A DNA stretch of 41,957 bases from the NCBI RefSeq assembly GCF_900113045.1, contig NZ_FONY01000043.1:1-41957 (forward strand), read 5' to 3'. Positions within the stretch are counted from its first letter, which is position 1. Each line of letters begins with the position of its first letter. The notes beneath the pieces are model-generated. The model was not told the origin of the DNA. It saw nothing but the letters and a program-made list of their open reading frames with translations, and did no database searches. The DNA is from Thermoflexibacter ruber (GTDB lineage Bacteria; Bacteroidota; Bacteroidia; Cytophagales; Thermoflexibacteraceae). The position numbers and the translations under genes were made by a program. Below, in pieces: positions 1-41,957 of this stretch.

Positions 1-268
1 GTTCCAAAAGTTTAGGAAATAATGCTAAGTAGTTCTTCTTGACTATTTTATACCAAGCCTTCTCAGAATCGCAAACCATTTGACCGACAAGATTTAGACA
101 AATCACTTCACTATCCGAAAAAGTTGGTTTAGGTCCCGAACGTTCAACTAACTGACCGACTTCTTTGTAAATTTCATCTATAATGAAAAAAGTAAGGGTC
201 AGAAAATCTGATAAATTTAACTCTTTTATATTATCTTTGAATACTGAATCAATTGCGATTTGGTGCAT
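1..268 (-). CDS. IS982-like transposase, N-terminal part (cut by window edge)
   Basis: An open frame starts at ATG 268 on the minus strand and runs off the left edge, giving about 89 residues. The N-terminus has a helical segment with FFIIDEIYKEV, then a basic GPKP, then FSDSEVICLNLVGQM, and later an aromatic LFPKL motif. By eye this order (DE.Y, GPKP.FSDSEV, LFP.L) matches the N-terminus of IS982/IS4-type DDE transposases. The catalytic residues lie outside the window, so it cannot be said whether the gene is intact. An 11-bp inverted repeat sits directly upstream of the start codon. The outer terminal repeat of the element was not identified. Family assignment is from memory of motifs and is moderate. 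Confidence 0.6.
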   Translation of the reverse strand, partial: MHQIAIDSVFKDNIKELNLSDFLTLTFFIIDEIYKEVGQLVERSGPKPTFSDSEVICLNLVGQMVCDSEKAWYKIVKKNYLALFPKLLE

Positions 269-307
269 AGGTTATCTCTTTTTATGGTTGCACCTTAGAG
301 ATAACCT
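269..307 (-). promoter_or_regulatory. hairpin over the transposase translation start
   Basis: The arms AGGTTATCTCT (269-279) and AGAGATAACCT (297-307) are perfect 11-bp inverted repeats around a 17-nt loop. On the minus strand the 3' arm ends directly at the ATG at 268, so in RNA the AGAG just before the start would be base-paired. Insertion sequences often use such hairpins to block translation of read-through transcripts. Whether it does so here is inference. It could instead be part of a transposon end. Confidence 0.5.
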
Positions 308-432
308 TTTTTACTGAAAATTCCAAACTAGCACAATCGGTATTTTTTAATCAAACCTAAACTTAAAGTAGGTGAAAAACTCGATAATATACAAATATTA
401 AGGAAAAATTAAGGCTAATAAAACTTAAAATA

Positions 433-470
433 AAAAAACCTCCTATGTGTCATATACATAGGAAGTTTTT
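433..470 (-). terminator. rho-independent terminator after the SusCD operon
   Basis: On the minus strand, AAACTTCCTATGT pairs with ACATAGGAGGTTT around a short loop, with one G.U pair, and is followed by a run of T. It lies about 20 nt after the stop codon of the lipoprotein gene and closes the susC-susD-lipoprotein unit. Confidence 0.75.
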
Positions 471-491
471 ATTAGTTCAAATAAATTAGTA

Positions 492-1058
492 CTAATTCGC
501 TACTGTGATTCTATAGAAGAAAGGCGAATTGTAGAATGCTCCACCCAAAATATTTGCTCCTGTATTTCTTGAATTAAATGCCTTACCATTTTTCAACTTA
601 ATGGTCGCATCTATTTCAAACTGGTCAGTAGGAGAAACATTTGCCTCTGTCAAACCTAAGGTTCGGATTAAATCTGCTGCTCTAATTACCATAGTAGTAC
701 GTGGTAAATTAGTTTTGGCATCACGAGTGAACGCAGAGGCAGGAATACTCAAAAATGCCCTGTAAGCTACAGAGTTAGTGCCATTAGCAGGAGTTCTATC
801 TACAAATCTCGCTTGTAAATCATACGAATCGAGCAGGTTGCCTTTTTCTATGTCATAAGCCTCAATTACATAGCTTACTTGAGCCGAGCCTAAACTTGCC
901 TTAGACATCTGTTGATTAGAAGGTGTAATAGAGATAGTACGCATATACCCTCCATGCTCCGTATTAACTATATCTATCCTATCTATCATTTCTGTCTTGC
1001 AAGACATCACCACGAACGATAAGAAAAGAAATGAAAAAAGTGTTTTTATGTATTTCAT
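492..1058 (-). CDS. lipoprotein of the SusCD operon, unknown function
   Basis: 188 residues. The N-terminus is a type II signal peptide: MKYIK, a hydrophobic run, then the lipobox VMSC with the acylated Cys at about residue 20. The rest is a beta-rich domain with no motif I recognise. It is the last gene of a three-gene minus-strand unit behind susC and susD, 54 nt after the SusD stop, and is followed by a terminator. Position and lipid anchor suggest a surface-exposed accessory lipoprotein (SusE/F-like in role, not shown by sequence) that helps bind the substrate of the transporter. The substrate cannot be named. Confidence 0.8.
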   Translation of the reverse strand: MKYIKTLFSFLFLSFVVMSCKTEMIDRIDIVNTEHGGYMRTISITPSNQQMSKASLGSAQVSYVIEAYDIEKGNLLDSYDLQARFVDRTPANGTNSVAYRAFLSIPASAFTRDAKTNLPRTTMVIRAADLIRTLGLTEANVSPTDQFEIDATIKLKNGKAFNSRNTGANILGGAFYNSPFFYRITVAN

Positions 1059-1112
1059 ATTAAAATCAATTTAAAAGTTAGAAGTTAATCAGTATGTTCC
1101 TTGTTACCAATA

Positions 1113-2759
1113 TTATCTGGTCAAGCCTGGAGGGTTAGTGTCCCAGAAAACAGGCGTAGTAACATTATCTTTTTGCTTAGCATTGGCATTACGATTAGCA
1201 AATACCGCAGGATAGAAGAAAGAGCGGATAAAGCCTCCCGGATTTGCTTCTAAGGCTGGCTGCATACCTGCAGGTTTTCCTGTGCGTCTGTACAAGTTGT
1301 ATGCTTCTATCCCATTGCCGTACAAAGCTAACCAATATTCACGCGCAATAACGTCTAACCTTGCATCATCAGTAGTAGCGGCATCATAAAGTTCTAATAC
1401 TCTATTGACATACCTATTTACTTCATTGTCCCAATTAATACCTCTGGCAGCCTCAAAGTTAGTAACGAAACTTGCCTCTATGGTACTAAGAGCAAAACTA
1501 CGTACGTCTGCCATAGATTTGCGAACAGCAGATTCTAATAAGGCTCTTGGATTACCTGTGGTTTTAAGTACTAAAGCGGACTCTGCCAGCATGAAATCTA
1601 CAAATGAAGACATCATAATCGGGTGAATACCTGCTCCTTGCGCACCTGTTACCAAAGTTACAGGTTGTCCTCTATCATCATCAAAACGACCACCTGCAGG
1701 ATACAAGCCCCAAGCAGTACGTGCCAAGCCATCGGGTGGGATGCCTTCATTGCTGAGGTGGTCTCTACCCCAATAGCCTAAAGAAGCTGTAGAACCAAAG
1801 CAGAAAGGCATACCCTGAGGATAATGTGCAGGCGGTTGGTTAGTAATACAACGCAACTCATTTACATCAGTAGTATTTCTCAATCTTTGACGATAGAAGT
1901 AGTAACGCGTACGAGGGTCTTGGAAACCCTTGCTATCGTTCATTGTCCACATATAGAAGTTAGCTTGGTAGTCACCACCACCAGTAGGAGAATACTGACC
2001 TGCATAGCGAGGATGACGGCTGTCAGGGTTTGCCAAGTTGGCACTAAATCTGAATCTGAAATTCTGCGCACCTGTACTAATCAGTCTATTAGTAGCAATC
2101 AAACTATTAATAGTAGCAGCTGCACCATTATCTACCAACCTACGTGTCAGAACTAATTTTAGCTTAAGTGAATTTGCCGCTCTAATCCAATTTTCACGGT
2201 TGCCTGCATAGAAATAATCTGAGGGTATAGCAGAAGAATTAGCATTAAAGTTTTCTATCGCTTTGTCCAAATCAGCTATTGCCGCTTGGTAAATAGTGGC
2301 TCCCTCATCAGCTTTGGGGTTAAAGTTCGTGCCGTCTAAAGCCTCCGTCAAAGGCACAGAGCCAAAGAAATCTGTCATCGTAGCAATAACATAAGCACGA
2401 ATCACTCTTGCTATCCCCGCATGGACAAACAAGTTAGACCTTTCTGCCAAAGGAATCAAGGTTTTTACGTCTGTTAAAATATTGGCATAGCCATTTGTCC
2501 ACATCCCATCTAAGGTTTGAGGAGAATAGGCATTGATATAAATCGCAGAACCTTGGTTAATCATACGCGTCAGGCGCATGCCTGGGTCGCTTGCTTGATT
2601 AAAAAAAGTAGCAAAATCTAACTGAATCCTATTCAGGATAAAAGTTGGACTGGCACTGTTCAGTGTTACGGCATTAGGGTTGTCGAGTAAGTCTAACTTA
2701 CACGCGTTCAAAAACAAAATGCCCAGTACCAAAGAAAATATTTTTATATATTTTATCAT
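1113..2759 (-). CDS. SusD/RagB-family outer-membrane lipoprotein
   Basis: 548 residues, normal for the family. It has a lipoprotein signal peptide with lipobox LNAC (Cys about 20) followed by KLDLLDNPN, the typical SusD start. An alpha-helical, TPR-like body follows, with IRAYVIATMTDFFGSVPLTEAL near residues 120-140 and an N-W-I-R-A-A-N-S-L-K-L-K-L-V-L-T-R segment near 190-205, both typical of SusD_2-type proteins. SusD proteins cap the SusC barrel on the cell surface and deliver oligosaccharides or peptides. The gene lies 54 nt downstream of susC, so the two are surely co-transcribed. No glycoside hydrolase is nearby, so the substrate is unknown and peptides are as likely as glycans. Confidence 0.92.
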   Translation of the reverse strand: MIKYIKIFSLVLGILFLNACKLDLLDNPNAVTLNSASPTFILNRIQLDFATFFNQASDPGMRLTRMINQGSAIYINAYSPQTLDGMWTNGYANILTDVKTLIPLAERSNLFVHAGIARVIRAYVIATMTDFFGSVPLTEALDGTNFNPKADEGATIYQAAIADLDKAIENFNANSSAIPSDYFYAGNRENWIRAANSLKLKLVLTRRLVDNGAAATINSLIATNRLISTGAQNFRFRFSANLANPDSRHPRYAGQYSPTGGGDYQANFYMWTMNDSKGFQDPRTRYYFYRQRLRNTTDVNELRCITNQPPAHYPQGMPFCFGSTASLGYWGRDHLSNEGIPPDGLARTAWGLYPAGGRFDDDRGQPVTLVTGAQGAGIHPIMMSSFVDFMLAESALVLKTTGNPRALLESAVRKSMADVRSFALSTIEASFVTNFEAARGINWDNEVNRYVNRVLELYDAATTDDARLDVIAREYWLALYGNGIEAYNLYRRTGKPAGMQPALEANPGGFIRSFFYPAVFANRNANAKQKDNVTTPVFWDTNPPGLTR

Positions 2760-2813
2760 AAGAATATGAATGTTAAATGTTTTGAATAAAGTTCACGCTA
2801 AAGCGTCGTTTAC

Positions 2814-5800
2814 TTAAAAGGTTAATCTCAAAGTACCACCCCATCTACGAGCAGCAGGACCAGCCAAAAACTCAAAGCCCAAGCCGTTACCTACACCCAA
2901 ACCCAAGTTTTCAGGATCCACTCTTAAGTATTTAGGCATATTTACTGCCCTGAACCACAAGTTATTACCTTGTAAAGAGAAGGATACTCCTTTGAAAGGT
3001 GTTTTACCCACAATATTTTTAGGTAGGCTATAAGACAAGGAAACCTCTCTGATACGGATGGTAGTACCGTCAAACATACGACCCTCGTCCCCAAAGAAGT
3101 AGTAGTTATTGAAGTGCGTATCTGAGGCAGTAACTTGAATATCGTTAGGTGAACCGTCTTGCTTTACACCGGGCAAGATAAAGGTAGCATCTCTATCAAA
3201 CTCTGTATCTTTGCTCAATCCACGACCTATTACTGCACCTGCTGTACTTGAGTAGATTGCTCCTCCATGGCGATATTCTAACATCACATTTAAACTTAAG
3301 CCTTTATAGCTCAAAGTATTAATCCATGAGGTATTGAAAGCAGGGTTTGGATTACCTAACTCTCTGATGTTAGGGTCAGACAAGTAGTTACCATCGCCGC
3401 CTACCACTCTATTTCCGTTGGCATCTTTCAAAATAGCTGTACCTTTGATGATATTGAAAGGTCTGCCTGGTACAGCAAAGTTACCTAAGTTAGTAAAGCC
3501 AGCTACAACTACTTCCTGCAAGCTACCCCCTAACTCTACGGTTACAGGCACTACTCTGCTATAGTTCACTACAGTTTCCCAAGTAAAGTTATCTGTACGT
3601 ACTGGAGTAGCATTGATAGCTAACTCTATCCCTGAGTTGCGGATTTTACCGATATTAATAGCTGTACTTGTAAAACCTGTTGAAGGGTCAATAGGAGTAT
3701 TAGTAATTAAGTTAGTAGTTTCTCTGCGGTAAAGCGTCAAATCTACTCCAATTTTATTATTGAACAACTTAGTTTCTAAACCCGCCTCATACTCAGTAAT
3801 TAACTCTGGTTTTAAATTAGGGTTGCCTAAGAAGTTATCTACAGTATGGGTTTGTGTAACGTTCCCACTTGCGTCCAAGAAAGCTCTTGCGTTCTGATTC
3901 AAAATATTACGAGTACTATATGGTGAAGGGAAACCTGCAGAAGTACCTACCCCAGCCCTAATTTTCAAAAAGTTCAGGAAGTTGGACTGCAAGCCCTCAA
4001 AAGCAGAAGTAGGAATGAAGGAAACACTGGCTGATGGATAGAAAATACGGCGATTTTCTAATTCTACAGTAGATGTCCAGTCATTTCTTGCCGCTATGTT
4101 AGCATACAAATAGTTTTTGTAGTCTGCGGTAACTTCGCCATATACCCCCATTCTTGTTTGCTCTTCTGTAAAGCTACCTGCCACATTATCTATAAAATTT
4201 TGGTGACGCATCAAACCAAAAGCCAACTGGTTTACACTGGTAGCGGATTGCTGCTCAAATCTATCATTACGCATATTTCCCCCTAATTTTGCCGCTAAGG
4301 TCAAGTTCTCATTTAATTGCTTAGAGTAAGAGAAAATTACGTCGTGATTCCAAATAGTATTGGTGATATTACGTGTTTCATAGCGACCTTGTACGAAGTT
4401 CACCCCTCCCTTATTGTATTGATTTTCTTGCAACTCGTTATAGGTATCTAAACCTACACGGTAAGTAACAGAGAGGTTTTCTGCCAAATCAACAATGACA
4501 GAATTAGAAGTAAAGAAACGATTAGTGATGCTTGGTGTCTTGTAGTATTTCAAAATCCAACGTGGGTTAGGAATATCGTTAGGACTTCTGAAATATACAC
4601 TTTGATTAGTTACAGGGCTTTCAAAGGGCCAGCCCATCAAATCTACTGTTCTCGGTGTAAAGAACACGTTTGCCAATACAGAAGGAGCATCATAAGCATT
4701 ATTCCCACCGCTACCACTCAAAGGAGGAGTTTGCATATCTGTATTAATGAAGTTAAAAGAGGTTTGGATAGTTACTCCTTTGATAACTTGCGTCCTTGCT
4801 CCTAACCCTAAGGTCAATCTTTTCAAATCATTGTTAGGGATGTAACCTTGCTCCCTGTTGTAGCCCACAGAAACATTATAGCTTGTAGTAGCATTTCCTC
4901 CTGTTAGGTTTAAGTTACTGGTACTTATCAACCCCGTACGGAAGAAATCTCTTACGTTATTAGGATAAAACTGTAGAGTAAATGGATTGTTGGCTACCCA
5001 TTCTGCCATCTCTGCCCTTAGAGCTGCATTAGACAAAGAAGCAAATGGGTGATTAAGTTTCAAAGGGTTGTTGTCAGGCACTTGGTCAAGTCTTGGACCC
5101 CAGTTGCTAAAGAAGTAACCCGGATTTTGCTGGAAACCACCCATGTAAGTATTTTGATAAACGGGCAAAATGGCACTATTGGCAAATAAAGATTGAGTAA
5201 AGTTAATTTCTGCGGGTTTATTTTTTGCCGAAGCGTTCTTAGTAGTAACCAAAATTACCCCGTTTCGTCCTTGGTCGCCATAAAGTACAGATGCCGCCAA
5301 ACCCTTCAATACGTTGATACTTTCTATGTTATTAGGGTCTATGTCCAAGAAACGGCTGGGAGCAGCTTGTCCACCTTGAGTAAAGCCACCTCTTTGGTTT
5401 GTAGCAGAGTTGAAAGGTACCCCGTCCACCACGAAAAGAGGTTGGTTAGAACCAGTGATAGAGGAATATCCTCTAATGATAATATTAGTTCCTGTACCTG
5501 ATACGCCCGATACTTGGTTAATATTCACCCCTGCTATTTTGCCTTGGAGCACGCGACCTACGTCAGCTAAGGGGCGGTCAGCAATTGCATCTTGCCCTAC
5601 AGAGGCTACCGCATAACCTAATGCTCTTTTTTCGCGAGCAATACCCTGTGCAGTTACTACTACCTCGCTGAGTTGCTTGGTATCAGGGTCTAAGGCAATA
5701 TCCACCGTAGTTCTATTGCCTATTTCTACCTCCTGTGTTACAAAACCTACGAAAGAGAACACCAATCTGGTTGCTCCCGCAGGCACATTGAGTTTGTACT

Positions 5801-5975
5801 TGCCTTCTGTATCGGTAATGACACCTGCATTTGTGCCTTTTGCCACTACGTTTACGCCCGGCAGGGCAGACTTGTCCTCACTCGAAGTTACCGTTCCTGA
5901 GATAGTACGGTCTTGAGCTAACAAACTGCCTAAGAAGAATACACAAAGTATTCCTGTTAGTAAGAGTCGTTTCAT
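2814..5975 (-). CDS. SusC/RagA-family TonB-dependent outer-membrane transporter
   Basis: 1053 residues, a full-length SusC. Order: signal peptide (1-20, ending LLAQ), carboxypeptidase-regulatory-like domain (about 23-108, with GTV..ED..ALPGVNVVAKGT and VFSFVGFVTQEV), a TonB-box-like LSEVVVTAQG (about 103-112), a plug domain (about 115-240, with DVGRVLQGKIAGVNI, NIIIRGYSS, PLFVVDGVPFN), then the 22-stranded barrel ending in the aromatic-terminated strand GTLRLTF. It imports substrate across the outer membrane using TonB energy, with its SusD partner encoded next. It is the first gene of the operon. About 540 nt of AT-rich DNA lies upstream. I found no clear TTTG/TAnnTTTG promoter there, and ECF or other control is possible. 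Confidence 0.95.
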   Translation of the reverse strand: MKRLLLTGILCVFFLGSLLAQDRTISGTVTSSEDKSALPGVNVVAKGTNAGVITDTEGKYKLNVPAGATRLVFSFVGFVTQEVEIGNRTTVDIALDPDTKQLSEVVVTAQGIAREKRALGYAVASVGQDAIADRPLADVGRVLQGKIAGVNINQVSGVSGTGTNIIIRGYSSITGSNQPLFVVDGVPFNSATNQRGGFTQGGQAAPSRFLDIDPNNIESINVLKGLAASVLYGDQGRNGVILVTTKNASAKNKPAEINFTQSLFANSAILPVYQNTYMGGFQQNPGYFFSNWGPRLDQVPDNNPLKLNHPFASLSNAALRAEMAEWVANNPFTLQFYPNNVRDFFRTGLISTSNLNLTGGNATTSYNVSVGYNREQGYIPNNDLKRLTLGLGARTQVIKGVTIQTSFNFINTDMQTPPLSGSGGNNAYDAPSVLANVFFTPRTVDLMGWPFESPVTNQSVYFRSPNDIPNPRWILKYYKTPSITNRFFTSNSVIVDLAENLSVTYRVGLDTYNELQENQYNKGGVNFVQGRYETRNITNTIWNHDVIFSYSKQLNENLTLAAKLGGNMRNDRFEQQSATSVNQLAFGLMRHQNFIDNVAGSFTEEQTRMGVYGEVTADYKNYLYANIAARNDWTSTVELENRRIFYPSASVSFIPTSAFEGLQSNFLNFLKIRAGVGTSAGFPSPYSTRNILNQNARAFLDASGNVTQTHTVDNFLGNPNLKPELITEYEAGLETKLFNNKIGVDLTLYRRETTNLITNTPIDPSTGFTSTAINIGKIRNSGIELAINATPVRTDNFTWETVVNYSRVVPVTVELGGSLQEVVVAGFTNLGNFAVPGRPFNIIKGTAILKDANGNRVVGGDGNYLSDPNIRELGNPNPAFNTSWINTLSYKGLSLNVMLEYRHGGAIYSSTAGAVIGRGLSKDTEFDRDATFILPGVKQDGSPNDIQVTASDTHFNNYYFFGDEGRMFDGTTIRIREVSLSYSLPKNIVGKTPFKGVSFSLQGNNLWFRAVNMPKYLRVDPENLGLGVGNGLGFEFLAGPAARRWGGTLRLTF

Positions 5976-6435
5976 GTTTTTAATGTTAAGTTTGAAAATC
6001 AGTAAATTAAATAATAGTTAATCAGTAAATTTTAAAAATTAAAATTTAAGCAAGAAGAAAGAAAAATGTCGTATGTGATTGGTTTGGTTTGCGTTGGTAG
6101 AATACAATGCTATTATGTGTTATGTCAAGTCTTTGCCCAATCCTCCATCAGCTATGAGCTAAGGATTAATCATAATAACTAAATGTATGATATAGTAGAA
6201 TTGTCTTTCATTCATCAATAATCTTTAATAATATGTTTTAACTTGTTTTAATAATTTTATGTTTGCAATTTATAATATTTCAAGATAAATTTCAAAATAA
6301 GTTAAATTAAGTTTTTATATTTTTTCATAAAAAAATCATAAATGCTTATTAAACAGCACTTTCTAATAAAATAAATTTTAAAAATTTAACATTTTATTGA
6401 TTTAAAGCAAAGAGTGGCATAAAGAAATTATTAAC
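5976..6435. other. AT-rich intergenic region upstream of susC
   Basis: About 460 nt without a gene. It must hold the susC promoter, read on the minus strand. A near match to the Bacteroidota -7 element (TAGCATTG) is visible on the minus strand around 6108-6115, without a properly spaced -33 element. The part from 6200 to 6420 is almost pure A and T, with no ORF, repeat or hairpin that I can support. Confidence 0.4.
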
Positions 6436-6479
6436 AAAAAAAGTAGCAAATCCAATATAAACGGAATTTGCTACTTTTT
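6436..6479 (-). terminator. terminator downstream of fabD
   Basis: Perfect arms AAAAAGTAGCAAATTCC and GGAATTTGCTACTTTTT pair around an AT loop. Runs of A and T on both sides make it potentially bidirectional. It lies about 45 nt after the fabD stop, so it ends fabD transcription before the susC upstream region. Confidence 0.8.
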
Positions 6480-6522
6480 CTTACATGACAGTTTTAAGGG
6501 GGGCATCAATGACTTTATAAGT

Positions 6523-7410
6523 TTAATATTCCAAAGAACTCACTTCTGCTTCTTTGTTGATTTTCTTCACTAATCCCTGCAAGACTTTGCCAGGTCCGCA
6601 CTCTATAAATGAAGTTGCTCCATCTGCTATCATATTTTGTATGCTTTGCGTCCAGCGCACAGGAGCCGTCAGTTGGGTTATCAAGTTTGCTTTGATTTTC
6701 TCTGGCTCAGTAAAAGGTTTGGCACTGACATTCTGATAAATAGGGCAAACAGGAGTTCTAAAGTGCGTACTTTGGATTGCTTTTGCTAATTCTTCTTCAG
6801 CGGGCTTCATCAAAGGCGAGTGAAAAGCCCCTCCTACTTGCAAAGGAAGTACTCTTTTCGCGCCTGCTGCTTTGAGTTGCTCTCCTGCAAGTTCTATGCC
6901 TTTAAAGCTACCAGATATGACCAACTGTCCTGTGCAGTTGTAGTTAGCCGCCACGACTACTTCGCCACTTTCACTTACTTCCTTGCAAATTTTTTCTACC
7001 ACCTCGTCGTCCAATCCAAGTACAGCTGCCATAGTAGAGGGGTTGGCTTCACAGGCTTTTTGCATGAAAAAAGCTCTTTGAGCTACTAATTTCAATCCAT
7101 CTTCAAAACTTAACGCCTTTGCTGCTACTAAAGCCGAAAACTCTCCTAAGGAATGACCCGCCACCATTTGAGGCTCAAAACTACTCGCTACTGATGCCAA
7201 AACCACAGAGTGCAAGAAAATAGCGGGCTGAGTAACTTTGGTTTGCTTGAGCTCCTCCTCTGAACCTGCAAACATAATATCAGTGATGCGAAAACCTAAG
7301 ATTTCATTGGCTTGCTCAAAAAGTAATTTGGCTTGGGGGGAAGCCTCGTACAAGTCTTTACCCATGCCTGAAAACTGCGCTCCTTGTCCAGGGAAAATAT
7401 ATGCTTTCAT
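6523..7410 (-). CDS. fabD: malonyl-CoA:ACP transacylase
   Basis: 295 residues, the usual FabD length. It transfers malonyl from CoA to acyl carrier protein to supply fatty-acid chain extension. Visible motifs: FPGQGAQ at 6-12 (oxyanion-hole Gln), GHSLGE with the nucleophile Ser87, the QR pair with Arg112 that binds the malonyl carboxylate, and AFHSPLM with catalytic His197. The start MKAYIFPGQGAQ is the family start, with ATG at 7410. It is monocistronic: a terminator follows it, and the next gene upstream is more than 500 nt away beyond a separate non-coding RNA unit. Confidence 0.96.
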   Translation of the reverse strand: MKAYIFPGQGAQFSGMGKDLYEASPQAKLLFEQANEILGFRITDIMFAGSEEELKQTKVTQPAIFLHSVVLASVASSFEPQMVAGHSLGEFSALVAAKALSFEDGLKLVAQRAFFMQKACEANPSTMAAVLGLDDEVVEKICKEVSESGEVVVAANYNCTGQLVISGSFKGIELAGEQLKAAGAKRVLPLQVGGAFHSPLMKPAEEELAKAIQSTHFRTPVCPIYQNVSAKPFTEPEKIKANLITQLTAPVRWTQSIQNMIADGATSFIECGPGKVLQGLVKKINKEAEVSSLEY

Positions 7411-7483
7411 TAATCAATTAAATATGTGTGATAAACTCTCTTTTCGTTATAGAGTGCAATGCTAAAATAATTGTGTGTAAAAA

Positions 7484-7519
7484 ACAAAAAAACCCAACCA
7501 CAAAGAAGCTGGGTTTTTC
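7484..7519 (-). terminator. terminator ending the 6S-like RNA unit
   Basis: On the minus strand, AAAACCCAGC pairs with GTTGGGTTTT around a short loop (one G.U pair) and is followed by seven T. The nearest upstream coding gene ends at 7944, more than 400 nt away, so the terminator most likely serves the short transcript that starts near 7680. Confidence 0.75.
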
Positions 7520-7680
7520 CATATATTACTCTATCTTTTTGAATTTTCGAGATTGTACAGTACTGCGCCTGCTGGATGAAAAATTAAAAGTGATACACCG
7601 AAATTAGTGTTATCATAAGGCAGACGCAATACTACACATGCCTTGTTTATTTGTCAATAAAACATCTACTTACAATTCAT
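7485..7680 (-). ncRNA. candidate structured small RNA, 6S-like
   Basis: About 195 nt lie between a consensus promoter and an intrinsic terminator, with no ORF. On the RNA strand AGTATTGCGTCTG pairs over 13 bp with CAGGCGCAGTACT, counting T-G wobbles, and five more weak pairs extend it outward. Inside, GAT-A-ACAC pairs with GTGTATC as an apical hairpin. Near the ends TGAATT can pair with AATTCA, which leaves open unpaired stretches between the outer and central helices. A long rod with a central bubble and an apical hairpin is the layout of 6S RNA, the RNA polymerase-binding regulator. Divergent 6S RNAs exist in Bacteroidota. The 6S identity is inference from shape and size. That it is a real transcript is better supported. 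Confidence 0.55.
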
Positions 7681-7684
7681 GTTA

Positions 7685-7715
7685 CAAATGTAATATACTA
7701 CTTAGTAAATGCAAA
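7685..7715 (-). promoter_or_regulatory. Bacteroidota-type promoter of the small RNA
   Basis: On the minus strand, TTTG (7715-7712), a 19-nt spacer, then TACATTTG (7692-7685) match the Bacteroidota -33/-7 consensus TTTG-N19-TAnnTTTG exactly. Transcription would start near 7680, where no coding gene begins. Confidence 0.75.
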
Positions 7716-7943
7716 AAAATCTGTTTTATTTTTCTCAACTTCCTTAAATAATCTTATTTTTTATAAAAAAAGCAATATAAGTATTTTAAAATTTTAAATT
7801 GGTAAAATTTTGTCAATCAATATAATATTAAACCATTTGAAAAATTATATTACTTTATTAGAATAATACAATATCAAAAAAGTTAAATTTTAATATAATA
7901 AAAAATTCAACGTATAATTTAAAAATTTGTGTAAGTTTTTCTA

Positions 7944-9332
7944 TCAATAATGACCATTTTTTATTTCTGAAATCAAGAAACATACTCTAAGTTGATTTAA
8001 ATTTTTTGCTGGGATTTCAAAGTCAATTTGAGCTTGGTGATACTGAAAAATGCGCTTAGCTATCATTAACCCTAAGCCACTTCCTGTTTTGTGTTTTGCA
8101 TTTTGCCCTCTTTTAAAAGGAGTAAATAGTTCATTTATCTCTATTTTTTGAGGGGTTTCTCCTGAGTTGCGAATGATGAGTTGAAGTGCTGTTTCCGTCT
8201 GGCAAATTACGCAGTCTATTTGCTGATTGTCGCTATACTTGCAAGCATTCTTCAGCAGATTACTAATAGCTATTTTGAGCAGGTTTTCATCTCCTTTGAC
8301 TTCCAAGTTTATTTCGTCATTGCTTTGGTTTTCAATCTCAAACTGTACCTTAATATAAGGGTATTGACTTTGCAAAGAAGGTAGGCACGCAAAAATGAGT
8401 TCATCTAAACGAATAGTTTGAAAATTTTGGCTTTCTGTCTGATAATCAATTTTTGAAAGTAGAAGCAGAGAACTTACTAAATCAGAAAGTTGGTAAGTAT
8501 CCTCAGAGATGCGTTGTAATGTTTGGCGAACTTGTAGAGCAAGGTCTTCGGTTTTTAAAATATTTTCTAATTGGGTAACAATTCTGGTGATGGGGGTGCG
8601 GAGTTCGTGAGAGGCGTTGCCCGTAAATTCTTTTTGAGACTGGTAGGCTCGCTCTATTCTGTCAATCATTTGATTAAAAGACTTAGATAAAGCATTGATT
8701 TCATTATTCTTACTCGAGATAGGAAGTCTAATATTGAGGTTTTTATCAGTAATTTCTGAAATTTGAATCCTTACATTGTCAAGTGGTTTTAGTCCTTTTT
8801 TGCTCAAGTAAAAGGATAAAAACCAAACCAATACAGTTCCTGAAATAAAAGTAGCTACTAAAAGATACTTCAAATAGTCCAACTTACGCTTACCATACTT
8901 ATCCTCTGCGGTAACAAGTGCAAAATAATCTTTCCGATTAGAGTCATAGTACATTCCATAGACTTCGTAGTTGCTATAGGTGCGAAAAAAAGCCCCATGA
9001 ATCTTAAGGAAATCCAAGTCTTCTTTGTCCCAGCGGATAGGGGCATCGTCAAAGCTACTATATACTAACTCTTGTTTATCATTAAAAATCAGGACTTTTT
9101 CATCATATAATTTATGAATACTGTTTTGGTCAATGATTTTCAATAATTGCTCATCTACCTCTTGAACTTCCAGAAGTAGTTTAATCGTAGTTTCTGCTTT
9201 CTCAGCGAGACGGTCTTTGAACTCTTCCATGCGATAATCCGCAAACAAGGCATAAATAAAAAAGCAAGCAATACCCAAAATAATAGAGAAAAGCAGACTA
9301 AATAGGATAGAAAAACGTTGTTTGAGGTTCAT
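7944..9332 (-). CDS. membrane sensor histidine kinase (orphan)
   Basis: 462 residues. TM1 at about 8-30, a periplasmic sensor region of about 120 residues with no recognised fold, TM2 at about 154-175, a HAMP domain (about 178-230, with LKPLDNVRIQISEITDKNL), HisKA with phospho-acceptor His242 in ASHELRTPITR, then HATPase_c with the N-box NLLKNACKYS (about 358-367) and the G-box GSGLGLMIAKRI. It would autophosphorylate and pass the phosphate to a response regulator, but none is encoded next to it. The usual partner gene directly upstream is replaced by the rhodopsin gene, which has its own terminator. A perfect -7 element TATTTTTG lies about 50 nt upstream of the start. Signal and partner are unknown. 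Confidence 0.93.
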   Translation of the reverse strand: MNLKQRFSILFSLLFSIILGIACFFIYALFADYRMEEFKDRLAEKAETTIKLLLEVQEVDEQLLKIIDQNSIHKLYDEKVLIFNDKQELVYSSFDDAPIRWDKEDLDFLKIHGAFFRTYSNYEVYGMYYDSNRKDYFALVTAEDKYGKRKLDYLKYLLVATFISGTVLVWFLSFYLSKKGLKPLDNVRIQISEITDKNLNIRLPISSKNNEINALSKSFNQMIDRIERAYQSQKEFTGNASHELRTPITRIVTQLENILKTEDLALQVRQTLQRISEDTYQLSDLVSSLLLLSKIDYQTESQNFQTIRLDELIFACLPSLQSQYPYIKVQFEIENQSNDEINLEVKGDENLLKIAISNLLKNACKYSDNQQIDCVICQTETALQLIIRNSGETPQKIEINELFTPFKRGQNAKHKTGSGLGLMIAKRIFQYHQAQIDFEIPAKNLNQLRVCFLISEIKNGHY

Positions 9333-9396
9333 GCTTGCGATATTTTTTTGTGGATTACTGCAACCTAATCGTTATATGCCTATAGTATTACAAAAA

Positions 9397-9447
9397 TAAA
9401 AAAAATAGGTACCTTATCCTCTACTAAGATAAAATACCTATTACTTT
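9397..9447 (-). terminator. terminator downstream of the rhodopsin gene
   Basis: On the minus strand AATAGGTA pairs with TACCTATT (8 bp). An inner helix TTATC/GATAA lies within it, and a T-rich tract follows. It lies between the rhodopsin stop (9495) and the histidine kinase start (9332), so the two genes are probably separate transcription units. Confidence 0.65.
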
Positions 9448-9494
9448 TTTCAGCAACTAATTAAAATAATTTACACAGTTTCAAGGTAAAAAAA

Positions 9495-10277
9495 TTATAC
9501 AGTAGCAAATTTTGCTTTTTCTGCCACAGCTGCTTTTTCCGCTGCAGTTGCTCCTTTGGCTATGCTATAAACCACCAAGCCAAAGCCAATTTTATTTACA
9601 GCATCAGCGATATTATAAGCTAAGTCCACTGGAGAAGTTTTGGTCAAATCTACGCCTTCTACTAAGCCACTTAACAAGTTGCCGGGCAACATCATGTAGC
9701 CAATAGGATAAATAGCCCAACCTACCAAAGTAAACCAGCGTAACACATTGTAACCTGTCTTTACTACTTCACTATCTGTAGCCTTAGCTAATTTAGCTGC
9801 TTCACCTGCGTAGATTTCATAAATGATTAAGCCCCAGCCCAAAGTAGAGATAACTCCCCAAAGTACGTTCTGATTTACATATATAGCCTCACCCATGTAA
9901 CCAGCTACTAACATCACTACTGAACCAACAATTAAGCGAACTAACATGCCTGCGCTTGCGCCTGCTGGCTTCAAAATGAGGTAATACTCTATGCACATCA
10001 AAGGAACAGTGAGCGTCCAATCGATGTAGCGAAACTGAGTAGGCGAAGTACCTGTTTCCAACCATACTCCTCTCATGTAAAAATAATGCACAGCAGCGAT
10101 AAAAGTAATCAAAGCAGAAACCAGCAAAGAGGTTTTCCACTTGTCTATCACTGTTCCTCTTTCTACTATGAAGAAGATAGAAGCGGCTAACATAGACATA
10201 TAGCCTGTAAAGAAAGTAAAACCGATGTAGTCTCCAGCTTGGAGCGCACCATCAAGTAAAATACCTAAATTATACAT
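9495..10277 (-). CDS. proteorhodopsin-type light-driven proton pump
   Basis: 260 residues, seven transmembrane helices, retinal protein of the inner membrane. Helix C reads RYIDWTLTVPLMCIEYYLI with the proton-pump triad Asp86 (acceptor), Thr90 and Glu97 (donor), the DTE motif. His64 in HYFYMRG matches the His that pairs with the acceptor. Helix G holds Asp225 and the retinal-binding Lys229 in ADAVNKIGFGL. Met94, at the position of residue 105 in the classic proteorhodopsin, predicts green absorption. Gly141 in helix E aligns by eye with the fenestration glycine that lets xanthorhodopsin-like pumps bind a carotenoid antenna (Phe152 in the classic green proteorhodopsin). No N-terminal signal peptide is seen. 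No carotenoid or retinal synthesis gene is in the window. Confidence 0.96.
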   Translation of the reverse strand: MYNLGILLDGALQAGDYIGFTFFTGYMSMLAASIFFIVERGTVIDKWKTSLLVSALITFIAAVHYFYMRGVWLETGTSPTQFRYIDWTLTVPLMCIEYYLILKPAGASAGMLVRLIVGSVVMLVAGYMGEAIYVNQNVLWGVISTLGWGLIIYEIYAGEAAKLAKATDSEVVKTGYNVLRWFTLVGWAIYPIGYMMLPGNLLSGLVEGVDLTKTSPVDLAYNIADAVNKIGFGLVVYSIAKGATAAEKAAVAEKAKFATV

Positions 10278-10406
10278 AAAACTAATTAGTTAAAGGTTGT
10301 GATAATAATTTTGAAATAGTTTGAAAATTTTGTAAGTACTAAAACTAAAGAGAAGAAATAAGATGTTAGTTTAGAAGATTTGTTGATAATAAAATAAAAT
10401 GTTAAG

Positions 10407-10447
10407 AAAAATGTTTAGCAATTTTAATAAAAAGTTAAACATTTTTT
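10407..10447 (-). terminator. terminator after the NTF2-like gene
   Basis: Arms AAAATGTTTA (10407-10416) and TAAACATTTT (10436-10445) pair perfectly around an AT loop. T-runs are present. It lies 10 nt after the stop of the NTF2-like gene and upstream of the rhodopsin gene. Confidence 0.65.
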
Positions 10448-10457
10448 TGATAATCAA

Positions 10458-10874
10458 TCACCATTCCTGCTTGAGTAGGGAGGCATGCCAACGAGCCTCT
10501 TTCCAAGATCCTCCGGCGGTACGTTTCCAGATAATTGTAACTACACAAAAGAATTTCCCTACTTGACCACCGACGTAAAGTCTTTGGCAAAACTCTACTA
10601 CGCTATATCCCATAGCTTCGGTTTTTAAGGCATCGTAGGTGAGTATTTCCGTATCTGTGCGTGCATTCATGGCTTTTAACTTAGCAAAAAGCTCATGAAA
10701 CCAGTTTTCCCACTCTTGACGAGTGCGAATCATTTTGCCTCCTCCGTCAGTGTCTATGTCGACAATGCCAAAATCATCATCACATAGCTCGGCTAAGTCC
10801 TCGAAATTATTTTCGCTGACATATTTGAACAGGCGAACTGTTTCATCATAAAAAGGCTTCTTTTCATTTTCCAT
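10458..10874 (-). CDS. NTF2-like / SnoaL-like (DUF4440-type) small protein
   Basis: 138 residues, cytoplasmic, no signal peptide. The pattern is that of an NTF2/SnoaL-like fold: an N-terminal helix pair (ETVRLFKYVSENNFEDLAELCDDDFGIVD), a helix with WENWFHELFAKLKAM, then long beta strands ending in SWKEARWHASLLKQEW, where WH.S is typical of DUF4440/SnoaL-like proteins. Such domains bind small hydrophobic ligands or act as subunits, and no specific activity can be deduced. It has its own terminator and is flanked by hemE and rhodopsin, which does not give a clear functional link. Confidence 0.8.
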   Translation of the reverse strand: MENEKKPFYDETVRLFKYVSENNFEDLAELCDDDFGIVDIDTDGGGKMIRTRQEWENWFHELFAKLKAMNARTDTEILTYDALKTEAMGYSVVEFCQRLYVGGQVGKFFCVVTIIWKRTAGGSWKEARWHASLLKQEW

Positions 10875-10941
10875 AGTTTTTCTTTTTGTTAAAAATTTTT
10901 CTATTAACTCCTTGTAAAGCCTATTGTTAGAAAAAGAAAAG

Positions 10942-10976
10942 AAAAAACCCTACCTTAGACTGAACAAGATAGGGTT
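10942..10976 (-). terminator. terminator downstream of hemE
   Basis: On the minus strand AACCCTATCTT pairs with AAGGTAGGGTT (11 bp, one G.U pair) and is followed by a T-run. It lies about 25 nt after the hemE stop. Confidence 0.8.
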
Positions 10977-11000
10977 GGAGAATAAAGTCATTTATCCTAT

Positions 11001-12035
11001 TTAGTTTTGCCATTCCTTAACCGTTTCTATGAAACACCTCACTTTCTCAGGGTCAGTATCAGGGTAAACTCCATGCCCCAGATTCGCAATATGTCTTTGT
11101 CCACCAAAAGAGGCTAACATTGCTTGTGTTTCTTTGCGAATGACCTCATAAGAGCCGTAAAGCACGCAGGGGTCTAAGTTTCCTTGCAAGGTTTTATTTT
11201 GCCCAATGATTTGTCGTGATTCTTGCGGACTCATCGTCCAGTCTAAGCCAATGACATCACACCTTGTCTGGCTGAGTTGTTTTCGAGCAAAAAATGCACC
11301 TTTGGCAAACACTGTTTTAGGAACTTCATCAATAGCCTCACAAATTTGGGCAATGTATGGAATTGAAAACTCCTGATAGTGTTCAGGAGTAAGTATGCCC
11401 GCCCAAGAGTCAAAGAGTTGGATAAGGTCTGCCCCTGCTTTGATTTGTTCTTTTAGGTAATTAATAGTACTATCTGTAATTTTTTGCAAAAGCGCATGAG
11501 CAAGGTGCGGGGCTTGGTACATCATTCGGCGAGCTTTGGAAAAGGTCTTAGAACCGCTCCCCTCTACCATGTAGGTAAATATAGTAAAAGGTGCGCCTGC
11601 AAAGCCTATTAAAGGCACCCTCCCAGCGAGTTCTCGCTTGGTAATGCGAATTGCCTCTGCTACATACGCCAAGTCTGATACAGCATCAGCTACTTTTAAC
11701 TTTTTAATATCTTCTTCTTTCTCAATGGTTTTAGGGAAAAAAGGTCCTCTTTTTTCCACCATTTCATACGGTAAACCCATAGCCTCAGGAATTACCAGAA
11801 TATCAGAAAAGATAATCGCCGCATCTACTCCCAAAATATCTACTGGCTGGATAGTAACCTCAGCGGCACGCTCAGGGGTTTTTACCAATTCTATAAAATC
11901 TTTCAAGCTGTCCCTGACCGCTCTATATTCAGGTAAGATACGCCCTGCCTGACGCATTAGCCACACAGGAGGACGCTCTACTTGCTCACCTTTGGCGGCA
12001 CGTAAGAGTAAATCATTTTTTAACGTTGTTCCCAA
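11001..12035 (-). CDS. hemE: uroporphyrinogen-III decarboxylase
   Basis: 344 residues, normal length. It removes four carboxyl groups from uroporphyrinogen III to give coproporphyrinogen III in haem synthesis. The N-terminal signature [17 protein letters not shown] (about 22-38) holds the substrate-binding arginines. [17 protein letters not shown] holds the catalytic Asp region, and [16 protein letters not shown] and the C-terminal [13 protein letters not shown] are also family motifs. The family start ([12 protein letters not shown]) is reached only from a TTG codon at 12035. No in-frame ATG lies between the upstream stop and residue 27, so TTG is the likely start codon. Not in an operon with other haem genes here. 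Confidence 0.96.
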
Positions 12036-12176
12036 TATCTTTCTTTTTAAAGTAATAAGACAAATTCAATGTATGTTCCCATTTATGAGAATGTGTTGTT
12101 TAATAATTATTTCTAATCTTACAAATGCAATTTTATATTTGTGAAGCTACTTATGCGTATTTTTCCCTTTTTATCC

Positions 12177-13337
12177 TTACCCATTTTGCAAAGCCTCGAC
12201 ATTTGATAGGTTGTAGATTTCTGCCAATTTCTCCACTACATAGTCTATCTCTTCCTTAGTATTGTATTTACTAAAGGAGAAACGTACATTGGCGCGATTG
12301 GGGTCTGCTTTGATAGCTTGGAGGACATGCGAACCTACTTCAGAGCCACTGGAGCAAGCACTTCCGCCGGAGGCAGAAATTTTGTGAATATCCAAATTGA
12401 ACAACAGCATATCGTTATCTGAGGAAGGAGGAAAACTTACATTTAAGACGGTATATAGGCTTTTTTCCAGATTAGCCGATTCCCCGTTAAAGCGAATGTC
12501 TTGGAAAGTGTCTTTCAATCTGTCAATCATGTAGGCTTTGAGACTTAGAATATACTTCTTATGCTCTTCCATTTCTCTGCAAGCGATTTCTAATGCTTTA
12601 GCCAAACCGATAATGCCATATACATTTTCTGTTCCTCCCCTCATGTTGCGTTCCTGTGCCCCTCCTGTGATGAACGGTTGAATCTTTGCATCATTTTTAA
12701 TATAAATAAAGCCTATACCTTTGGGTCCGTGGAACTTATGTGCCGCTCCATTGATACTATGTACTTTGATTTTTTGTAAATTGATGGGGAAATGCCCTAC
12801 GGTTTGCACAGTATCTGAGTGAAAATAAGCATTGAACTCTTCGCAAAGATTGCCTACGGTTTGTATATCAAGTAGATTGCCAATTTCATTATTAGCGTGC
12901 ATAAGCGAAACCAAAGAACGCGGGTGAGTAGCTAAGAGTTCTCTTAAATGGTCTAAATCTACGTTTCCTTTTTCATCAATATTTACAAAGGAAAGTTTGA
13001 TGATGCCACTTTTGGCTAAGTCCACCAAGGTATGCTCTACGGCATGATGCTCAATAGGTGAGCTAATCGCATGAGTGAGTTTGTAAGTATGTATGGCACT
13101 GCGAATGGCAGTGTTATCGGACTCAGTTCCACCAGAGGTAAAAAAAATCTCAGACGGAGAGGTATTGAGCAAGGTTGCTATTTTCTTCCTTGCCTGTTCT
13201 ATGCCCGCCCTTACCTTGCTTCCATGCCCATGAATAGAGGAGGGATTGCCAAAATGCTCAGTCATGTACGGGAGCATAGCCTCTAATACTTCTTTGTCTA
13301 AAGGCGTGGTAGCCGCATTGTCTAAATATACACGCAT
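12177..13337 (-). CDS. iscS: cysteine desulfurase, IscS/NifS type
   Basis: 386 residues from ATG 13337. A PLP enzyme that takes sulfur from cysteine for Fe-S clusters and thio-cofactors. Motifs: the YLDNAATTPLD start, FTSGGTESDN near 72-82, the PLP-lysine region GAAHKFHGPKGIGF, and the catalytic-Cys loop ASGGSACSSGSE. A TTG codon 24 nt upstream is in frame, but the family begins at M-x-V-YLDNAATT, so ATG is chosen. It stands alone: no iscU, iscA or regulator adjoins it. pdxJ, the gene that makes the cofactor precursor, lies directly upstream on the same strand about 90 nt away. The symbol could equally be nifS or sufS-like. Confidence 0.93.
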   Translation of the reverse strand: MRVYLDNAATTPLDKEVLEAMLPYMTEHFGNPSSIHGHGSKVRAGIEQARKKIATLLNTSPSEIFFTSGGTESDNTAIRSAIHTYKLTHAISSPIEHHAVEHTLVDLAKSGIIKLSFVNIDEKGNVDLDHLRELLATHPRSLVSLMHANNEIGNLLDIQTVGNLCEEFNAYFHSDTVQTVGHFPINLQKIKVHSINGAAHKFHGPKGIGFIYIKNDAKIQPFITGGAQERNMRGGTENVYGIIGLAKALEIACREMEEHKKYILSLKAYMIDRLKDTFQDIRFNGESANLEKSLYTVLNVSFPPSSDNDMLLFNLDIHKISASGGSACSSGSEVGSHVLQAIKADPNRANVRFSFSKYNTKEEIDYVVEKLAEIYNLSNVEALQNG

Positions 13338-13431
13338 AGTGATGAATATGTTTTTTTGCAAAATTAGTATCTATCTCTCTAACTTTTGAGAAGTAAAGAT
13401 TTTTTTATTTTACCAATATTTAGAACAATCA

Positions 13432-14151
13432 CTATCTATCTTTTAACTGCCTCAAATACAGTTGAATAGTGTTTTCTAAGCCATAATACAGTGTATCACA
13501 AATTAAGGCATGACCTATGGAAACTTCTAAGAGATGAGGAATATTTTTATAGAAATAGTGAAGATTGTTTAAGTCTAAATCATGCCCAGCATTGATGCCT
13601 AAGCCAAGTTCATGTGCTAATATGGCACTTTCTCTATAATGATGGATGGCTTGTGCAGGACTTTGCAAATATTCTCTGGCATAACGCTCAGTGTAAAGCT
13701 CTATGCGGTCTGTCCCTGTTTTTGCTGCTCCTTCTATCATTTCCTTGATGGGGTCGACAAAAATAGAGGTACGTATGCCGTTGCTTTTCAGTTCACTGAT
13801 AATTTCTACAAGGTAGCTTTGGTATTTAATAGTGTCCCAGCCCGCATTAGACGTAAGTGCGTTAAGAGCATCAGGCACTAAGGTAGCTTGGGTAGGTTTT
13901 ACTTCCAAAACCAAATCCATGTATTTGTGCTGGGGGTTGCCTTCTATATTAAATTCTGTGGTGATAATTTCTTTGAGTGCATATACATCGGCAAATCTGA
14001 TATGCCTTTCATCAGGGCGAGGGTGAACTGTAATGCCTTGCGCCCCAAACCTTTCACAATCTTTGGCGACCTGAATGAGATTAGGATTGTTACCTCCACG
14101 AGAGTTTCTCAATGTAGCAATTTTATTAATATTTACGCTGAGTTTTGTCAT
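13432..14151 (-). CDS. pdxJ: pyridoxine 5'-phosphate synthase
   Basis: 239 residues from ATG 14151. A TIM-barrel enzyme that condenses 1-deoxyxylulose 5-phosphate with 3-amino-2-oxopropyl phosphate to pyridoxine 5'-phosphate. Motifs: the start [20 protein letters not shown], the active-site [11 protein letters not shown] (His43, Arg45, Arg49, His50), [14 protein letters not shown], and [13 protein letters not shown] with a catalytic His. An in-frame TTG 33 nt upstream gives a longer frame with a non-family tail, so ATG is preferred. It is probably co-transcribed with the PLP-using cysteine desulfurase that follows, although a gap of about 90 nt lies between them. Confidence 0.95.
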
Positions 14152-14277
14152 AGCTTCATCAACTTTACATTCTCTTTTAGGCAAGTATTTATACTTGTAT
14201 TAAATTTTTTTATTTTCCAATAATTTATACTCAAAATAAAATGATTTTGAAATCCCTCTTGCTAAGGAATGGACTTG

Positions 14278-14494
14278 GTTTCTCTGACACTTTTGGTGGA
14301 GTTAGCCCATGAACAGTACTACATGTAACTTTAAGCCCGTAGGGCTATCATCTTGGTAGAAAAGAGTGAAATATGCCACCGCTACGCGGTTTTATTCATT
14401 ATTTTCTACAAAAATAGCACACCTACGGTGTTAGTCAAGGGCAAATTAAAGTCCAATGCTTACATAAGTTTTACACAGAAAGTGCCAGAGAAAC
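14278..14494 (+). mobile_element. MITE-like non-coding element, copy 1
   Basis: About 217 bp with no credible ORF. Terminal inverted repeats: GTTTCTCTGACACTTTTGGTG at the left and the complement of CACAGAAAGTGCCAGAGAAAC at the right. The interior has three small hairpins with the same plan, a 5-bp stem and a 3-nt loop: AGCCC-gta-GGGCT (14334-14346), ACCGC-tac-GCGGT (14378-14390) and ACACC-tac-GGTGT (14419-14431). The second is nested inside GTAGAAAA (14356-14363) / TTTTCTAC (14402-14409). A second copy lies at 36952-37196. The flanks (TGGACTTG / GGAACTTT) are only loosely similar, so a target duplication is eroded or absent. It sits between pdxJ and the CHAT gene, in a divergent promoter region. 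Confidence 0.75.
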
Positions 14495-14706
14495 GGAACT
14501 TTGGAGTAAAGAAAATTTCAAAAACACTTTTGATTGAGTATAACTTCCTTAAAGAGCATTTTGCCAGACAAAGGTAAGAAAATAAAATGAGGTGAGGAAA
14601 GTAAGTGATAATGATAATTTTATTCCCTGTATTCCTCATTTCTCAATATTTTTTTTAAAATTTGAAGTGAAGAAAGTCAAAATCAAACCATTAAATACTC
14701 AATTTT
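14495..14706. other. upstream region of the CHAT gene, no gene seen
   Basis: About 210 nt, AT-rich. Short ORFs in it have no family features. It must carry the promoter of the large plus-strand gene. A partial -7 match (TAATTTTA) is visible near 14614-14621, but no -33 element is spaced correctly, so I do not call a promoter. Confidence 0.3.
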
Positions 14707-17700
14707 GTGCAAATTCCTGTCATTTTTTTAGCTTTTGCCAACGACAAGGTCGACAATGCCCGCTACCTTCGCAATCTACCACGAGAGTTGGACGGAATCC
14801 GCAATGCCTTACTTCCTGCTGTGAAGGCAGGTCTTTGCGAAGTAGTAGAGCGAGCCAACGCCACCATAGATAACATTCTGGACACTTTCCAAGACCAGCG
14901 GTACAGAGATAGAATTGCTATTTTTCACTATGGAGGTCATGCAGACGGCTACCAACTTTTGTTAGAGGAATTGGACGGCTCTCATGCGGTAGCATACGGC
15001 GGGGGTTTAGTTTCTTTCTTTGCTATGCAAAAAGGGCTAAAATTAGTGTTTTTTAATGGATGCTCTACACATCAGCAATCCTTAGAACTTACCCAAGCAG
15101 GGATTCCTGCGGTCATAGGTACTTCTAACGCTATCAATGACGACGTAGCCACCTTGCTTGCCATACGCTTTTACAGAGGAATTGCTCAAGGTATGACCCT
15201 TGAGAGGTCTTGGAACGCCGCAGTCAGCAACATCAAAATCAAGCAGAACGAAGGCAATACGCGAGGGCTTTATCGCAAAGAAGCTGCTCAAAAACTTGTA
15301 GATGAGCGTTTCCCTTGGGAGTTGCTCATTCGCGAGGGGGCAGAAATTGTGAAAGAGTTTAATTTGCCTACTGAAGTCAATAATCCACTTTTTGGCTTAC
15401 CCGAAATTCCTAAAATATACAATCTGCCCGCAGAACCCTACCAATTTTTACTGCCTTATACACGCCCTTATGCGGAAATATTTTTTGGTAGAGCTACCTA
15501 CATCAGGGACTTATACAATAGGATTACAGATAAAAATTCTGCCCCTATCATCTGCATATTTGGGCAGGCAGCAGTGGGGAAATCCTCACTTTTTGATGCA
15601 GGGCTTCGTCCTCGCTTGGAAAGTTCGCACATAGTGCAGTACATAAAACGCAAGCAAGGCAAAGGGCTATTAGGCACATTGGAGGAGGCTTTAGGCATTG
15701 AAAAATCAGAGGAAGAAATTGACGCAGAGCGAAAAAGTATCTTAGAAGCCAAAGATAACTTTGAGCAGAAGCCCGTAGAAACGCTCAGTTTGGACTTGCT
15801 CAATAGCCTTACTATCACCGACTCCCATACTCTTTCTAATGAGGCATCTAACAATCATAATTCGGCAGAAACCTTTGAAGGACAAGCTGTTGAAGTAATG
15901 ACAGAAACAGAAATCTCTTCCCAAGAATCCAAACCTAGCAAAAGCAAAGATGCACTCATAGAGGCACTTAGAGATTTGTCCACCAAAGTAGATTTGTCTT
16001 TGCAAGGTACGATTTTTAAGTTCATTCAAGAGCTAAACAAAGAGGAAAAAAGTAATAAAACTTCTAATACCCCCAACCAACCCTCAGCAGCAGGAACGAG
16101 TCGGCTTTTGCAAAGGTGGAAACAGATAGAGGAAGAGAGCGGCAAACCTTTGGTCATCATCCTTGACCACGTAGAAGAGTGCTACACGCGCCCCATGATG
16201 ACGGACAAGGCACTGAACGAGGGAGAACAGCTCAACATGGGAGAGCGAGAGATAGAAATTTTCTTGCAAGAGGTCAAAGCACTTTTTAATGACCTTTCCA
16301 ACCTGCCCAGAGGAAAGCTTCTCTTAGGCTATCGCAAAGAATACCAAGCTGACTTTGAGGAGTGGTTCAAGTGGTTCAAACTTCCGCAGAACAAGGTTTT
16401 TTTAGAAAACTTGGAAAGAGAAGAAATCATTGAGATAATTCAGGGCTTGACCTCTACGGAAAATCTTAGAAGAAATTATCGGATAAGTATCGAAACGGGC
16501 TTGGCGGAAATCATTGCAGATGACCTGCTCGAGGACCGAGAATCAGCCATTGCGCCTGCCTTGCAGATGATACTAACCAAACTTTGGAAGTCATGTGAAA
16601 ATGAACATACCCGCCTTTTTACCATTCAAAAATACCAAGAACTAAAAAAACAAGGGCTTTTTGTCAAGGATTTTTTAGAAGAGCAGATGCAAAAAATACG
16701 AGAGTGGAATCCCGAAGTAGAGGAATCAGGTTTGGTCTTAGATATTCTGATGCAACACACCACCCGCTTTGCTACGGCAGGAATGCAGAACGTAAATGAA
16801 CTAAAAAAACTTTATTCTCACAAAGCAGAAATTTTAGGCAGCATCTTAGACAAATGCAAAGAACTTTTCTTACTCACTGACTTAGGGCAAAGCACTGCTT
16901 TGGCTCATGATTCTCTTGCACCTATTATCCAAGAAAAATATCGCAAATCTATGTACGTAGGGCAGAGAGCTATGCGACTTTTGGAGAATAAAATCGTCAA
17001 TTTTAACCCTAACGATAAGAAAAGCAGTGTATTTGACGAAAGAGAATTGGGCGTAGTAGAGGAAGGTGGCAAAGGCATGAGGTATTGGACGGAAAAAGAA
17101 TTGGAACTGATAGAAGCAAGCAGAAGGCGAAGGGCTATCAATAAAAGAAACCGCCGTTGGCGAAGGATTGGCTTTATCGCAAGTGTGGTTACGGTTATTG
17201 GATTTACGATTTATTCATGGATTTTAAAAAACATTGCAAGCAACGAGCAGATACGCGCCGAAGCAAGCCAACTCATGACTTTGGCTGTCCAAAACGAAGA
17301 CATGACTATGGCATTGCGATTGGCGGAAAGAGCCGACAGCCTTGCTATGTATATCCAAGATAACTCTATGAAAGAGAAGTTAATAGAAATATTAGCTACA
17401 GGGAACTTTTACACTTCTTTTTGGCAAGGAAGTTTGGCTAATCCTAAAATTTGCTTAGATAAAGAAGGAAGCAGAATGTTGTTTTATGGTATAGACTCTG
17501 TTTTATATGTACGAGATTTAAAAGGAAACGACCTTTTCAAACTCACTAACCAAAGCATCATAGACTTTGATTTGTCCGCAGACGGAAGGAAAATCCTGAC
17601 GCTTGGCAACTCAGACAATATAGCAAGACTTTGGGACATCAACGGCAAGCAATTAGCCACTTTCAAGGAAAATATCAAAGACTATGTTTTTAATCAATTA

Positions 17701-20292
17701 GGATTTTCTCCTGACGGAAAATATTTTTATACGCTATCTAATGGACTGATAGTCAGAGTTTGGGATATGCAAGGCAGGCAGGTGAACCAGTACCAAGTCA
17801 AAGAAAATAAAGAATATATTTATCAGCTTACCTTTGCTCCTAATAGCCAGTCTTTATTGCTTTATGCAAGTGTTTTTAATAATAAAAAAGGAGGTGATTT
17901 TTATGAAATTAGGAGTTGGGACCTCAGAACAGGAAATATCTCATTTAAAAAACGTTATGATGAATATTTCTACCAAATTGCTTTTTCGCCCAATGGAGAA
18001 GAAATTGCACTTGTCAGCGATACTACTCTTTACTTGACAGATTTGAAAGGAAATGTTCTCACTAAAATCAATGAACACGAACACAAGTTTTTCAATTTCT
18101 GTTTTTCCCCTGACAGCAAGCAAGTGATTACTACCAATAGGGCAAGAGCTATCAAGTTTTATGACATTGACTATATTAGGCAACTTTACAGTGAAGGCAA
18201 CCATGACCTCATTTTACCTATGCGCGTGTTTGAGGAAAGCGGTTTAGTAGATGCCATGTCCATAGTAGCCAACGGGAAGCAACTGATGACTGCCAATATT
18301 TACAATGGGTTAAAATTTTGGGATTTACAGAGTTACTACAAAATCGTGTATGGGGGAATAAACAACTTTATCAAGCCTGTAGCTTTTGCTCCTGACGGAA
18401 AGGAGTTCTTCAGCATGGTGCAAGGCAATACTAAAATTTATTCGTACAAAATCCGCTCAGAAAACACTTTTGATAAAGAGGAAATTAACCTTACTGATTC
18501 TGTCTATGCGGAAATTCATTTTGACGAAAAACATATCTTAAAAGCCACAGATAGTATTCGCATCTTTGATTTTGACTTACGGCAGTTGGCAAGCATTGCC
18601 AAACCTGAAAACTACTATCAATCCAAACTTTCCCAAGACGGTCAGAGAATATTGGTACTAAGCATAGATACTATCCAGATTTTCAATACCAAAGGCGAAA
18701 TCTTAACCACTATCCGCGATACAGGCACAGATGTTTTCATTTCGCCTGACAATCAATACATCGTTACTATCAACGATTTTGACAATGGCAACGATTTTAA
18801 TGCCAGAATATGGGACAGCAAAGGGAAACTATTAAGCACGCTTAAAGGACATAATAACTATATCAATGAAGTGAGTTTTTCTCCTGACGGCAAATATTTG
18901 GCTACAGCAAGCCAAGATTTTACAGCCAAAATTTGGAATTTTTCAGGACAAGAAGTCTTGACTTTGGCAGGGCATACTCAATCGGTAAATGTAGTAACTT
19001 TCTCGCCTAATGGAAGTTACATCTTGACAGGAAGCGATGACTATACCGCAAGGCTATGGAATTTAAGCGGAGAAGAACTCAAAACTTTTATCGCTCACAA
19101 GGTCAATGCGGCAGTTTTTTCTCCTGACGGCAAGCAAATCTTGACGGCAGGTACGCAAGATTTTAACCAAAAAGATTATTTTAACATTTCTAAGAAAAAA
19201 AGAACTTCCAATTTCTTTTCTATGAGCTATTCTGAAGAAGAGGAATTAGGCAAAGACAAGTATATGGTCAGTTCTATGATTTTGTGGGATATTAGCCAAG
19301 ACCAAAAAACATGGCTGCACTCCCCCAAAATTGCCAATTTTGCCTTGACTGACTACTTAGTAGCGGGAGCATCTATCCCCTACCGCACCCTGATTAGCTT
19401 AGAAAATGCTTATGAACTCAATACCGCAGGTTTTTACTATCTTCAGACTGACGTGCCTATCAGTGGTGTGCCTAAAAGCAAACGCTTGGGCTATGCCAAA
19501 AACTTTTTTGAGAAATCTTTGAAAATAGAACGTACCTATTACGGGGTCGTGGGCTTGGCAGAGGTAGGAGAACGCCAAAAAGGAGAGTTTGAGGTAGAAC
19601 TGATGACCAAAACCAATGATATAGAAGAACTAAGATGGTACATGGACTATATTTATAACAGTAAACTCAAAGTCGCTAAGAACCGCACTGACTCCTTAGA
19701 GTATTGGAAAGGACTGAAAAAAATAGCAGAAAAGTCTTTGGAAATTCGCCAAACCCCCCAAGCTCTCAATACTTTGCAAAGTGCCAACTACGTACTGAAG
19801 GACAAAGCAAATATCGCAATGGTACTCAACAATAGCCTCAACGAAATGAGAAAGTATGCAGACTTTTTCAGAGAGCAAAGAAATTTCCGCAAGTTAGGAC
19901 TGCTGCAAGCCACACAAGTCTATGAACACATCTTGCGAAACCTGAAACCTACTTCCGAAGATTACAAAAATGCAATAGAAACTTATAGCAAGTTGGCTTG
20001 GTATCAACTTTTGGACAGAGAAGTCGTAGAAGCAGAAAAATCGGTAAATCGCGGCTTAGAAATCAATGCCTTGCAAGCAGACAAGAGCCAAAAGTATCTC
20101 TACCTGAACCAACTGCTCGTCTATGTATTTACCAATCGCTATGAAGAAGCCAGAGCGATTTACCAGCGCGAAACGAGAAATGACCAACTCCCCGATGGCA
20201 AATCTTTCCGAGTTTTAGTAAAGGAGGACATAGACAAATTGGAAAAAGCAGGTTTGGTATTGGATAGGAATAAGGTGAGTTGGGTAAGATAA
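14707..20292 (+). CDS. CHAT protease - STAND-type NTPase - TM - WD40 protein
   Basis: 1861 residues. Order: CHAT caspase-like domain (about 1-210) with the likely catalytic pair His78 in HYGGHAD and Cys119 in FFNGCST. Then a P-loop NTPase of nSTAND/NACHT type with Walker A GQAAVGKSS (Lys292) and Walker B VIILDHVEE (Asp487), followed by a helical region. A single TM helix lies at about 820-838, just after an Arg-rich stretch. A WD40 propeller spans about 900-1530, clearest in the KGHNNYINEVSFSPDGKYLA and AGHTQSVNVVTFSPNG blades. The C-terminus (about 1590-1861) is TPR-like helical. A low-complexity insert of roughly 150 residues separates Walker A and B. This is the layout of STAND signal proteins: the propeller senses, the NTPase oligomerises and the protease acts. 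A role in defence or cell death is inference. Start is GTG, with no ATG after the upstream in-frame stop that would keep the CHAT domain. Confidence 0.9.
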   Translation: MQIPVIFLAFANDKVDNARYLRNLPRELDGIRNALLPAVKAGLCEVVERANATIDNILDTFQDQRYRDRIAIFHYGGHADGYQLLLEELDGSHAVAYGGGLVSFFAMQKGLKLVFFNGCSTHQQSLELTQAGIPAVIGTSNAINDDVATLLAIRFYRGIAQGMTLERSWNAAVSNIKIKQNEGNTRGLYRKEAAQKLVDERFPWELLIREGAEIVKEFNLPTEVNNPLFGLPEIPKIYNLPAEPYQFLLPYTRPYAEIFFGRATYIRDLYNRITDKNSAPIICIFGQAAVGKSSLFDAGLRPRLESSHIVQYIKRKQGKGLLGTLEEALGIEKSEEEIDAERKSILEAKDNFEQKPVETLSLDLLNSLTITDSHTLSNEASNNHNSAETFEGQAVEVMTETEISSQESKPSKSKDALIEALRDLSTKVDLSLQGTIFKFIQELNKEEKSNKTSNTPNQPSAAGTSRLLQRWKQIEEESGKPLVIILDHVEECYTRPMMTDKALNEGEQLNMGEREIEIFLQEVKALFNDLSNLPRGKLLLGYRKEYQADFEEWFKWFKLPQNKVFLENLEREEIIEIIQGLTSTENLRRNYRISIETGLAEIIADDLLEDRESAIAPALQMILTKLWKSCENEHTRLFTIQKYQELKKQGLFVKDFLEEQMQKIREWNPEVEESGLVLDILMQHTTRFATAGMQNVNELKKLYSHKAEILGSILDKCKELFLLTDLGQSTALAHDSLAPIIQEKYRKSMYVGQRAMRLLENKIVNFNPNDKKSSVFDERELGVVEEGGKGMRYWTEKELELIEASRRRRAINKRNRRWRRIGFIASVVTVIGFTIYSWILKNIASNEQIRAEASQLMTLAVQNEDMTMALRLAERADSLAMYIQDNSMKEKLIEILATGNFYTSFWQGSLANPKICLDKEGSRMLFYGIDSVLYVRDLKGNDLFKLTNQSIIDFDLSADGRKILTLGNSDNIARLWDINGKQLATFKENIKDYVFNQLGFSPDGKYFYTLSNGLIVRVWDMQGRQVNQYQVKENKEYIYQLTFAPNSQSLLLYASVFNNKKGGDFYEIRSWDLRTGNISFKKRYDEYFYQIAFSPNGEEIALVSDTTLYLTDLKGNVLTKINEHEHKFFNFCFSPDSKQVITTNRARAIKFYDIDYIRQLYSEGNHDLILPMRVFEESGLVDAMSIVANGKQLMTANIYNGLKFWDLQSYYKIVYGGINNFIKPVAFAPDGKEFFSMVQGNTKIYSYKIRSENTFDKEEINLTDSVYAEIHFDEKHILKATDSIRIFDFDLRQLASIAKPENYYQSKLSQDGQRILVLSIDTIQIFNTKGEILTTIRDTGTDVFISPDNQYIVTINDFDNGNDFNARIWDSKGKLLSTLKGHNNYINEVSFSPDGKYLATASQDFTAKIWNFSGQEVLTLAGHTQSVNVVTFSPNGSYILTGSDDYTARLWNLSGEELKTFIAHKVNAAVFSPDGKQILTAGTQDFNQKDYFNISKKKRTSNFFSMSYSEEEELGKDKYMVSSMILWDISQDQKTWLHSPKIANFALTDYLVAGASIPYRTLISLENAYELNTAGFYYLQTDVPISGVPKSKRLGYAKNFFEKSLKIERTYYGVVGLAEVGERQKGEFEVELMTKTNDIEELRWYMDYIYNSKLKVAKNRTDSLEYWKGLKKIAEKSLEIRQTPQALNTLQSANYVLKDKANIAMVLNNSLNEMRKYADFFREQRNFRKLGLLQATQVYEHILRNLKPTSEDYKNAIETYSKLAWYQLLDREVVEAEKSVNRGLEINALQADKSQKYLYLNQLLVYVFTNRYEEARAIYQRETRNDQLPDGKSFRVLVKEDIDKLEKAGLVLDRNKVSWVR

Positions 20293-20413
20293 GGGAGAAA
20301 GTCATACTCCACCCTTTTAGCAGTCAAAGATTCCAGCACAGAAAAAATAAAAACCTTCTCTATTCCTTACATTTAGCAAAAGTTTGTTATCTTTAAACAT
20401 AAGAGTTACAAAC

Positions 20414-21292
20414 ATGAAAGTAGGCATTGGAAAAATAGTATTCTTGTTCTTGGTGGCTTGCGTGCCTACCAAAAAATACGACCTTTTAGTCCAATCTATG
20501 CAGAAAAGCACCATAGAAAAAAAGTTATTGGAAGACTCCTTAGCTGTAGTCAGCGCAGAACTCAGAGAGTTAGACAGTCTTACCATAGAAACTGTTTTTC
20601 ATAAAAATCGACAAATTGATTCTTTGAAAAAGAAATTGGAAGAACTACAAACCAATTACTTGAGTTTGCAAAAAAACGTATTTTTCCAAATCCAAGAACT
20701 GCAAAAAGATAAAACTAATTACAAATCCCAACTTGCACAGAGAGATTCCCTGCTTAGCCAGTTGATTCAACAAAGCAGGCAACTAATGTCTGAGAATCAG
20801 CTTCTGATAGAGGAAATGAACTTTCTGAAAAAAAGCTACCTTTCTGCCCCCTCACTTGGGCGTGAGTCTTATTTGGACAGTTTGCAAAGCAAACTGTTAA
20901 AGGAAATAGGTAATTTCATTGGTCGGGAGATGAGTTTACAAAAGCAAAATAATCAACTTCAACTCTTTTTAGCCCATCAGTTACTTTTTAAGCCTAACGA
21001 TTACTCACTGACACAAGACGGCGAATTTATACTTTATTTGATTAGCAAAGTGCTTAAAAATGAAGTAAATACCGATATTTCTCTCTTGAACTACACTGCC
21101 CAAGATATGCCCGAAACGGACAAATGGGAGGTCAGCATCAAGCAAAGTAAGGAAGTAATGAACCAACTGCTTAAAAACGGACTTGCAGAAAACCAACTGA
21201 ATATGACCAATATCTCACCTGCACAAAACTCCGCTACAGGAGTAGGAACGGTACTGAATCGCATAGAATTGCATATAGGATTGAAAAAGTAA
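20414..21292 (+). CDS. coiled-coil lipoprotein with a degenerate OmpA-like C-terminus
   Basis: 292 residues from ATG 20414. An in-frame TTG 30 nt upstream is rejected because the ATG gives a clean signal peptide. Lipobox LVAC is followed by VPTKKYD, and the Cys at about residue 16 would be acylated. Residues 25-150 form a heptad-rich coiled coil. The C-terminal 110 residues (LLFKPNDYSLTQDGEFILYLI, then WEVSIKQSKEVMNQLLKNGLAENQLN) follow the strand-helix pattern of OmpA/MotB peptidoglycan-binding domains but lack the clear NxxLSxxRA core. It probably links the outer membrane to the cell wall. It starts 120 nt after the CHAT gene, and I cannot tell whether they share a transcript. Confidence 0.8.
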   Translation: MKVGIGKIVFLFLVACVPTKKYDLLVQSMQKSTIEKKLLEDSLAVVSAELRELDSLTIETVFHKNRQIDSLKKKLEELQTNYLSLQKNVFFQIQELQKDKTNYKSQLAQRDSLLSQLIQQSRQLMSENQLLIEEMNFLKKSYLSAPSLGRESYLDSLQSKLLKEIGNFIGREMSLQKQNNQLQLFLAHQLLFKPNDYSLTQDGEFILYLISKVLKNEVNTDISLLNYTAQDMPETDKWEVSIKQSKEVMNQLLKNGLAENQLNMTNISPAQNSATGVGTVLNRIELHIGLKK

Positions 21293-21310
21293 AAAATACC
21301 TTTATCTTTG
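21281..21310 (+). promoter_or_regulatory. Bacteroidota-type promoter of holA
   Basis: TTG (21281-21283), a 19-nt spacer, then TATCTTTG (21303-21310), an exact TAnnTTTG -7 element. The -33 element overlaps the end of the upstream lipoprotein gene. Expected start of transcription near 21316, about 30 nt before the holA ATG. Confidence 0.7.
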
Positions 21311-21346
21311 CACTCGCTAAGACGAACCGTTTTACTTAAAAAAATC

Positions 21347-22369
21347 ATGGCAGTTACAGCAGATTCAGTTTTAAAAGACTTAAAATCAAATAAATACGCT
21401 CCAGTTTACTTTCTGCAAGGCGATGAGCCTTATTACATAGACCTGATAGCAGAATATATTGAAAACCATGCACTTAGCCCAGAGGAAAAAGGCTTTAACC
21501 AAACCGTAGTGTATGGCAAAGATGTCAATGTGGTAGGCATTCTCAACACTGCTCGCCGCTTTCCCGTCATGGCTCAAAGGCAGGTGGTCATCGTCAAAGA
21601 AGCCCAAGAAATCCAAGATTTAGGGCAGGAAAAAGCCCGCACCATGTTGCAAAACTACTGCCTCAAACCTGTACCCAGCACTATTTTGGTATTTTGCCAT
21701 AAATACAAAAAGTTGGATGGCAGGAGCAAGCTCGCTCAAACCATTGCCAAAGAAAGTGTTTTCATAGAAACTAAAAAACTCTACGACAACCAGATACCCA
21801 ACTGGATAAGCAATTACTTTCAAGAAAAAGGCTTTAAAATTACAGAAAAAGCAGTCATTATGTTGGCTGAGTTTATTGGGAATGATTTGAGCCGCATGGC
21901 AAATGAGATAGACAAACTGCTGATTAATTTTAATGAAAAAGTACAAATTAACGAAGAGGTTATCAGCAAATACGTAGGCATTAGCAAAGAATACAATACC
22001 TTTGAACTACAAGATGCTTTGGCAAAAAAAGACGTAGTAAAAGCAAACCGAATAGTCAATTACTTTGCTATGAATCCCAAAAATAATCCTATCATTCCTA
22101 TTATTGCTTTGCTCTATAGCTACTTCACCAAAGTAATGATGGTACATCACAGCGAAGACAAAAGCAAGCAAGGAATCGCTAAAACTTTGGGAGTCAATCC
22201 TTTTTTTGTAGATGACTACCTCTCCGCCAGCAAAAACTACTCTGTGCCTAAACTTATCAAAGTCATAGAATTTTTGAGGGAGGCAGACTTGCACTCCAAA
22301 GGCATCAATAGCAATATAGAAGATGGACAAATTTTAAAAGAATTGGTTTTCAAGGTTTTGCATATATAA
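21347..22369 (+). CDS. holA: DNA polymerase III delta subunit
   Basis: 340 residues from ATG 21347. The upstream in-frame TTG at 21308 lies inside the promoter, so it cannot be the start. Delta opens the beta sliding clamp within the clamp loader. Family features: the YFLQGDEPYYIDLIAEYIE start (about 18-40), an AAA+-like N-terminal domain without Walker A, VVIVKEAQEIQDL (about 82-95), TILVFCHKYKKLDGRSKL, FIGNDLSRMANEIDKLL (about 184-200), and a C-terminal collar with FRYxxK-like helices. Monocistronic, converging on the GAF gene with a 3-nt gap and no terminator between them. Confidence 0.93.
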   Translation: MAVTADSVLKDLKSNKYAPVYFLQGDEPYYIDLIAEYIENHALSPEEKGFNQTVVYGKDVNVVGILNTARRFPVMAQRQVVIVKEAQEIQDLGQEKARTMLQNYCLKPVPSTILVFCHKYKKLDGRSKLAQTIAKESVFIETKKLYDNQIPNWISNYFQEKGFKITEKAVIMLAEFIGNDLSRMANEIDKLLINFNEKVQINEEVISKYVGISKEYNTFELQDALAKKDVVKANRIVNYFAMNPKNNPIIPIIALLYSYFTKVMMVHHSEDKSKQGIAKTLGVNPFFVDDYLSASKNYSVPKLIKVIEFLREADLHSKGINSNIEDGQILKELVFKVLHI

Positions 22370-22372
22370 TAG

Positions 22373-23923
22373 CTATGCTTGCTTGCTTTCCAACTCTTTG
22401 ATTCTGGCAAGGTATTGAGCTTCTTTCTCTTGCAACTGCATTAACTGCTCCCTAAGCGTTTCTTGCGCTCTTTGTGCTTCTTCGTTTCTTTGCTCTGACT
22501 CCTCCAATAATTTGTTGATAGCAGTTTCTTTCTCTTTGAGTTTCAACATATTCTTTTTCAGAATTTCCTCATTGACTTGCATTCTATGGTTTGCCAATTC
22601 TATCTCTTTTTGCTTGCGTTGCATTTCCTCTTGGGTAGCGTGTAGTTCTTCCATATTTTGACGCATCTCCTCCTCTTGTGCGCGCATCTGCTCAGCTTGT
22701 TCTTGGGTTTCTCTGAGCAATTTTTGTGTTTTTTCGTTAATTTTGGCAGAAAGAATGGCAGAAGCAATAATCTCTCCCACACGACTAACAAACTCAACAT
22801 GGAAAGGTTGGAAAGTTTTGAAAGAGGCTAACTCTATCATGCCACAGATTTGTTGATTGTATTTTAGAGGCACGATGAGAATACAGCGAGGAAGGGATTT
22901 GCCCAAACCCGAAGTGATATGCACATAGTTCTCAGGGACTTCTGTTAAAAGTAAAGGCTCTTTATCTTGGAAAGACTGACCTAACAATCCCTCACTGATA
23001 TAGATTTTTTTGTCTATGTATTTTGACCTTTCGTAAGCGTAGCAGGCTTCCATAGTCAGAAAAGGCTCATCTTCCTCCTCCTCATTGAGAATGAATAAGC
23101 CCCCTTGCGTTGCCTCTACCTGCTTAACCATTTCTGCAATAATTTCCTCATAAAGCACTTGTATATGCTGAACATCTTTTCGGATAATTTCATTGAATTT
23201 GGCAATACCTTCTGCCCTCCACTGCCTGATTTTATCTTCTTCTTTTGCCCTTTCTACTTCTCTAATGTAATCGCTTAGTTTACTCTCATTGGCTTGCAGC
23301 TGCGCTTTTTGTACTTGCATTTCCTTGATGAGGCGAGAACTATTTGCCTCACTTACTAAAATATCTTGCTGCAAAACATATAAAATAATGAAACTTACCA
23401 AGACAGAGGAAAATTTGAGAAACACATCAAAAAAGGCAGTTCTAAGCACATTACTATCAAAATTGAAATCAAGCAGGCTATTAAAGAATGGAAAAAGAAA
23501 GAGAGAGAGCATAGTGAGTGTCAAAGCCGAATACAAAGAAAGCTTTTCCTGAGCATTAAAGAGTATCCAAGGAAGAATTACTACAGCAAACTGAAATATG
23601 ACTACCGCAGGGACAGCTTGCTCTCCATTACCCAATACTGCTGCATGAGAAGAAAGTATGCCAAAAGAAGGCAAAATAGACATTAGGAAACGACTTGCCA
23701 AAGGGAACTGTACCAAAGATAGCAAAAGAGGAAGAGCGTAAACCAAAGTAACTACTAAACTCAAATACAGAAAGTTATTTTGTTTAAGAACGATAAAAAC
23801 TATGTCGAGCAATAACATGTAAATCAGAAAAGTAAAACTAATCTGATTGCTCATCTTGATTTTCCTTCTCAGCAAAGGATGATGGTCTTCCCTAATGCCT
23901 AACTCAAATATCTTCTTTAGCAT
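22373..23923 (-). CDS. membrane GAF-domain protein with long coiled coils
   Basis: 516 residues. The N-terminal 25-190 is hydrophobic with about six TM helices. A coiled coil (about 195-240) leads into a GAF domain (about 245-390, with QVEATQGGLFILNEEEE and ISEGLLGQSFQDKEPLLLTEVPENY, then CGMIELASF). The last 120 residues are an almost continuous Glu/Gln-rich coiled coil. There is no kinase, cyclase or phosphatase domain, so it probably passes a signal to partners through the coil. Cytophagales genomes carry many such GAF proteins, often paired elsewhere with SpoIIE-type phosphatases. One of those is encoded at 34244 in this window, but not next to it. Ligand unknown. Confidence 0.85.
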   Translation of the reverse strand: MLKKIFELGIREDHHPLLRRKIKMSNQISFTFLIYMLLLDIVFIVLKQNNFLYLSLVVTLVYALPLLLSLVQFPLASRFLMSILPSFGILSSHAAVLGNGEQAVPAVVIFQFAVVILPWILFNAQEKLSLYSALTLTMLSLFLFPFFNSLLDFNFDSNVLRTAFFDVFLKFSSVLVSFIILYVLQQDILVSEANSSRLIKEMQVQKAQLQANESKLSDYIREVERAKEEDKIRQWRAEGIAKFNEIIRKDVQHIQVLYEEIIAEMVKQVEATQGGLFILNEEEEDEPFLTMEACYAYERSKYIDKKIYISEGLLGQSFQDKEPLLLTEVPENYVHITSGLGKSLPRCILIVPLKYNQQICGMIELASFKTFQPFHVEFVSRVGEIIASAILSAKINEKTQKLLRETQEQAEQMRAQEEEMRQNMEELHATQEEMQRKQKEIELANHRMQVNEEILKKNMLKLKEKETAINKLLEESEQRNEEAQRAQETLREQLMQLQEKEAQYLARIKELESKQA

Positions 23924-24037
23924 CTTTTTCTAATAATCATAATCAATAAGCCTCTATGCAAATATGTCATTTTTTAGTTAAAAAGCCAAAATAGAAAACT
24001 TATTTTTAAGATAGAGAAATTAATAGAAATTTTTTAT

Positions 24038-24056
24038 CTTTGTAAAACATACAAAG
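24038..24056. promoter_or_regulatory. palindromic operator overlapping the Fur-family promoter
   Basis: CTTTGTA-aaaca-TACAAAG is a perfect 7-bp inverted repeat. It overlaps the -7 element TATCTTTG (24035-24042) and the expected transcription start, and lies 14 nt before the ATG of the Fur-family gene. Such placement would let the bound protein block its own promoter. That the Fur-family protein binds here is inference. Confidence 0.5.
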
Positions 24057-24069
24057 ATTGATATTTACA

Positions 24070-24615
24070 ATGCATACAGTAGAAAAAAATGCTAAAAATC
24101 CTATAAAAGAAAATATGGACAAAGAACTGATAGAAAAGGAGAAAATGGATAGAGAGAAATACGAAACAGTAAAGCAGATATTTACTAACTATTTGGAGAA
24201 CAAAGAGTTAAGAAAAACACCAGAACGCTTTGCTATTTTAGAAGAAATCTACATCAGAGGAGGGCATTTTGACGTAGAGTCCTTGTATATCAGCATGAAA
24301 AATAAAAACTACCAAGTAAGTCGTGCTACTGTATATAATACTTTAGATTTGTTAGTAGATTGTGATTTGGTTACAAAGCATACTTTTGGGGAGAATATAG
24401 CACGCTATGAAAAATCCTATGGCTATAAGCAACACGACCATTTGATTTGTTCAGATTGCAACAAAATTATGGAGTTTTGCGACCCCCGAGTACAACACAT
24501 TCAAAATATGGTAGGCGAACTACTGAAATTTAAAATTAGTCATCATTCTTTGGTGCTTTATGGCACCTGCGAAGACGAAAATTGTCCTGAGAAATTGAAA
24601 AAGTTTTCTAATTAA
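24070..24615 (+). CDS. fur: Fur-family metal-dependent transcription regulator
   Basis: 181 residues from ATG 24070. A charged N-terminal extension (about 1-30) precedes a winged helix (about 35-110, with [51 protein letters not shown]) and the metal-binding dimer domain with [11 protein letters not shown] (metal His and Cys) and a second Cys pair in GTCEDENC. It could be Fur, PerR or Zur; the residues visible do not decide. An upstream in-frame TTG lies inside the operator and is not used. A STAS gene begins 25 nt after the stop and is probably co-transcribed. Confidence 0.93.
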
Positions 24616-24640
24616 AAACCTTAATTTATTTTATGATATT

Positions 24641-25003
24641 ATGATTTATCACCATGAAATCACTGACGATGTATTATTGGTTAGCGTCAATGGAGACTTA
24701 TTAGGACTGCCAGAAGACCAAAAGTTACTCCATTTGGCAGAAAGTCAAATGTTAGAGAACAACATTACTCGCTGCGCTATTGACATTTCTAACGCCCACT
24801 ATATCAATAGTACAGGTTTGACGATTCTCATTCGTATTCTCACCCTATATCGCAATGCAGGAGGTGAGGTAGTCTTGATAAATCCTTCTCCTTCAGTAAG
24901 TAAGGTATTGGTAATTACCAAGTTAAACGCTATTTTTCAAGTGCTAAAAAACAAAGAAGAAGCCCTAAATGCCCTTTCTACCAAACAATTAGCAAGTGTA
25001 TAA
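24641..25003 (+). CDS. STAS-domain protein (anti-sigma factor antagonist type)
   Basis: 120 residues, a single STAS domain. GDLLGLPEDQKLLHLAES, then CAIDISNAHYINSTGLTILIRIL with the Ser of the N-S-T-G motif, which is the phosphorylation site in SpoIIAA/RsbV-type proteins. These bind an anti-sigma kinase when dephosphorylated by a PP2C phosphatase. No RsbW-like kinase or sigma factor adjoins it. A SpoIIE-type phosphatase lies 9 kb away. It starts 25 nt after the Fur-family gene and ends 8 nt before the convergent GMC gene. Confidence 0.9.
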   Translation: MIYHHEITDDVLLVSVNGDLLGLPEDQKLLHLAESQMLENNITRCAIDISNAHYINSTGLTILIRILTLYRNAGGEVVLINPSPSVSKVLVITKLNAIFQVLKNKEEALNALSTKQLASV

Positions 25004-25011
25004 GCCTCTCT

Positions 25012-26580
25012 TTATTTGTTTTTTATCAAGTCTGCCGCTTTTTCTGCTATCATAATCGTAGGGGCATTAGTATTGCCACGAACTATGGTAGGCATGACAG
25101 AAGCATCTACTACCCTAATATTTTCCAAGCCATGTACTTGCAGTTTATCATTAACTACTGCCTTTGTATCATTGCCCATTCTACACGTGGAAGTAGGGTG
25201 ATACAAAGTTTGGAGGTGAGTTTTTATATGCTCTATTATCTCTTGCTCATTTTGAAGCTCTTTGGTAGGAAGGTAAGCCTGCTTGATGTAAGGCTGAAGA
25301 GGTTTAGCAGTAAGTATTTGATAGCCAATATTAAATCCTTCTATCATGGTACGTAAATCTTCTTCTTTGCTCAGGTATTGAGGGTCAATCAGGGGAGCAT
25401 CGTGTGGATTAGGTGATGATAGTCGCACTTCTCCTGTACTTTCAGGCTGTAATAGCGTAGGTCCCATGGAAAAACCGTTGCCTTTGATTTTATTAAAACC
25501 ATGATTGACAAAGTAGCCCGGACCGAAGTGATACTGTATGTCTGGAGCGGTTAAGTGGGGCTTGGTGCGAATAAAACCACCTCCTTCTGCAATATTACTT
25601 GCAAAAGGGCTTTTCCCAGTAAACAAAAATTTTAAAAGATTCCATGGCGTATCTTGAGTATCTAAGGTAATTTTTTGATTACAAGTCATGACTATAGAGG
25701 TGATTACATGGTCTTTCAAATTTTGACCCACCCCTTGCAAGTCATGTACTACTGGAATATTGAATTGCTGCAAATCTTGACCTCTACCGACTCCAGAGAG
25801 CATCAATAGTTGAGGGCTTTGAAATGCTCCTGCACATAATAAAATCTCACTATTGGCTTTTTCCGTTTTGATTTGTCCCCCTTGCTCAAACTCTACCCCT
25901 ACTGCTTTTTTCCCTTCAAATAGAATCTTACGCACCAAACTTTTTGTCATTACCTTCAAATTGGGTCTTTTCAAAGCAGGTGCTAAAAACGCCTTAGCAG
26001 TGCTATGTCTTCGACCTCTTTCATCTATGGTAGTTTGAAACATGCCAAATCCCTCTTGCTCTGCTCCGTTAAAGTCTGGATTGGCAGCATAGCCAAGTGA
26101 TTTTGCCGCTTCTACAAGCAAGGACGTAAGTGGGTTAGGTAGCACTTGGTTGCGAACATTGAGTAGTCCTCTTTCTCCATGAAAACTATCTTTAAAAACT
26201 TGTTGATTTTCTGATTTTTTGAAATAAGGTAAAACATCTTCGTAGCTCCACCCTTTATTGCCCAATCTCGCCCAAGTATCATAGTCTTCCTTATGACCAC
26301 GAATGTAAATCATGGCATTGATGCTACTTGACCCGCCTAAAACCTTGCCTCGCGGTTGGTACATTTTCCTATGATTGACAAAAGGTTGTGGCTCAGTATA
26401 AAAGTTCCAATCTGCCTCAGTACGGAAAAGTTTATAAAAAGCGGCAGGTATACTAATAAGAGGGTTATTATCTTTTTTCCCTGCTTCTAAGAGTAATACT
26501 TTGATTTGTGGATTTTCTGAAAGTCTATTAGCAAGTACGCAGCCCGCAGAGCCTGCCCCTACAATGATATAGTCAAACAT
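25012..26580 (-). CDS. GMC-family FAD oxidoreductase (choline dehydrogenase-like)
   Basis: 522 residues. FAD-binding start FDYIIVGAGSAGCVLANRLSE (GxGxxG at about 8-13), the first GMC signature RGKVLGGSSSINAMIYIRG (about 75-93), the second GAFQSPQLLMLSGVG (about 250-265), and the C-terminal active site with His461 in HPTSTCRMG and Asn505 in RGNTNAPT. It oxidises an alcohol, with FAD as cofactor. Closest by eye to choline/alcohol dehydrogenases of the BetA group, but without betB or a transporter nearby the substrate cannot be named. Cytoplasmic, with no signal peptide. Confidence 0.92.
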   Translation of the reverse strand: MFDYIIVGAGSAGCVLANRLSENPQIKVLLLEAGKKDNNPLISIPAAFYKLFRTEADWNFYTEPQPFVNHRKMYQPRGKVLGGSSSINAMIYIRGHKEDYDTWARLGNKGWSYEDVLPYFKKSENQQVFKDSFHGERGLLNVRNQVLPNPLTSLLVEAAKSLGYAANPDFNGAEQEGFGMFQTTIDERGRRHSTAKAFLAPALKRPNLKVMTKSLVRKILFEGKKAVGVEFEQGGQIKTEKANSEILLCAGAFQSPQLLMLSGVGRGQDLQQFNIPVVHDLQGVGQNLKDHVITSIVMTCNQKITLDTQDTPWNLLKFLFTGKSPFASNIAEGGGFIRTKPHLTAPDIQYHFGPGYFVNHGFNKIKGNGFSMGPTLLQPESTGEVRLSSPNPHDAPLIDPQYLSKEEDLRTMIEGFNIGYQILTAKPLQPYIKQAYLPTKELQNEQEIIEHIKTHLQTLYHPTSTCRMGNDTKAVVNDKLQVHGLENIRVVDASVMPTIVRGNTNAPTIMIAEKAADLIKNK

Positions 26581-26630
26581 ATTTTTATTGGATTCTGATA
26601 GGTTACTAAATAGTCAGCTATTGATTAGTT

Positions 26631-26662
26631 CAAAGTTATTGCTAAATAAATAACTATCCCAA
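26631..26662 (-). promoter_or_regulatory. candidate promoter of the GMC gene
   Basis: On the minus strand, TTG (26662-26660), a 21-nt spacer, then TAACTTTG (26638-26631), an exact -7 element. The spacer is at the long end of the range, so this is less sure than the 19-nt examples. About 45 nt separates the expected start site from the ATG. Confidence 0.5.
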
Positions 26663-26809
26663 TACTTTCCTAACATTCTCTTGTTTTTCTTACAGATATG
26701 TTTTTCTTACTTTACCTCAACATGATAAAAATTATTGCTGCAAAAATTCAGTACCTATACTCTAAGCAAAATTATTCTATTAGGTAGGAAAGAAAGTGAA
26801 TTTTCGCAA

Positions 26810-26850
26810 TACAGTAGAAGCAAACTTTCAAAAAGTTTGCTTCTACTGTA
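26810..26850. repeat. perfect 19-bp hairpin between trxA and the GMC gene
   Basis: TACAGTAGAAGCAAACTTT and its exact complement flank a 3-nt loop. It lies about 90 nt after the thioredoxin stop. Neither side has the T-run of a normal terminator, though it may still slow or end transcription. The rest of this 358-nt gap holds the GMC promoter and no gene. Confidence 0.7.
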
Positions 26851-26938
26851 TTTATCAACCGCTTAATTACTCAAAAGTTTACCATTAAGCGAAACAAGGC
26901 GAATAAAATTTATTCCTGTAAATATTTTAAAATTCGCT

Positions 26939-27235
26939 TTAATCTGCGTATTGCTCTATAACCTTTTGTAAGGTATTTACAGGTACTACGCCCGCTTGTC
27001 GCCACTTCACCTCCCCGTTTTTGAAAAGCATCAGGGTTGGCACAGCGTTGATGCTATAAGCCTCAGCTACTGACCTGTTTTTATCTACATCTACTTTGAC
27101 TATCTTTGCTTTACCTTCTACCTTTTCTGCTAAGTCTTTAAGCATGGGTGCCATCATCTTGCAAGGACCGCACCACTCGGCAGAAAAATCTATCAATACT
27201 AATTTTTCAGAATTAATTAACTCTTTGAACGTCAT
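26939..27235 (-). CDS. trxA: thioredoxin
   Basis: 98 residues from ATG 27235. Active site EWCGPCK (Cys22, Cys25), with the cis-Pro motif AVPTLMLF and VDVDKN. It reduces disulfides in the cytoplasm. Longer frames from ATG 27271 or TTG 27283 overlap the upstream gene and add a Lys-rich tail that is not in the family. The chosen ATG lies 11 nt after the upstream stop. Last gene of the ArsR-rhodanese-haem lipoprotein-thioredoxin run, which suggests a redox or sulfur-stress role rather than being the only housekeeping thioredoxin. Confidence 0.93.
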   Translation of the reverse strand: MTFKELINSEKLVLIDFSAEWCGPCKMMAPMLKDLAEKVEGKAKIVKVDVDKNRSVAEAYSINAVPTLMLFKNGEVKWRQAGVVPVNTLQKVIEQYAD

Positions 27236-27246
27236 ATTTTTATTTT

Positions 27247-27864
27247 TTAATTTTGTTGATTTCTTTTCCATTGAATATGCCAAACGCCTCTCAAATCGTT
27301 AAGTTGATAGCCAACGGCTTTATCCTCTGGATAAAGCGTTTTGATGACTTGGTAATTTTTTTCATCTATTTCCTTACCTACTTCTCCGTGGCAATTTAAG
27401 CAAAGAGCCTGTACCAAAATAGGCTTAAAATAATGTACTATTTCACCTTTAGTTACTACCTTTGGAAGCAACTCTACACCGCCGTTTTTTTCCTGTTCGT
27501 ATTGAGCTAAAATCATTGTTTCTAAACTATCCGCAGCATTAGTAGGATTGCGATTTTTAGTGCTTGCTCTTTTAATAATAGCTTCATCTCTATCTGCATA
27601 CATATTTGTAAGAGCATGAGCATTGACATTGCAAAACTTCAATGCTCCCCCTATTCCTTCTTTTTGAATTGCATTTTTCAAAGATGCACTTAGCGTATCA
27701 AAAGTAAGTTTAACTAATTGATTTCCTTGCTCTACATAAATTTTTCCATCAAAAACTGTATTTGTTGGATTTGGCTCTGCTACCTTTTTGCTTTGATGAC
27801 TACTATCAGATTGGCATGCTGACAGTAAAAATAAAAGCCCAAAGACTAAAAATACCGTTTTCAT
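27247..27864 (-). CDS. c-type haem lipoprotein, Tll0287-like (DUF3365) family
   Basis: 205 residues. Lipoprotein signal with lipobox LSAC (Cys about 17), so it is anchored in the cell envelope. The C-terminal half has ALCLNCHGEVG, a CxxCH covalent haem-c site, and the C-terminal region ending DLRGVWHIQW is shared with Tll0287-like proteins. GGALKFCNVNAHALTNMY is also typical of that family. These are PAS-like haem sensors or redox proteins of the periplasm. It starts 1 nt after the rhodanese stop and lies 11 nt before trxA, so it is firmly in this operon. Confidence 0.85.
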   Translation of the reverse strand: MKTVFLVFGLLFLLSACQSDSSHQSKKVAEPNPTNTVFDGKIYVEQGNQLVKLTFDTLSASLKNAIQKEGIGGALKFCNVNAHALTNMYADRDEAIIKRASTKNRNPTNAADSLETMILAQYEQEKNGGVELLPKVVTKGEIVHYFKPILVQALCLNCHGEVGKEIDEKNYQVIKTLYPEDKAVGYQLNDLRGVWHIQWKRNQQN

Positions 27865-27865
27865 A

Positions 27866-28177
27866 TTACATATTATTTAGGTTGTACCAACTTCCTGCAT
27901 CATGCACCTCTGTTATTCCATTTTTGCTCAAAAAAGATTTTGCTCTTGCACTTCTCATACCCGAGGCACAGCAAACTATTACAGGTTTTTTTAAGTTTTT
28001 GATAGTTTGGATACTTTGAGCAATTCTATCCAAAGGAATATTTTTCGCTCCTTTGTAATGCCCGTTAGCAAATTCTTGTGGAGTACGTACATCGATCACT
28101 ACCGCTCCATTTTGCAAAACAGATTTGATTTCTTCTGTATTAGACTTCCCAAATAGTGATTTTAGAAACTTAAACAT
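27866..28177 (-). CDS. single-domain rhodanese
   Basis: 103 residues, one rhodanese domain. VVIDVRTPQEFANGHYKGAKNIPLD (about 26-50) and the active-site loop CASGMRS with the persulfide-forming Cys70 and Arg75. No signal peptide is apparent, though residues 1-10 are hydrophobic and basic. It transfers sulfane sulfur, for instance from thiosulfate or persulfides, to an acceptor. Second gene of the ArsR-led cluster, 57 nt after the regulator and 1 nt before the haem lipoprotein. Confidence 0.92.
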   Translation of the reverse strand: MFKFLKSLFGKSNTEEIKSVLQNGAVVIDVRTPQEFANGHYKGAKNIPLDRIAQSIQTIKNLKKPVIVCCASGMRSARAKSFLSKNGITEVHDAGSWYNLNNM

Positions 28178-28234
28178 AGTTTTAGAAATAAAAAGTTAGA
28201 TAAATAAAATATTGATTTTCAAGTTAATACGATA

Positions 28235-28546
28235 CTAATTATTATCAAAAAAATGACAAAAAAACTGCTTAGCCATCTCCCATTTTGTCTTATCTAAGCA
28301 ATATTTCACTTTGGGAGGTTGCTCGGTAGCGAGAATTAATCCTGCCTCTTTGAGTTCTTTTAAATGCTGGGAAACAGAAGATTGAGAAATAGGTAGTTGG
28401 CTTACTATGTCCCCACAGTAGCAACCTCCCCGCTCGTACAACAACTCAATAATAGCTACTCTCGCAGGGTGCGAAAGTGCCTTAGCAAAGTTGGCTACAT
28501 TGATTTGATGTTCATTATATCCTTCTATTTTGATGGTATATGCCAT
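28235..28546 (-). CDS. ArsR-family winged-helix repressor
   Basis: 103 residues from ATG 28546. A TTG 27 nt upstream is rejected as non-family. Helix-turn-helix: FAKALSHPARVAIIELL, then IVSQLPISQSSVSQHLKELKEAGLI (about 47-71). Cysteines at 42 and 44 (GGCYCGD), 83 and 97. The order fits either a metal(loid) sensor or a persulfide sensor of the SqrR/BigR kind, where a Cys pair is oxidised by sulfane sulfur. The presence of a rhodanese and a thioredoxin in the same run favours the second. First gene of the cluster, probably controlling it. Confidence 0.9.
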   Translation of the reverse strand: MAYTIKIEGYNEHQINVANFAKALSHPARVAIIELLYERGGCYCGDIVSQLPISQSSVSQHLKELKEAGLILATEQPPKVKYCLDKTKWEMAKQFFCHFFDNN

Positions 28547-28565
28547 ATTGGATTTTATCTTATAA

Positions 28566-28576
28566 ACGTTCAACGT
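28566..28576. promoter_or_regulatory. candidate ArsR operator
   Basis: ACGTT-c-AACGT is a perfect 11-bp palindrome lying 20 nt upstream of the ArsR ATG, just downstream of a near-consensus -7 element on the minus strand (TACATTTA). Outer bases give a weaker extended match. Autoregulation is typical of ArsR proteins, but binding here is inference. Confidence 0.4.
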
Positions 28577-28730
28577 AAATGTACGATAGATAAGTTCAAA
28601 AATTAACTAAAATTTTATACGAATTTGCTTATTCCGTTTTTAAAAGAAGGACTTAACATATTAAAGGCACATTATCCTTATATTTGTAGGATAAAAAATA
28701 AACCTTATCGTTTAAAATAAACCTAAGTAA

Positions 28731-29498
28731 ATGCAATTTATTGATACACATGCACATATATACTCGCATCAATTTCAAAATGATAGGGAGGCAATGTTAG
28801 TACGTACGTTTGATGCAGGGGTAAAAAAAATATTGATGCCCAACGTAGATAGCGAATCAGTAGAAGGAATGTTGGCTTTGGAAAAAGAATACCCTAAGCA
28901 GTGCTTTCCGATGATGGGGTTACACCCTTGTTCGGTAAATCAAGATTTTGAGCAAGAGTTAAAAATAGTCGAGAATTGGCTTTCTCAACGCAAGTTCATT
29001 GCCATAGGGGAAATGGGAATAGACTTATATTGGGATAAAACTTTTTTTGAGCAACAAAAAGAGGCTTTTAGCATACAAGCAGGCTGGGCAAAAAAATATC
29101 ACTTGCCCTTGGTGATTCATTCGCGCGAGTCCATGAAGGAGGTAATTAGCTTATTGGAAGAGCTGGCAGATGAAAACTTATTTGGCGTACTGCATTGTTT
29201 TACAGGAACTTTGGAAGACGCTCAGAAGCTAATTTCTATGAACTTCAAATTGGGAATAGGTGGGGTAGTTACGTATAAAAATGGAGGTTTGGAACCTGTT
29301 ATTAGAGAAGTTGGCTTAGAGCATTTAGTTTTAGAAACAGATAGTCCTTACCTTGCTCCTGTGCCGCATAGAGGCACACGCAATGAAACAAGTTATATTC
29401 CTATTATAGCCCAGAAAATAGCTGATATTAAAGGAATTAGCTTAGAAGAAGTAGCGGAAAAGACATCAGAAACTGCAACCCAATTATTCCAATGCTAA
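28731..29498 (+). CDS. tatD: TatD-family metal-dependent hydrolase/DNase
   Basis: 255 residues, normal length. Metal ligands in FIDTHAHIYS (His7, His9), VIHSRES, HCFTGT and ETDSPYLAP, all of the TatD TIM barrel. Activity of the family is 3'-5' exonuclease on DNA/RNA in repair and turnover. An exact -7 element TATATTTG (28679-28686) lies 45 nt upstream, without a clear -33. The stop overlaps the start of the asparaginase gene by 7 nt, so they form an operon. Confidence 0.92.
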   Translation: MQFIDTHAHIYSHQFQNDREAMLVRTFDAGVKKILMPNVDSESVEGMLALEKEYPKQCFPMMGLHPCSVNQDFEQELKIVENWLSQRKFIAIGEMGIDLYWDKTFFEQQKEAFSIQAGWAKKYHLPLVIHSRESMKEVISLLEELADENLFGVLHCFTGTLEDAQKLISMNFKLGIGGVVTYKNGGLEPVIREVGLEHLVLETDSPYLAPVPHRGTRNETSYIPIIAQKIADIKGISLEEVAEKTSETATQLFQC

Positions 29499-30571
29499 AC
29501 TATTACCCTACTATCAATATTAAAACGGCATCAGTTGGTTCATCAGATACCTCTATTTTTGTTATCTACACAGGAGGGACTATCGGCATGGACTATGACA
29601 AAACGCATAAGCACCTCAAGCCCTTAGATTTTAAGTATATTATTGATAAAGTCCCAGAACTCAGGCGTTTTGATTTTGAATTGACGGTACTTTCTTTGAA
29701 CGAGCCTATAGACTCCTCCAATGTCCAGCCTCATCACTGGCTAAATATAGGACGTATGATTTATGATTTTTACAATGATTATGATGCCTTTGTCATTTTG
29801 CATGGAACAGATACTATGGCATATTCAGCTTCTGCTTTAAGCTACTTGCTTGAGAATTTGGACAAGCCCGTCATTTTTACAGGGGCGCAGTTGCCCATAG
29901 GTGTTACGCGTACAGATGCAAGGGAAAATTTTATTTCTGCTTTGGAAATAGCCTCTACCAAGAACGAGTCAGGAAAAGCCTTAGTACCAGAGGTCTGTAT
30001 CTTTTTTGACCACTTGCTTTTAAGAGGTAATCGCTCGCGCAAGGTGCAGAGTTTTAACTTTACTGCCTTCAAATCGCAGAACTGTCCCCCTTTAGCAGTG
30101 GCTGGTATCCATATAGACTATAACAAGCAACTCATCTTGCCTCAGCCTAATGAACCTTTTTGGTTTTATAATCGCATGGATAGCAATGTGATTATTGTCA
30201 AGTTATATCCAGGACTTTCCAATGCTTACTTAGACCATATCCTTCATACTCCTCATTTGCGAGGGGTAGTATTAGAAACCTATGGCTCAGGAAATGCTCC
30301 TTCAAACGATGAGTTTATTGGAATTTTAAAAAATGCAATTGACAGAGGAATTGTAATTTACAACGTTTCTCAGTGCAATGGCGGGGTAATACAAGGACTT
30401 TATGAAACAAGCAAAAAGTTAGCTGAGATAGGGGTGATTAGTGGCGGGGATATTACCCCAGAGGCAGCAATTACCAAGTTAATGTTCTTACTTGGCAATG
30501 AATCTGACAACCAAGTAATTAGGCAAAAACTGGAAGTATCAATCAGAGGGGAAATCACAGAGCATAAGTAG
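29492..30571 (+). CDS. ansA: type I L-asparaginase
   Basis: 359 residues. Hydrolyses L-asparagine to aspartate and ammonia in the cytoplasm (no signal peptide). First catalytic Thr in YTGGTIGM (Thr30), second set in LHGTDTMAY (Thr106, Asp107), then FTGAQLPIGVTRTDA and VLETYGSGNAP. The start overlaps tatD by 7 nt. The gene ends 18 nt before the convergent nuclease gene. Confidence 0.94.
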   Translation: MLNYYPTINIKTASVGSSDTSIFVIYTGGTIGMDYDKTHKHLKPLDFKYIIDKVPELRRFDFELTVLSLNEPIDSSNVQPHHWLNIGRMIYDFYNDYDAFVILHGTDTMAYSASALSYLLENLDKPVIFTGAQLPIGVTRTDARENFISALEIASTKNESGKALVPEVCIFFDHLLLRGNRSRKVQSFNFTAFKSQNCPPLAVAGIHIDYNKQLILPQPNEPFWFYNRMDSNVIIVKLYPGLSNAYLDHILHTPHLRGVVLETYGSGNAPSNDEFIGILKNAIDRGIVIYNVSQCNGGVIQGLYETSKKLAEIGVISGGDITPEAAITKLMFLLGNESDNQVIRQKLEVSIRGEITEHK

Positions 30572-30589
30572 ATAAATGCAGAAGTTTTT

Positions 30590-31642
30590 TTACATTTTTA
30601 ATATTTCCTTAATCTCTACTACGGTTAATCCTGTCAGTTCAGCGATTTCATCTGTGCTCATTCCTTTCTGAAAACAATTCTTTACCATGTTTTGCTTTAG
30701 CTGCTCTTGATGCTCTTTTATTTCTTCTGCCCTCCTTTTTTCTTCTTCTGCCTTCCTTTTTTCTTCTTCTGCCTTCCTTTTTTCTTCTTCTGCCTTCCTT
30801 TTTTCTTCTTCCAATTTCATTTCAGCCTCATCTAACTTTTTTCTTGCCTCATCAATCATGCGCTCATAATCAGTAAGTTCAGAAACAAAATCGTCCTCCA
30901 ATTGCATCTTGTTTCGCATAGCCTGCTCGCTTGCCGCTTTTTGCAACCTTCTAATGATAGGACGATATTTTTCAGGAAAATCATCTTCTTTCACATTCAA
31001 AATGTGATGACTTGCATCTATGGTGCTTTGGTCAAAAATACTTAGCAGGATTTCTAACTCATTTCGTCTTTTTTCGCTTACATCAGGGATACTGATGATG
31101 TAGCTTTTGTGGGTAAGGCTTTCTACAAAATCTTCCCTTTGCTCTATTTTTTTCCCTGAATAAAGGTCAATCGCTTCGTTGTTTACCATAACCACAGGAA
31201 CTCCTTGAATATGCTCCAACCTCTCTCCCAAAAAATAAATGCTAATGATAGGGAAGCCATATTTAGTTTCTTTGCCGTTGAGGTTTTTTTTCAAATAAAA
31301 ATAATCAGGATTTTGATACTGCTTGCCCAAGTACCTACGAAAACGCATCACATCATTGAGCAATTTGGCTTTTTGAATCTCAATAATGACGATTTTTTCA
31401 CCTTCCTCCGTCAAGATTTTCGCAGAAAAATCTAAGCGATATACCGTAAGATGAGGAATAAAATCATCTTCTTTGATTCGTCTTTTAGGTATAGTTTCCA
31501 ATTCTCCTGAAAGTTCTTGAGGTTTGAAATCAAGTTCTAAGATTTCCTGCCCTATAATGGCAGAAAGAAAAATCTTAGCGACTTTGCTATCTTCCATGAG
31601 GTATTTGAAAACCACATCATATATGGGATTAGCTATGAGCAT
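30590..31642 (-). CDS. Rpn-family PD-(D/E)XK nuclease / putative transposase
   Basis: 350 residues. The N-terminal half is the Rpn/PDDEXK_2 domain: NPIYDVVFKYLMEDSKVAKIFLSAI, then RLDFSAKI with the metal Asp and VIIEIQKAK with the E-x-Q-K core. A Lys/Glu-rich helix (about 265-315) contains four copies of a KAEEEKR heptad. The C-terminus (GMSTDEIAELTGLTVVEIKEIL) is the helix pair often found in this family. Rpn proteins cut DNA and promote RecA-independent transfer, and some are part of conflict systems. A -7 element (TATCTTTG, minus strand 31797-31790) and a palindrome lie upstream. It may be mobile or anti-phage, but this is not shown. Confidence 0.88.
   Translation of the reverse strand: MLIANPIYDVVFKYLMEDSKVAKIFLSAIIGQEILELDFKPQELSGELETIPKRRIKEDDFIPHLTVYRLDFSAKILTEEGEKIVIIEIQKAKLLNDVMRFRRYLGKQYQNPDYFYLKKNLNGKETKYGFPIISIYFLGERLEHIQGVPVVMVNNEAIDLYSGKKIEQREDFVESLTHKSYIISIPDVSEKRRNELEILLSIFDQSTIDASHHILNVKEDDFPEKYRPIIRRLQKAASEQAMRNKMQLEDDFVSELTDYERMIDEARKKLDEAEMKLEEEKRKAEEEKRKAEEEKRKAEEEKRRAEEIKEHQEQLKQNMVKNCFQKGMSTDEIAELTGLTVVEIKEILKM
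30726..30809. repeat. 21-bp tandem repeat inside the Rpn gene
   Basis: Four copies of a 21-bp unit (tctgccttccttttttcttct on the plus strand) that differ by one base in the first copy. It encodes KAEEEKR heptads in a predicted helix. Near identity at the DNA level points to slippage. Confidence 0.9.
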
Positions 31643-31670
31643 TTTTTATACGTAGTGTGAAATTACTTAC

Positions 31671-31707
31671 TTACACCTGACAGGTTTTGGAAATCTGTCA
31701 GGTGTAA
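31671..31707. repeat. REP-like palindrome upstream of the Rpn gene
   Basis: TTACACCTGACAG (31671-31683) pairs with CTGTCAGGTGTAA (31695-31707), 13 bp perfect, and the pairing extends inward (gTTT/AAAt) to about 17 bp with one wobble. It lies 29 nt before the start codon. The core ACCTGACAGG is the kind of palindrome often scattered in Bacteroidota intergenic DNA. No second copy is in this window. Confidence 0.7.
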
Positions 31708-31837
31708 AATTTTGATAATAAGGCTTTTATATTTTAAAAGCTCGCAGTTGCAATAAATTTGCAAATCAGCTCTTTCGGATTATACTACACAAAGATACAA
31801 AATAAAGACTATAAAATTCTATCTTGTGCCTCTGTGT

Positions 31838-33979
31838 TTACTTTCCTACTATCTTCATTTCGTTGAGCAAATAGCCCGCTCCTGCAAACTTATCAATCAC
31901 AAACAGCACATAGCGAATATCTACGGCTATATTTCGGCAGATATTGGGGTTATACATCACATCGCTCATGGTGCTTTCCCAACTTCTGTCAAAATTGATT
32001 CCAATGAGTTCGCCACTGCCATTTAGAATGGGACTACCTGAATTTCCACCTGTGGTGTGATTAGAAGCTGTAAAGCAGACGATTAACTTGCCATCCTCGC
32101 CGTATCTGCCGTAATCTTTTTTGTTGTAAAGTTCAATGAGTTTTTTGTCCACGTCAAATTCTCCATTTTTCTCTGGAACATATTTTTCCATGATACCCTC
32201 CAATGTCGTGTAGTGCTTATACATCATGCCATCTCTCGGGGCAGAACCTTCTATTTTTCCATAAGAAAGTCGCAAAGTACTATTGGCATCTGACCAATAT
32301 TTTTTATCAGGCATGAGTTTTCGCAAGCCGTCCACATATATTCTCATCTGGCTTTCTATCTCATTGTTTAGCACTTGGTACTCGTTATTGATTCGCACCG
32401 TGTAGGAAGCAAACAGACTTTTCATCAGGCGGTAAGTGGGGTCTTGCGAAAGGATTGTTTGTACCTCTGACTTATTTTTTTTGAGCAATTCATTGACTTT
32501 TTCTAAATTGACTAAGTGAGAGTTATCGTAAATAAAGTCTGCATACTTTTTAAAATCTCCACCAAATTCATTCTGAACAGCTTGGAAAATGTCAGGATAT
32601 AAGGCTTTATCGATATTGTCGTAATAAATTTTCATACTCTCGGCAAAAATCGCCTTGTCAGTAGGAAGATGATAGTCTTTGAAATGCTCCTCTACTTGGG
32701 ATTTCAGGTTTTCTACCGACTCGCCGTACTCATAAGTAGCCATGAACTTGCTTGCTAAGTCTATGATTTGCGAACCATAATAAACTATTTCTAAGAATAG
32801 CTCTCTTGCCAAAGCATATTTTTCTAAATTTTTCTGATTTTGGATTATTCTGGGGAGTACCTCGCCATATAACTTTGCTGTTTCTGGATTTTTATTAGCT
32901 AACTTGATAAATTCTTCTTCCAAAGTTTTCTTTTTTCCCACGGCATCAAAGGCTTTTAATCCTTGCAGCTCGCCAATCCATTTTTTGTAATAATTAGCAA
33001 TGCTGGCATATCTGGCGGCGTATTGGATACGAATTTGGTCGGAGGATTTCATGGAATTGTCCATGATGCCCAAAACGGTGGCTCTCATTTTGATTTTGGC
33101 GGGATTGGATTTTTCTATGAGGTAGCGTACTGCTTCTGAGCTAAGATACTGCTGAGTACGTCCCGGGAAACCATAAATCATGGAAAAATCATTTTCTTTT
33201 ACTCCTTTCAAAGAAATAGGGAAAAAATGCTTAGGCTTGTAGGGAACGTTATCCTTAGCATAAGGAGCAGGTTTATTGTCTTTGCCTGCATAGATACGAA
33301 ATACACTAAAATCTCCTGTGTGGCGCGGCCAAACCCAGTTGTCGGTATCTCCGCCGAACTTGCCTATGGAGGAAGGAGGCGCACCCACCAAACGCACATC
33401 TAAGAAAGTTTCTGTGATGAACATGTAGTACTCGTTTCCATAGAAAAACGGTCTGATAGAAGCTTCATAATGCGAATCTGCGACTGCTTCCCTACGGATT
33501 TTGTTGATATTGCGGTTGATTTGGACTTGTCTTTCAGATTCAGAAAGGTTAGCGGTAACTCCTTCTAAGACCTTAGCTGTAACGTCCTCTATGCGCACAA
33601 TGAAAGTAGCTGTAAGCGAGGGATTAGGCAATTCTTCTTTGAGAGATTTTGCCCAAAAGCCATAAGTTAGGTAGTCGTTTTCTACGGAGCTATGCGACTG
33701 AATAGCACTGTATCCGCAGTGGTGATTGGTGAAAATCAAGCCTTTATCAGAAACAACCTCTGCCGTACAAAACCCACCAAAGTTTACTACTGCATCTTTC
33801 AGGCTGGATTTATTGACCGAGTAGATGTCCTCAGCCGTAAGTTTTAAACCCTTTGCTTTCATGTCTTTTTCATTCAGATTTTTAAGCAAAAGAGGCAACC
33901 ACATTCCCTCATCAGCCTTAGCCAAGAGGAAAGTAAAGCAAAAAAGTAATACCAATAAGCTAAATTTTGAATAGTTCAT
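31838..33979 (-). CDS. S46-family dipeptidyl-peptidase, DPP11-type
   Basis: 713 residues from ATG 33979, as expected for the family. A TTG 42 nt upstream is rejected because the ATG gives a clean signal peptide (1-20, LLAKA). Mature start DEGMWLP is typical. Catalytic His in FTNHHCGY (His86/87), Asp in DTDNWVWPRHTGDFS, Ser647 in TGGNSGSP. Residue 665, 18 after the Ser, is Arg in INFDRSWE. At this place Arg marks DPP11, which prefers Asp/Glu at P1, and Gly marks DPP7. It frees dipeptides in the periplasm. Monocistronic. Confidence 0.94.
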   Translation of the reverse strand: MNYSKFSLLVLLFCFTFLLAKADEGMWLPLLLKNLNEKDMKAKGLKLTAEDIYSVNKSSLKDAVVNFGGFCTAEVVSDKGLIFTNHHCGYSAIQSHSSVENDYLTYGFWAKSLKEELPNPSLTATFIVRIEDVTAKVLEGVTANLSESERQVQINRNINKIRREAVADSHYEASIRPFFYGNEYYMFITETFLDVRLVGAPPSSIGKFGGDTDNWVWPRHTGDFSVFRIYAGKDNKPAPYAKDNVPYKPKHFFPISLKGVKENDFSMIYGFPGRTQQYLSSEAVRYLIEKSNPAKIKMRATVLGIMDNSMKSSDQIRIQYAARYASIANYYKKWIGELQGLKAFDAVGKKKTLEEEFIKLANKNPETAKLYGEVLPRIIQNQKNLEKYALARELFLEIVYYGSQIIDLASKFMATYEYGESVENLKSQVEEHFKDYHLPTDKAIFAESMKIYYDNIDKALYPDIFQAVQNEFGGDFKKYADFIYDNSHLVNLEKVNELLKKNKSEVQTILSQDPTYRLMKSLFASYTVRINNEYQVLNNEIESQMRIYVDGLRKLMPDKKYWSDANSTLRLSYGKIEGSAPRDGMMYKHYTTLEGIMEKYVPEKNGEFDVDKKLIELYNKKDYGRYGEDGKLIVCFTASNHTTGGNSGSPILNGSGELIGINFDRSWESTMSDVMYNPNICRNIAVDIRYVLFVIDKFAGAGYLLNEMKIVGK

Positions 33980-34243
33980 ATCTTTAATTTTAAAGGTGTG
34001 CGAAATAGGTATAATTTTCAATTACTTACTTATTAAAAATCAAAACTTGTTAAAAATAGCACAATACAAGTAAAATTGTCGTATTTTTTAGGTAAAAACT
34101 TCATGTTTTTTTAATTTTGTGTTCCTGTCTATCTACCCTTAATTAAAGATATTTGTAATAAACTTTATCAAAACAACGCAACTATAATTCATTTGTTTTC
34201 TTATATTTTTGAATAAATCTAAGTTTGATTTTTAGTTAATCTT

Positions 34244-36148
34244 ATGAATATTTACGTCAAACTTACTTTGCTTTGTTTAGGATTGGTACTTTTTACAGGT
34301 GCTTCGCTCTACTTTGTAGCCAATGAAGAATCCCAGCAAAAGTTAAAGGAAGAGATTTCTGCCCATATCGTAGCACAATGCGACTATACTATGAACAGTA
34401 TAGATAGGTTTTTGTATGAGCGTTTGCAAGATATTAATCTGATTGCCAGCGACCCAATTTTCAGGGATACCTCTGCTACCCCTACTCAAATTACCCAACG
34501 GTTGCTCGAGTATAAGAGGATTAGCACGCTTTATAACAGTATTTCTTACTTTGATATTCGCAGGATAAGAATTGCAGATACAGAAGGGAAAAATATAGGC
34601 AAGCAACACACCCTGATTAATTACTGGAAGAGGATTAACCAAGGGGAAGAAGAAGTCATAGATATTTCATTCTCAGAGTCTTTGAGTACCAATGTGTTTC
34701 ACTTTGCAAGTGTAGTGAAAGATGATAGAGGAGAAAAAATAGGGGTGGTGGTTACAAGAATGTTGGTCAATCGTTTTTATGAAATCTTGCCTACGCTTTC
34801 TGAAAAAGAAAATATTTTGTCCAAAATGCAGGTGGATTTGTTGGACGCCGAAGGAGTTTTGCTTTACTCTAACTACAATCCCAATGGAATCCTAAGAGAA
34901 AAGTATAATAAAAGCCTGATTCTAAACTACCTAAAAAACTCCTCCAAAGGTTATCACGAAGACGGCGATATTCTCTACTTTTTAGCCTTAGACAAGGGCT
35001 ATCTTACTTACAAAGGTCAAAAATGGTTGCTTATTTTTGAAGCCCCCGTAGATATTGTGTATGCTCCTTCTAAAAGTTTGAGAAATAGGCTATTGAATAA
35101 TGCAATTCCTATTTTGATTGTAGCGATGCTGATAGGGCTTTTTATCGCTCATAGGTTTGCCCGCCCTATTTCTTCTTTGGCAGATTCTATCCGTTCTTTA
35201 GCCAAAGGCGATTTGGATACTGAAATAACCGTAAACTCTACTAATGAAGTAGGCTTTTTGCAAAAAGAATTTAAACGCATGGCAGAGAGTCTGAGCCAAA
35301 AAATACAAGAGCAAGCCCAACTTAATATGCGTTTGGATACAGCACTGCACAAATTAGAACAGCAAAATAAAGATATTACTTCCAGCATTTCGTATGCAGA
35401 GAAAATCCAGCGAGCCATGCTCCCTGATGAGCAGGTGCTAAAATACTACTTTACAGACTACAATATTTTGTATCTGCCCAGAGATATTGTTAGTGGGGAT
35501 TTTTATTGGTTTGACCAAGTTCACTACGCAGGCAAGGACTACTTCGCTATTGCAGTGGCAGACTGCACGGGTCACGGGGTACCGGGTGGCTTTATGTCTA
35601 TGTTAGGAAGCAATTTGCTTACTTCTTTGATTACTTTTGGGAAAAACCTGAGCCCTTCCATAGTATTAGCAAAGCTAAATAAAGCTATCAAGCACGAGCT
35701 GCATCAAGAAAAAAATAATATCCAAGACGGCATGGAAATAGCCTTGATTATCTTAGATTTAGAAGCAAAAAAATTATACTTTGCGGGAGGCAATAGACCT
35801 ATTTTTATTTTTAGGGACAGGGAATTTATCATGTTGGAAGGAGCAAAAGTAAGCATAGGAGGCGTATCTAAGTTTGAGATAGAACGCAAACGCATGGCTG
35901 AGTTAGAAGACAAAGTAATAGATATTCAAGAGAATGATTTAATCTATTTATTTAGTGATGGTTATAAAGACCAATTAGGAGGGGAACAGCTACAAAAGTT
36001 CTCAGGGAAAGCCTTTAGAAAACTTTTGTATGATATTCGCAACTTGCCACTGATAGAGCAAAAACAAATCTTACTACGCACTTTTGCAGAGTGGAAAGGC
36101 GAGCATAGACAAACTGACGACGTATTGGTAATGGGGATAAGAATATAA
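34244..36148 (+). CDS. Cache-HAMP-SpoIIE (PP2C) membrane phosphatase
   Basis: 634 residues. TM1 (about 5-25), an extracytoplasmic Cache-like sensor (about 35-280, with YFDIRRIRIADTEG and GVVVTRMLVNRFYEIL), TM2 (about 286-303), HAMP (about 304-360), a short coiled coil, then a SpoIIE/PP2C domain: AEKIQRAMLP, LPRDIVSGDFYWFD, VADCTGHGVPGGFMSMLG (metal Asp), GGNRPIFIF, LFSDGYKDQLGG, QTDDVLVMGI. It dephosphorylates Ser/Thr on a partner, typically a STAS protein. A STAS gene lies at 24641, not adjacent. A -7 match TATTTTTG lies at 34204-34211. Its stop codon abuts the stop of the next convergent gene. Confidence 0.93.
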   Translation: MNIYVKLTLLCLGLVLFTGASLYFVANEESQQKLKEEISAHIVAQCDYTMNSIDRFLYERLQDINLIASDPIFRDTSATPTQITQRLLEYKRISTLYNSISYFDIRRIRIADTEGKNIGKQHTLINYWKRINQGEEEVIDISFSESLSTNVFHFASVVKDDRGEKIGVVVTRMLVNRFYEILPTLSEKENILSKMQVDLLDAEGVLLYSNYNPNGILREKYNKSLILNYLKNSSKGYHEDGDILYFLALDKGYLTYKGQKWLLIFEAPVDIVYAPSKSLRNRLLNNAIPILIVAMLIGLFIAHRFARPISSLADSIRSLAKGDLDTEITVNSTNEVGFLQKEFKRMAESLSQKIQEQAQLNMRLDTALHKLEQQNKDITSSISYAEKIQRAMLPDEQVLKYYFTDYNILYLPRDIVSGDFYWFDQVHYAGKDYFAIAVADCTGHGVPGGFMSMLGSNLLTSLITFGKNLSPSIVLAKLNKAIKHELHQEKNNIQDGMEIALIILDLEAKKLYFAGGNRPIFIFRDREFIMLEGAKVSIGGVSKFEIERKRMAELEDKVIDIQENDLIYLFSDGYKDQLGGEQLQKFSGKAFRKLLYDIRNLPLIEQKQILLRTFAEWKGEHRQTDDVLVMGIRI

Positions 36149-36910
36149 TTATTTTTCTAAAAGGCTGTTATAGAAAGCTACTGCTCCTGCCAACGTTTCC
36201 TTTTTATCAAAATCCAATTTATTTTTTGCTAAGTAGGCTTCAAACTCTTTTTCGTGTTGGTTTAATATCTGTAACAAACCCTTCTTTGATTTTTTGAGTT
36301 TGACTACTTCATTTTCTGGCGTAACGATAAAAAACTCTGTATTGGAAACAAACTTGTCATAATCTCGTCCAGAACTTTGTGAATTGCCTACATCTGCGGG
36401 AATAATGGATTTGGTTTGAAAAACAAGAGCAGTGTACTTGCCTTCGTGAAGCACCTCACAAAACCTTTCTCCTTTGGAACTACCTACTGCATACCTTTTA
36501 AAAACGTGTTTTGTTCCTGTTTCAGGGTGTTGCATGATAAAAGAAGCCACCGTAACATCATCTACCAAGATAGAATCCCCTTTTTCCTTTCTCAATACCA
36601 TTAGCTCCTGCTCCTTGAAAATATCTAATTTGGCAAAGACACCTTCAAACTTGTAACCGTCTTTCAAATGAATTTCTGTTATATGCCATTCATCAAAAAA
36701 ATAAGGCGTGCCACGATAATTTTTAACCCTATTATCAAAACCACGCATCATCATCGTAGAAGCCCGATTGAGATTGCCATCTACTAATAGCTTTTTAAAA
36801 TCATTTTCCAAACTTACCGCTTGATTAGGATTGGAAGGTTGATTTTGAGCAAATAGAGTCATAGAACTCAACAGCAGAAAACAAATAAAAATTAAGTAAT
36901 TGATTTTCAT
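36149..36910 (-). CDS. secreted hypothetical protein
   Basis: 253 residues. Type I signal peptide (1-22, SSMTLFAQ). The rest has no motif I recognise: beta-rich, with a GTPYFFDEWHITEIHLKDG segment around 67-85 and a Lys-rich C-terminus (KSKKGLLQILNQHEKEF). Its stop (36149-36151) directly adjoins the stop of the convergent phosphatase, with no base between. The start region faces a MITE copy, which lies about 40 nt upstream and so may affect its promoter. Confidence 0.75.
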   Translation of the reverse strand: MKINYLIFICFLLLSSMTLFAQNQPSNPNQAVSLENDFKKLLVDGNLNRASTMMMRGFDNRVKNYRGTPYFFDEWHITEIHLKDGYKFEGVFAKLDIFKEQELMVLRKEKGDSILVDDVTVASFIMQHPETGTKHVFKRYAVGSSKGERFCEVLHEGKYTALVFQTKSIIPADVGNSQSSGRDYDKFVSNTEFFIVTPENEVVKLKKSKKGLLQILNQHEKEFEAYLAKNKLDFDKKETLAGAVAFYNSLLEK

Positions 36911-36943
36911 ACTTTCGTTGATTATATTAAATTTTATATTTGC

Positions 36944-36951
36944 CTAATTTT
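36944..36951. repeat. left copy of the MITE target duplication
   Basis: CTAATTTT, identical to 37197-37204 on the other side of the element. An 8-bp direct repeat hugging terminal inverted repeats is the mark of transposition. Confidence 0.7.
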
Positions 36952-37196
36952 GGTTCTCTGGTACTTTTTGTGGAGTTAGCAAATGAATAATACTACTTAT
37001 AAATTAAGCCCGTAGGGCTGTCATCTTTGTAGAAAAGAATAAGACCCGCATACAGCAACGCCGTAGGCGTGAAATATGCCACCGCCACGCAGTTTTATTC
37101 ATTATTTTCTACAAAAATAGCACGCCTTCGGTGTTAGTCAAGGGCAGACTAAAGTCCACCACTTACATAGTTTTACACAGAAAGAGGCATAGAACT
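36952..37196 (+). mobile_element. MITE-like non-coding element, copy 2, with 8-bp target duplication
   Basis: About 245 bp. Left end GGTTCTCTGGTACTTTTTGTG; the right end reads AGTTCTATGCCTCTTTCTGTG on the other strand. Hairpins: AGCCC-gta-GGGCT (37007-37019), ACGCC-gta-GGCGT (37058-37070), ACCGC-cac-GCAGT with one mismatch (37081-37093), ACGCC-ttc-GGTGT with one G.U (37122-37134), and the nested GTAGAAAA (37029-37036) / TTTTCTAC (37105-37112). Relative to copy 1 it has about 30 extra bases that carry the ACGCC hairpin. No ORF for a transposase, so it would depend on one encoded elsewhere. It lies in the divergent region between a secreted protein gene and a LysM-like gene. Confidence 0.85.
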
Positions 37197-37204
37197 CTAA
37201 TTTT
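37197..37204. repeat. right copy of the MITE target duplication
   Basis: CTAATTTT, exact partner of 36944-36951. Confidence 0.7.
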
Positions 37205-37345
37205 TAATCTAATTTAAGCATTTTCCTTAATTTTCATCTCCAAATTCAAGTATTTTAACAGTATTTATTTTATACATATAGCATATCTTTGTAATGAGCA
37301 AAGTCGTGTTATCAGATTAAATTTTTAAACAAAACTTTTATATTC

Positions 37346-37921
37346 ATGTCAGTTGAGGAAAAAGAAAAGGTAATTTCAAAAACTACACTTATTACTGCGA
37401 TGAGTGTATTTTTCTTATCTATATTCATCATTTTCTTATTTTTAAGTAGCAAAGAGGCATGGCAACAAAAAATCAAGGAAGCAAGTACCTATCCACCTGA
37501 AATAGAGGATTTACGTAAAGAAAACACCACGCTAAAAGCGAAGTTAGACTTTTATAGAAAACAAGATTCTGTCTATACCAAACTAATTGCTACGCGAACT
37601 TTTGATGCTAAGGATACAGAAAACTTCCGCATGTACGGTCTTTTCAAAGACAAAGATAAAAAATACACCCCCGAGGAGATGGCTGCCAAGTTCAATATCC
37701 CAAATGAGAAAGCTATTAAAATTACAGAAGTTCAGGGAGATAACTGGTTTATCATTCCTGTAAAAGGAGTGCATTTTGTTCGCAAAGCTGAAACGGCAAG
37801 TAGTATTGCAAAAAAATATTATACACTCCTGCGCGATTCTGTATTGATAAAAGAGTTTAACCCCTCTATCAAAATAGACAATCTCGTTTTTATTCCTTAT
37901 GGCTCAGAAAATACTAAATGA
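37346..37921 (+). CDS. membrane-anchored protein with a LysM-like C-terminus
   Basis: 191 residues. One TM helix at about 15-34, a coiled coil (about 45-75, EIEDLRKENTTLKAKLDFY), an unassigned middle, and a C-terminal segment (about 145-185: HFVRKAETASSIAKKYY, then IKEFNPSIKIDNLVFIPY) with the spacing of a LysM domain. LysM binds peptidoglycan, so the protein may tether the inner membrane to the wall. A perfect -7 element TATCTTTG lies at 37284-37291, about 55 nt upstream and outside the MITE. It is followed after 77 nt by the subtilase gene. Confidence 0.75.
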   Translation: MSVEEKEKVISKTTLITAMSVFFLSIFIIFLFLSSKEAWQQKIKEASTYPPEIEDLRKENTTLKAKLDFYRKQDSVYTKLIATRTFDAKDTENFRMYGLFKDKDKKYTPEEMAAKFNIPNEKAIKITEVQGDNWFIIPVKGVHFVRKAETASSIAKKYYTLLRDSVLIKEFNPSIKIDNLVFIPYGSENTK

Positions 37922-37998
37922 AGGTTTGAAGTCCTTTGCAACTATATTGAGAATAAAGCCGTAACTTTGTAAAGCATATTTTAAAATTCTTTACATCA

Positions 37999-39672
37999 AT
38001 GCGATATATTCTTACTTTATCTTTTTTATTTTCAGTTACTTTACTCAGTAACATACCCACTTTTGCCCAAACTCGCACTTACTTAGTGCAGTTTACGGAT
38101 AAAAATAATTCTACTTTTTCTGTCAATCGTCCACAAGAATTTCTAAGCCAAAGAGCTATTGATAGACGTAGGAAACAAAATATACCAATTTTAGAAAGAG
38201 ATTTACCCGTCAACCAGACATATATTGAGCAGGTACGCCAAGCAGGTGCGAAGGTACTTTATCCTACTCGCTGGATGAACGGTATAGTTATAGAAGCAGA
38301 CCAAGCTACTTTGGATAGAGTAAACCGCTTGAGCTTTGTTAGAAATAATAATGCCATGCGACTGACTTTGCGTCCTGAGTACCCTGATTTATTTGTTGCC
38401 GATGCAGAAATAAAGGAAAATAATAACTCTCTGATATCAAATGCCAGAACAGAAGAAAACTATGGAAATTCTCTGAGGCAAAGCCAAATGATAGGCATAG
38501 ATGCGATGCACCAAGATGGGTTCAGAGGAGAGGGTATCGTTATTGCTGTGATTGATGACGGTTTTCAAGGCGTAAATACTAACCCACTATTTCGTCAAAT
38601 GAATATCTTAGGAACGTATAATTTTGTCAGAAATACGCCAGACGTATATAATGTAAGCGTTACACACGGGGCAAGAGTACTTTCTACCTTAGCTGCCTAT
38701 CAAGATGGCGGCCTCATTGGTACGGCTCATAAAGCATCTTATTATCTATTTGTTACTGAAATAGATAGTAGGGAGGATAGAAGCGAGGAGGCTTTTTGGT
38801 TGGTGGCGGCAGAACGGGCTGATAGTCTGGGAGTAGATATTATTTCTACTTCTTTGGGCTATACGACGTTTGATGACCCTACTTTGAATTATACCCCGAA
38901 TGACTTAGATGGGAAAACGGCTCTCGTTTCGCAAGCGGCAGCAATCGCAGTGCGTACAGGCATGATAGTAGTAAAAAGTGCAGGGAATAATGGATTAAGA
39001 GCTTGGCAAAAAGTTTCTTTTCCCGGTGATGTAGATTCTGTCTTGACGGTAGGGGCGGTAGATGCTAATGGAACTTACTTTAGCCAAAGTGGACGAGGAA
39101 GAACCGCAGATGGACGCATCAAACCCGATGTTGTGGCAATGGGTGTAAATACAGTAGTGGCTTTGCCTAATGGAAATCTCAGTACAAGTTCAGGTACTTC
39201 CTTTGCCGCCCCTTTGGTAGCTGGTTTGGCTGCAGGACTTTGGCAAGCCAATCCTTCTTTTACCAATATGCAGATAGTCAATATTATACGTCGTTCAGGG
39301 AATCGTTTTAACAATCCGAGTGATTCGCTTGGCTACGGTATTCCTAATTACACACGTGCAAAAATATTGACTTCTACAGAGCAAAGTTTTGATAAAGAGG
39401 CACTTGTAGAGGTTTACCCTAACCCACTGACAAGTAATATACTAAAACTAAAGGTTAGATTTACTGAAAATCAGCTAAATAGAAGTTTTCAAATTCGTAT
39501 TTTTGATGCTTTGGGAAGATTGTGCTGGGACACATCTCTGCAAAGGACTCAGCAAAGTTCTGATACGTATGAATTGGATATAAGTAAGGCTAACTTATCC
39601 AATGGTAGTTATTTCCTTCATATTGCGGGCGAACGTATAAATAAAACACTCAAAATAAGTATCATACAATAA
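37999..39672 (+). CDS. secreted subtilase (S8) with T9SS sorting domain
   Basis: 557 residues. Signal peptide (1-23), an N-terminal propeptide-like region with an FLSQRAIDRRRKQNI segment (about 48-62), and the subtilase core with Asp186 (AVIDDG), His223 (VTHGARV), the oxyanion Asn in SAGNNG (about 328-332) and Ser401 (GTSFAAP). Residues 472-557 (VEVYPNPLTSNIL, then ALGRLCWD, GSYFLHIAG) form a type A C-terminal sorting domain for the type IX secretion system, so the enzyme is exported or displayed on the surface. A -7 match TAACTTTG at 37962-37969 has a TTTG 23 nt upstream, too far for a confident promoter. Confidence 0.95.
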   Translation: MRYILTLSFLFSVTLLSNIPTFAQTRTYLVQFTDKNNSTFSVNRPQEFLSQRAIDRRRKQNIPILERDLPVNQTYIEQVRQAGAKVLYPTRWMNGIVIEADQATLDRVNRLSFVRNNNAMRLTLRPEYPDLFVADAEIKENNNSLISNARTEENYGNSLRQSQMIGIDAMHQDGFRGEGIVIAVIDDGFQGVNTNPLFRQMNILGTYNFVRNTPDVYNVSVTHGARVLSTLAAYQDGGLIGTAHKASYYLFVTEIDSREDRSEEAFWLVAAERADSLGVDIISTSLGYTTFDDPTLNYTPNDLDGKTALVSQAAAIAVRTGMIVVKSAGNNGLRAWQKVSFPGDVDSVLTVGAVDANGTYFSQSGRGRTADGRIKPDVVAMGVNTVVALPNGNLSTSSGTSFAAPLVAGLAAGLWQANPSFTNMQIVNIIRRSGNRFNNPSDSLGYGIPNYTRAKILTSTEQSFDKEALVEVYPNPLTSNILKLKVRFTENQLNRSFQIRIFDALGRLCWDTSLQRTQQSSDTYELDISKANLSNGSYFLHIAGERINKTLKISIIQ

Positions 39673-39757
39673 TAAGTTAAGTCTTTGTTTAAGAATACTT
39701 TAAATAAATTGTTCAAAATATGTAGTAACAAATATTTAATAAATTTTTCATAAAGTA

Positions 39758-39788
39758 TTTGGAATATCAAAAAACATGCTTACCTTTG
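39758..39788 (+). promoter_or_regulatory. Bacteroidota-type promoter of tRNA-Val
   Basis: TTTG (39758-39761), a 19-nt spacer, then TACCTTTG (39781-39788), an exact consensus match on both elements. It lies about 65 nt before the tRNA. Confidence 0.85.
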
Positions 39789-39854
39789 CATCGCAATTAA
39801 GCACAAAAGGAAATAAAAATACTTTATGCAAAAATTGCAAAAGTGCTAAAAAAA

Positions 39855-39929
39855 GGGTTCATAGCTCAGCTGGTTCAGAGCACCTGCCTTACAAGCAGGG
39901 GGTCCAAGGTTCGAATCCTTGTGGACCCA
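39855..39929 (+). tRNA. tRNA-Val (TAC)
   Basis: 75 nt. Acceptor GGGTTCA / TGGACCC (one G.U pair), a D-arm with AGCTCAGCTGGTTCAGAGC, an anticodon arm with loop CTTACAA giving anticodon TAC (reads GUA), the T-arm GGTTCGAATCC, and discriminator A. CCA is not encoded. It stands alone, with its own promoter and a strong terminator 1 nt downstream. Confidence 0.97.
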
Positions 39930-39930
39930 C

Positions 39931-39985
39931 AATCAAACTAAAAAGCCACTTAGAAGATACTTCTAAGTGGCTTTTTAGTTTGATT
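39931..39985 (+). terminator. 25-bp perfect hairpin terminator of tRNA-Val
   Basis: Arms 39931-39955 and 39961-39985 are exact complements (25 bp) around a 5-nt loop, with CTTTTT inside the 3' arm. It begins 1 nt after the tRNA. The GCCACTTAGAA/TTCTAAGTGGC core followed by TTTTT works as an intrinsic terminator. The extra outer pairing (AATCAAACT/AGTTTGATT) is longer than needed. Confidence 0.85.
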
Positions 39986-40145
39986 CATTAATGCCTTTTT
40001 ACATTTTATTTGCCTGTAATTTAACTTCATCTTCGTTCCCAATAATTTTAAGGCAAGAGTATATCAAAGAATCACCAAAAGAGCATTATTTTTGTAACAA
40101 AATTTAACAAAAAAATAACCAATAACAACATAAATTCAAAAAACG

Positions 40146-41180
40146 ATGACAACACAAGAAAAAGAGGCGAATGTGGAAATAAAGAAATTCGTTGCTTCCA
40201 TAGGCATAACCTTAGACCGCTTTATTTCCCAACGCCAACAAGAGTTTCCTTATGCCAAAGGAGAACTTTCTCAAATCCTTAGAGATATAGGCTTAGCGGC
40301 GAAGGTAGTCAATAAGGCAATCATGGGGTCTGGACTGATAGGCATAGAAGGTCCTGCGGGAGAACGAAATGTGCAAGGCGAAGAGCAGCAAAAGTTAGAT
40401 GTAGTAGCAAATATGCGCTTTATCAGGGCTTTGACCAAAGGGCAGGAAGTTTGTGCTATCATTTCCGAAGAAGATGAAGAAATGATAGATACAGGAAATC
40501 ACGAAGCGAAGTACATTGTAGCCATGGACCCTTTGGATGGCTCATCTAATATCGATGCCAATGTACCTATTGGAACTATTTTCTCTATTTATAGAAGAAA
40601 ATCCCCCGTAGGCACTCCTCCAACCACAGAAGATGTACTGCAAAAAGGGGCAAATCAAGTAGCGGGAGGATATGTGTTGTATGGTAGCTCTATGATTTTA
40701 ACTTATACTACAGGTTATGGGGTCAATGGCTTTACCTACGACCACACTATTGGAGAGTTCATACTTTCTTATCCCAATATGAAAATAAAAGAATTAGGCT
40801 CGATATTCTCTTATAATGAAGGGAATTATAATGACTTTTCTGAAGGAACGAAAGCCTACTTGACTTATTGCAGAAATCAAAAATATACTGCCCGCTACAT
40901 AGGCTCTCTGGTGGCTGACTTTCATCGAAATCTTTTGAAAGGAGGTATCTTTTTTTATCCTGCAACATCTAAATCCCCTAACGGAAAACTTCGCTTACTC
41001 TATGAATGTAACTCTTTGGCATTTGTTATAGAGCAAGCAGGCGGAAAGGCAACCGACGGGAAAAGAAGAATTTTAGATATAGAACCTCATGACATTCATC
41101 AACGCTCTCCACTCATTATAGGCTCCTCAGCTATGGTTGATGATGTAATGCAATTCATTAAAAATGAGCAGTTTCATTAG
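40146..41180 (+). CDS. fbp: class I fructose-1,6-bisphosphatase
   Basis: 344 residues, typical length. Hydrolyses fructose-1,6-bisphosphate to fructose-6-phosphate in gluconeogenesis, Mg-dependent. Motifs: SEEDEE (metal Glu), [23 protein letters not shown] (metal Asp residues), [23 protein letters not shown] (about 255-280, phosphate binding) and a [23 protein letters not shown]-terminal lobe. A -7 match TATTTTTG lies at 40087-40094. It is followed by a terminator. It fits growth on peptides or amino acids, which needs gluconeogenesis. Confidence 0.97.
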
Positions 41181-41200
41181 TTTTAATCAATAAACTTGAC

Positions 41201-41240
41201 AAAAAAACTGCAACTGATATAACATCAGTTGCAGTTTTTT
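41201..41240 (+). terminator. terminator downstream of fbp
   Basis: AAAAAACTGCAACTGAT pairs perfectly with ATCAGTTGCAGTTTTTT around a short AT loop, with a terminal T-run. The remaining bases to 41451 hold no gene, repeat or hairpin that I can support. Confidence 0.85.
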
Positions 41241-41451
41241 CATGCTTGCATTTCTTTTTTGGATTACAAACTTATCCCAAGTTTGAACTATCCGATGATC
41301 CCGTTTCTCATAATGATTAAGTAGTTTAAAGGGTAAATGGAAAAACAATTTTTAGCTGATAATTATTATTGTAAAAGTTTTGTCATATAATCAAGAAATT
41401 AAAAAGGTGAATGATTGATTTATATATTGATTTCCAACAGATTTCATTGTC

Positions 41452-41957
41452 CTATCTTCCTCCTTTTTTATTTTTCTTAGCTGTTTCCAAGATGACAGGT
41501 TCTACCTTGCTAAACTTCTCGGTCTTGTTGTCATAAATCATGTAGTAATTGCCTGCTCTGAGTGTAGCACAGTCCACCTGCTCTCCTTCGCCTTTCATTA
41601 CCAAGTTGTTATGCTCATCATGGATTTCATACTTGACCTGTGCAGAGAAAGTCAAACTATGCTCTACTTGCTTAGGGAAAAAACTCACAGATTCCTTGTC
41701 AGAGAAATATACTATTTCCTTAGAGAAAAACATCTTGCCGTGATTGTTCACATAGCGGATTCTAAACTTGTTTACCCCAGAGTGCAAAGCCACTTCTTCT
41801 GCATAAGGATTGCTGGAGGTATGTCCTTGAGCGTTCACCACCTTCACGGTAGCCCAAGAATCATGCTTGAAAGCCTCAATGAAATAAACTCCATGCTTTT
41901 GCTCTCCCTTGCCAATCCAAGACAACTGACTTTTAGCAATCTCCAAAGCAGAGAAAT
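41452..41957 (-). CDS. C-terminal part of an unknown, probably exported protein
   Basis: The frame is open to the right edge, so the start lies outside the window; 168 residues are seen. The visible part reads as two beta-sandwich-like repeats: LSWIGKGEQKHGVYFIEAFKHDSWATV (W..G...... FIE pattern), then LHSGVNKFRIRYVNN. The second half is a short domain with VKYEIHDEHNNLVMKGEGEQ and LRAGNYYMIYDNKTEKF, which resembles a T9SS-type sorting domain in spacing but is not convincing. It ends with a basic tail KKNKKGGR. The role cannot be stated. Confidence 0.7.
   Translation of the reverse strand, partial: FSALEIAKSQLSWIGKGEQKHGVYFIEAFKHDSWATVKVVNAQGHTSSNPYAEEVALHSGVNKFRIRYVNNHGKMFFSKEIVYFSDKESVSFFPKQVEHSLTFSAQVKYEIHDEHNNLVMKGEGEQVDCATLRAGNYYMIYDNKTEKFSKVEPVILETAKKNKKGGR

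Follow-up and report, generated by a model that had tools for sequence, protein, structure and literature searches.

A hairpin-rich repeat of Thermoflexibacter ruber is very probably an ISL3-derived MITE that was orphaned in this host and re-amplified as the passenger of an IS630-type MITE, a history which we read from sequence comparisons. The window, as we call the whole 41,957-nucleotide stretch of DNA that was analysed, contains one free-standing copy of the repeat and one copy nested in a larger composite (Table 1).

Results

The window element and its copies in the host genome

By direct reading, the free-standing copy in the window is a 245-bp element flanked on each side by CTAATTTT. 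It occupies the space separating a divergent gene pair and is 34 bp away from the start of the gene at 36149-36910. Its TIRs are imperfect: the left one starts GGTTCTCTGGTAC and the reverse complement of the right one starts AGTTCTATGCCTC, and the family consensus for the inner TIR, judged by eye, is GGTTCTYTGACRCTTTYTGTG. No ORF of 80 or more amino acids was found within the element. The original prediction, made from the letters of the window, had described a noncoding element of this length with imperfect TIRs and an identical octamer on both sides, all of which is borne out by the reading. Its further proposal of a MITE with a genuine 8-bp duplication is supported by multicopy matches and by the target-site duplication (TSD) tests described below.

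Table 1. Features of the free-standing and composite copies in the window
Feature	Position	Strand	Basis or remark
Composite: outer IS630-type MITE (TATACTCAAAATAA...TTGATTGAGTATA) carrying the inner element	14226..14542	+	
Inner ISL3-type MITE in the window composite, 77% to 36952-37196, internally deleted	14275..14492	+	BLAST limits
Target-site duplication, left copy CTAATTTT	36944..36951	.	Direct reading; TSD test
ISL3-type MITE, free-standing, 245 bp	36952..37196	+	Reading, genome search, alignment
Left TIR GGTTCTCTGGTACTTTTTGTGGA, 19/23 to ISL3 insertion-sequence end (family consensus 21/23)	36952..36974	+	
Palindromic core; similar to palindromic repeats in related Cytophagales genomes	37005..37136	.	
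Hairpin 1, AGCCC-GTA-GGGCT	37007..37019	.	Terminator-like, both strands
Hairpin 2, ACGCC-GTA-GGCGT	37058..37070	.	
Hairpin 3, ACGCC-TTC-GGTGT	37122..37134	.	
Right TIR; family consensus reverse complement GGTTCTCTGACACTTTCTGTG, 18/21 to ISL3 end	37176..37196	-	
Target-site duplication, right copy CTAATTTT	37197..37204	.	Direct reading; TSD test

The window element was used to search the host genome (5.5 Mb in 123 contigs), yielding 41 matches at E≤1e-3. Once fragments and contig-end duplicates were merged and a half copy (L255) was added, these gave about 38 loci in two classes, 9 free-standing (solo) and 29 composite, or approximately three composites for each solo copy; the host-genome searches scored 40 of 95, 109, 90 and 98 first-look candidates, and more decayed copies may exist. 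The two copies counted in the original prediction were therefore too few, and the absence of any others, which it had entertained, is contradicted by the 41 matches. Among 37 copies examined, 36 do not overlap an ORF of at least 100 amino acids by more than 50 bp, the exception being L023.

Eight of the nine solo copies have both ends, L044 being truncated. The 8-bp flanks are identical at all eight positions in three of these eight (the window copy, L004 and L011), partial agreement was observed for L040 (7/8), L018 (7/8, only with a one-base shift) and L003 (6/8), and L008 (2/8) and L019 (1/8) are without a duplication. The comparison with empty sites that had been raised along with the original prediction succeeded in one part and failed in the other: an orthologous empty site for the window insertion was not found, while empty sites for the nested insertion were (see below). 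Of 13 family genomes, 11, counting that of the host, have a match to the gene neighbouring the window element. G002, a genome of the same genus, has this gene, yet its upstream region is not syntenic, and among the 10 loci searched the upstream gene was matched only at the host locus itself.

Composite copies and the outer IS630-type element

In the 29 composites the inner element is located at one point of an outer repeat, with GGGACTTT duplicated. The layout is TATACTCAAAATAAAATG...GGGACTTT, inner element, GGGACTTTGGAGTAAAG...TTGATTGAGTATA, and the ends are decayed in some copies. The second copy in the window belongs to this class. The count of 29 was obtained from 32 rows by merging L006 with L007 and L009 with L010 (each pair has the same flank), as well as the contig-edge pair L014 and L041, whose overlap is identical, and it includes L255, which was found by its right half only. 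Four of the 29 composites lack one side (L027, L039, L045 and L255).

The outer element is approximately 100 bp long (TATACTCAA...TTGAGTATA) and is also present without the inner element at four places, L199, L207, L211 and L240. L199, L207 and L240 carry a single GGGACTTT at the insertion point and are the empty sites of the nested insertion; L211 differs at this point. Thus, the filled and empty outer copies together demonstrate that the one element was inserted into the other. Intact outer ends read TATAC.../...GTATA, which is consistent with a TA duplication, although this is inseparable from the TIR. IS630-family elements target TA and duplicate it (PMC2170065). A scan of non-host loci for the outer ends gave only matches with 4-5 mismatches, and a better match, L048, proved to be a host locus.

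Fragments of an IS630-family transposase (PF13358) are found at ten host contig ends, each closing with TTGAGTATA, and the same IS630 end is present at three further host contigs. The right end of this IS630 element matches the outer right end at 22/24 positions and the outer left end at 19/24. No complete IS630 element was seen in the host assembly. A fragment resembling the left end, TATACTAAAAAG...GGTTTTGAAATTT (23/32), precedes an HTH_23/HTH_29 reading frame and may come from an element other than the PF13358 one. As a separate observation, 13 host contig ends lie inside the IS630-family element (L270-L279, L306, L331 and L357), so the draft assembly is fragmented by that insertion sequence.

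We considered whether the composite could have been amplified by its inner ISL3 ends, which are largely intact in many copies, or by homologous recombination, with which the similar flank of L007 and L026 (88% over 249 bp, with its end about 50-65 bp away from the element) would agree. This is unlikely. Two-sided composites stop at TATACTC/GAGTATA or near variants, the most decayed ends being the left ones of L021, L022 and L037 and the right one of L025, and the outer end is common to the resident IS630 element. Beyond the outer ends, where up to 400 bp were compared, the composite flanks have no mutual match at 1e-6 other than in the merged contig-end pairs, in L007/L026, and in L037/L255, which carry an unrelated 112-bp repeat. 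Additionally, 12 of 28 aligned composites and 0 of 9 solos have a left inner TIR damaged by the same 10-bp deletion, half of which falls on the final five bases of this TIR and half on the five that follow; this is a tally of rows and not of independent events, and the carriers of the deletion lie at different sites. Composites also resemble one another more closely than solos do, with mean pairwise identities of 0.901 and 0.845, respectively (28 composite rows, L014, L027, L039, L043 and L045 among them, and 9 solo rows; the pairing analysis below used the same rows). The greater likeness of the composites and their shared deletion at different sites fit movement by the outer IS630-type ends after the inner element had lost its mobility.

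The palindromic core

The central palindrome (36-nt arms at 37005-37040 and 37101-37136, 75% complementary) encloses three hairpins with 5-bp stems and 3-nt loops, as had been predicted of small hairpins inside a larger palindrome. The DNA fold of the element is more stable than that of shuffled sequences (z = -2.69, with 2 of 200 shuffles as stable), and the terminator-like stem of hairpin 1 was detected on both strands, against an expectation of 0.1 sites.

In the host, part of the palindromic core is also matched at a place apart from the family copies (G000:C54:76574-76726). When other genomes were searched with the whole element, positions 57-193 alone were matched, in four related genomes of 38 others (G003, G005, G009 and G019), and the MITE family was not found in the two same-genus genomes. 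The stretches read from these four related genomes contain palindromes of CCGTAGG-type hairpins with no visible ISL3 ends. A duplication flanking the palindromic core was not identified. Taken from these sequence matches, it appears that the MITE captured a palindromic repeat.

The stable fold, the terminator-like stem and the palindromic repeats of the same type in four related genomes would also suit a self-standing hairpin repeat, REP/BIME-like or an RNA element, that is kept for its structure and has acquired its flanking repeats incidentally; one double change in hairpin 1 among the solos did preserve a pair. This explanation was already disfavoured and we judge it very improbable, as the TIR boundaries coincide with 8-bp duplications and Rfam at the gathering threshold gave no match at the element, its sole match being a tRNA elsewhere in the window. 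Compensatory change was not apparent either: for hairpins 1-3 and the palindrome, in solo and in composite copies, paired cells are within about 2 of the independent expectation, and a structure kept by base-pair conservation (REP/BIME or structured RNA) was rejected on this ground. There is no sign that the string of hairpins is maintained, in a pairing test whose power is limited because few positions vary.

ISL3-family origin of the inner ends

Of 389 other genomes of the order, three (G069, G132 and G124) contain a 28-base TIR pattern when up to 3 mismatches are allowed, and the reversed control pattern gave zero among the matches listed. The ISL3 transposase domain, PF01610, has 0 matches in the host assembly. 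Its search in ten genomes gave matches in G002, G005, G132 and G124, while G069 has none despite nine TIR places. G002 and G132 each hold the 3' part of a gene for an ISL3 transposase, which runs into GGTTGTCTGACAATTTTTGTGGA, an end of the same TIR group. In addition, a Cytophagales MAG (G390, contig JAUJNL010000045.1) contains a 1237-bp element with perfect 23-bp ends, GGTTCTTTGACAATTTTTGTGGA, and with Zn_ribbon_ISL3, HTH_Tnp_ISL3 and DDE_Tnp_ISL3 domains in separate open pieces of its reading frame; this copy has in-frame stops and no duplication. With the end of the G390 element, the consensus end of the MITE agrees at 21/23 positions and the end of the window copy at 19/23; in 200,000 shuffles of the end, 21/23 was attained 0 times. 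The statement in the original prediction that no named family fits does not stand, since the ends belong to an insertion sequence of the ISL3 family and ISL3-partnered MITEs have already been published.

Duplications of 8 bp are also made by families other than ISL3. IS1595, for one, is tabulated with DR 8 in PMC3852290. The host is without an ISL3 transposase match, but derivation of the solos from a non-ISL3 transposase family with ends alike by convergence is the least probable explanation of all, given an ISL3 transposase flanked by ends whose 21/23 identity no shuffle attained, and given that G002 and G132 hold ISL3 right ends as well.

A broader 23-base TIR pattern matched at least 120 named Bacteroidetes contig stretches. 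For a test of duplications, the nearest partner was taken for each of the 120 named loci listed, and repeats were dropped along with pairs that had fewer than 8 flanking bases, leaving 67 distinct TIR pairs among the matches listed, 63 of which are 74-243 bp in length. Among these listed matches, exact 8-bp duplications flank 25 of the 67 pairs, versus 1 of 670 shifted-position controls, and the remaining 42 pairs have no exact 8-bp duplication. Exact flank identities of lengths 4 to 12 numbered 4, 3, 2, 3, 25, 0, 0, 1 and 0, again among the matches listed. A tally of 55 TIR pairs includes duplicate loci and does not enter these figures. The exact 22-base inner TIR pattern matched no stretch in genome_contigs, a collection possibly without near relatives of the host.

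Other arrangements of ISL3-type ends were observed in the course of these searches. In L182 (2181-3606) and L188 (2937-4381), ISL3-type TIR pairs 1.43-1.45 kb apart enclose ORFs; two ISL3 transposase queries matched nothing there, and the two pairs were rejected as full insertion sequences. They may be cassettes carried as passengers, or separate MITEs paired by chance. L099 (3391-3441) and L133 (7845-7895) each have two opposite ISL3-type TIRs 5 bp apart, like back-to-back MITEs. G002 also carries a second, different ISL3-family insertion sequence of 1137 bp with perfect 22-bp TIRs, GGTTCTTTATGATTTTACTTGA (L062, 794-1930).

Discussion

Arranged in order, the sequences point to the following history. 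The GGTTCT.../...AGAACC ends would be the cutting sites of an ISL3 transposase working in trans, which would join them across a stagger of 8 bp and so produce the flanking duplication CTAATTTT seen at the window copy; mobilisation of this kind is suggested by the ends, the duplications and the family. One ISL3-type MITE copy entered an IS630-type MITE, duplicating GGGACTTT, as the filled and empty copies show, and the composite would then have spread to about 29 places by way of the outer TATACTC/GAGTATA ends. For this spread the composite probably used the resident multi-copy IS630-family transposase, a role predicted from the end that is common to the outer element and the resident IS630 element. 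We infer the order of events, inner insertion and then spread by the outer ends, from the same comparisons. As the assembly yielded no ISL3 partner, the inner element would now spread, if at all, as a passenger. In our view, a partner transposase in the same genome is typical of MITEs and does not define them.

Several published elements resemble one layer or another of this arrangement. Among them is a 187-nt MITE of Microcystis aeruginosa with an ISL3 partner and 8-nt duplications (PMC11448079), which shares with the present element a short length, imperfect TIRs (starting GGCTCT in Microcystis), the 8-nt duplication, a stem-loop and the ISL3 partner. It differs in its TIR, GGCTCTTCG, in its length and in that its ISL3 partner resides in its own genome; it is reported to have two putative ORFs, and the available text describes no second MITE as its carrier. 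Likewise assigned to an ISL3 insertion sequence is a MITE of Methanosarcina acetivorans, listed with ISMac21 (179 bp, 6 copies, IR 22, DR 7; PMC3852290), which differs in being archaeal and in its DR of 7. That paper also mentions the separation of elements nested as 'Russian dolls' and suggests that MITE-like orphans may have lost their partners.

For the outer element, RUP of Streptococcus pneumoniae with IS630-Spn1 serves as a model (107 bp, IS630-type ends, TA target; PMC2229807), although RUP is not described as carrying another MITE in the accessible sections. TIMEs, which are Tn3-derived elements of Pseudomonas, are likewise miniature elements from which larger mosaic mobile units are assembled, but the passages at hand describe them with Tn3 ends and 5-6 bp duplications, usually in single copy (PMC4133298). 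Narrow literature searches, which covered few subscription journals, found no ISL3-partnered MITEs in Bacteroidetes or Cytophagales, and a search with similar coverage of subscription journals found no reports of nested MITEs.

ISL3-partnered MITEs as such are thus already published, and what is unusual here is the nested history, with amplification as the passenger of a MITE from another family, a modest twist. Beyond the nesting and its use for annotation, the element displays ordinary MITE biology. A seemingly unclassifiable hairpin element nonetheless becomes an ordered sequence of events, and since solo, empty and filled states occur in one genome, carrier switching between transposase families is directly testable. 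The same ends mark miniature elements in several Cytophagales assemblies, where they are useful for the annotation of intergenic regions. We consider it reasonably probable, with less assurance than for the passenger history itself, that the element is a three-layer nest, a palindromic repeat in an ISL3-type MITE in an IS630-type MITE, and that by switching carrier it escaped the loss of its first transposase. Most copies would then be owed to the carrier, and stacking across families may be a way in which orphaned MITEs are rescued.
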